DNA of 44,509 nt. It comes from Ruminococcus sp. (GTDB lineage Bacteria > Bacillota > Clostridia > Oscillospirales > Ruminococcaceae). Positions 1 through 44,509 of the stretch are shown here, piece by piece (the stretch's first letter is position 1; each line of letters starts with the position of its first letter). Position numbers and translations under genes: made by a program. Location: positions 1-44,509 of the forward strand of contig JAFWWU010000037.1 of NCBI GenBank assembly GCA_017523285.1, in the 5' to 3' direction. The notes below the pieces were generated by a model. The model saw only the letters and a program-made list of their open reading frames with translations, ran no database searches and was not told the DNA's origin.

Positions 1-304
1 CGGTGTAGTCGTTATCAAAGCCTGTGTCTTCACCCTCGATTGAGCAGTCAAGACCAAGTGCGAGAACTGTAATATCCGCCTCTGCCGCTGCTGCAGCACC
101 ATCGCTGAGCATATTGCCGAAGCCGCCCCATTCATTGATTTTTTCGTGACTGCAATTAAGTAAGCGGCATGTCACAGGATCCATATATGCGGTTTTTTCG
201 TTGGCAATATAAGTAAAAGCACCGATATTACCCATAAATTTCTGAAAAAGCTCCCAATCTCTGCTGAAAGAAACAGAATTTTTATTAAAATTAAAGATAC
301 TCAT
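1..304 (-). CDS. PAS-like N-terminus fused to GH3-like segment (5' part of gene, runs off window)
   Basis: An open frame runs from an ATG at 304 to the window edge, about 101 codons, preceded by AAGGAG. The first 60 or so residues (DWELFQKFMGNIGAFTYIAN, then AYMDPVTCRLLNC) resemble the PAS-like sensory N-termini of clostridial diguanylate cyclases. From about residue 70 the sequence (AAAAAEADITVLALGLD, then CSIEGEDTG) instead resembles the C-terminal alpha/beta domain of glycoside hydrolase family 3 beta-glucosidases, in which GLD..IEGE is typical. I know no family that joins these two. It may be a real fusion, a recombination product or an assembly chimera. The promoter at 382-410 drives it. 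Function is not assigned. Confidence 0.5.
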   Translation of the reverse strand, partial: MSIFNFNKNSVSFSRDWELFQKFMGNIGAFTYIANEKTAYMDPVTCRLLNCSHEKINEWGGFGNMLSDGAAAAAEADITVLALGLDCSIEGEDTGFDNDYT

Positions 305-381
305 AAAAACTCCTTCCAGCTTCGTTGTGCAAGCAGAAACGGTCTGATTGCACACCATTCCAGTATAATTTTACATTAATA

Positions 382-410
382 ATTATACGTTATTTTTCGA
401 TGTATGTCAA
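382..410 (-). promoter_or_regulatory. Promoter for the gene at 1-304
   Basis: On the minus strand a perfect TTGACA (405-410) and TATAAT (382-387) are separated by exactly 17 bp. The predicted start near 375 gives a leader of about 70 nt before the ATG at 304. Confidence 0.8.
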
Positions 411-480
411 TGATATTTTTGTTAATAAAATCAAAATTCCGATTAAACATTGCGTTGGTTTTATTGATTTTGAAAAATGC

Positions 481-509
481 TTGCATTATTTAATGATATG
501 TGCTATAAT
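481..509 (+). promoter_or_regulatory. Promoter of tRNA-Arg
   Basis: TTGCAT (481-486), 17-bp spacer, TATAAT (504-509) preceded by TG in the extended -10 position. Transcription would start about 12 nt before the tRNA. Confidence 0.75.
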
Positions 510-527
510 ATATTTATTAATATATAT

Positions 528-602
528 GCCTCCTTAGTTAAATGGATATAACAAACCCCTCCTAAGGGTTAGTTGTGAGTTCGATTCTCGCAGGGGGTGC
601 CA
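528..602 (+). tRNA. tRNA-Arg (anticodon CCT)
   Basis: A full cloverleaf can be folded. The acceptor stem GCCTCCT (528-534) pairs with AGGGGGT (592-598) using two G-U pairs. The D stem is GTTA/TAAC. The anticodon stem AACCC/GGGTT has loop CTCCTAA with anticodon CCT at 561-563. The T stem is GTGAG/CTCGC with a TTCGATT-type loop. The CCA end is encoded (600-602). It decodes the rare AGG codon. A promoter lies just upstream and a terminator just downstream, so it is transcribed alone. Confidence 0.95.
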
Positions 603-610
603 GAAAAGAA

Positions 611-643
611 GCCGCAATGAAAATTATCATTGCGGCTATTTTT
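611..643 (+). terminator. Terminator after tRNA-Arg
   Basis: Perfect 10-bp stem GCCGCAATGA (611-620) with TCATTGCGGC (627-636), 6-nt loop, followed by TATTTTTA. Confidence 0.85.
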
Positions 644-657
644 AGCGTAAAATTTAA

Positions 658-684
658 AGCTGTCCGAAATCATTTCAGACAGCT
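658..684 (-). terminator. Hairpin downstream of the VanY-like gene
   Basis: An inverted repeat built on AGCTGTC and GACAGCT with AAAT/ATTT inside begins 10 bp after the stop of the minus-strand gene. The T-rich run is better on the plus side (TTATTTTTTATT), so it may work in both directions. Confidence 0.65.
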
Positions 685-693
685 TATTTTTTA

Positions 694-1653
694 TTATTTT
701 TTAGCAGTTACTATAAATCCGTCATAATTATTTCCGGAAATAGTGTAGTTACCTGAAACAGGAACTCTTACACCTGTAACACTGCCATCAATGCTTGCGG
801 ATGTATAATAAATCTCATATTCACAGCCGTCAAGAGTATAATTGAGCTTTTGTGTATCAATCATATAAGGTCTGAGAAAATCGAGATATTCTTCAAGACA
901 TAAATCTTTTTCATTCATAATAGCCGAATGAACTTTTCCGACATATCTGAGATGATAAACAGAAGCTTTATTGCCTGTAATTTCAGTTTTATCGCTTTCG
1001 TATCTTATAATAAAACCATAATTATGACAATTTTCAATTATCCAGCTTTCAGCGTCAAGTCCGTCATATTCGATGAAATTTCCGCTTTTGGAAAGAATTG
1101 CAAGGTCGAGTGAATATCCGCTTAAAGCTTCGGGATATTCAGCTGTATAAACTGCATCTTCTTCGTTGTATGTTTCAGTTGTATTGTAAACAACGAAATT
1201 TGATTTACCTGTTTCTGCATTATATGCTTCCATCATTGAGTTAAGAGCATCTGATGCTTCAATGTTGAATATCATATCATCATTTCTGAGAGTGTAATAT
1301 TCATTTTTCACTTCTGCAAGGGAAGTCATACTCATAAAAATTCCCTTTGCCTCGTGTTCATCATTGATTACTGCAAGTGAGCCTGTATAGATATTTTCAG
1401 CAGGAATCTCTACTTTTGTATAACCAAGATACTCGATAGTGCCATTATCTGATACCATAGTATCGTTTTCTGATGTAAGCGTTGCAAAATTGTCTGTTGC
1501 CGTGATGTTATTCTTGAATTTTCCGTTTATAACAATAGTGCCTTCAAATTCATCTGTCATAATGCGTCTGAAACCATCGGCGCAGAAAATCATAGCCACA
1601 CCTATAATGATAGTTGTAGCAAGCCTGCCCAGGTTTAACTTGGGTTTGTCCAT
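694..1653 (-). CDS. VanY-like (peptidase M15B) protein, predicted inactive, membrane anchored
   Basis: 319 aa with an N-terminal anchor (about residues 12-28) and an outer domain. Residues 172-262 follow the D,D-carboxypeptidase VanY/M15B pattern closely: GYSLDLAI, then WIIENCHNYGFIIRYESDKT, then LRYVG and CLEEYLDFL. The catalytic signatures are broken. The usual SEHxxGxxxD reads PEALSGYSLD, so the zinc-binding His is Ala176 while Asp183 remains. The usual ExWHxRYVG reads SVYHLRYVG, so the catalytic Glu is Ser231 while His234 remains. The substrate-binding GYR motif is also absent (VVYNTTE near 154-160). I infer a non-catalytic muropeptide-binding or regulatory protein. The start is supported by a GGAGG site 9 bp upstream. 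It lies 68 bp downstream of the carboxypeptidase gene, same strand, probably one operon. Confidence 0.7.
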   Translation of the reverse strand: MDKPKLNLGRLATTIIIGVAMIFCADGFRRIMTDEFEGTIVINGKFKNNITATDNFATLTSENDTMVSDNGTIEYLGYTKVEIPAENIYTGSLAVINDEHEAKGIFMSMTSLAEVKNEYYTLRNDDMIFNIEASDALNSMMEAYNAETGKSNFVVYNTTETYNEEDAVYTAEYPEALSGYSLDLAILSKSGNFIEYDGLDAESWIIENCHNYGFIIRYESDKTEITGNKASVYHLRYVGKVHSAIMNEKDLCLEEYLDFLRPYMIDTQKLNYTLDGCEYEIYYTSASIDGSVTGVRVPVSGNYTISGNNYDGFIVTAKK

Positions 1654-1721
1654 TATTAAATTGCCTCCATAAATTTTGTTCTAACTTTTGTTTTTCTATA
1701 TATCTTTTTCTTTGTATATTA

Positions 1722-2825
1722 TCAAGCGGGAGGTATATATTCTTCTCCACCGTAGCAGAAAACACTATAGCCGCTTAATGTTTCGTAAATTGTTTTCCAT
1801 CTTGACAATCCGCCGGCGAGAACCATTATATATGTCTTTCCGTTTATTTCGGCGAAGCTTGCAAGGCATTGTCCCGCTTCACTTGTATATCCTGTTTTAC
1901 CGCCTTTAACGGTTACACCGGGCATTTCTGTTCCTGTCATTCTGCCAAACATTGTGCTTGTGAGTGTTAATCCCTCAGGATTAAGTGCTGAAGGGGGAAC
2001 AGTATACTGATATGTTGAAAGTACCTCTTTGCAGAAACTGTCCTGTATTGCATAATTCATAAGCATTGCCATATCTTCGGCGGTGCTGTAATTCTCAGGA
2101 CTGTGCAGACCTACGGGATTTTCAAAATGTGTATATTTAAGACCGATTTCAATAGCCTTTTCGTTCATAAGCTGTACGAATGCGGCTTCTGTTCCTGCAA
2201 CATATTCAGCAAGAGCAATTGCGGCGTCTGCACCTGACGGAAGAATAAGTCCGTATATAAGATCTCTTACAGTAGGAGTTTCCCCGACCATGAATCCTGC
2301 TCTTGAAGCGTCGGCGGCAATCATAGGATTTACCATATGCTGCTGAATTGTAACTGTCTGTTCGAGAGCATTGAAATCACAGTTGTTTACATAATCCATA
2401 ACAACGAGAAGCGTCATTACTTTTGTGATAGATGCAGGATACATTTTTACATTGTGGTCGTGCGAAGCAATAATTTCATTTGTTTCTGTATCTACAATAA
2501 TTGCATAAAGCGAATTGTTCTGTCTGTTTGCGTCTGTCTGACCGGGAACTAAATCGGGATAGAATTCTTTTGTGTCATCAGTAAAAAGGGGATAAAAAAC
2601 GGCAGGCTGCGGCTCATCTGGTTCAGATTCTGAGTCATCGGGCAATGAATCAACGATACTGCTTGCATTCATCAGTTTTGCAGACTGCTTATCGTCACGC
2701 TTTAAAAGCGAAACAAGTGATGAAATGGCAGCTGAAATACCCCATATAACAAGAATCAGAAGGAATAAAGCCATACCTACCCTGAAATAGTGTATTTTGA
2801 CTTTCACCTTTCTTTTTTTATTCAT
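1722..2825 (-). CDS. D-alanyl-D-alanine carboxypeptidase (peptidase S11, DacA/DacF type)
   Basis: 367 aa. It removes the terminal D-Ala from peptidoglycan pentapeptides outside the membrane. A basic N-terminus and one membrane segment (about 15-41) act as signal anchor, followed by an acidic linker (about 60-75). The penicillin-binding fold shows S132-x-x-K135 (ASITK), the second motif as SGA at 197-199 instead of the usual SGN, and K310-T-G (GGKTGYTSEAG). It ends shortly after the catalytic domain, without the usual C-terminal beta domain. I chose the ATG at 2825 because it has an AGAGGTG ribosome site and because the longer frame would start inside the promoter at 2857-2885. First gene of a likely two-gene unit with the VanY-like gene. 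Confidence 0.9.
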   Translation of the reverse strand: MNKKRKVKVKIHYFRVGMALFLLILVIWGISAAISSLVSLLKRDDKQSAKLMNASSIVDSLPDDSESEPDEPQPAVFYPLFTDDTKEFYPDLVPGQTDANRQNNSLYAIIVDTETNEIIASHDHNVKMYPASITKVMTLLVVMDYVNNCDFNALEQTVTIQQHMVNPMIAADASRAGFMVGETPTVRDLIYGLILPSGADAAIALAEYVAGTEAAFVQLMNEKAIEIGLKYTHFENPVGLHSPENYSTAEDMAMLMNYAIQDSFCKEVLSTYQYTVPPSALNPEGLTLTSTMFGRMTGTEMPGVTVKGGKTGYTSEAGQCLASFAEINGKTYIMVLAGGLSRWKTIYETLSGYSVFCYGGEEYIPPA

Positions 2826-2856
2826 TCTACACCTCTGTTTTATCTCTGTACATATT

Positions 2857-2885
2857 ATTTTAATATATATTCGACGATTTGTCAA
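2857..2885 (-). promoter_or_regulatory. Promoter of the carboxypeptidase operon
   Basis: Minus strand TTGACA (2880-2885), 17-bp spacer, TAAAAT (2857-2862). The start would be near 2850, 25 nt before the ATG at 2825. Confidence 0.75.
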
Positions 2886-3255
2886 CCAATTTTACATAAT
2901 TTGATTTATGATTTACATTATGCACAAATAATCAGCTTATAAATCATAGAATATTTCTTTTAAAAGCGTATATCGTCAAATAATGTCATACTTCGTCATA
3001 TACTCAATATACAAATCGTATATTATGCGTCGGTTACACTAAATGTTAAATTTTGTATATTGAAAATTGTACAATATGCATATATTATTGTTATTGAAAA
3101 TATCATTTTTACAGAATTTGGAATTTTGCCGAAATTTTTTTATAAAAAACTTTTATTTTGGATTCAAATGTGTTATAATAAACATATTGATAGTTTGTAT
3201 TAAATATTCCATTTAGTAGATTTACTGTCAATATTATGATTAACGGAGGGTTTTC
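2886..3255. other. Gene-free AT-rich region upstream of the atp operon
   Basis: 370 bp with no credible ORF. It holds a 7-bp inverted repeat AATATAC/GTATATT with 5-bp spacing (3006-3024), a palindrome ATTGTACAAT (3066-3075), a cluster of TCGTCA/TGTCAT words (about 2992-3000) and the atp promoter near 3174. The dyads could be operators for either flanking operon, but nothing in the sequence names the regulator. Confidence 0.5.
3151..3179 (+). promoter_or_regulatory. Probable atp operon promoter
   Basis: TATAAT at 3174-3179 with TG at 3171-3172 (extended -10). The -35 region at 17-bp spacing (TTTTAT) is poor, so the extended -10 would carry recognition. It lies about 70 bp before atpI. Confidence 0.55.
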
Positions 3256-3627
3256 GTGCAATATTCGGAATTTAGAAAAGAAATGCGGTTTATTTTTATA
3301 TGGTCTGTATTTCTTGACGTTTTATTCTATCTTCTGTCTGTTTTGATAATCGGACTGAATTATGAAACGGCACTTTCTCTTATTGCAGGTAATATCGTTT
3401 TGTTTATCAATCTGCGTCTTTTGTATAATTCTATCATAAAGAATACAAGCGGCGCTCAGACAGGCAAAAATCCGATGATGAAAGGCTATCTTTTCCGCTC
3501 TCTTATTGCGTGTACTGCAATTGCGGCAGGTTTTATGCTTCCGTTTCTTAATGCTGTCGGAATAATGATTCCTCTTTTTTATCCTAAGATTATTTACACT
3601 GTCCATTCTATTATTGTCAGGAGGTAG
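3256..3627 (+). CDS. atpI: ATP synthase subunit I (AtpI-like)
   Basis: 123 aa, about four hydrophobic membrane segments, located first in the ATP synthase operon. AtpI is a small membrane protein that assists c-ring assembly and may help Mg2+ supply. Sequence conservation is low in this family, so the call rests on length, topology and position. The start is GTG at 3256, preceded by GGAGGG with 5-nt spacing. The stop at 3627 is 9 bp before the atpB start, and the atpB ribosome site lies inside its last codons. Confidence 0.75.
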   Translation: MQYSEFRKEMRFIFIWSVFLDVLFYLLSVLIIGLNYETALSLIAGNIVLFINLRLLYNSIIKNTSGAQTGKNPMMKGYLFRSLIACTAIAAGFMLPFLNAVGIMIPLFYPKIIYTVHSIIVRR

Positions 3628-3636
3628 TTAAGAGTT

Positions 3637-4727
<1,091 letters not shown>

Positions 4728-4786
4728 TAATTATCAATCGTTGATATAATTTACGCATTAAAAATTTATAACAGGAGTGAATAAGA

Positions 4787-5287
4787 TTGAATTTGGATTT
4801 CTTATCTATTGACCCCGGCTCTATTATCTTTACACTCATCAATACACTCATATTATTTCTTGTAATAAAGCATTTTCTTTTCAATCCGGTAAACAAGATG
4901 CTTGAAGAACGCAAGGACGATATTGCCGATACTTATAATAAGGCTGATATAGCACTTGAAAAGGCGAAAGAAGCCGAAGCTCACTATAATGAGCTTATAT
5001 CTGGTGCAAGAGATGAATCGGCTCAGATTATCAAGAATGCTTCTCAGAAGGCTCAGCAGCGTTCAGAAGAAATCATTAACAGCGCAAAGGCTGATGCAGC
5101 TCAGATAAGAGTTAAAGCAGAGGCTGATATCCAGCGTGAAAAGCAGGAAGCAAAAAAGGAAATTCGTTCGGAAATTTCCGAAATCGCAGTTATGGTTGCT
5201 TCTAAGCTTGTTGACAAGGAAATCAATGAGTCAGACCACAGACGTTTTATTGACGAGTTCATTGAAAATGTAGGTGATGAGTCATGA
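4787..5287 (+). CDS. atpF: ATP synthase F0 subunit b
   Basis: 166 aa peripheral stalk subunit: one N-terminal membrane helix (about 8-28, FTLINTLILFLVIKHFLF) followed by a long charged, Ala/Glu/Lys-rich coiled coil that dimerises and contacts delta. The start is TTG at 4787, preceded by AGGAG (4773-4777). It overlaps atpH by 4 bp (ATGA), indicating translational coupling. Confidence 0.93.
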   Translation: MNLDFLSIDPGSIIFTLINTLILFLVIKHFLFNPVNKMLEERKDDIADTYNKADIALEKAKEAEAHYNELISGARDESAQIIKNASQKAQQRSEEIINSAKADAAQIRVKAEADIQREKQEAKKEIRSEISEIAVMVASKLVDKEINESDHRRFIDEFIENVGDES

Positions 5288-5823
5288 GTCAGAACAATAT
5301 AGCTTCAGCTTATGCAGAGGCGATTTTTGAGCTTGCTGAAGAAAACGATTGTCTTGATGATATCTGTTATGATTTAACCGACATCAGCAATATTTTCACA
5401 GCGAACCCTGAGCTTACACAGCTGCTTACAATACCGACTTTATCAAAGGAAGAAAAGATTTCTGTTCTTGAACAGGTATTTGTAAGCTATAAAGGAATAT
5501 TATTCGATTTTCTGTGTCTTTTGACAGAGCGAAACAGAATCGCATATATATGTGAAATCGAATCAGTTTTCCGAAAGCTCTATAATCAGAAAAATAATAT
5601 CGAAGAGGTTACTGTAACAACAGGCGTGAAGCTTACAGATGATGAAAAATGCCGACTTACAGTCAAATTACAGAATAAGCTTTCTAAACGAATTAACCTG
5701 ATCGAAAAAATTGATTCACAGATTATCGGCGGTGTCAGACTTCAGTATGGCGATGTTCTTATTGACAACAGTATTGCAAGCCGTATTGAAAATATGACAA
5801 AAGAGCTGAACAGTGATGAATAA
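5284..5823 (+). CDS. atpH: ATP synthase F1 subunit delta
   Basis: 179 aa, the usual length for delta (OSCP), which joins the peripheral stalk to the top of F1. The helical N-terminal domain begins IASAYAEAIFELAEEN, and the conserved C-terminal motif reads IDSQIIGGVRLQYGDVLIDNSI. ATG overlaps the atpF stop. It is followed after 36 bp by atpA. Confidence 0.93.
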   Translation: MSQNNIASAYAEAIFELAEENDCLDDICYDLTDISNIFTANPELTQLLTIPTLSKEEKISVLEQVFVSYKGILFDFLCLLTERNRIAYICEIESVFRKLYNQKNNIEEVTVTTGVKLTDDEKCRLTVKLQNKLSKRINLIEKIDSQIIGGVRLQYGDVLIDNSIASRIENMTKELNSDE

Positions 5824-7377
<1,554 letters not shown>

Positions 7378-7392
7378 ACGAGGTGATAAATA

Positions 7393-8256
7393 ATGGCTTC
7401 AGGCAATATGAAGGAAATAAAACGAAGAATTAAAAGCGTTGAAAGCACTATGCAGATTACAAAAGCTATGGAGCTTGTTGCTTCGTCTAAGTTCAGAAAA
7501 GCCAAAGAAAAGGCTGATTCTGCAATGACATTTTTCAATGCTGTTTACGAAACCATGAGTGAAATCGCCTCACAGGACAGATATTTCAATTCAGTCTATA
7601 CTCGTAAATCAACTTCTTCGGATACCTCGTTGATAATTGTAATAGCAGGTGACAGAGGACTTGCAGGCGGATATAATTCCAATGTCATAAAGCTTGCAGA
7701 AGCAAGAATTGCCGAACTTGGCGGAAATGCTGTAATTATGCCGATAGGTAAAAAGGCTGTTGAGTATTTCACAAAGCACGATGCAAAAATTCTGAAGGGC
7801 TATGAGGGCATTGCAGAAAATATGTCGTTATACAACGCAACAGAAATTGCCGACATAATAATTGATATGTATAATAAGCATAAATCAATCGGACATGTTG
7901 AGCTTGTATACACAGAATATGTTTCTCCGCTTGTACAGAACGCAAGAACATTAAGCGTAATTCCTCTCAGTAATCTTGAGGAACAACCAAAATGCAATTC
8001 TGTAACTCGTTATGAGCCATCACCATCAGCTGTATTTGAACAGCTTATTCCGAAATATATTGCAGGCATTATTTATGGTGCTGCTGTATGTTCATTTGCT
8101 TCGGAACAAGCTTCAAGACGTATGGCGATGGAAAATGCAACAGATAACGCAACAGAAATTATAGATAATCTTTCACTTATATATAACAGAGCAAGACAGA
8201 CTGCGATTACTCAGGAAATTACTGAAATTGTGGGCGGTGCATCTGCTCAGAACTAA
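7393..8256 (+). CDS. atpG: ATP synthase F1 subunit gamma
   Basis: 287 aa central shaft. The N-terminal helix contains MKEIKRRIKSVESTMQITKA and the C-terminal helix contains RARQTAITQEITEIVGGA, the two strongly conserved ends that form the coiled coil inside the hexamer. The start ATG is 15 bp after atpA with GAGGTG upstream. Confidence 0.96.
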   Translation: MASGNMKEIKRRIKSVESTMQITKAMELVASSKFRKAKEKADSAMTFFNAVYETMSEIASQDRYFNSVYTRKSTSSDTSLIIVIAGDRGLAGGYNSNVIKLAEARIAELGGNAVIMPIGKKAVEYFTKHDAKILKGYEGIAENMSLYNATEIADIIIDMYNKHKSIGHVELVYTEYVSPLVQNARTLSVIPLSNLEEQPKCNSVTRYEPSPSAVFEQLIPKYIAGIIYGAAVCSFASEQASRRMAMENATDNATEIIDNLSLIYNRARQTAITQEITEIVGGASAQN

Positions 8257-9659
<1,403 letters not shown>

Positions 9660-9660
<1 letters not shown>

Positions 9661-10067
9661 TGAAAAGCTATAAACTGCAGATTATAACTCCTGACAAAAC
9701 CATATACAGCGGTGATGCGGAACAGATTATTGTCCGTACAACCGAGGGTGATGTTGGAATACTGGCAGGTCACGAAAACTATGTTGCAATGCTTCCGTCA
9801 GGTGCTTTAAAGCTCACAGTAAACGGTGAAGAAAAGTATGCGGCAATAGCAAGCGGCTTTGTTAAGGTAAATTATAATGTTGATGTAAAAATCATAGCTT
9901 CTGCGGCTGAATGGTCATCTGATATTGACATTGCATGGGCAAAACGCTCAGAAGAAGATGCGTTAAAACGTATTGAAAATTCCAAAACTGATGAAGAAAA
10001 ATCAAGAGCAGAGCTTAAGCTCAAAAGAGCACAGAATCGTATCAGTGTATACGAGGCACATCATTGA
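9660..10067 (+). CDS. atpC: ATP synthase F1 subunit epsilon
   Basis: 135 aa: beta-sandwich N-terminal domain (LQIITPDKTIYSGDAEQI, TTEGDVGILAGHENYVAMLP) and a two-helix C-terminal domain that can inhibit ATP hydrolysis. Last gene of the operon, translationally coupled to atpD and followed by a strong terminator. Confidence 0.95.
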
Positions 10068-10076
10068 ATACAGAAT

Positions 10077-10107
10077 GAGGCAGGTAGATAATACCTGCCT
10101 CTAATTA
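10077..10107 (+). terminator. Terminator of the atp operon
   Basis: 10-bp stem GAGGCAGGTA (10077-10086) with TACCTGCCTC (10092-10101), loop GATAA, followed by a T/A-rich tail. Confidence 0.8.
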
Positions 10108-10120
10108 TTATATGCAAGAA

Positions 10121-10153
10121 GAAGGCTATCAGTATTATTTACCGATAGCCTTC
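10121..10153 (-). terminator. Terminator of the degV-trmL unit
   Basis: GAAGGCTATC (10121-10130) pairs with GATAGCCTTC (10144-10153). On the minus strand it follows the degV stop by 4 bp and is followed by TTCTT. Confidence 0.7.
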
Positions 10154-10157
10154 TGTA

Positions 10158-11030
10158 TTATTTGGAAGTATTTTTTCTGAATGCAACACCAACAAGGTCA
10201 GGACCTGCATTTGCCGCAACAGCTGCACCGACTTTGCTGTAATATTCAGCCTTATAGCCGAATTTCTTAATCATTTCCTTTTCAAGTAATTTTGCAAGAG
10301 TATCATCCTTAGCAGTAAGCATAATATAAGGAGTCTGAGGAGTCATAACCTTTTCAATCTGAGACATAAGCTTTGGAATTATATTCTTTTCGCCTCTGAT
10401 TTTCTCATGGATTATTGAGCCGCCGTTAACCATTTCAATAACAGGCTTTAATCCGAGAAGCTCACCTGCAAAAGCAGCAGCAGCAGAAATTCTGCCTGAT
10501 TTTTTTGCATATTTAAGAGTCATAGGTACAAAATAAGCTGTAATACAGCTGAACCATTCTTCAAGGTAAGCGATGATACTTTCCGCATCTGTACCCTTAG
10601 CGACTTTTTTTGCAGCTTCTGTAACAGGATATCCGTACATTCCTGTATATCCGTTTGAGTCGATTACTTTAATGCTGATTTTATTTTTAGCATCAGGATT
10701 TTCTTCATAGAAATTATTTATAGCCATAACAGCGTTGGAATTTGTAGCAGAAGCAGTACCTGCAATTGTAACACAGATAATATTTGTATAACCCTGTTCA
10801 AAAGCTTCTTTGTAAGCTTCTTCGAATTCGAATGCAGTAATCTGTGCTGTTTTAGGAATATTATCTGATTTATCCATAAGCTCATAAACTTCATCTTTGG
10901 TTTTCTCTATTTCTCTGAAGCTGAGTTCATCGATTGAAATATTGAAAGGCATAACCTTTATGCCGAGTTCTTTAATTAATTCAGGCTCAAGATCGCAAGC
11001 CGAATCAGTCATAATTAATATTTTCTGCAT
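10158..11030 (-). CDS. DegV family fatty-acid-binding protein
   Basis: 290 aa. DegV (FakB-like) proteins bind a fatty acid and present it to the FakA kinase for phospholipid synthesis. The family N-terminus ILIMTDSACDLEPELIKELG is clear, as are IKVIDSNGYTGMYG and the Ser/Thr-rich binding region near residue 85 (TIAGTASATNSNA). ATG with AAGGAG 7 bp upstream. It lies 13 bp downstream of trmL on the same strand, so probably cotranscribed. FakA is not in the window. Confidence 0.9.
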   Translation of the reverse strand: MQKILIMTDSACDLEPELIKELGIKVMPFNISIDELSFREIEKTKDEVYELMDKSDNIPKTAQITAFEFEEAYKEAFEQGYTNIICVTIAGTASATNSNAVMAINNFYEENPDAKNKISIKVIDSNGYTGMYGYPVTEAAKKVAKGTDAESIIAYLEEWFSCITAYFVPMTLKYAKKSGRISAAAAFAGELLGLKPVIEMVNGGSIIHEKIRGEKNIIPKLMSQIEKVMTPQTPYIMLTAKDDTLAKLLEKEMIKKFGYKAEYYSKVGAAVAANAGPDLVGVAFRKNTSK

Positions 11031-11043
11031 TTTTATACTCCTT

Positions 11044-11538
11044 TTACCATTTATACTTTGTTAGCTGACCTTCTGTTGCAAGGTCAGGGTAATCCCATTG
11101 TCTTAGAATTTCATAAGTTGCAATTGCAACAGAATTTGAAAGGTTAAGACTTCTCAGATTATTTCTCATAGGTATTCTTACGCAGTTTTCCTCATTTTCA
11201 TACAAGAGTTCTTCAGGCAGCCCCTTATCTTCACGCCCGAAAATAATATATGCGTTATCAGGATACTGAACATCACTGTGAACGTGTCTGCCCTTTGTTG
11301 TAAAATAAAAGAACGGACCGTTGTTTTTACTGAAGAAGTCCTCAAAATTTTCGTAATAAGTAATATCAAGCTTATCCCAGTAATCAAGACCTGCACGTTT
11401 AAGCTGTTTATCGGTAATTTCAAATCCGAAAGGCTTTATAAGATGAAGCTTAGCGCCCGTAACAGCACAGGTTCTGGAGATGTTGCCTGTATTCTGCGGA
11501 ATCTGAGGTTCTGCAAGAACGATATTAAGATTATACAT
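11044..11538 (-). CDS. trmL: tRNA (cytidine/uridine-34 2'-O)-methyltransferase (SPOUT family)
   Basis: 164 aa, matching TrmL length. It methylates the wobble ribose of certain leucine tRNAs with SAM. The SPOUT knot motifs are all present: NIVLAEPQIPQNTGNISRTC at the N-terminus, IIFGREDKGLP in the middle, and IPMRNNLRSLNLSNSVAIA at the end, which forms the trefoil knot. The start at 11538 has GGAG upstream. Divergent from the 57-aa ORF. Confidence 0.93.
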   Translation of the reverse strand: MYNLNIVLAEPQIPQNTGNISRTCAVTGAKLHLIKPFGFEITDKQLKRAGLDYWDKLDITYYENFEDFFSKNNGPFFYFTTKGRHVHSDVQYPDNAYIIFGREDKGLPEELLYENEENCVRIPMRNNLRSLNLSNSVAIATYEILRQWDYPDLATEGQLTKYKW

Positions 11539-11600
11539 AAAGTCACTCCGTGTATATTTTATGTAATTCTGATAAAAATATAAGTGTGAATGTCACAAAA

Positions 11601-11655
11601 TCGGCTTAACGTCTGCCGAAAAGACGATACCGCACCGAAGATGCCGTAGGTGTGG
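11601..11655 (+). ncRNA. GC-rich structured leader of the 57-aa ORF (unknown class)
   Basis: In an AT-rich context this stretch has several complementary blocks. TCGGC (11601-11605) matches GCCGA (11615-11619). CGTCT (11610-11614) matches AGACG (11622-11626). CCGCACC (11630-11636) matches GGTGTGG (11649-11655). The first two pairings interlock, giving either a small pseudoknot or two alternative folds. The last hairpin ends 3 nt before the ribosome site GGAG at 11659. I do not recognise a described riboswitch. Confidence 0.4.
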
Positions 11656-11667
11656 CTCGGAGCAAAT

Positions 11668-11841
11668 ATGGATATTAAATCAATAGTAAAAAGCGTAACC
11701 TTCGGAACAGCGGCAGGACTTGTTTGCTATACAGTTACTGCGGCAAGCACAGGGAAAAAGAGAAGCATCAAAAAGAATGCAGGAAAAGCACTGAAAGCCG
11801 CAGGAAATGTACTTGATGAAATCACATCAATTATAATGTAG
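11668..11841 (+). CDS. Small hypothetical protein, 57 aa
   Basis: ATG at 11668 follows GGAG (11659-11662) with 5-nt spacing, better supported than an in-frame ATG at 11650. The protein has a hydrophobic small-residue segment (VTFGTAAGLVCYTVTAA, about 9-25), then a basic stretch GKKRSIKKNAGKALKAAG and a short amphipathic end. It could be a small membrane-associated protein. No family is recognised. It is preceded by a structured leader and its 3' end overlaps ruvX convergently by 11 bp, with no terminator visible between them. Confidence 0.6.
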   Translation: MDIKSIVKSVTFGTAAGLVCYTVTAASTGKKRSIKKNAGKALKAAGNVLDEITSIIM

Positions 11842-12256
11842 CAGTATTTTTTCTGAAATCAAGATAGCTTTCAAGAATAATAGTAGCCGCAACAGCGTCT
11901 ACAACAGCTTTTCTTTTTTTACCTCTAGTATTTGTAACATTGAGGTAATTATGTGCTGAAACGGTTGTACAACGCTCGTCCCACAGTTTAACGGGACAAT
12001 TTACAAGCTTTGCCAGTTCTTCTGAAAAGAGCTGGCATTTTTCTGCTCTTTCACCGATTGTTCCGTTCATATTCTTAGGAAATCCTACAACGATTTCTTC
12101 TGCTTTATGCTCAGCAGCAAGTGCAGCTGTTTTCTGTATGCAGGTATTAAAATCTTTTTCTTCGATTACACATACAGGAGAAGCAAGCATTTCACTTTTA
12201 TCACAGCAGGCAATTCCTGTTCTTGAATCGCCGAAATCAACAGACATAATTTTCAT
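11831..12256 (-). CDS. ruvX: Putative pre-16S rRNA nuclease / Holliday-junction resolvase-like (YqgF/RuvX)
   Basis: 141 aa, normal for YqgF. RNase H-like fold with the first catalytic Asp in MSVDFGDSRTGIACCD, the middle glycine-rich region IVVGFPKNMNGTIGERAEK, and the DERCTTVSA motif. The family matures the 5' end of 16S rRNA; a Holliday-junction role was proposed earlier. It follows pyrD by 16 bp on the same strand, so it may be the last gene of the pyrK-pyrD unit. Confidence 0.92.
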   Translation of the reverse strand: MKIMSVDFGDSRTGIACCDKSEMLASPVCVIEEKDFNTCIQKTAALAAEHKAEEIVVGFPKNMNGTIGERAEKCQLFSEELAKLVNCPVKLWDERCTTVSAHNYLNVTNTRGKKRKAVVDAVAATIILESYLDFRKNTATL

Positions 12257-12272
12257 ATAAATTACCTTTCTG

Positions 12273-13184
12273 TTACCATGGCTTTACTGAGCCGATAATT
12301 TCCTTAACAGATGAAATGTTCTTGTTGTCAAGGAACTCATTCATTTCATCGATTATCTTTACAGGTGCAAACGGGTCAGTAAATATTGCCGCACCAACCT
12401 GAACAGCAGAAGCACCAGCCATCATAAGTTCGATAGCATCTTTACCGCTTGCAACACCGCCCATACCGATAACAGGGATATCAACAGCATTAGCAACCTG
12501 CCATACCATTCTTACAGCGACAGGGAAAACAGCAGGTCCTGAAAGACCTCCGACATTATTTTTAAGAATTGGTCTGCCTGTATTTACATCAATTCTCATT
12601 CCAAGAAGTGTATTGATAAGCGATACAGCGTCAGCACCTGCGGCTTCAACTGATTTTGCAATATCTGTAATACTTGTAACATTAGGTGAAAGCTTAACTA
12701 TAAGAGGTTTGCTTGTTGCTTTTCTTACCTTTGATGTGATTTCAGCGGCTGTTTCGCATGAAGTACCGAATGCAGCACCGCCCTGTTTTACATTAGGACA
12801 TGAAATATTAAGCTCAATCATATGAACATCAGTAGAATCAAGCTTTTCAGCGATAGTAACACATTCATCAATAGTAGAACCTGCAATATTTGCAAGAATA
12901 ACAGTATCCTTTGTAAGAAGATTAGGAAGCTCAACATCAATGAATTTATCAATTCCCGGATTCTGTAATCCTACAGAATTAAGCATTCCGCTTGGAGTTT
13001 CAGCAATTCTCGGAGAAAGATTGCCTGTACGCTGAGTAATTGTAGTTCCCTTTGTAGCTATACCGCCAAGCTTTGAAAGCGGAAAAAGTTCTTCATATTC
13101 TCTGCCATAGCCGAAAACACCTGATGCAGGAATAATAGGATTTTTAAAATCAACACCGCAGATTTTTACAGATAAATCAGCCAT
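12273..13184 (-). CDS. pyrD: Dihydroorotate dehydrogenase B, catalytic subunit
   Basis: 303 aa FMN enzyme that oxidises dihydroorotate to orotate, class 1B, using NAD+ through PyrK. The N-terminus VKICGVDFKNPIIPASGVFGY, the active-site Cys in ELNISCPNVKQGG, and the FMN-phosphate motif GMGGVASGKDAIELMMAGAS are all present. Its start overlaps the pyrK stop by one base (TAATG), consistent with a tight PyrD2-PyrK2 complex. Confidence 0.95.
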   Translation of the reverse strand: MADLSVKICGVDFKNPIIPASGVFGYGREYEELFPLSKLGGIATKGTTITQRTGNLSPRIAETPSGMLNSVGLQNPGIDKFIDVELPNLLTKDTVILANIAGSTIDECVTIAEKLDSTDVHMIELNISCPNVKQGGAAFGTSCETAAEITSKVRKATSKPLIVKLSPNVTSITDIAKSVEAAGADAVSLINTLLGMRIDVNTGRPILKNNVGGLSGPAVFPVAVRMVWQVANAVDIPVIGMGGVASGKDAIELMMAGASAVQVGAAIFTDPFAPVKIIDEMNEFLDNKNISSVKEIIGSVKPW

Positions 13185-13954
13185 TACCAGACAACCTCCT
13201 CAGCCTTGAATACAGGGCCTTCCTTGCATACATGTGCAAAGTATTCCTCATCATTCTTCTTTGTTTTGCAAGCACATACAAGACAAGCACCAATACCGCA
13301 GCCCATACGCTCTTCAAGTGAGATTTCACAGTAAGCACCATATTTGTCTGCAAGTTCAGAAACAGCCTTGAGCATTGGCATAGGGCCGCAAGCATATACA
13401 GCATCAACACCGCCATTTTTAAGTGTATCTTCAAGCGGAGATGTAACAAATCCCTTTATGCCCATAGTACCGTCGTCAGTACATAAAATTGTTTCAGCGC
13501 CAGAAGCTTTGAATTCATTTTGAAGAATTACAGCGTCAGCGCTTCTGAATCCTGTAATAACAGCAGCTTTATTTCCGTAATACTGTGCAAGCGGAAGCAT
13601 TGGAGGAGTCCCTATTCCGCCGCCGATTAATACAACCTTTTTGAATTCAGGGTTTAAAGTAAATCCATGACCGAGAGGTGCAAGCATATCGATTAAGGAA
13701 TCAACATTGAGCTTTGCAATTTCGGCAGTTCCTTCGCCTCTTACCTCAAAAACAATTTTTAATGTACCTTTGGATTTATTGATTTCACAGATAGAAACAG
13801 GTCTGCGTAGAGTAAATCCGTTTGCTCTGATATGAACGAACTGTCCGGGAACAGCAACTTCCGCAACCTCAGGGCAAAGAATTTCAAAGCAGTATATTTC
13901 TTTTGCGATAACGCTTTTTTTGATAATCTGAAATTTACCTTGTGTATATTTCAT
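13184..13954 (-). CDS. pyrK: Dihydroorotate dehydrogenase B, electron-transfer subunit
   Basis: 256 aa ferredoxin-reductase-like protein carrying FAD and a 2Fe-2S cluster. It passes electrons from PyrD to NAD+. RRPVSICEIN is the FAD-binding motif, VLIGGGIGTPPMLPLAQYY the NAD-binding loop, and EERMGCGIGACLVCACKTK supplies the cluster cysteines. The ATG at 13954 is preferred over 13972 because AAGGAG lies 7 bp before it and falls inside the longer version. A consensus promoter precedes it. Confidence 0.95.
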   Translation of the reverse strand: MKYTQGKFQIIKKSVIAKEIYCFEILCPEVAEVAVPGQFVHIRANGFTLRRPVSICEINKSKGTLKIVFEVRGEGTAEIAKLNVDSLIDMLAPLGHGFTLNPEFKKVVLIGGGIGTPPMLPLAQYYGNKAAVITGFRSADAVILQNEFKASGAETILCTDDGTMGIKGFVTSPLEDTLKNGGVDAVYACGPMPMLKAVSELADKYGAYCEISLEERMGCGIGACLVCACKTKKNDEEYFAHVCKEGPVFKAEEVVW

Positions 13955-13985
13955 AATGTTCTCCTTTCGCATTTACTATTATATA

Positions 13986-14014
13986 ATTATAACAGATTTG
14001 CATTTTTTTATCAA
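13986..14014 (-). promoter_or_regulatory. Promoter of pyrK-pyrD(-ruvX)
   Basis: Minus strand TTGATA (14009-14014), 17-bp spacer, TATAAT (13986-13991). No PyrR-type leader is visible between it and pyrK, so this unit may escape PyrR attenuation. Confidence 0.8.
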
Positions 14015-14092
14015 GTAAAAAAGCGAAAAGATTTGAAATTTCTGATATTAATTGAATAAACAAAGATTCTGATATAAAATTTCATTTTCTAC

Positions 14093-14121
14093 TGGACAAT
14101 ATAAAAAAAATATGATATAAT
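14093..14121 (+). promoter_or_regulatory. Promoter of the pyrR operon
   Basis: TGGACA (14093-14098), 17-bp spacer, TATAAT (14116-14121). The same TGGACA -35 word recurs in the promoter at 21409. Confidence 0.75.
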
Positions 14122-14148
14122 ATAATAAGTTTATGAGTATCCCTTTAA

Positions 14149-14262
14149 GTTAATCCTGTGAGGTTGACAAGGCGGTAACCATATATGCTTTATTACTTAG
14201 TCATAGGTATAGCTATATGCAAATTACAACGCTTATCTGTCAACACAGGTAAGCGTTTTTTT
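14149..14262 (+). promoter_or_regulatory. PyrR attenuator (binding hairpin, antiterminator, terminator)
   Basis: The PyrR-binding hairpin is GTTAATCC (14149-14156), loop TGTGA, GGTTGAC (14162-14168), matching the known UCCnGnGAGGU loop. The terminator is AACGCTTATCTGT (14228-14240) with ACAGGTAAGCGTT (14245-14257) followed by a run of T to 14262. The antiterminator is visible: CCTGTG (14155-14160) and TTGACA (14164-14169) pair with TGTCAACACAGG (14238-14249). As known for Bacillus, UMP-bound PyrR should hold the first hairpin, block the antiterminator and stop transcription. Confidence 0.92.
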
Positions 14263-14277
14263 GTAGGAGAAATTATT

Positions 14278-14808
14278 TTGAGTAAACAAAGAAGTATTAT
14301 GGACGGAGAGGCAATGCAGCGTGCCATGACAAGAATTACATACGAAATTCTTGAAAGAAATAAGGGCGCTGATGACCTTTGCATAGTCGGAGTTCTGTCA
14401 AGAGGTGTTGCTCTCGGAAAGAGAATTGCCGATAAGATTTCAGAGCTTGAAAATGTATCTGTACCTTTCGGTGCAATTGATATTACTCCGTCAAGAGATG
14501 ATATCAATAACAGCGATATCAATGATAAAACTGAAATATCATTTGATATCAGAGATAAGCGTGTTATTCTTGTTGATGATGTAATATTTACAGGCAGAAC
14601 AGCAAGAGCAGCCATTGATGCACTTATCAAGCGTGGCAGACCAAAGTCTATACAGTTTGCTGTTCTTATTGACAGAGGACATCGTGAACTACCGATAAGA
14701 CCTGATTATGTAGGGAAAAATCTCCCGACCTCAAGAGAAGAGGAGATTATTGTATCAGTCAGTGAAACTGACGGAAGCGACAGCGTTTCGATAGCTGTTG
14801 CTGAATAA
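14278..14808 (+). CDS. pyrR: Bifunctional pyr operon attenuator / uracil phosphoribosyltransferase
   Basis: 176 aa, usual length. The PRPP-binding loop reads [20 protein letters not shown] and the RNA-binding/type I PRTase core is intact ([28 protein letters not shown]). The start is TTG at 14278 with AGGAGA 7 bp upstream. A longer frame from 14185 would run through the attenuator and is rejected. It regulates its own operon through the leader. It is followed by pyrC at 15 bp. Confidence 0.95.
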
Positions 14809-14823
14809 ACAATGGAGGAAAAT

Positions 14824-16092
14824 ATGGATACGATACTTTTAAAAAGTATAAGAGCTGTTGATGCAGAAAATGATTTTATATCTGATATTTATATCGAGGA
14901 CGGAAAAATAAAATATGTTGCCGACAGTATTGACATGGACGCAGATATAGTCATTGACGGAACAGGACTGGCAGTTATGCCGTCATTCTTTGATATGCAT
15001 GTGCATTTCAGAGATCCTGGTTTTACGCATAAGGAAGATGTTCTTACAGGCTGTTACGCAGCACTTGCAGGCGGCGTAACGGGTGTAGTTTGTATGCCTA
15101 ATACAAACCCTGTTGCCGATAATGCCGATACAATAAAATATGTAATAAACAAGGCTGAGGGAACAGGCGTTGATGTTTATCCTGCTGGTTGTATTACAAA
15201 TGGAATGAGTGGAAGCGGTCTTTGCAACTATAAAGAGCTTATTTCGGCAGGTGTAAAAGCAATTTCAGATGACGGACGACCTGTTGAAAATGCAGAACAG
15301 ATGCGTCAGGCACTTGAAATGTCAAACGATAACGGCTTGCTTGTGATTTCTCATTGCGAGGATTTAAGCATAATAAACGGCGGTATTATGAATAAAGGAG
15401 AAATATCCGAAAAGCTCGGCGTCAAGGGAATGGACAGAGCTTCTGAGGATATGATAACAGCAAGAGAAATTATCCTTGCTGAAAGTGTAGACGCAAGAAT
15501 ACATATTGCTCATGTAAGTACAAAGGGCAGTACAGAAATAATACGTCAGTCGAAAAAAGCAGGAGTAAAGGTAACATGTGAAACCTGTCCGCACTATTTT
15601 CTTCTTACAGATGAAAAGCTTCTTGCAAGAGATGCGGATTTCAGAATGAATCCGCCCCTGAGAACTGCTGAGGATACAGAAGCTATCATAGAGGGAATTG
15701 TTGACGGCACAATAGATTGTATTGTTACCGACCATGCCCCTCACGCAGCTGAGGAAAAGGCTGATTTTGAAAAAGCTCCCAATGGCGTTGTAGGACTTGA
15801 AACATCATTTGCCGCATCACTTACAGGACTTTATCATACAGGAAAAGTAAGCCTAAATAAAATTGTACAGCTTATGTCGGTTAATCCGAGAAAGCTTCTC
15901 GGACTTGAATATATTTCGATTAAACCAAACGAAACAGCAGACCTTGTAATTGCAGATTTGAACAAGGAATGGACTGTTGAGCCGCAGATGCTTCATTCAA
16001 AATCAAAGAACACCGTATTCAAAGGAATGAAGCTTAAAGGAAAGCCAATTATGACCCTTTCTAAGGGAGAAATAAAATATAAAGAAATGTGA
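14824..16092 (+). CDS. pyrC: Dihydroorotase (class I)
   Basis: 422 aa zinc amidohydrolase that cyclises carbamoyl-aspartate to dihydroorotate. Metal ligands are seen in DMHVHFRDPG, HVSTKGS, ETCPHYF and the catalytic Asp in VTDHAPHA. The C-terminal beta domain (ISIKPNETADLVIADLN) is complete. I chose the ATG at 14824 because GGAGG at 14814-14818 fits it. The ATG at 14812 overlaps that site. Confidence 0.95.
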   Translation: MDTILLKSIRAVDAENDFISDIYIEDGKIKYVADSIDMDADIVIDGTGLAVMPSFFDMHVHFRDPGFTHKEDVLTGCYAALAGGVTGVVCMPNTNPVADNADTIKYVINKAEGTGVDVYPAGCITNGMSGSGLCNYKELISAGVKAISDDGRPVENAEQMRQALEMSNDNGLLVISHCEDLSIINGGIMNKGEISEKLGVKGMDRASEDMITAREIILAESVDARIHIAHVSTKGSTEIIRQSKKAGVKVTCETCPHYFLLTDEKLLARDADFRMNPPLRTAEDTEAIIEGIVDGTIDCIVTDHAPHAAEEKADFEKAPNGVVGLETSFAASLTGLYHTGKVSLNKIVQLMSVNPRKLLGLEYISIKPNETADLVIADLNKEWTVEPQMLHSKSKNTVFKGMKLKGKPIMTLSKGEIKYKEM

Positions 16093-16102
16093 GGAATTTG
16101 CT

Positions 16103-17026
16103 ATGTCATTTGACAGACTTATTGAGAAAATCATTGAAACTAAAAACCCTACTGTTGTAGGTCTTGACCCACGACTTGAATATGTTCCTGAATACTTACA
16201 GAAAAGATATCTTGATGATGACGGCTGGAGCCTTAAAGCTGCTTCAAGAGCTATTTTCAGCTTCAATAAGCTCATTATCGATGAAATCTGTGATATCGTA
16301 CCTGCTATAAAGCCACAGGCTGCATACTATGAAATGTACGGACATCACGGCGTAAAGACACTTGAAAGAACAATCCGTTATGCTCAGTTAAAGGGTATGT
16401 ATGTAATCACAGATGGTAAGAGAAACGACATCGGAGCTACAATGGAAGCTTATGCAACAGCACATCTCGGCTCAGTAAAAATCGGTGAAAACGAAATCGA
16501 GCCATTCGGTGCAGACGCTCTCACAGTAAACGGTTACCTCGGAACAGACGGTATTGATCCACTTCTTAAAATATGCAAGGAACGTGACAAGGGTATCTAT
16601 GTTCTCGTAAAGACTTCAAATAAATCAAGCGGAGAGCTTCAGGACAAGCTTATCGACGGAACACCAATATACGCAGTAATGGGCGATATGTGCGAAAAAT
16701 GGGGCGAAGATACTATCGGTAAATATGGTTATTCAGCAGTCGGAGCAGTTGTAGGTGCAACATATCCACAGCAGCTTGCAGAGCTCAGACAAAGACTTCC
16801 TCACACAATGTTCCTCGTTCCCGGCTATGGTGCACAGGGCGGCGGTGCAGAAGGCCTTAAGGGTGCATTTGATGATAACGGTCTTGGTGCAATTGTAAAC
16901 TCATCAAGAGCTGTAATGTGTGCATATCAGAAAGAGGGCTGTGATGAACGTGATTTTGCAAAGGCAGCTCGTCGTGAAGTTATAAGAATGAGAGACGATA
17001 TCACATCATATATCAATCTGAAATAA
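16103..17026 (+). CDS. pyrF: Orotidine-5'-phosphate decarboxylase (long subfamily)
   Basis: 307 aa, the longer bacterial subfamily 2. It converts OMP to UMP. VVGLDPRLEYVP is the substrate-binding start, KPQAAYYEMYG follows, and the catalytic Lys-Asp-Asp set is in ITDGKRNDIGATMEAYA. The phosphate loop is near FLVPGYGAQGG. ATG is 10 bp after pyrC with GAGGAA upstream. Confidence 0.95.
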   Translation: MSFDRLIEKIIETKNPTVVGLDPRLEYVPEYLQKRYLDDDGWSLKAASRAIFSFNKLIIDEICDIVPAIKPQAAYYEMYGHHGVKTLERTIRYAQLKGMYVITDGKRNDIGATMEAYATAHLGSVKIGENEIEPFGADALTVNGYLGTDGIDPLLKICKERDKGIYVLVKTSNKSSGELQDKLIDGTPIYAVMGDMCEKWGEDTIGKYGYSAVGAVVGATYPQQLAELRQRLPHTMFLVPGYGAQGGGAEGLKGAFDDNGLGAIVNSSRAVMCAYQKEGCDERDFAKAARREVIRMRDDITSYINLK

Positions 17027-17052
17027 AACATAAAGCTGAAAGGACTGGTAAA

Positions 17053-18168
17053 ATGTCGTTATTCAACCAAAGTGAAAAAGCGTATCTCATGCTTGCTGAC
17101 GGACAGATATTTGAGGGCAGAAGCTTCGGTGCAAAGGGTACTGTTATAGGAGAGGTTGTATTTACAACAGGTATGACAGGCTATCAGGAAACTCTGACCG
17201 ACCCGAGCTACTGCGGACAGATAGTAGCGCAGACCTTTCCTCTTATAGGAAATTATGGCGTTAATGACGAGGATAACGAAGCATCGGAAGCTTATGTAAG
17301 CGGATATGTTGTAAGAGAATGGTGCAATACACCATCAAATTTCAGAATGGATAAAGAGTCTGATATAAATGAATACCTTAAAAACCATAATGTTGTAGGT
17401 ATTCACAGCATAGATACAAGACGTCTTACCCGTCTTATAAGGGAAAAAGGCGTTATGAACGGAGTAATCACAACAGAAGACGTTTATTCAAAAAAAGCAG
17501 AGTTTTTAGAGCTGATTAATTCATTTTCTGCTGAAAATACTGTAATGAAAACAACAGTATCAGAGGCTGTCGAAATTACTCCTGAAAATCCGCAGTATAC
17601 AGTTGCTGTAATGGATTTCGGCTGCAAAAAATGCTTTATCAATGAGCTTCTCAAAAGAAACTGCAAGGTAGTAAGAATGCCTGCAAACACGAGTGCTGAT
17701 GAAATCAAAGCAATTTCACCAGATGGAATATTCCTTTCGAACGGTCCGGGAAATCCTGCCGCAGATAAGCAGATTATCGAAAATATAAAGGCGATGACAG
17801 AGCTTTCACTTCCGATTTTCGGAGTATCATTCGGACATCAGCTTCTTGCACTTTCACAAGGGGCAGAAACCGAAAAGCACAGCTATGGCCATAGAGGTGC
17901 AAATCAGCCTGTAATTGACCTTGCAAGCGGTAAAACCTATGTTACAGAGCAGAATCACGGTTACATTGTAAAACCAGAAAGCCTTGATGATTCATCATAC
18001 AGATTAACCCATATCAATGCAAATGATAAAACCTGCGAGGGTATAAAGTATAACAATATAAATGCATTTTCAGTTCAGTTTTATCCTGCCGCACATGGCG
18101 GACCTCTTGACACTTCATATTTATTTGATGATTTTGTAAAGAGTATGAACAGTAAGGAGGCAAAGTAA
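17053..18168 (+). CDS. carA: Carbamoyl-phosphate synthase small subunit, glutaminase triad lost
   Basis: 371 aa, full length. CarA normally hydrolyses glutamine and passes ammonia to CarB. The N-terminal domain (GEVVFTTGMTGYQETLTDPS, IDTRRLTRLIREKG) and GATase core (LSNGPGNP, QNHGY) are well conserved, but the catalytic residues are replaced. The nucleophile motif GxCxGHQ reads GVSFGHQ (Ser259, codon TCA at 17827). The His-Pro-Glu motif FSVQFHPE reads FSVQFYPAA (Tyr344 and Ala346). With Cys, His and Glu all gone, glutaminase activity is not expected. The frame is uninterrupted and coupled to carB, so this is a selected variant and not decay. I infer an ammonia-dependent enzyme, with CarA retained as a structural or allosteric partner. 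It lies in the PyrR-controlled operon. Confidence 0.93.
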   Translation: MSLFNQSEKAYLMLADGQIFEGRSFGAKGTVIGEVVFTTGMTGYQETLTDPSYCGQIVAQTFPLIGNYGVNDEDNEASEAYVSGYVVREWCNTPSNFRMDKESDINEYLKNHNVVGIHSIDTRRLTRLIREKGVMNGVITTEDVYSKKAEFLELINSFSAENTVMKTTVSEAVEITPENPQYTVAVMDFGCKKCFINELLKRNCKVVRMPANTSADEIKAISPDGIFLSNGPGNPAADKQIIENIKAMTELSLPIFGVSFGHQLLALSQGAETEKHSYGHRGANQPVIDLASGKTYVTEQNHGYIVKPESLDDSSYRLTHINANDKTCEGIKYNNINAFSVQFYPAAHGGPLDTSYLFDDFVKSMNSKEAK

Positions 18169-18169
18169 T

Positions 18170-21100
18170 ATGCCGCTCAGAAGTGATTTGAAAAAAGTTC
18201 TTGTAATCGGTTCAGGACCTATTGTAATCGGACAGGCTGCCGAATTTGACTATGCAGGAACACAGGCATGCCGTGCACTGAAACAGGAGGGACTTGAAGT
18301 TGTTCTCATCAACTCAAACCCTGCCACAATTATGACAGATAAATCAATGGCGGATAAAATCTACATTGAGCCTCTTACACTTGACGTTGTAAAAAGAATA
18401 ATTGAAATTGAAAAGCCTGACAGCGTTCTTTCTACTCTTGGCGGACAGACAGGACTTACTCTTTCAATGCAGCTTGCAGCGGAGGGATTTCTTGACGCTC
18501 ATAATGTAAAGCTTCTCGGTGCTGACCCTGAAACAATCCACAAAGCAGAGGACAGACAGGCTTTCAAGGATACAATGGAAAAAATCAATCAGCCATGTAT
18601 CCCATCAAAAGTAGTTGAAACAGTAGAGGATGCCGTTGATTTTACAGAAGTAATCGGCTATCCTGTAATTATCCGTCCTGCTTTCACACTCGGAGGAACA
18701 GGCGGCGGTATTGCCTATAACGAGGCAGAACTGCGTGAAATTTCAACAAACGGACTCAGACTTTCTCCGATTACACAGATTCTCGTTGAAAAGTGTATAA
18801 GCGGCTGGAAGGAAATTGAATTTGAAGTAATCCGTGACAGCAAGGGCAATGTTATAACAGTATGCTCAATGGAAAACCTCGACCCTGTAGGTGTTCATAC
18901 AGGCGATAGTATCGTTATTGCGCCTGCTGTAACTCTTACAACAGTTGAATTCAATATGCTAAGAAGTGCAGCACTTGAAATCGTATCTGAATTAAAGGTA
19001 GAGGGTGGCTGTAACTGTCAGTTTGCACTTAATCCCGATAGCCTTGAATATGCAGTAATCGAAGTAAACCCAAGAGTTTCACGATCATCTGCACTTGCTT
19101 CAAAGGCAACAGGCTATCCTATTGCAAAGGTTGCAACAAAAATTGCAATCGGCTATACACTTGATGAAATTCTCAATCAGGTAACAGGTAAAACATATGC
19201 CTGCTTTGAGCCGTCAATTGACTATGTAGTAATTAAGTTTCCTAAATGGGCATTTGATAAATTCGTATACGCAAAAAGAACACTCGGCACACAGATGAAA
19301 GCAACAGGCGAAGTAATGTCAATCGGTACAAGCTTTGAACAGGCACTTATGAAGGCTGTTCGTTCAATTGAGCTTGGACTTGACAGTATGAATATGCCAA
19401 AGCTTGAAAAATGCTCAACAGCAGAAATATTATCAATGCTTTCAAATGTTGACGATGAACGTTCATTCCAGGTTTACGAAGCATTGAAGCGTGGTATTTC
19501 AATTGATGAAATCCACGATATCACAAAGATTGATAAATGGTTCCTCAGTAAGTTTATGAATCTTATAAATCTTGAAAGATGGCTTGCTGACGGAGAGCTT
19601 ACAGAAGATAAATATAATATTGCAAAGCAGTATGGCTATCTTGACAGCACAATTGAAAGAATGTCAGGTCAGAAATGCCCTGCAAGAAAAAGAGCTGTAT
19701 TTAAAATGGTTGATACCTGTGCCGCTGAATTCAAGGCTGAAACTCCGTATTTCTATTCAACATTTGATGAAGAAAACGAAGCTGCTGAATTTATAGAAAG
19801 AACTGACATAGGCAAGAAAAAGGTTATCGTATTCGGCTCAGGTCCTATAAGAATAGGACAGGGTATCGAATTTGACTATTGTTCTGTTCATTGCGTATGG
19901 ACTCTTAAAGAGCTTGGCTATGAAGCTGTAATATGCAATAATAACCCTGAAACAGTTTCAACCGATTTTGATACAGGTGACAGACTTTATTTCGATCCTC
20001 TTACAAGAGAAGATGTAGAAGCTATAATCGAAACTGAAAAGCCTTATGGCGTAGTTGTTCAGTTCGGCGGACAGACAGCAATCAAGCTTACAAGACATCT
20101 TTCAGATATGGGAGTAAATATTCTCGGAACATCGGCTGACAATATAGATGCCGCAGAGGACAGAGAACGCTTTGATGAGCTTCTTGAAAAGTGCAATATC
20201 CCACGTCCTGAAGGTTTTACCGTAATGACAACAGAAGAAGCGGTTGAAGTAGCTGAAAAGCTCGGATATCCTGTACTTCTCCGTCCGTCATACGTTCTTG
20301 GCGGTCAGAATATGATTATCGCTTACTCACAGGCAGATGTAGTTGAGTATATGGGAATTATCACCCGTACAATGCTTGAAAATCCTGTTCTTATCGATAA
20401 ATATATGATGGGTACAGAAGTAGAAGTTGATGCTATATGTGACGGAAAGGATTTCCTCATCCCTGGTATTATGGAGCACGTTGAACGTGCAGGTGTCCAT
20501 TCAGGTGACTCTATTTCAGTTTATCCTGCTCAGAATTTATCTTCTTCAATCAAAAATACAATCATTGAATATACAAGACTACTTGCAACAGAGCTTAACG
20601 TAATCGGTCTTGTAAATATTCAGTATGTTGTATATAATAATCAGGTATATGTAATTGAAGTTAATCCACGTTCATCAAGAACAGTACCGTATATCAGCAA
20701 GGTTACAGGAATACCTATGGTAGATATCGCAACAAAGATAATGCTCGGCTCTACTCTTGCAGAGCTTGGCTATGAAAGCGGTCTTTATCCTGAGGGTGAC
20801 TATGTTGCTGTCAAAGTTCCTGTATTCAGCTTTGAAAAGCTTCAGGATGTTGATACAATGCTCGGACCTGAAATGAAGTCAACAGGAGAATGTCTTGGAA
20901 TTGCACACACATTTGAAGAGGCACTTCTCAAGGGACTTGTAGCCGCAGGCTACGACCTCAAAAAAGAGGGCGGAGTGCTTATTTCTGTAAGAGACAGCGA
21001 TAAGCAGGAAATAATCCCGATTGCTGATAAATTCGCTTCAATGGGCTTTGAGCTTTACGGTACAAGCGGTACAGCAAGTATGCTTAACAGAAATATGATT

Positions 21101-21361
21101 GCCACAAATCTTGTAAGAAAAATTTCAGATGGCGAGCCTAATACAATCTCATTACTTGAAAGCGGAAAGATTCACTATATGATTTCAACCTCCGCAAAGG
21201 GCAGAATGCCTGCACGAGATAGTGTAAAAATGAGAAGAAAATCTGTTGAGCGTTCTGTATGCAGTCTTACAGCAATTTATACAGCAAAGGCTCTTGCAAA
21301 TGTACTCCAGTCAGGCAAAACAATAGATGACGTTGAGCTTGTAGATATTACAAAAATATAA
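18170..21361 (+). CDS. carB: Carbamoyl-phosphate synthase large subunit
   Basis: 1063 aa, normal length. Two homologous ATP-grasp halves: the first ([36 protein letters not shown]) phosphorylates bicarbonate, the second ([35 protein letters not shown]) phosphorylates carbamate. A C-terminal MGS-like allosteric domain ([14 protein letters not shown]) binds UMP or ornithine in relatives. Metal-binding [20 protein letters not shown] and [20 protein letters not shown] are both intact. It starts 2 bp after carA with AGGAGG upstream, so the two are coupled. Nothing in it looks degenerate, in contrast to carA. Confidence 0.97.
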   Translation: [1063 protein letters not shown]

Positions 21362-21367
21362 TAAATC

Positions 21368-21404
21368 GGCGGTATTGCTTTTATAAGCTGATACCGCCCT
21401 TTTT
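21368..21404 (+). terminator. Terminator of the pyrR-carB operon
   Basis: GGCGGTAT (21368-21375) pairs with ATACCGCC (21391-21398), followed by CTTTTTAA. Confidence 0.8.
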
Positions 21405-21408
21405 AATG

Positions 21409-21437
21409 TGGACATTTTTATACGGATATGATATAAT
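21409..21437 (+). promoter_or_regulatory. Promoter of the kinase-regulator-fruK-ptsI unit
   Basis: TGGACA (21409-21414), 17-bp spacer, TATAAT (21432-21437) preceded by TG. Immediately after the carB terminator. Confidence 0.75.
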
Positions 21438-21468
21438 AAATACAATGATATAAATAACATTCAGGCAG

Positions 21469-22554
21469 GTGATATGTATAACACGATTATATGATAAAGC
21501 ACTGATATTTCTTATGTTATCGGTTCTTATTTTTACAAATGAAGGCTTTTTTATTCCCGTGGTAGTTCTGCTTACAGGTTTTTCGTTTTCATTGTTATGT
21601 CAGATATCTGATAACAAAAAGATAAAAATTATCATTCTGAGTGCATATATAATACTTGCCTTTATACGAAAAGAGTTCGTAATAGTGTATCCGATAATCT
21701 TCTATGAAATTGCTCAGACGAGAATCAAATCATTTATTGCAGTTACCGCATTGGCAGGAATAGCTCTTTGCATCGGAAAAGAAACGTCAGAAGCAGTTGT
21801 AATTATTTCTGCAATGTGTATTGCCTCCGCATTACAGGTAAAATCCTATAAATACGCAAATCTTTCCAATGAGCTTATAGAGATACGGGATTCGGGGACA
21901 GAGCTTAAATATATACTTGAAACAAAAAATCGTGACCTTATAGACAGTCAGAATTATGAAATAAATCTTGCCACGCTAAGAGAAAGAAACAGAATTGCGA
22001 GAGAAATTCACGATAACGTAGGACATCTTCTTACACGTTCAATTCTTCAGATTGGTGCAATGCTTGCGATTAATAAGGATGAAAATGAAAGGCTTATGCT
22101 TGAAGGGATAAAGACAACTCTTGATAATGCTATGACGAATATACGAGAGAGCGTGCATAATCTTCATGATGAATCAATTGATCTTATAAATGCAGTAAAT
22201 GAGTGTATAACTCCATTGAAATCAAAATATGAAATCAATACATCGATTGAAATTGACAGAAACGCAGATGCCAATGTAAAAATATGCATAATTACGATAA
22301 TAAAAGAAGCAATGTCAAATATAGTAAAGCACAGCAATTGTACAAAAGTTGATATTTCCGTACAGGAGCATCCTGCATTCTATAAAATGATAATACACGA
22401 TAACGGAACAGATATAAAAAGTGATAATTCTTCATCTGGAATGGGAATTACAGGAATGATTGAACGTGTTGAACGTCTTGGCGGTATAATAAGAATTACA
22501 AACGAAGATGGATTCAGAATATTTGTAACAATTCCAAAGAAAAAAGGAGTTTAA
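21469..22554 (+). CDS. Sensor histidine kinase (NarL/DesK-like, HisKA_3)
   Basis: 361 aa. About four to five hydrophobic segments in residues 10-125 form a membrane sensor with almost no outer loop, then a coiled-coil linker and the dimerisation helix RERNRIAREIHDNVGHLLTR with phospho-acceptor His181. The ATPase N box is near IITIIKEAMSNIVKHS and the G box is GMGITGMIERVERLGG. GTG at 21469 is the first in-frame start after the promoter. Its ribosome site is weak, so a later start is possible. Partner of the next gene, 2 bp away. Signal unknown. Confidence 0.88.
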   Translation: MICITRLYDKALIFLMLSVLIFTNEGFFIPVVVLLTGFSFSLLCQISDNKKIKIIILSAYIILAFIRKEFVIVYPIIFYEIAQTRIKSFIAVTALAGIALCIGKETSEAVVIISAMCIASALQVKSYKYANLSNELIEIRDSGTELKYILETKNRDLIDSQNYEINLATLRERNRIAREIHDNVGHLLTRSILQIGAMLAINKDENERLMLEGIKTTLDNAMTNIRESVHNLHDESIDLINAVNECITPLKSKYEINTSIEIDRNADANVKICIITIIKEAMSNIVKHSNCTKVDISVQEHPAFYKMIIHDNGTDIKSDNSSSGMGITGMIERVERLGGIIRITNEDGFRIFVTIPKKKGV

Positions 22555-22556
22555 AA

Positions 22557-23186
22557 ATGAAGATAGTAATAGTTGATGACGATAATCTTGTTGCAATTTC
22601 ACTTAAAACTATACTTGAAGCAAGCGGTAAGGTAGAAGTTGCGGCAATTGGATACAGCGGTAGAGAAGCAATGGAATTATATAAAAAACACTCTCCCGAA
22701 GTTATGCTTATGGATATCAGAATGAACGATATGACAGGTCTTGAAGCAGGAGAAGTAATAATAAAGGATTATCCTGACGCAAATATTCTTTTTCTTACAA
22801 CATTTTCAGATGATGAATACATAGTAAAAGCACTCAAAATCGGTGCAAGAGGATATATTCTGAAACAGGATTTTAATGGCATAGTTCCTGCACTTGAAGC
22901 AGTAGCAGGCGGACAGAATGTATATGGGGCTGAAATAATCGGCAGACTTCCACAACTTATGAGCAATACTTCTTCATTTGATTATTCAAAATTTGATATA
23001 AATGAAAAAGAACAGGAAATAATAGAGCTTGTAGCAGACGGATTAAGCAACAAAGAAATTGCTTCAAAGCTTTATTTAAGTGAAGGAACTGTCAGAAATT
23101 ATCTCAGTACAATTCTTGAAAAGCTTAATCTGCGTGACAGAACACAGCTTGCTATTTTCTATTTTACAAAGATAAAAGGTGAATAA
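22557..23186 (+). CDS. Response regulator, NarL/FixJ family
   Basis: 209 aa. Receiver domain with acidic pocket VDDD (7-9), phospho-acceptor Asp53 (LMDIRMNDM) and conserved Lys (GYILKQD). The C-terminal LuxR-type HTH reads NEKEQEIIELVADGLSNKEI, then ASKLYLSEGTVRNYLS. The kinase partner is directly upstream and fruK starts 2 bp downstream. I infer that the pair senses a cell-envelope or sugar-related signal and controls this cluster, but no binding site is evident. Confidence 0.93.
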   Translation: MKIVIVDDDNLVAISLKTILEASGKVEVAAIGYSGREAMELYKKHSPEVMLMDIRMNDMTGLEAGEVIIKDYPDANILFLTTFSDDEYIVKALKIGARGYILKQDFNGIVPALEAVAGGQNVYGAEIIGRLPQLMSNTSSFDYSKFDINEKEQEIIELVADGLSNKEIASKLYLSEGTVRNYLSTILEKLNLRDRTQLAIFYFTKIKGE

Positions 23187-23188
23187 TA

Positions 23189-24094
23189 ATGGTATATACA
23201 TTAACACTTAATCCCGCAATCGATTATATAGTAAATGTTGATAATTATAAGCAGGGAGAGGTAAACCGTACATCAGGCGAAAAACTGCTTGCAGGCGGCA
23301 AGGGAATCAATGTTTCCACAGTTCTGAAAAATCTTGGTTCAGATACAAATGCTCTCGGATTTCTTGCAGGCTTTACAGGTGAAATTATCAGAAAAATGCT
23401 TGATGAAGATAAAATAAAAAATGATTTTATATTTCTTGAAAACGGCTATTCACGCATAAACGTAAAACTAAAAACTGATGAAGAAACAGAAATAAACGGA
23501 CAAGGACCTGAAATTTCAGAAAAATTTCTGAATGAGTTATATAAAAAGCTTGCAAATATAAAATCAGGAGATGCACTTGTACTTGCTGGTAGTATACCTA
23601 AAAGCATTTCATCAGACATTTATTGTGAAATCCTTGAAAAACTCAGCGATAAATCCATTCTCACAGTTGTTGACGCAACAGGTGAACTGCTAAAAAAATC
23701 TTTGAAATATAATCCGTTTCTTATAAAGCCGAATCGCTCAGAGCTTGAAGAGCTTTGCGGACATAAGCTTGAAACCCTTGATGATATTTCGGATGCAGCA
23801 AGGGAACTGAAAAAAGCAGGTGCAAAAAATGTACTTGTATCTCTCGGTGCTGATGGTGCATTACTTGTAACTGAGGATAATCAAGTGATTTGCAGAAAAG
23901 CTGTTAAAGGAAATGTTATAAATTCAACCGGAGCGGGCGATTCAATGGTTGCAGGCTTTATTTACGGCTGGCTTGAAAAAGGTGATTACAGCTATGCGCT
24001 TGATATGGGAATATCCGCAGGCAGTGCAAGCACATTTTCGGAAAATCTTGCCACAAAGGAAGAAATTGAAAAAATATATGAATTATTGCAATAA
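23189..24094 (+). CDS. fruK: 1-phosphofructokinase (PfkB family)
   Basis: 301 aa. It phosphorylates fructose-1-phosphate to fructose-1,6-bisphosphate. Family motifs: YTLTLNPAIDYIV at the start, GGKGINVSTVLKNLG, GSIPKS, and the anion hole/catalytic base NSTGAGDSMVAGF. The related tagatose-6-phosphate kinases (LacC) are hard to separate from FruK by motif alone, but the neighbouring PTS enzyme I favours fructose. No fructose-specific EII is in the window. Confidence 0.85.
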   Translation: MVYTLTLNPAIDYIVNVDNYKQGEVNRTSGEKLLAGGKGINVSTVLKNLGSDTNALGFLAGFTGEIIRKMLDEDKIKNDFIFLENGYSRINVKLKTDEETEINGQGPEISEKFLNELYKKLANIKSGDALVLAGSIPKSISSDIYCEILEKLSDKSILTVVDATGELLKKSLKYNPFLIKPNRSELEELCGHKLETLDDISDAARELKKAGAKNVLVSLGADGALLVTEDNQVICRKAVKGNVINSTGAGDSMVAGFIYGWLEKGDYSYALDMGISAGSASTFSENLATKEEIEKIYELLQ

Positions 24095-24108
24095 AAAAGA
24101 GTAAAATA

Positions 24109-24148
24109 TAGCTGAGGCAGATTATGCTTGCCTCGGCTATTTTTCTTT
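24109..24148 (+). terminator. Terminator-like hairpin between fruK and ptsI
   Basis: TAGCTGAGGCA (24109-24119) pairs with TGCCTCGGCTA (24129-24139), followed by TTTTTCTTT. The ptsI ribosome site begins within a few bases of the T-run, with no room for a new promoter, so ptsI is reached only by readthrough or antitermination from upstream. Confidence 0.75.
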
Positions 24149-24163
24149 GTGAAAGGAGCAACA

Positions 24164-25813
24164 ATGTTAGTCTGTCAGGGAAAAGGCGTATGCGATGGTA
24201 TTGCAATAGGCAAGATAAAATTGCTTAAAAAGAATACAGAAAATATTAAAAGAGTTCACATAGATGATATTGAAAAAGAGCTTATAAAATTCAATAATGC
24301 TCGTGAAAATTCAAAAAAGCAGCTTCTTAGTCTGTGCGTAGAAGCTGAAACAGATATAGGCAAGGAAAATGCGGCAATATTTGAAATACACAGTATGATG
24401 ATTGATGATGCGGATTATATTGAATCAATCGAAAACATAATAAAAACACAGAAAATCAATGCGGAATATGCCGTAGCACAGACAGGTGATAACTTTTCAG
24501 AGATGTTCAGCTCAATTGATGATGAATATATGAAATCACGTTCAATTGACGTAAAGGATATTTCGGAGCGTATTATAAGAAATTTAATGGATGAGAATAC
24601 AGAAGAAAGCAAGCTGTCTGAAAAATCAATAATAATAGCAGATGACCTTGCACCGAGCGAAACAATAAGGCTCGATAAGGATAAGGTATTGTCATTTGTA
24701 ACTGTAAAAGGCTCTGCAAATTCACATACTGCAATACTCGCAAGAACGCTAAATATTCCCTCTGTTGTAGGCTGTGATATAGAAATGAGTAGCGATATTG
24801 ACGGCAAAACAGCGATTGTTGACGGCTTTTCAGGTAAAATATATATAGAGCCTGATGATGAAACAATTGAGAATATGAAAAGAAAAATGGCTGAGAGTGA
24901 TATCCGCAAGGAATATCTCAGTACGCTAAAGGGTAAGGAAAGTATTACGCTTGACGGCAAAAAGATTAAGCTTTATGCAAATATCGGCAATATTATTGAT
25001 TTAGCCGCTGTTTTTGCAAATGACGGTGACGGAATAGGCTTGTTCCGTTCAGAGTTTATTTACCTTGAAAAAAACGATTTTCCGACGGAAGAGGAGCAAT
25101 TTCGTATATACAAAAAAGCGGCTGAAACAATGGGCGAAAAGAAAATCATAATACGCACATTGGATATAGGCTCGGATAAAAAAGCGTCATATTTCAATCT
25201 CAGAAAAGAAGAAAACTCTGCAATGGGATACAGGGCAATAAGAATATGTCTTAATGAACCTGATATATTCAAATCACAGCTAAGAGCTATATATCGTGCT
25301 TCAGTATATGGAAATATAAGCATTATGTATCCTATGATAACATCTGTTGAGGAAGTAAAAAAAATCAAACTCATTGTTTCAGAAGTAAAAAAAGAGCTTG
25401 AAACAGAGGGGATAAAAATCGGAAATGTAGAGCAGGGAATAATGATTGAAACTCCTGCCGCCGCAATTGTAAGCGACGAGCTTGCAAAGGAAGTTGACTT
25501 TTTCAGTATAGGCACAAACGATCTCACGCAATACACTCTTGCAGTTGACAGACAGAATGAAAAGCTTGATGAGTTTTACAATCCTCATCATAAAGCGGTT
25601 TTAAGAATGATAAAAACTGTTACCGATAATGCTCACAAGAATAATATATGGGTAGGTATCTGCGGAGAGCTTGGTGCAGATATTTCTATTACCGAGTTTT
25701 TTCTTGGTATCGGAATAGATGAAATATCGGTTGTTCCGTCGTCAATACTGACCTTAAGGCAGAAAATCCGTGAAACAGATACACGAAATATTGATGTCGA
25801 AAAATGGCTATAA
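24164..25813 (+). CDS. ptsI: PTS enzyme I (phosphoenolpyruvate-protein phosphotransferase)
   Basis: 549 aa. It transfers phosphate from PEP to HPr. The N-terminal phospho-His domain carries GSANSHTAILARTLNIPSVV with active His188. The C-terminal PEP-binding barrel has IGLFRSEFIYL, IIIRTLDIGSDK, and the acid Cys500 in GICGELGAD. The ATG at 24164 has AAGGAG upstream; the longer frame from 24128 would run through the hairpin. HPr is not encoded nearby. Confidence 0.95.
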   Translation: MLVCQGKGVCDGIAIGKIKLLKKNTENIKRVHIDDIEKELIKFNNARENSKKQLLSLCVEAETDIGKENAAIFEIHSMMIDDADYIESIENIIKTQKINAEYAVAQTGDNFSEMFSSIDDEYMKSRSIDVKDISERIIRNLMDENTEESKLSEKSIIIADDLAPSETIRLDKDKVLSFVTVKGSANSHTAILARTLNIPSVVGCDIEMSSDIDGKTAIVDGFSGKIYIEPDDETIENMKRKMAESDIRKEYLSTLKGKESITLDGKKIKLYANIGNIIDLAAVFANDGDGIGLFRSEFIYLEKNDFPTEEEQFRIYKKAAETMGEKKIIIRTLDIGSDKKASYFNLRKEENSAMGYRAIRICLNEPDIFKSQLRAIYRASVYGNISIMYPMITSVEEVKKIKLIVSEVKKELETEGIKIGNVEQGIMIETPAAAIVSDELAKEVDFFSIGTNDLTQYTLAVDRQNEKLDEFYNPHHKAVLRMIKTVTDNAHKNNIWVGICGELGADISITEFFLGIGIDEISVVPSSILTLRQKIRETDTRNIDVEKWL

Positions 25814-25816
25814 ATA

Positions 25817-25849
25817 AAGCACTAAGTCTGAACGCTTAGTGCTTGTTTT
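25817..25849 (+). terminator. Terminator after ptsI
   Basis: AAGCACTAAG (25817-25826) pairs with CTTAGTGCTT (25835-25844), followed by GTTTTG. Confidence 0.8.
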
Positions 25850-25895
25850 GTATACTTCATAAAAATTACAAAACAGTTAAAATTTTCATAAACGC

Positions 25896-25924
25896 TTGAC
25901 AAATAGCAAATGCGGATATATAAT
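25896..25924 (+). promoter_or_regulatory. Promoter of the rtcB unit
   Basis: Consensus TTGACA (25896-25901), 17-bp spacer, TATAAT (25919-25924). It drives the 29-aa ORF and, past a terminator, rtcB. Confidence 0.88.
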
Positions 25925-25957
25925 AAAGCCATATTCTACGAAAGGACGGTGAACACC

Positions 25958-26047
25958 ATGAGTAAAAGCTATAAATATTACCAGATGCCACAATTCAATA
26001 TTTTTAAAAAGCATGGAGTTTGCCAGAAGTGTTCAGCCATGTGCTGA
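25958..26047 (+). CDS. 29-aa Cys-rich small ORF upstream of rtcB
   Basis: ATG at 25958 follows a purine-rich site (GAAAGGACGG) about 7-10 nt upstream and lies directly downstream of a strong promoter. The peptide is aromatic and basic in its first half (KSYKYYQMPQFNIFKKH) and ends HGVCQKCSAMC, that is CxxCxxxC with a nearby His, a possible metal or Fe-S ligand set. No family is recognised. It may be a working microprotein or a leader peptide whose translation affects the terminator at 26071. Confidence 0.55.
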   Translation: MSKSYKYYQMPQFNIFKKHGVCQKCSAMC

Positions 26048-26070
26048 ATTTTTGCACATTTTTGAGTATT

Positions 26071-26096
26071 AAGCACTCCTGCGGGGGTGCTTTTTT
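26071..26096 (+). terminator. Terminator between the 29-aa ORF and rtcB
   Basis: AAGCACTCC (26071-26079) pairs with GGGGTGCTT (26084-26092), loop TGCG, followed by TTTT. An outer pairing GCACA (26054-26058) with TGTGC (26096-26100) could extend the structure. rtcB begins 33 bp later with no promoter between, so it acts as an attenuator or partial stop. Confidence 0.8.
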
Positions 26097-26128
26097 GTGC
26101 TTCGGGCAATTTCGGAAAGGAAGAAACT

Positions 26129-27337
26129 ATGTTAGAATTAAACGGAAAATTCAACTCAGCAAAGGTTTATACCGATATTATTGATTCATCCGCCGTAGCA
26201 CAGATAATTGAGCTTTGTAATCAGCCTATGAGTGCAGGTTCACAGATACGCATTATGCCTGACGTTCATGCAGGTGCTGGCTGTACTATCGGCACAACAA
26301 TGAATATCACCGATAAGGTTGTGCCTAATCTTGTCGGAGTTGATATCGGATGCGGTATGGAAACCGTAAAGCTGAAAGAAAAACACATCGAACTCCAGAA
26401 GCTTGATAAGCTGATTTATTCAAAAATCCCATCAGGCTTCGATATAAGAGATAAGGCTCATCGCTATAATGAAAAAATCGACCTTACAGAGCTTTATTGC
26501 TACAATCAGATTAATTCAAATCGTGCTGAAAGAAGTATCGGAACTCTCGGAGGCGGAAATCACTTCATCGAGGTCGATAAATCCGATGACGGAAGCATCT
26601 ATATTGTTATCCACTCAGGTTCACGTCATCTTGGAGTAGAAACGGCAAAATATTATCAGGAGGAAGCGTACAAGCGTCTTAACGGAAGCTCAAAAGGCGA
26701 TATAGAGCTTCTTATCGAGCGCCTGAAATCAGAGGGTAAGGATAAGCAGATACAATCAGAAATCACAAAGCTTAAAAACACCAAGTTTACAAATGTACCA
26801 AAGCATCTTGCTTACTGTGAGGGCGAGCTTTTTGAGCAGTATATTCACGATATGAAAATAGTCCAGCAGTTTGCAATGCTAAACCGTAAGGCTATGATGG
26901 ATGAAATAATCAAGGGTATGCATCTTCACATTACAGAGCAGTTTACAACTATTCATAATTACATTGATACAGATACAATGATTCTGCGTAAGGGTGCAGT
27001 ATCTGCTCAGGCAGGCGAAAAACTCCTTATTCCGATTAATATGCGTGACGGAAGTCTTATCTGCACAGGCAAAGGAAATGCAGACTGGAACTGCTCAGCC
27101 CCGCACGGTGCAGGCCGATTAATGTCACGTTCACAGGCAAAACAGAACTTTACTGTTTCAGAGTTCAAAAAGCAGATGAACGGTATTTATACAACATCTG
27201 TAAATGCTCAGACTCTTGATGAATGTCCTATGGCATATAAATCTATTGATGATATTGTAAATAATATCGGTGATACGGTAGAAATCAATGAGATAATAAA
27301 GCCTATCTATAATTTCAAGGCAGGTGAGGAATATTGA
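26129..27337 (+). CDS. rtcB: RNA-splicing ligase RtcB
   Basis: 402 aa GTP- and Mn2+-dependent ligase joining 2',3'-cyclic phosphate or 3'-phosphate RNA ends to 5'-OH ends, used in RNA repair. Metal ligands appear in MPDVHAGAGCTIG, GVDIGCGM (Asp72, Cys75), GGGNHFIEV and HSGSRHLG. The guanylated His326 lies in NCSAPHGAGRLMSR. The start is ATG at 26129 with GGAAAGGA upstream. The longer frame would begin inside the terminator. The stop overlaps the following small ORF (TTGA). No RtcA, RtcR or archease is nearby. Confidence 0.95.
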   Translation: MLELNGKFNSAKVYTDIIDSSAVAQIIELCNQPMSAGSQIRIMPDVHAGAGCTIGTTMNITDKVVPNLVGVDIGCGMETVKLKEKHIELQKLDKLIYSKIPSGFDIRDKAHRYNEKIDLTELYCYNQINSNRAERSIGTLGGGNHFIEVDKSDDGSIYIVIHSGSRHLGVETAKYYQEEAYKRLNGSSKGDIELLIERLKSEGKDKQIQSEITKLKNTKFTNVPKHLAYCEGELFEQYIHDMKIVQQFAMLNRKAMMDEIIKGMHLHITEQFTTIHNYIDTDTMILRKGAVSAQAGEKLLIPINMRDGSLICTGKGNADWNCSAPHGAGRLMSRSQAKQNFTVSEFKKQMNGIYTTSVNAQTLDECPMAYKSIDDIVNNIGDTVEINEIIKPIYNFKAGEEY

Positions 27338-27504
27338 GAAAATTCATTTCCTATGAAAAACTCAGTAAAAAGGAGCAGAAAAAGCTTAATGCACAGAAAC
27401 GCCTTGACTGGAACGGAATTAATCCCGTTACTAAAATAATTCCCGACAGTAAAAAAGCGTATAAGCGCAAGCCAAAGCATATTTCTGCGATTTATGAAGA
27501 TTAA
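27334..27504 (+). CDS. 56-aa basic protein coupled to rtcB
   Basis: A TTG start at 27334 overlaps the rtcB stop (TTGA), with AGGTGAGGA just before it, so translation is coupled. The product is 56 aa and strongly basic (KLSKKEQKKLNAQKRLDW, then KKAYKRKPKHI), with a hydrophilic, RNA-binding-like composition and no membrane segment. No family is recognised. The position suggests an accessory role with RtcB. A strong terminator follows. Confidence 0.65.
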   Translation: MRKFISYEKLSKKEQKKLNAQKRLDWNGINPVTKIIPDSKKAYKRKPKHISAIYED

Positions 27505-27516
27505 AAACACATTTTT

Positions 27517-27549
27517 AAACCGTATTCTGTAAATTCAGAATACGGTTTT
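27517..27549 (+). terminator. Terminator of the rtcB unit
   Basis: AAACCGTATTCTG (27517-27529) pairs with CAGAATACGGTTT (27536-27548), loop TAAATT, T-rich end. Confidence 0.85.
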
Positions 27550-27609
27550 ATATATAATTGCTGTTGCTTGTTGATAATGTTAAAAAATTCTTAATTTTAT
27601 TGATTTATA

Positions 27610-27638
27610 TTGAATTATTTGATAGTATATATTATAAT
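27610..27638 (+). promoter_or_regulatory. Promoter of the ABC/GH105 operon
   Basis: TTGAAT (27610-27615), 17-bp spacer, TATAAT (27633-27638), 25 bp before the start codon and directly followed by AAGGAGG. Confidence 0.75.
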
Positions 27639-27662
27639 AAGGTATATGGAAGGAGGAAAAAT

Positions 27663-28979
27663 ATGAATAAAAGTAAAAATATTATACTTAAATTGCTGCT
27701 GATAAATTTAACAGCATTTACAGTTTTTTCTTCTTGCGATAAAAAGAATAGTATAACTGAGCCTGACGGCAAACTTGATAAATGTACACTCCGTTTTTCT
27801 TGGTGGGGTGGAGATGACCGCCATGAAGCAACACTTTCTGCAATAAAGCTATGGAATGAAAAGCATCCCGATATTGAAATAAAAGCAGAATATGGAGGTT
27901 GGGATGGCTGGACTCAGAAAATAAATACTCAGATGGCAGGTGATAACGAAGCCGATGTTATGCAGATAAACTACGATTGGCTTATTTCAATGTCATCTGA
28001 CGGAAAAGGCTTTTACGACCTTAACAAGCTTTCCGACTATATAGATTTTTCTGAGTATGACGATGAAATTCTTTCCTTCGGCACTCGTAATAATCATCTC
28101 AATGCCATTACAGTTTCAATGAGTGGCAGAGGTTTTTTCTATAATTCCGATTTGTATGAAGAATTGAATTTTACCTATCCTACAAATTGGGATGAGCTTA
28201 TTAATCTCGGAAAAGCATTTGAAAAGCATGACGTTTACCCGATTGACCTTGATATACAGTCTGGGGGTACTGCATGGTATCTGTGTGTTGTTTACGTTCA
28301 GCAGAAAACAGCTAAAACCTTTATCGATATGAATGGAAATCTTGGTTTTGATAAAGAAGATTTCAAAACAGCTCTTGATTTTTATTCTGAGCTTGAAGAA
28401 AACAAGGTAATAAGAACCATTAAAGACCGCATAGACAGCGATGGTGCAGACGCTTTATATCAATCACCTGCATTTATAGACGGAAAAATCGGCGGTGTTC
28501 TTGAATGGGGAAGCTCCGTTGGCAAATATGAGGCTGTCCTTGATGAAAATGTTCTTGAAGCGGGAGAATTTCTGTCAGATGAAAACGGCAATAAAGCAGG
28601 CTGGATGATAAAGCCTTCACTTATGTATGCAATAAGTGCTGATACTAAATATCCCGATGAAGCGGCAGAATTTCTGAATTTTCTGATGAGTGATGAGGAG
28701 TGTGCGAAAATTCTCGGAACAACAAGAGGGATTCCTGCAAACAATAAGATTTACAGCTATATGGAAGAAAACGATATGCTAAGTGGTATATCATATATTT
28801 CAACAGAAAAACTAAATGAAATAATGCCTGTAACTGTCAGTCCGTATATGGATTTACAGCAGATTAAGGATTACTGTAATACAGCACTTGAAAATGTTTC
28901 ATACGGAAAGGCTTCAACTTCTCAGGCGGCTGAGCAGTTATATACATCTATATCCGAATATCTGGAGAAAATCAAATAA
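27663..28979 (+). CDS. ABC transporter sugar-binding lipoprotein
   Basis: 438 aa. Lipoprotein signal peptide with lipobox FSSC (Cys25), then an extracellular solute-binding fold of family 1: LRFSWWGGDDRHEATLSAIK, FYNSDLYEELNFTYPTNWDE. The many Trp/Tyr residues suit oligosaccharide binding. The ATG at 27663 has AAGGAGG upstream; the longer frame would start before the promoter. Downstream permeases and a GH105-type hydrolase indicate that the ligand is a pectin-derived, probably unsaturated rhamnogalacturonan, oligosaccharide. Confidence 0.9.
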   Translation: MNKSKNIILKLLLINLTAFTVFSSCDKKNSITEPDGKLDKCTLRFSWWGGDDRHEATLSAIKLWNEKHPDIEIKAEYGGWDGWTQKINTQMAGDNEADVMQINYDWLISMSSDGKGFYDLNKLSDYIDFSEYDDEILSFGTRNNHLNAITVSMSGRGFFYNSDLYEELNFTYPTNWDELINLGKAFEKHDVYPIDLDIQSGGTAWYLCVVYVQQKTAKTFIDMNGNLGFDKEDFKTALDFYSELEENKVIRTIKDRIDSDGADALYQSPAFIDGKIGGVLEWGSSVGKYEAVLDENVLEAGEFLSDENGNKAGWMIKPSLMYAISADTKYPDEAAEFLNFLMSDEECAKILGTTRGIPANNKIYSYMEENDMLSGISYISTEKLNEIMPVTVSPYMDLQQIKDYCNTALENVSYGKASTSQAAEQLYTSISEYLEKIK

Positions 28980-29869
28980 TGCGAAAGAAAACTACATACA
29001 GAAATCCTGTTTCAACAAGTAAATATACAGGATTATTGCTTATCTCACCATTTTTAATCGGAGTAGCGGCATTTTTCATTTATCCGTTTATTTCGTCTTT
29101 CATAATGAGCCTGTATAATTACAGAATGAATATAACTCCCGACTTTATCGGCATAGATAATTATAAAAACATATTATCGGATAAAGCTGTAACAGAATCA
29201 TTTTGTGTTACGCTGAAATATATATTCACGCTTGTACCATTGAAAATGATTTTTTCGCTTTGTGTTGCACTTATTCTCAATATAGAATTAAAGTATATGG
29301 GAGTTTTCAGAACAATATATTATATTCCTTCAACTTTAGGCTCAAATATAGCAATTATCATATTATGGCGTTATCTTTTCACAACAGACGGACTGGTTAA
29401 TCAGGTTTTAGGAATAACAGGCTTACCCGCTGTAAGCTGGTATGGCGAGCCTGTACCTGCGCTATGGACTATAGTACTTCTCAGGGTATGGGAATTCGGC
29501 TCGTGTATGGTTATTTTTCTTGCGGCACTTCGTGATATTCCTAAGGAACAGTATGAAGCCGCTAAGGTTGACGGCTGCGGAAAGGTAAGAGCATTTTTCA
29601 GAATTACACTCCCCGCAATTAAAAATGTCTTTATAATGAATTTCATAATACAGCTTATAACAGCATTTCAGGAGTTCAATGCACCGTTTCTTATTACAGG
29701 AGGAAATCCTCTGAAAAAAACATATACATTTGCTATGCTTATTTATGACGAAGCATTTGCATATAACAATTTCGGATACGCGAATGCACTTTCATGGATA
29801 TTGTTTACCGTAACATTTATTGTAATATCAATAATTCTTATTCTGTGGAATAGATTAAAAAAGGATTAA
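28979..29869 (+). CDS. ABC sugar permease (MalF/UgpA type)
   Basis: 296 aa with six predicted membrane helices. The coupling EAA-type loop reads YEAAKVDGCGKVRAFFRITLP, which contacts the ATPase. The start overlaps the binding-protein stop by one base. No ATPase gene is in the operon, so a shared MsmX/MsiK-like ATPase encoded elsewhere is expected. Confidence 0.93.
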   Translation: MRKKTTYRNPVSTSKYTGLLLISPFLIGVAAFFIYPFISSFIMSLYNYRMNITPDFIGIDNYKNILSDKAVTESFCVTLKYIFTLVPLKMIFSLCVALILNIELKYMGVFRTIYYIPSTLGSNIAIIILWRYLFTTDGLVNQVLGITGLPAVSWYGEPVPALWTIVLLRVWEFGSCMVIFLAALRDIPKEQYEAAKVDGCGKVRAFFRITLPAIKNVFIMNFIIQLITAFQEFNAPFLITGGNPLKKTYTFAMLIYDEAFAYNNFGYANALSWILFTVTFIVISIILILWNRLKKD

Positions 29870-29872
29870 TCA

Positions 29873-30700
29873 ATGAGAAAATTTCTTATATATACATTTC
29901 TTGCAATAAGCTCTATTATAATGATATATCCGCTTTTGTGGCTTTTCGGAGCTTCAATGAAAAGCAACAGCGAGATTTTTACATCAATATGGTTTATACC
30001 GGAAAAAATTGATTTTTCAGCATATATAAATGCATGGAAATCGGCAGGAGGATATACAATACTTCATTTTCTGAAGAATACACTTCTTATAATAATCCCC
30101 AAGATTTTGTTTGCCGTTATTTCTTCAAGTGTTACCGCATACGGATTTGCAAGATTTGACTTTCCCTTCAGAAAAACAGCCTTTGCTCTGCTTTTTGCAG
30201 TAATGCTTATGCCTCAGATAGCAACAATGCTTCCGACCTATATAATGTGGAGAGAAATAGGCGTTCTTGATACATATATACCACTTACTCTACCGTCACT
30301 TTTTGCATGCGAGGGCGTATTTGTATTTATACTGATACAGTTTTTCGGAGGTATACCAAAAGAGCTTGACGAAGCGGCGGCAATTGACGGATGCGGTGCG
30401 TTAAAAACGCTTTTTTACATTCATGCACCATGCATAAGACCTGCAATTATATCAATAGCTGTCTTTACATTCTTATGGACAATGAATGATTTTATGACTC
30501 CGCTTATCTATATTTCATCGGTAGAGAAATACCCTCTTTCTCTTGCCCTTAGAATGTCAATGGATAGCACAGGGCAGGGATATGAACAGAATAAAATAAT
30601 AGCAATGTCAATTCTCGGACTAATACCCTCTATATCAGTTTTCGGATTGGCACAGAAGCAGTTTACTTCAGGAATAACAACAGGAGGAGTTTCAGGATAA
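29873..30700 (+). CDS. ABC sugar permease (MalG/UgpE type)
   Basis: 275 aa, six predicted membrane helices, EAA loop LDEAAAIDGCGALKTLFYIH. Forms the channel with the preceding permease. It starts 3 bp after it and its stop overlaps the next start by one base. The C-terminus FTSGITTGGVSG is typical. Confidence 0.93.
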   Translation: MRKFLIYTFLAISSIIMIYPLLWLFGASMKSNSEIFTSIWFIPEKIDFSAYINAWKSAGGYTILHFLKNTLLIIIPKILFAVISSSVTAYGFARFDFPFRKTAFALLFAVMLMPQIATMLPTYIMWREIGVLDTYIPLTLPSLFACEGVFVFILIQFFGGIPKELDEAAAIDGCGALKTLFYIHAPCIRPAIISIAVFTFLWTMNDFMTPLIYISSVEKYPLSLALRMSMDSTGQGYEQNKIIAMSILGLIPSISVFGLAQKQFTSGITTGGVSG

Positions 30701-31833
30701 TGAATACTGCAATAGGCAAAGCGGCAGAAAGCTATATATATAATCTGATACTAAAATCAGATAAAAATAATCCTGCCTGGAACAGCGAAAATAAGCTTTT
30801 TTCAAAGCAGAATAAATGGAATTACATTGATGCCTGTATTATTAAGGCACTCAGCGGATATTATGAAATTGAAAATAATGAAGCTGTTTTTGATTATATC
30901 AAGGATTTTATGGATAGCTATATAAATGAAGATAATTCCATAAAAACGCTGAATCCAAAAGAATTTAACTGTGATAACTATAACGGCGGAAAAAATCTGC
31001 TGTTTCTTTACAGAAAAACATCCGATGAAAAATATATTAAAGCCGCAGATTATCTTATTTCTCTCATAAATAATCATCCAAGGCTTAAAATCGGAAACTT
31101 ATGGCATAAAACAATATATCCGGATCAGATATGGCTTGACGGTACATATATGATGCTTCCGTTTATGGCTGAATATGCCAATATAAAGAATATTCCTGAT
31201 ATTTATGCCGATATAAGAAATCAGCTTGAAAATATCAGGAATATAATGAAAGACGATAAAACAGGGCTTTATTATCATGGCTATGATGAAAGCAGAAGAA
31301 GCTTGTGGTGCAATGAAGAAAGCGGCTTATCATCTGAATTCTGGCTTCGTTCAAATTGCTGGCTGTGTACAGCACTTGTCGATTTGTATGAGCTTGTAAA
31401 AGAAAAGGATATGTCAGATTTTATCTCCGATATGCTTACAGAACTGCTCAGAGCGTTATATAGCTTTCAACAGAATAATAATATGCTCAGACAGCTTCCG
31501 CTATGTGATAACGTAAGGAATTACGATGAAACAAGCGGTACGGCATTATATTCATATTCAGCTATCAAGGCTTCGAATATGAATATAACCGACGAATTCT
31601 TAAACAGTGGAATTAATGCACTTGAATCAATAGCTGATAATTATATATCAGAGATTGAAAATGAAATTCCTGTGCTTAAAAATATATGTCTTGTTGCAGG
31701 TCTTGGCGGAGAAAATAACAGAAATGGCTCAGCTGAGTATTATTTAAGCGAACCTGTTGTTAAAAATGATGCTAAGGGAATTGCTCCATTTATTATGGCA
31801 TATACAGAATACAGAAAATCAAAGTCCCGATAA
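30700..31833 (+). CDS. GH105/GH88-like unsaturated rhamnogalacturonyl hydrolase
   Basis: 377 aa, cytoplasmic (no signal peptide), alpha/alpha-barrel. Motifs of the YteR family: IWLDGTYMMLPF with the catalytic Asp, GLYYHGYDES, EFWLRSNCWLCTALVDL (usually FWGRxNGW), and YDETSGTALYSY. The family hydrates the unsaturated uronic acid left by pectate/rhamnogalacturonan lyases and releases it. Its place after an importer fits degradation of imported fragments. The family's FWGRANGW motif reads FWLRSNCW here, so exact substrate may differ. Its 3' end overlaps the opposite radical SAM gene by 15 bp. Confidence 0.82.
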   Translation: MNTAIGKAAESYIYNLILKSDKNNPAWNSENKLFSKQNKWNYIDACIIKALSGYYEIENNEAVFDYIKDFMDSYINEDNSIKTLNPKEFNCDNYNGGKNLLFLYRKTSDEKYIKAADYLISLINNHPRLKIGNLWHKTIYPDQIWLDGTYMMLPFMAEYANIKNIPDIYADIRNQLENIRNIMKDDKTGLYYHGYDESRRSLWCNEESGLSSEFWLRSNCWLCTALVDLYELVKEKDMSDFISDMLTELLRALYSFQQNNNMLRQLPLCDNVRNYDETSGTALYSYSAIKASNMNITDEFLNSGINALESIADNYISEIENEIPVLKNICLVAGLGGENNRNGSAEYYLSEPVVKNDAKGIAPFIMAYTEYRKSKSR

Positions 31834-32706
31834 ATCAAAAATCGGAGTATAATCTGATTTTGCAGATGTTTTATCCTGCATATAACCTTTAAAACCATAA
31901 TCAACCGCTTTATTGACAACGGAGTAATATTCCATTTTTGTTATAAGGCGGTTTATTTCGGTGTAGTTTTTACGCACGTTTTCGTTCGGCGTATACTGGC
32001 TCATAAGGCTTATAAGAAAGCTGTCAGCAGATATATTTTCATTAATCCACTCCATTATTTTAATGGAGTCTTTTCTTAGCGTAGGAATTACAAGATGTCT
32101 TATAATAGTGCCTTTTTTTAGCATTTCTCCGTCAAACTTAGGCTTTCCTGTCTGCTTAATCATTTCAAGGACAGCCGCTGATGCAAATTCAAAATAATCA
32201 GATACACCCGAATATTTCAAAGCAACTGAATTATCATAATACTTCAAATCAGGGAGATAAATGTCAATATATCCATTTAAATCTCTGATTACGGATAAAA
32301 GCTCATAGCCGCCGCAATTATATATTACAGGTATATTCAGCTTATGCTTTACAAGGTCAAGCGCCTTGATTATTTCATAAACGAAATGTGTTGGCGTTAC
32401 AAGGTCAATATTTGAAGCACCCTCATTCTGCAATTCAAGAAAAATATCCGCAAGACGTTCAATCGTAACAGGCTTTCCGTAATTGTCTGTACTGATTGAA
32501 TAATTCTGACAGTAAACGCATTTAAGATTACATCCCGAAAAGAATACAGCGCCTGCACCATTGCCGCCGCAGATACAGTTTTCCTCCCATTTATGAAGAA
32601 CAGCTTTAGAAGCATAAATCTCATTTGTAAATCCACAGAAGCCTTTATTTATATTTCGGTCTGTTCTGCATTTTCTCGGACAGCATAAACAGCTGATATT
32701 ATTCAT
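31819..32706 (-). CDS. Radical SAM protein, PflX (COG1313) type
   Basis: 295 aa. The radical SAM cluster motif is SGCNLKCVYCQNYSIS (CxxxCxxC). An N-terminal Cys-rich region CLCCPRKCRTDRNINKGFCG may bind a second cluster or zinc, as in PflX-type proteins related to pyruvate-formate-lyase activase. Their substrate is not established. Divergent from the HAD gene, convergent with GH105. Confidence 0.85.
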   Translation of the reverse strand: MNNISCLCCPRKCRTDRNINKGFCGFTNEIYASKAVLHKWEENCICGGNGAGAVFFSGCNLKCVYCQNYSISTDNYGKPVTIERLADIFLELQNEGASNIDLVTPTHFVYEIIKALDLVKHKLNIPVIYNCGGYELLSVIRDLNGYIDIYLPDLKYYDNSVALKYSGVSDYFEFASAAVLEMIKQTGKPKFDGEMLKKGTIIRHLVIPTLRKDSIKIMEWINENISADSFLISLMSQYTPNENVRKNYTEINRLITKMEYYSVVNKAVDYGFKGYMQDKTSAKSDYTPIFDLSGL

Positions 32707-32741
32707 AGAAATCTCCGTTCATAATGTGTTTTTCAATTAAA

Positions 32742-32770
32742 ATTATATCATATAAATCAGATTTAGGCAA
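32742..32770 (-). promoter_or_regulatory. Promoter of the radical SAM gene
   Basis: Minus strand TTGCCT (32765-32770), 17-bp spacer, TATAAT (32742-32747). Confidence 0.65.
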
Positions 32771-32776
32771 TTATGT

Positions 32777-32805
32777 TTGACATTTTTTGAAAAAGGAATT
32801 ATAAT
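32777..32805 (+). promoter_or_regulatory. Promoter of the HAD phosphatase gene
   Basis: TTGACA (32777-32782), 17-bp spacer, TATAAT (32800-32805), back to back with the promoter of the radical SAM gene. Confidence 0.85.
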
Positions 32806-32836
32806 AATTCAGTACGAATTATTTAGGAGTGTTAAA

Positions 32837-33625
32837 ATGAAAAAAGCATTATTTTTTGATATAGACGGAACGATTGTAGTCGAAAATGAAAACTTCGACA
32901 TCCCTCAGAGTACAATAAATGCACTTAAAAAAGCAAAGGAAAACGGTCATTATTTATTTATTAATTCAGGCAGAACATACTTCAACATCGAAGAAAGAAT
33001 AAGAAATCTCGGATTTGACGGCTATCTATGCGGTTGCGGAACACATATCGAGCTTAATGGTACAGAGCTTCTTTATAATACTTTATCACCTGAGCTTTGC
33101 AAAAAAATTATTGAGCTTAACAGAAAATGCAATGCAATTCCATTATATGAAAGACGTGATAATGTATTTTTCGATAATAATTGCAGGCGTTGCGATGAGC
33201 TTGAAGAATTCAGGGAATATTTCATAAAAATCGGATCAGATGTAAATCTCCCGATTGATAATGCCGATTTTTATTTCGATAAATTTGTTATATGGTCTGA
33301 TAGTGATACCGATATGGAGCTTTTCAGAAAAGAAGCCTCAGAATATTTTTCAATCATAGACCGTGGCAATGATTTTTATGAAAATATACCGCTTGGCTTT
33401 TCAAAAGCTACTGCAATTGATGTAATTTTAAAAAAGCTTGATATTCCATACGAAAACGCCTATGCGTTAGGCGACAGTACAAATGATTTGCCTATGCTTC
33501 AAGCTGTGCCGAATAGCATCGCTATGGGGCAGGGGACATCAATTCATAAATATGTTTCATTTGTAACTAAAAATATCGAGGACGACGGAATAGAATATGC
33601 ATTAAAGCATTTTGGTATAATCTGA
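32837..33625 (+). CDS. HAD superfamily hydrolase, Cof subfamily
   Basis: 262 aa phosphatase. Motif I ALFFDIDGTIV (nucleophile and acid Asp), motif II NSGRT, motif III Lys near FSKATAI, motif IV LGDSTNDLPML. The C2-type cap of about 100 residues lies between motifs II and III, the Cof/YbjI layout. Such enzymes dephosphorylate sugar phosphates or cofactors, and the substrate cannot be read from sequence. ATG at 32837 with AGGAG at 32825-32829. Confidence 0.9.
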   Translation: MKKALFFDIDGTIVVENENFDIPQSTINALKKAKENGHYLFINSGRTYFNIEERIRNLGFDGYLCGCGTHIELNGTELLYNTLSPELCKKIIELNRKCNAIPLYERRDNVFFDNNCRRCDELEEFREYFIKIGSDVNLPIDNADFYFDKFVIWSDSDTDMELFRKEASEYFSIIDRGNDFYENIPLGFSKATAIDVILKKLDIPYENAYALGDSTNDLPMLQAVPNSIAMGQGTSIHKYVSFVTKNIEDDGIEYALKHFGII

Positions 33626-33755
33626 GATACTTTTATTTTGAAATATTTTTATTCAATTTACATAAAAGCCAACAAAGATGTATGTGCAGTATTACATATA
33701 TGCAAAATATGTCAAAAATTGCGATTAATTTCTCATTTTTTGTGATTGCGGTCAA

Positions 33756-33784
33756 TTGAAAACATATTTTTTCTGTGATATAAT
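33756..33784 (+). promoter_or_regulatory. Promoter of the phosphofructokinase gene
   Basis: TTGAAA (33756-33761), 17-bp spacer, TATAAT (33779-33784). Confidence 0.75.
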
Positions 33785-33850
33785 GAATTTGTATGAGATT
33801 CGACATACATAAGCAAATACCCCGTAATATATGTGAGAGGAATGTTTTAT

Positions 33851-35083
33851 TTGCAGAATAATCGAATGAACATTGTTGTTGCACAGTCAGGCGGACCTAC
33901 ATGTGCAATAAATGCATCGCTTGTCGGCGTTTTCAAAAGAGGAAAGCTTTCCGACAAAATCGGCACAATCTATGGCTCTGTAAACGGAATCAACGGTATC
34001 ATAGGTGATAATCTTGTTGATTTATCGGATTATCTCAAAACAGACGATGATCTTGATCTGCTTGTCAACACACCGTCAACCGTTCTCGGTTCATGCCGTT
34101 ACAAGCTCGCTGATGTTGAAAAGGATGAAACCGATTATATTAAAATTCTGGAAACACTCAGAAAGTATAATATCGGTATGTTTTTCTATATCGGTGGTAA
34201 TGATTCAATGGATACTGTTCTGAAGCTTTCCGAATATTTCAGCAAAAATAACATTGATATAAAGGTTATTGGTATTCCTAAAACTATCGATAACGATTTA
34301 TGCGGTACAGATCACAGCCCTGGATTTGGCTCAGCGGCGAAATATGTTGCGGCAACTGTTCAGGAAATTGCAAGAGATAGCCGTGTATACAGCGTAAAAT
34401 CAGTTACAATCATAGAAATAATGGGCAGACATGCAGGCTGGCTTACAGCTTCAAGCTGTTGCCTCAGAGCAAATGGCGAAATCGCTCCCCACCTTATTTA
34501 TCTTCCGGAGGTTGAATTTAACTCTGAAAAATTCATTGAAGATGTAAAGCGTGTACAAGCTGAACACGATGCAGTAATTGTTGCTGTATCTGAGGGTGTA
34601 CGCAATGAGGATGGTAATTTTGCGGCTGAAGATTTCCAGTCACAGAAATCAGATGCATTCGGTCACCAGTATCTTGCAGGTATCGGCAAATACCTTGAAA
34701 ACCTCGTTTCAGATAAGATAGGATGCAAGGTACGTTCAATTGAGCTTAATGTTATGCAGAGATGCAGTTCACATATTGCTTCTCTTACCGACCTTGAAGA
34801 ATCCGAGAAAATCGGAGCAAAGGCAATTGAAGCTGCACTTGATGGAAAAACAGGCCGTATGATGTGCTATGTCCGTGAAAGCAATTCACCATATACTATG
34901 AACATTTCAGATGTAGCTGTTTCAGAAACTGCAAATCACGAAAAATTCTTCCCGACTGAATGGATAACAGAGGATAAGAATAATGTTACAGATGAAGCTG
35001 TTGATTATTTCCTCCCACTTATTCAGGGCGAAAACACTATAAAAATGAAGAATGGAATGCCTGTTCATTTCGTAATAGATTAA
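33851..35083 (+). CDS. 6-phosphofructokinase, pyrophosphate-dependent type
   Basis: 410 aa. N-terminal PFK fold VAQSGGPTCAINASLVG. The motif that sets the phosphoryl donor reads GGNDS (115-119), where ATP enzymes have GGDGS. The next motif is PKTIDNDL with Lys144, where ATP enzymes have Gly. Both changes mark pyrophosphate users. EIMGRHAGWLTAS binds fructose-6-phosphate. TTG at 33851 is preferred because AGAGGA sits 8 nt before it; the ATG at 33842 touches that site. Use of PPi saves ATP in glycolysis. Confidence 0.83.
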   Translation: MQNNRMNIVVAQSGGPTCAINASLVGVFKRGKLSDKIGTIYGSVNGINGIIGDNLVDLSDYLKTDDDLDLLVNTPSTVLGSCRYKLADVEKDETDYIKILETLRKYNIGMFFYIGGNDSMDTVLKLSEYFSKNNIDIKVIGIPKTIDNDLCGTDHSPGFGSAAKYVAATVQEIARDSRVYSVKSVTIIEIMGRHAGWLTASSCCLRANGEIAPHLIYLPEVEFNSEKFIEDVKRVQAEHDAVIVAVSEGVRNEDGNFAAEDFQSQKSDAFGHQYLAGIGKYLENLVSDKIGCKVRSIELNVMQRCSSHIASLTDLEESEKIGAKAIEAALDGKTGRMMCYVRESNSPYTMNISDVAVSETANHEKFFPTEWITEDKNNVTDEAVDYFLPLIQGENTIKMKNGMPVHFVID

Positions 35084-35104
35084 TATAATAAATATTCTTA
35101 TATA

Positions 35105-35139
35105 AAAAGGCTGTGCGATAATTAATTGCACAGCCTTTT
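35105..35139. terminator. Bidirectional terminator between pfk and cotH-like gene
   Basis: AAAAGGCTGTGC (35105-35116) pairs with GCACAGCCTTTT (35128-35139). A-run on one side and T-run on the other serve both strands. Confidence 0.85.
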
Positions 35140-35143
35140 ACTA

Positions 35144-36760
35144 TTATTTATGCCAATTTGAATTCAAAAATTCAACTCTTGATTTAAGCCACTCGGAAAG
35201 ATAATCAGCCGCCTCTGCCTGAGTTTTACAGCTTGCCGCTTTTTCAGAAAGCTCCATAGCAAATGAATCATTATTTATGATGTTATTCCATTTTTTATAG
35301 TTTCTTTCAAAAGCAAGAGCACATCTTTCCTTATCACTTTCAATAAGTGAATATGCACGCTCAAAAACTCCGCTGTCATAAGCTTCTGTCCATTTTTCCT
35401 TGATTATATCCTGAAACCAGTCTTCGTAAATTATAACTGCAAGCCATGGATTTATTGTAACATATTCACCGTTACCCTCAGGGCCTCCGTTTACATCAGG
35501 AACAATATTAGCGGCATAAAAGCCTGTTCCGTCAGCACAGCGGTCTTTGTTACCCATTGCTGAATCAAAATCCCACGGCGCTTCAAACACAAGCTTTTTT
35601 GTACCCTCAGCACCGAAATCAGCACTCATATAGAAGCTTGACCAATATATATCAGCGTCACAGGTAAGCTCGCTTATAATATACATATCAGCAAGCGAAT
35701 TGACGTCAACAACTCTTTTTACAGCTTCTTCCGATGTGATTGAAGTATCTTCTGATATTTCGGTAAATTCAGGATTGAATACATATGCCTTATCTTCATA
35801 AGCGGCATAATACATAATCTTATACACATCATTTACAAAGCCTGAAATAAAATCTTTCTGCTCCTGAGCATATATATCGTTTTTGATTGAAATACCGATA
35901 TCCTTTTTATCATCACCAAGACACTGCATAGTTTTTCCGCTGCCATTATTGCCATCGAAAGGAATAAGCGGAGCATTATCGGCATAATCAACATGGAATT
36001 GCTGCAATTCAGGCTCATTTACAAAATAACCATCAAATTCCATAAAATATCCGATATCTGTACCTGTATAACCCTGTAAAGCCTCTGTGATATTTACTCT
36101 GTCAGGGTTTATCTGCTGCATTTCAGCAAGCAAGTATACTCCCCAGTATTCATTGTTAATGCGTACTTCAACAAATTCTGCATCAGAGGTATATAATCCG
36201 TCTTTTTCAAGAATTTCACTGGCAATAGAAAGCGCAGTCTTGTTTCTGAGCATTGAAGCGTCTTTATATTCAGCAAGAAGCAACCAGTTTTTCATTTGTG
36301 CCCCATCATTAAGACCAAGCATATTCTGCTTCTGTGCGAATTTAATTTTCAAAGCCTTTTTATCGTATGTGGTAGTCCAGTTTCCACGAGCCTTAACCTG
36401 TGCGTCAATACCGCTTAAAAGAACTGTATTATCTGTATCTGTGAGAGTTATTTTACAGGCTTCATAATAAGGTTCAGGCGGCATCTGGTAGTTCGGAGTC
36501 CATGAAGCAATTGATTCAGCTACATGACGGGTTACAGGCTTGGTTACAAAATCAAGAACATTTTCAGCCTGATTTACAGTTTCAATTGAAAGCAGAGGTA
36601 TTGAGAGATCATCACTTGTATGAAAGTTTTCTGAAGCAGTAGTTGAATCTGGATTAATTGCAGATATATCGGAATCTGAAGTTTTATTTTTTGATTCTGA
36701 GCATCCCACAAGCAGTAAAGCTGCTGCAAGAGGAAGAATCTTTTTAAAGTATCTGAACAT
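35144..36760 (-). CDS. CotH-like kinase-domain lipoprotein
   Basis: 538 aa. Signal peptide with lipobox LVGC (Cys20), Ser/Thr-rich linker, then a CotH domain. KARGNWTTTYDKKALKIKF (123-141), WGVYLLAEMQQINPDRVNI (206-224) and APWDFDSAMGN correspond to the ATP-binding and metal motifs of spore-coat kinase CotH. In ruminococci such domains also occur in secreted fibre-binding proteins. Here no dockerin is present; the protein is tethered to the membrane. ATG at 36760 with GGAG upstream. Substrate unknown. Confidence 0.85.
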   Translation of the reverse strand: MFRYFKKILPLAAALLLVGCSESKNKTSDSDISAINPDSTTASENFHTSDDLSIPLLSIETVNQAENVLDFVTKPVTRHVAESIASWTPNYQMPPEPYYEACKITLTDTDNTVLLSGIDAQVKARGNWTTTYDKKALKIKFAQKQNMLGLNDGAQMKNWLLLAEYKDASMLRNKTALSIASEILEKDGLYTSDAEFVEVRINNEYWGVYLLAEMQQINPDRVNITEALQGYTGTDIGYFMEFDGYFVNEPELQQFHVDYADNAPLIPFDGNNGSGKTMQCLGDDKKDIGISIKNDIYAQEQKDFISGFVNDVYKIMYYAAYEDKAYVFNPEFTEISEDTSITSEEAVKRVVDVNSLADMYIISELTCDADIYWSSFYMSADFGAEGTKKLVFEAPWDFDSAMGNKDRCADGTGFYAANIVPDVNGGPEGNGEYVTINPWLAVIIYEDWFQDIIKEKWTEAYDSGVFERAYSLIESDKERCALAFERNYKKWNNIINNDSFAMELSEKAASCKTQAEAADYLSEWLKSRVEFLNSNWHK

Positions 36761-37070
36761 AGATTTGCTCCTGTTATAAGTTTGTTATTTGTAATTATAC
36801 CATAAATATAAATGAATTTCAATCTTAATATTGCTGTATATCAGATTTATAAATATATATTGTGCTTTACTTGATACCTATATGTATGCTATAATATAAA
36901 AAGCGTCATATTCAAGTAATAGTTAAAAAATAAAAATATATATTTTTATGTCCGATTGCATCGGCTTCATACGAATGTATATTATGAATCGGTTCAATAC
37001 TGCTCAGGAATAAAGCTTGAGGAAAAATATTGCTGTATATTAATACAGCAAAAAAGGATGGGGTGTAAAA
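36761..37070. other. Divergent regulatory region between cotH-like and sigma factor genes
   Basis: 310 bp without a gene. Besides the cotH promoter it has an extended -10 (TGCTATAAT, 36888-36896) likely for the sigma operon with a weak -35 near 36867, a hairpin CCGAT/ATCGG near 36953-36965, and a 9-bp stem TTGCTGTAT/ATACAGCAA just before the sigma gene (about 37029-37050). The last lacks a T-run on the plus strand. I see no clear ECF-type GAAC promoter. Confidence 0.5.
36794..36822 (-). promoter_or_regulatory. Promoter of the CotH-like gene
   Basis: Minus strand TTGAAA (36817-36822), 17-bp spacer, TATAAT (36794-36799). Confidence 0.75.
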
Positions 37071-37664
37071 ATGACAGATTCCGAATGGATATTATTGGTT
37101 AAAGAGTCGCCGCAGGAAGCGTATAAGGCTCTTATTGACCAATACGGAAATCTTATCTACGCAATTGTACTTAATAAGCTTAAATCGGTTGCAAGCCGAG
37201 AAGATATCGAGGACTGTGTAAGTGATGTTTTTGTTGAGGTTTTTCAGAATGCAGAAAATTATTCTCCGCTTAACGGTACACTCAAAGTATATCTCAGCAC
37301 TATTGCAAAACGTACTGCAATAGATGCATACCGAAAACTCACAAACAGATATAACAGATCAGCTTCAATTGAAGATAACGAGCTTATCCTGCCGCCTTCA
37401 GAGGATAATCCCGAAAATGAAACAGAAAGCAAGCTCTTTAACGGTCATATGTGGGAGCTTATCAAAAAACTCGGCGAGCCTGACAGTATAATTCTTATAA
37501 GACAATATTTCTATGAGCAGACTGCAAAGGAAATTGCACACGCTCTGCAAATGACAGCGGCGGCTGTTCAGAAGCGAAGTGTCCGTGCAAGGCAGAAGCT
37601 TAAAGAAATTCTATCAAAAGAAATGAATATTAACGGAAAGGATGAGTTGTGTGAACAAGCGTAA
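37071..37664 (+). CDS. ECF-type RNA polymerase sigma factor
   Basis: 197 aa. Region 2 spans about 15-85 (YKALIDQYGNLIYAIVLNKL, VSDVFVEVFQNAENY, LKVYLSTIAKRTAIDAYRKL). Region 4 is in the last third (FYEQTAKEIAHALQMTAAAV, QKRSVRARQKLKEIL), a helix-turn-helix for the -35 element. Only two regions are present, the ECF layout. GGATGGGGTG upstream of the ATG. The next gene overlaps its end by 14 bp and should be the cognate membrane regulator. Confidence 0.92.
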   Translation: MTDSEWILLVKESPQEAYKALIDQYGNLIYAIVLNKLKSVASREDIEDCVSDVFVEVFQNAENYSPLNGTLKVYLSTIAKRTAIDAYRKLTNRYNRSASIEDNELILPPSEDNPENETESKLFNGHMWELIKKLGEPDSIILIRQYFYEQTAKEIAHALQMTAAAVQKRSVRARQKLKEILSKEMNINGKDELCEQA

Positions 37665-39564
37665 TAATGAATTTAATATCGAAGAGCAGCTTAAAAAGCT
37701 TACTTGTCCTGACGATGCCGTAGAAAAACTGGCAGAGGAGGTTCCCGTGCTTGATGATGATGCTAAGGAAAGAATACTTCGTCTTTGCGAAAAGAAGATG
37801 AATATAAATACCACCAATAAAAAACAAATTGAGATTACAAAAAACGATTATGATGCTTCAAATGTAGTAAAGGGTGTTGACCGTTACAAAAAGCCGAAAT
37901 GGTATCGCACTGCTATGTCAACAGCCGCAAGTCTTATTCTTGTTGCAGGTATAGGCGGCGGAGCATATTTCATAACCAAGAATAAGCCTGCTCTACAGCC
38001 GACAGATTCAGTTTCTTCAAATACTATTATTTCAACCGACGAAAAAACAGAAAATGAACTTGAAGAACTTTTCAAGAAGAATATCTATTTGTATGATAAT
38101 GTATTTATGCATCCTTTGCCTTATAAGGATGGTATGGTTTTTGCCGGTGATGAAAGTGTGTTGTACGAGGTTGAGGAAAATGAATTATTTAGTGATTATA
38201 ATTCATTCAGAGAATATGTTAATTCAGTTTATACTGATAAAATAGCCACTTATTATCTTGATTATTACTATAATGGTCAACAAAAATATATTGAACATAA
38301 TAATATGTTCTGTGTTGATGTATCTAAATTTCCAGATGGGAATCATCTGATTTTTAAATATAAGAATTACGATATCAATATCCTTGATATCAGTGATAAA
38401 GACGGTACTACTACATGCAGATTTAATGTTATTGTTGATGGAGAAATCTATAATACATTCGATGAAATAACAGAAGAAACAATCGACGACTTTGTAATAG
38501 GGGCAGAAGCTGTAAAAGTAGATGACAGCTGGCGTCTAACAGACACATATGGCAGTGATACAATTGACAGACTTCGCTTTTCTAACTATATTGATGGTTA
38601 TATTGGTTTTATTGATAAAACATGGCAAGAGGTTTACTTAGAGGATATTCAGAGCAGAGATATTCGTTATGCAGAATATATTCTTGCTGATTATGAGAAC
38701 GATGATATTCCTGAAATGTATATCAAATATGGTGATTCATCGTTATTATTAACATGGATAAGTGGTAATGCTGAACCTTTGCCTATGTCGAGTGCTTTTG
38801 AGTTTTCAGAAGAAATGGGAATATATACGGCATATTCAGCAGAACAAGGTGAATTAATAATAGAACTTTATGATTTTGTTTATTGTGATTTTGTTCCTGT
38901 AAAAAAATTATATAAGAATTCTTATACAAACGAATACAAGATTGATGATGTATATTGCACAGAAGCTGAATATAACGAAGCATTATATAGTTCAAATGAT
39001 TTTAAAGAAATTGATTTCAAAAAATATTCATATAATGATGTTAATGACTATCTTTCTTTATCTGAAAATGTATATACAGAAACTCAATTAAAAGAAAGAA
39101 TGACTTCTCTTTTTAATAATAATAATGTTTGTTATGATTTCATAAGATATGATAATAATAATGGCTCGCTAAATATAAGCGAAACTCCTGTTTATGTTGA
39201 TGAAGCAAATGAACTTTATGAGATAATCGATGATATATTTTGTTTTTCTACCATTGAAGATTTTGAAAGATGTATTCGTTCTATTTACACAAAGGAAATT
39301 GCAGATGAGATTTTGACAGAGTATCCAAATCTTATCAAAGAATATGAAGGGAAGATGTGTTATAATAAAAAGGCTGTTGATGTAGAACATGTATATTATG
39401 TTGATTGGTCTGATTTTTGGGTAGAAATAGATTCATTCACAGATACAACCTGTACATTTACAGCAAAGACAGTGATTCAGGCAACAGGTGCTGATTATTG
39501 GCGTACATGCGAAGCTGTAAAGGAAGGCGATTACGGCTGGCGACTTAAAAAAATATACTTCTGA
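37651..39564 (+). CDS. Probable anti-sigma membrane protein with IseA-like outer domains
   Basis: 637 aa from GTG 37651 (AAAGGA at 37637-37642, 8-nt spacing); ATG 37642 is an alternative. Cytoplasmic part of about 85 residues (LDDDAKERILRLCEKKM), one membrane helix (87-108), then a large outer part. Two similar modules (about 135-290 and 505-637) share the order FREYVNSVYTDKIATYYLD or FERCIRSIYTKEIADEIL, a Tyr-rich strand, and a Trp-Arg-Leu ending, resembling the IseA inhibitor of D,L-endopeptidases. Between them, LADYENDDIPEMYIKYG resembles a VCBS-like repeat. I infer a sigma-sequestering sensor of the cell wall. The outer part is notably AT-rich. Confidence 0.65.
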   Translation: MNKRNNEFNIEEQLKKLTCPDDAVEKLAEEVPVLDDDAKERILRLCEKKMNINTTNKKQIEITKNDYDASNVVKGVDRYKKPKWYRTAMSTAASLILVAGIGGGAYFITKNKPALQPTDSVSSNTIISTDEKTENELEELFKKNIYLYDNVFMHPLPYKDGMVFAGDESVLYEVEENELFSDYNSFREYVNSVYTDKIATYYLDYYYNGQQKYIEHNNMFCVDVSKFPDGNHLIFKYKNYDINILDISDKDGTTTCRFNVIVDGEIYNTFDEITEETIDDFVIGAEAVKVDDSWRLTDTYGSDTIDRLRFSNYIDGYIGFIDKTWQEVYLEDIQSRDIRYAEYILADYENDDIPEMYIKYGDSSLLLTWISGNAEPLPMSSAFEFSEEMGIYTAYSAEQGELIIELYDFVYCDFVPVKKLYKNSYTNEYKIDDVYCTEAEYNEALYSSNDFKEIDFKKYSYNDVNDYLSLSENVYTETQLKERMTSLFNNNNVCYDFIRYDNNNGSLNISETPVYVDEANELYEIIDDIFCFSTIEDFERCIRSIYTKEIADEILTEYPNLIKEYEGKMCYNKKAVDVEHVYYVDWSDFWVEIDSFTDTTCTFTAKTVIQATGADYWRTCEAVKEGDYGWRLKKIYF

Positions 39565-39573
39565 TATAATTAA

Positions 39574-39604
39574 ACGGCATATCGTACAAAATACGATATG
39601 CCGT
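39574..39604. terminator. Terminator between anti-sigma and GGDEF genes
   Basis: Perfect 13-bp stem ACGGCATATCGTA (39574-39586) with TACGATATGCCGT (39592-39604), followed by AATTTTTA on plus. It also lies just downstream of the minus gene. Confidence 0.85.
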
Positions 39605-39609
39605 AATTT

Positions 39610-41019
39610 TTATCTCCTGCGTTCAGGAAACTTAACGTAATAATTTTCTTTATCGAAATACATTTTTTCATCTGCAATATGCATTGCTTCACGCATATCA
39701 GCTTCCTGATAGCTATGGCATCCGCCGACAGCAAAATCAGTACCATCATTTTCATAGCAGTTGATTTTTAGTCTGCGTATAAGCTCATCAAATTTAGCTT
39801 CACTCATATTTCTTGCAATTATGATGAATTCATCACCGCCTGCACGGAAAAACTCACATTCATGGCAGACCTTATTGAGAAAAACAGCCGCATTTTTAAT
39901 AAGCATATCGCCTGCATTATGTCCTTCATTGTCGTTTATATATTTCAGACCATTAATATCAATATAGACAATGCCCATTGCTTCCTTATTCCATAAATCC
40001 TGTACTTCATTATCAATGTAGGAATTCATAGCATTTCTGTTTTTGATTCCTGTAAGCTCATCAATTGAACTCATTATCTTGAGCTGTTCGACAAGCAGAT
40101 GATTTGAAATTTCAGATGCCATAAAGAATGTTGATAGTCCAAGAGTTTCTTTGATTTTTACAGTGTTTGCAGTATCAAAATTGATAGCCCAGATGTAACC
40201 AAGTGTTGTTCCGCTGTATTTAAGTGGGAACAGTACAATACTTTTAGCACCCGCACCTGCAAGTGAATCATGCCATACAGGGTTACGCTTTTTTAATACT
40301 TCCATATCATTAGCATCTTTTATAATGATACAATTACTGCCGGCTATAGTGTCTTTCCAAGAACATGCAATATCGTAAAATGCACCATCAAGATAAGTAT
40401 CCATAGGAAGCAGGCCGCTGCCCTCACGGATAGCCTCGGCAAGTACATGACAGCTTTTGGTTTTATGGTCAATAAGAAGAACACAGCAATGATTGGAATC
40501 ACATATTTCACGGATTTCTTCGACAACATCCTTGAAGTTACTGTAAATATCACCTTTTCCGTGAAGCTTGATACATGTTTTTACAACTGCTGCTAATGTT
40601 TCAGCAGAATGATTTGCAAGCTCTTTCGTATCGGCTGTATGATTGATTTCCTGCGTATATGAACAATACCCGATATTCGGATTATCTGATACAAGAGGCA
40701 TAGCAATTATCTTAAGCCAGAAAGGATAGCGTTCAGGGTGAATGTATGTATACTGTGGCTGACCGAGTATAGCTGCACGGTAGCATAAATCTTCAAAGTT
40801 AAGGTCTTTAGGTATATAGTCTGTATATTCAGAATCAGGAATAAAATTGTTTTTAAGCATCTGAGAGGAAGCGATGTGCATCAGATCTTCAATTGATGCG
40901 ATATATGCGGCATTTGCTGCAACTATGCGAATAGTTCCGCAGCTGCCATCATCTTTTCTTTCAACTGAAATAATACAGGTCATTGCTTTATAATTGTCAA
41001 CAAATTTCTGAAAATCCAT
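39610..41019 (-). CDS. Diguanylate cyclase (PAS-like, GAF, GGDEF)
   Basis: 469 aa, soluble. N-terminal sensory segment (1-130, PAS-like), GAF domain (about 155-310), and GGDEF domain (about 315-469) that makes cyclic di-GMP from GTP. The signature RAGGDEFII (GGDEF 394-398) is intact and DELTGIKNRNAM opens the domain. The product-inhibition I-site RxxD is missing (Cys385 and Cys388 in its place), so feedback control is not expected. GGGGGCG precedes the ATG at 41019. No EAL or PilZ partner is in the window. Confidence 0.9.
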   Translation of the reverse strand: MDFQKFVDNYKAMTCIISVERKDDGSCGTIRIVAANAAYIASIEDLMHIASSQMLKNNFIPDSEYTDYIPKDLNFEDLCYRAAILGQPQYTYIHPERYPFWLKIIAMPLVSDNPNIGYCSYTQEINHTADTKELANHSAETLAAVVKTCIKLHGKGDIYSNFKDVVEEIREICDSNHCCVLLIDHKTKSCHVLAEAIREGSGLLPMDTYLDGAFYDIACSWKDTIAGSNCIIIKDANDMEVLKKRNPVWHDSLAGAGAKSIVLFPLKYSGTTLGYIWAINFDTANTVKIKETLGLSTFFMASEISNHLLVEQLKIMSSIDELTGIKNRNAMNSYIDNEVQDLWNKEAMGIVYIDINGLKYINDNEGHNAGDMLIKNAAVFLNKVCHECEFFRAGGDEFIIIARNMSEAKFDELIRRLKINCYENDGTDFAVGGCHSYQEADMREAMHIADEKMYFDKENYYVKFPERRR

Positions 41020-41052
41020 ATATACGCCCCCTTATAGTAATATATTAATAAT

Positions 41053-41081
41053 ATTATACAACATTAACAGTAAAATGTCAA
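41053..41081 (-). promoter_or_regulatory. Promoter of the diguanylate cyclase gene
   Basis: Minus strand consensus TTGACA (41076-41081), 17-bp spacer, TATAAT (41053-41058). Confidence 0.85.
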
Positions 41082-41125
41082 TACAGAATAAAAATATATT
41101 GAAAATAATTAATATTTTTGAAAAA

Positions 41126-41161
41126 TCCGCACATCTCGTTTAAACTAAACTGAATGTGCGG
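41126..41161 (-). terminator. Terminator of the AraC-type gene
   Basis: CCGCACAT (41127-41134) pairs with ATGTGCGG (41154-41161). On the minus strand it is followed by ATTTTTC. Confidence 0.75.
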
Positions 41162-41178
41162 TGTTTCGTTATATAAGA

Positions 41179-41970
41179 TTATAATGTTTTTTTACGGTAT
41201 TCCGTAGGTGTCATACCGATATGCTTTTTAAAATGTCGCATAAAGTTATACTCATTTGCGTATCCTATTTGCTGCGAAATATGCTTTAGCGGAAGATTTG
41301 TTGTTGTAAGCAGATTTTTTGCATGTGTAAGACGAGAAATCCTGATATCTTCTGTAACGCTTGTATTGAAGATTTTTTTATATGTATGCTGAAAATCAGA
41401 AATACTCATTGAAAACTGTTTCGCCAAATCAGTTACAGAGCCTATTGAAGAAATCTGATTATAAATTCTGTTTCTGATATGTAAGAATAAATCATATTTG
41501 GAATGAGAATTCTCTGAAAGTAATCTTATATCAGAGTGTATGAGTCTTGCAAGCCTGAAAAAAAGTATTTTCATATTAAGCTCTACTACATCTGCACTAT
41601 AAATATTAGATGAATAATGCTCAAATGTCATTGTTCTGATAATTGATGAGATTTCATAAGCATCACCAAGATAAATAACCTTGTTTATCGGCAGCGCAAG
41701 CTCTCTGAATAACTGTATGTCAAGCTCTTCAACTGTAAAATGAAACCAATCGTCAATATATGTTTCATCATCAGCTTTGTAATATTCAGGCTCATCACCG
41801 GAATATATGATACAGGAATCGGGCAGTACAACGGTATCAACGCCATTCTGACGCACTATTGTCCTTGTTTTAAAAACAAGAAACAGCCAACTCTGACCAA
41901 TTCCGTCAGGGCGGTCAATAACAAAATCTTTATCATGATAATGATGATAACCGATGCTGTGTATCTCCAT
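41179..41970 (-). CDS. AraC family transcriptional regulator
   Basis: 263 aa. The N-terminal half resembles a cupin-like ligand-binding domain (VVLPDSCIIYSGDEPEYYK). The C-terminal HTH pair reads VTDLAKQFSMSISDFQHTYK and LPLKHISQQIGYANEYNFMR, then HFKKHIGMTPTEYRK. The ATG at 41970 has GGAG 9 nt upstream. The ATG at 41991 precedes that site. Divergent from the GH5 gene, with direct repeats between, so it likely controls that gene and itself. Confidence 0.9.
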   Translation of the reverse strand: MEIHSIGYHHYHDKDFVIDRPDGIGQSWLFLVFKTRTIVRQNGVDTVVLPDSCIIYSGDEPEYYKADDETYIDDWFHFTVEELDIQLFRELALPINKVIYLGDAYEISSIIRTMTFEHYSSNIYSADVVELNMKILFFRLARLIHSDIRLLSENSHSKYDLFLHIRNRIYNQISSIGSVTDLAKQFSMSISDFQHTYKKIFNTSVTEDIRISRLTHAKNLLTTTNLPLKHISQQIGYANEYNFMRHFKKHIGMTPTEYRKKTL

Positions 41971-42001
41971 ATAAATTAACTCCTTTATCATTCATAATAT
42001 A

Positions 42002-42031
42002 ATTATATCATTTTTATAGCAGATAATGCAA
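42002..42031 (-). promoter_or_regulatory. Promoter of the AraC-type gene
   Basis: Minus strand TTGCAT (42026-42031), 18-bp spacer, TATAAT (42002-42007). The -35 lies inside the first AATGCAAT repeat. Confidence 0.6.
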
Positions 42032-42054
42032 TAGAAATTTGCAGAAAATGCAAT
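42025..42054 (+). promoter_or_regulatory. Direct repeat AATGCAAT, candidate AraC-type operator
   Basis: Two identical 8-bp words at 42025-42032 and 42047-42054, 22 bp apart (about two helical turns), in the 142-bp gap between the divergent regulator and GH5 genes. Tandem half-sites on one face of DNA are the usual layout for AraC proteins. The second sits just upstream of the likely GH5 promoter. Confidence 0.5.
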
Positions 42055-42112
42055 TTATTGTTTTGATGTAATATGGTAAAATTAGAATATATATTTTAGG
42101 AGGTTAAATAAG

Positions 42113-43990
42113 ATGGTTTTGAAAAAAGCGATTTCCGTATTAAGCTCAGCTGTCATTATGGGTGCTTTCATTTTTGGCGGATTTACTGACGTTTCTGTAA
42201 ACGCAGAATCAGGCGAAATGAGAAATATCACCACAATGGAGCTTGTTCGTGATATGGGAATAGGAATCAATCTGGGTAATACCCTTGAAGCGTGCGGTGA
42301 CTGGATTAATGGCACATCACCTTCAGACTACGAAAAGGCATGGGGAAGTCCTATTGTGACTCAGGAAATGATTGAGGGTTACAAAAATGCAGGCTTTGGA
42401 GTTCTCAGAATACCTGTGGCATGGTCAAATATGATGGAGAATGACGGCAACTACGTTATTAATTCAGATTATATGGCAAGAGTTACACAGGTTGTAGACT
42501 GGACTCTTGATGCAGGTCTTTATGCGATTATCAACATTCACTACGATAACGGCTGGGTAAATAAATTCCCTGAAAACGAAACTGAATGTATGAAACGCTA
42601 TGAGAAAATGTGGACTCAGATAAGCGAGAATTTTAAAGATTACGGCGATTATCTTATGTTTGAGTCACAGAACGAAGAGCTTGGCTGGGAAACAGTCTGG
42701 AACAAGTGGGCAGGAACAGAGGGGAAAGATGAATCCTATGCTCTTGTAAACAAGATTAATCAGAAGTTTGTTGATGTTGTAAGAAATTCCGGCGGAAACA
42801 ATGATGAACGTCATCTTCTTATTTCAGGCTACAATACAGGTATTGATGTAACATGTGACCCACTTTTCAAAATGCCGACAGACCCTGCAAAAAGATGTGC
42901 AATATCTGTTCACTACTATTCACCGCCGACATTTGCTATTTTAACAGAAGATGCAGATTGGGGCAAATGTCAGACAACATGGGGAACTGAGCAGGAAATT
43001 GCCGACCTTAACCGAGAAATGGAAATGATGAAAACAACATATGTGGATAACGGAATTCCCGTAATAATCGGTGAATACGGATGCCCTACTGAAAAAGAGG
43101 GAAAAGACCTCGAATCAACAAGACTTTTCCTTTCATCTGTGTGTGAAGCGGCATATTCAAGAAATATGTGTCCTGTTCTCTGGGATACTCCAGGTGGACG
43201 CTATGACAGATTTGAATGTAAAATGACTGATACTGTACTTAACAATAAACTTTGTGAAATTGCAGGTACAAGTATAAAAACACCTGAAGCTGATCCGACA
43301 ATCTCAACTGTAACATATACAATTGATGAGCTTGAAAAATCAGCAAATGGCGAATACCTTGTTCCTCTTGGAGATACAAAGAATCTTCAGAAAGCTGTAA
43401 TTGATGTTGAAGTTACATCAACTGAAAATTCAGGCTGGTTCTGTGGCGGCGGCGCACTTACCTTTGACAGTGTAAAGCCAATAGATGGTTCAGCTGATTT
43501 CTGGAGCAATAAGAGCTTCAACTATGACGGTGGAACAAAGAAAATAGTAATTACATTTGACGGCAGCTTCCCCGATGAAGATGATGTTATGCATGAAGCA
43601 GAAATCAACTGCAAGCAGGCTTCACTTGTCGACTGGTGGCATTCATCAGAGAAATATCCTGAAGGCGGCGATGATGTCGCTGTTGAATTCAAGGGAATAA
43701 CACTTTATTACAAAAACAGCGAACAGACATCAACTGTTCCTACAACAACACCAGTTACAGAAGATAAAGACTATATTGCCGGTGACGCAAACTGTGATGG
43801 TTCTGTGGATATCTCAGATGTAGTTGCAGTAAAATGTTTTATTATTAACAGCCAGAAGTACTCCCTTTCAAAGCAGGGTACTTTAAATGCTGATGTACAG
43901 AGTAGTGGTAATGGTATTAATATGCAGGATGTATTGGCTATTCAGAAATATGTTCTTGCTATTATTACGGTTCTTCCTGTAAACAATTAA
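42113..43990 (+). CDS. Cellulosomal endoglucanase: GH5, CBM-like module, dockerin
   Basis: 625 aa secreted enzyme. Signal peptide to about residue 31 (VSVNA). GH5 domain about 38-400, with GINLGNTLEACGDW, the acid/base Glu188 in FESQNEELGW and nucleophile Glu321 in PVIIGEYGCP, as in subfamily 4 endoglucanases. A beta-rich module about 405-545 with exposed Trp residues (WFCGGGALTF, VDWWHSSEKYP) probably binds polysaccharide. A Thr/Pro linker leads to a dockerin (about 553-625): AGDANCDGSVDISDVVAVK is a full calcium loop, and ADVQSSGNGINMQDVLAIQK the second. AGGAGG at 42098-42103. Confidence 0.93.
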   Translation: MVLKKAISVLSSAVIMGAFIFGGFTDVSVNAESGEMRNITTMELVRDMGIGINLGNTLEACGDWINGTSPSDYEKAWGSPIVTQEMIEGYKNAGFGVLRIPVAWSNMMENDGNYVINSDYMARVTQVVDWTLDAGLYAIINIHYDNGWVNKFPENETECMKRYEKMWTQISENFKDYGDYLMFESQNEELGWETVWNKWAGTEGKDESYALVNKINQKFVDVVRNSGGNNDERHLLISGYNTGIDVTCDPLFKMPTDPAKRCAISVHYYSPPTFAILTEDADWGKCQTTWGTEQEIADLNREMEMMKTTYVDNGIPVIIGEYGCPTEKEGKDLESTRLFLSSVCEAAYSRNMCPVLWDTPGGRYDRFECKMTDTVLNNKLCEIAGTSIKTPEADPTISTVTYTIDELEKSANGEYLVPLGDTKNLQKAVIDVEVTSTENSGWFCGGGALTFDSVKPIDGSADFWSNKSFNYDGGTKKIVITFDGSFPDEDDVMHEAEINCKQASLVDWWHSSEKYPEGGDDVAVEFKGITLYYKNSEQTSTVPTTTPVTEDKDYIAGDANCDGSVDISDVVAVKCFIINSQKYSLSKQGTLNADVQSSGNGINMQDVLAIQKYVLAIITVLPVNN

Positions 43991-44002
43991 ATCCTATAAA
44001 TA

Positions 44003-44044
44003 GCAAAATGCAGTATCGCTTGATTGCGGTACTGCATTTTTGCT
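44003..44044. terminator. Bidirectional terminator between GH5 and dockerin genes
   Basis: AGCAAAATGCAGTATCGC (from 44003) pairs with GCGGTACTGCATTTTTGCT (44026-44044), loop TTGATT. A- and T-runs inside the stem serve both strands. Confidence 0.8.
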
Positions 44045-44060
44045 GTACTATATTGTTTTA

Positions 44061-44509
44061 TTATGACAATATGCTGATATAATCTTTAAGTGACATTGTG
44101 CCGCCTGTTGAAATATATGCATAGTATCCGAGTACCCATGAAGCGTCGATAGCGTTTACATCGCCATCACCGTTTACATCAGCAAATTTAAGCTGTTCTT
44201 CTGTAAACTTGCGAGTACCGTTTGTAGCGATAATAGCATATTCAGCAAGAATCATTGAAGCGTCGTTTGCATTGATAGCCTTGTCACCGTTTACGTCACC
44301 CTCGCTATATTCTGGCTTTTCAGGAGTTGTAATAGCAGGTGTAGTTGTAACAGCAGGTGTTGTAGTTGTTACAGGAACAGTAGTAGTTGTAGCCTTAGGA
44401 GTTGTAGTAGCAGGAACAGTAGTAGTTGTAGCCTTAGGAGTTGTAGTAGCAGGAACAGTAGTAGTTGTAGCCTTAGGAGTTGTAGTAGCAGGAACAGTAG
44501 TAGTTGTAG
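44061..44509 (-). CDS. C-terminus of a dockerin-bearing secreted protein (5' end outside window)
   Basis: The open frame continues to the window edge; about 149 residues are seen. A Thr/Pro/Val/Ala linker of 13-residue repeats (ATTTTVPATTTPK) leads to a C-terminal dockerin. Its two calcium loops are GDVNGDKAINANDASMILAE and ADVNGDGDVNAIDASWVLGY, ending ISTGGTMSLKDYISIL. This dockerin differs clearly from that of the GH5 enzyme, so it may bind another cohesin. The catalytic part lies beyond the window. Confidence 0.9.
   Translation of the reverse strand, partial: TTTTVPATTTPKATTTTVPATTTPKATTTTVPATTTPKATTTTVPVTTTTPAVTTTPAITTPEKPEYSEGDVNGDKAINANDASMILAEYAIIATNGTRKFTEEQLKFADVNGDGDVNAIDASWVLGYYAYISTGGTMSLKDYISILS
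44371..44509 (-). repeat. 39-bp tandem repeat encoding the Thr/Pro linker
   Basis: Identical 39-bp units at 44401-44439 and 44440-44478, a 31-bp partial at 44479-44509 and a slightly diverged 30-bp copy at 44371-44400. Identity at DNA level implies recent expansion or ongoing slippage. It continues past the window. Confidence 0.9.

Follow-up and report, generated by a model that had tools for sequence, protein, structure and literature searches.

A small subunit of carbamoyl-phosphate synthetase with a replaced glutaminase triad in a Ruminococcus pyr operon, probably part of an ammonia-run enzyme

The window analysed here (the whole 44,509-nucleotide contig JAFWWU010000037.1 of the Ruminococcus sp. 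assembly GCA_017523285.1) encodes a carbamoyl-phosphate synthetase (CPS) small subunit, CarA, in which the catalytic cysteine, histidine and glutamate of the glutaminase are all replaced, directly before a large subunit, CarB, whose compared functional positions are unaltered. We judge it probable that this CarA is a dead glutaminase retained as the partner of CarB and that CarAB makes carbamoyl phosphate from ammonia; the organism would then probably use ammonia directly to build its pyrimidines, much as urea is made in land vertebrates. The loss of glutaminase activity, ammonia as the donor, the scaffold role of CarA and an ecological cause are what we infer from sequence comparison.

The carA gene (17053–18168, + strand) translates as a single intact frame of 371 codons, without stop or frameshift, and its 371-aa product scores 435.6 bits against TIGR01368 (cut-off 307.35); this full-length profile match and the place directly before carB identify it as a CPS small subunit by descent. 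Alignment with E. coli K-12 CarA shows the nucleophile Cys269 replaced by Ser259 (TCA, 17827–17829, +), His353 by Tyr344 (TAT, 18082–18084, +) and Glu355 by Ala346 (GCC, 18088–18090, +), with Phe260 (17830–17832, +) in place of Leu270 adjoining the nucleophile. The translated motifs read GVSFGHQ and QFYPAA, and phmmer alignments give the same triad correspondence; the Cys-His-Glu triad of a glutamine-hydrolysing CPS small subunit is thus missing from this protein, as the sequence-only reading had said. That reading also held the rest of CarA to be well conserved, which proved true of the N-terminal part (domain of residues 1–185 by our own division, 17053–17607, +), at 83% identity over residues 1–145 (146 aa) to G104, the nearest intact relative and our reference for the pyr locus and CarB. 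It was not true of the class-I glutaminase domain (17608–18165, +, with a PF00117 match), which is fast-evolving and only 62% identical to G104 over residues 162–368 (207 aa; both figures from translated segments). We take the N-terminal domain to be the CarB-facing part, on E. coli precedent.

The setting is a PyrR-controlled operon, as the sequence-only reading had proposed: a PyrR-binding leader RNA (RF00515; 14138–14264; 58.8 bits, gathering threshold 54) precedes, all on the + strand, pyrR (14185–14808 as listed; its real start is probably near 14280, because the family match begins at residue 34), pyrC (dihydroorotase, 14812–16092), pyrF (OMP decarboxylase, 16103–17026), carA and carB (18170–21361; 1063 aa; TIGR01369, 1449 bits), the pyrC and pyrF products being recognised by profile match. 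A single base separates the carA stop from the carB start, and AAGGAGG inside the end of carA (18155–18161, +) is the likely ribosome site of carB. Divergently, on the − strand, lie pyrD (dihydroorotate dehydrogenase, 12273–13184, profile match) and a pyrK-like gene for the electron-transfer subunit of that enzyme (13184–13972; best NCBIfam score 222.7 bits, under its cut-off of 314). This divergent group (10140–13972), made up of pyrK, pyrD and three more genes upstream of pyrR, is unlike the layout in G104 (locus L088), where these genes follow carB in one operon. Identities to the G104 locus, again over translated segments, are 85% for PyrC, 89% for PyrF, 90–93% for CarB, 86% for PyrD, 71% for PyrR and 50% for PyrK.

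The description of CarB as well conserved holds: along with its overall identity to G104, 58 of 58 compared positions, which we take to be catalytic, tunnel or effector residues, are the same in the two proteins, including the tunnel gate C232/A251. The window's CarAB thus combines a lost catalytic cysteine with intact synthetase sites, as an ammonia-type CPS would. Evolutionary rates were compared with 27 intact loci of the genus (a few representing the same genome twice), which yield 328 pairs once those with CarB identity of 97% or more are set aside. For the window the ratio of glutaminase to CarB distance is 3.46 (27 pairs, minimum 2.65) against 1.84 for intact pairs (s.d. 0.41, maximum 3.16), while the ratio of N-domain to CarB distance is 2.47 against 2.55. 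When branch lengths were fitted to a fixed 28-tip CarB tree, the terminal branch of the window came to 0.095 for CarB, 0.411 for the N-terminal domain and 0.722 for the glutaminase domain, and its glutaminase/CarB branch ratio of 7.6 is the highest of the 27 usable tips (next is L053, with 5.3), some other tips having ratios inflated by very short CarB branches. The N-domain branch ratio is also raised (4.3 against 2.5 tree-wide), so that relaxation appears stronger in the glutaminase domain but not confined to it. Of the columns conserved in at least 98% of intact CarAs, the glutaminase half has changed 12 of its 64 and the N half 3 of its 50; the enrichment is no more than borderline (Fisher 0.054, or 0.22 once the triad is excluded) and two far-diverged intact CarAs, L065 and L091, change 19 and 26 such columns against the window's 15, so it is the rates that carry the argument.

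In the mechanism that we propose, CarA, without nucleophile, base and the base's carboxylate, would be unable to hydrolyse glutamine, and CarAB would therefore run on free ammonia. In the pyr-operon enzyme the two unaltered ATP-grasp sites of CarB would convert free ammonia and bicarbonate, with 2 ATP, to carbamoyl phosphate; the N-terminal domain of CarA would be kept to bind or stabilise CarB, translation of carA may help to start that of carB, and the glutaminase domain would relax meanwhile. The dead CarA would probably be one part of a lineage-level shift of nucleotide synthesis towards ammonia, a broader withdrawal from glutamine amidotransferases that has also cost GMP synthase its glutaminase domain. 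A CPS that runs on ammonia and keeps CarA as a scaffold, first suggested by the sequence-only reading, is still the best account, given the single carA of the genome, the unaltered CarB, the decay of the glutaminase, a GMP synthase without glutaminase domain and the PyrR leader; it has to be qualified in that good conservation does not extend to the glutaminase half, a stand-alone CarB is present and the trait is rare in the order. In its favour are also the intact frame, a second assembly, parallel losses in other CarAs and an association across the genus, which are taken up below. Herbivore guts would supply enough ammonia; our literature search on ruminococcal nitrogen use found no direct statement to that effect. 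Against the ammonia reading, E. coli CPS is described as needing a very high concentration before it takes ammonia (PMC6245113), and the N domain, PyrK and PyrR (the latter two at the 50% and 71% given above) have also diverged from G104.

The likely carB ribosome site sits within carA, which raises the question of whether CarA does anything as a protein: it could be a remnant, translated only through its coupling to carB and with no enzymatic role, CarB alone working on ammonia. The relaxing glutaminase domain and its 12 changed conserved columns would suit such a remnant, as would the stand-alone CarBs of the genus, 1074–1113 aa long where whole and with their ATP-grasp residues kept, which in the four loci inspected (L083, L084, L085 and L087) have no carA beside them. 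We nevertheless consider it unlikely, since the frame is full-length, with neither stop nor frameshift, the pairwise ratio of the N-terminal domain is the same as in intact CarAs, and 47 of the 50 conserved N-domain columns are kept.

The search for a second, intact carA that the sequence-only reading had called for was run on the organism's own genome (a draft of 2.84 Mb in 174 contigs, 97.5% complete, with a stated contamination of 1%) and found none, the one extra match (E 0.03) being a response regulator. In a PF00117 scan of that genome three matches were over the cut-off, namely this CarA, HisH and CobQ, and two were below it, one of them PurL. The motifs of HisH (GICLGMQ and QFHPEK), CobQ (GICGGYQ) and PurL (GICNGFQ) are intact, so glutamine is still used elsewhere in the cell, and a wholesale loss of amidotransferases was rejected. 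Going beyond the sequence-only reading, the only GMP synthase match of the genome is, as far as domain matches tell, a GMP synthetase without a glutaminase domain: this GuaA, which lies in the interior of a 48-kb contig, is a 335-aa stand-alone frame of ATPPase and C-terminal domains that matches TIGR00884 over its full length and begins to match PRK00074 only at position 189 of that model's 512. It also appears to have no GATase subunit, none having been found in the PF00117 scan of the genome; the same scan found no TrpG-type GATase, and there was no match to CTP synthase over the cut-off. Genomes G013, G042 and G125 likewise have no PF00117 match of CTP synthase length.

The genome does hold a second CarB (CarB2), 45% identical and split over two contig ends (C27 and C132), in which all compared residues of the sequenced part, those of the ATP-grasp sites included, are kept. 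CarB2 might be the CPS that does the work, with the entire CarAB pair of the pyr operon on its way out, a view to which the genomes of the genus without this CarA lend some colour: they lack the pyr-type CarB as well, and among the matches listed theirs are all of the type with ~46% identity. What makes it improbable, more so than a remnant CarA, is that the pyr-operon CarB remains close to that of G104 and evolves normally, that the PyrR leader is kept, and that many genomes whose CarAB is normal carry CarB2 too.

Among 125 genomes of the genus, CarB (E ≤ 1e–80) was found in 120 and CarA (E ≤ 1e–60) in 102, and many carry a second CarB of ~46% identity. The CarB frames of L056–L060 and L063 are 1267–1367 aa long, with a C-terminal extension of roughly 200–300 aa. 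In the 68 good genomes (at least 90% complete, at most 5% contaminated) a CarA match was absent from eight (G011, G013, G042, G043, G066, G084, G111 and G114); G066 was rejected as a carA-less genome, its contig C96 ending inside another CarA type beside PyrG and PurF. Seven of the 68 have only a short GuaA (G000, G011, G042, G043, G066, G084 and G114; frames of 335–369 aa, 121–127 bits), a count from which G040 was left out for its 265-aa frame, full-type score and broken assembly; GuaA was not seen in G013, G028, G058, G089 and G111. A CarA match was absent from six of the seven short-only-GuaA genomes against two of the 61 other good genomes (Fisher 1.7e–6, kinship ignored; 4e–5 with G066 moved, from lists read by eye and again ignoring kinship), and the seventh is the window's own genome with its dead CarA. 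PF00117 matches number 1–3 in the seven short-GuaA genomes and in G013 and G111, and 4–8 in the other good genomes. Twelve of 13 short-GuaA loci were recognised by motif as stand-alone frames of 325–356 aa (neighbours viewed by eye), and in a GuaA tree of 21 tips the eight full-length proteins cluster together (support 1.00) and separately from the 13 short ones.

Tentatively, the CarA described here could belong to a gut lineage that is exchanging glutamine for free ammonia in its nucleotide synthesis. The GuaA that has lost its glutaminase domain, the dead CarA scaffold, the stand-alone CarB of genomes in which no CarA was found and the lack of a TrpG-type GATase and of CTP synthase would be parts of this lineage-level move, and the species of the window would be an intermediate, with a CarA that is dead and undeleted.

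Alignment of CarA across relatives, also called for at the outset, showed triad loss to be rare. All 29 other CarA loci of the genus that were read are Cys/His/Glu, and in a pooled alignment of 69 rows (some of them duplicates) 63 distinct CarAs have this triad and four lineages do not: the window, L053/L102 (Gly, Arg, Glu; Ruminiclostridium sp. RGIG8540, water deer cecum), L063 (Gly, Ser, Glu; uncultured Clostridia) and L110 (Ala, Tyr, Glu, in GIAFGHQ and QFYPE; MAG RGIG6403, 1459–2505, − strand, beside a carB). These three diverged CarAs lost Cys and His and kept Glu, while the window's lost all three. Identity to the CarA of L053 is low (56% for the window, 46% for L063 and 43% for L110) and the replacements differ, so the losses are taken as separate. 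An order-wide search matched CarA in 294 of 394 genomes, and 109 of 109 CarAs other than the window's own were Cys/His/Glu among the best-scoring matches listed, which led us to reject triad loss as a general trait of the order; these 110 proteins are the best-scoring part of the matches listed and thus biased towards normal CarAs, so that losses are underestimated and dead CarAs may sit among the low scorers. A dead CarA need not imply a shift of the whole cell, since the genome of L063 has a normal carA beside pyrG in addition to its dead one; in the genome of L053 the only PF00117 matches are its dead CarA and HisH. Among the papers listed in our search of open-licence literature, none was seen to describe a bacterial CarA naturally devoid of its triad, or a GMP synthase from bacteria that lacks the glutaminase.

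The triad codons could in principle be sequencing or assembly errors at 17827–17829 and 18082–18090, or the bin could be mixed, with the dead CarA and the short GuaA coming from different organisms. A base error is unlikely, because the public sheep-rectum MAG contig JAFXGW010000039.1 (L062) agrees with the window in 739 of the 740 bases of 17672–18411 and repeats all three codons, its sole difference falling in carB; we count it as a second assembly, though perhaps not a fully independent one. From ~740 on, carB of that contig runs into unrelated AT-rich DNA, probably through an assembly chimera in MAG RGIG6403. All sequences compared were draft genomes or MAG contigs, none of them from an isolate, except the E. 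coli record. Suspicion of a mixed bin comes from the draft state of the assembly (174 contigs), from HisH and HisA, which are nearer those of G013 while CarB is nearer that of G104, and from the CarB2 contig C27, which is less like the window in composition (r 0.879, 5 kb); moreover, composition does not separate the window from G104-like species (r 0.963). On the other side, the stretch of contig around guaA matches the window (r 0.966; GC 38.8 against 37.1%; slices of the window itself give r 0.965–0.989, inflated by being part of it), HisB groups with that of G104 as CarB does, albeit weakly (0.53), and the stated contamination is 1%. Judged by composition and the his genes, a mixed bin is unlikely, and we regard an artefact of either kind as very improbable. 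HisA (own contig C151, L256) is 99% identical in protein to those of G013 and G042 (partial), but 85% in DNA; HisH is 81–86% identical in the same comparison (own contig C151/L256, L111 and L103).

Around the lost triad, most of the glutamine-site residues compared are kept in the window's CarA (S47, K202, Q273, N311 and G313), with Phe at L270; we presume S47, Q273, N311 and G313 (E. coli numbering), all four retained, to be glutamine-contact residues. At E. coli tunnel position 293 the window has Ala, the same as intact relatives, which rules out a CPS1-like block by Gln at that position, and together these residues give no sign of a re-routed ammonia path. In frog CPS1, where the triad is kept, glutamine use is described as blocked by a lysine at the site equivalent to human Thr295 and restored by Leu there (PMC4655335); from its place after Ser294, this position would correspond to E. 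coli 270. That CarA still supplies ammonia, by Ser259 acting with another base or by another glutaminase docking on CarB, is the least credible reading of all: most glutamine-site residues are indeed kept, and the presence of HisH and PurL proves that the cell has glutamine to use, but none of the three catalytic residues is left, human CPS1, in which Ser likewise replaces Cys, is stated to be unable to use glutamine (PMC4655335), and no free GATase besides HisH and CobQ is over the PF00117 cut-off.

A 2018 review names glutamine as the donor that all bacterial CPSases use physiologically (PMC6245113), and reviews likewise present bacterial GMP synthetase as one two-domain chain (PMC9312489, PMC10526850). 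If the ammonia reading is true, this CPS, with its counterparts in other lineages and the glutaminase-less GMP synthase of the same genome, would mirror in bacteria the way in which vertebrate CPS I arose, and would offer a two-subunit enzyme in which to test what a dead amidotransferase subunit is good for; family models still label both this CarA and the short GuaA as glutamine-hydrolysing.

With ordinary bacterial CarAB the window shares the family, the carA-carB order and the CarB active sites; it differs in its replaced Cys, His and Glu and, by our reading, in ammonia as the presumed donor. Vertebrate CPS I (human CPS1, 5DOT/6UEL) likewise has a dead glutaminase-like domain beside a working synthetase, and both human CPS1 and the window have Ser for Cys (PMC4655335); P0001 matches 5dot_A at 8e–60 (phmmer). 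CPS I is, however, one chain, whereas the window has separate carA and carB frames and so is not CPS I proper; it has also, unlike CPS I, lost all three triad residues, and lacks the Gln block at 293, and the urea-cycle role and N-acetylglutamate activation of the vertebrate enzyme need not apply to this CarAB. The CPSs of frog and Alcolapia are described as having shifted to ammonia through changes in the glutamine site with the triad kept (PMC4655335, PMC7657897), where the window lost the triad; a triad change reported in fish CPS is attributed to sequencing error (PMC7657897). Archaeal two-subunit GMP synthetase has a stand-alone ATPPase chain, like the GuaA of this genome, and such modules are said to take external ammonia in vitro (PMC10526850), but it also has a GATase subunit, of which the PF00117 scan of the genome found no counterpart. 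The ammonia-dependent single-domain NAD synthetase is a further amidotransferase-type enzyme without glutaminase, one that uses ammonia in the cell (PMC3376133); that form is probably ancestral, whereas the glutaminase of the window's CarA would have been lost secondarily.
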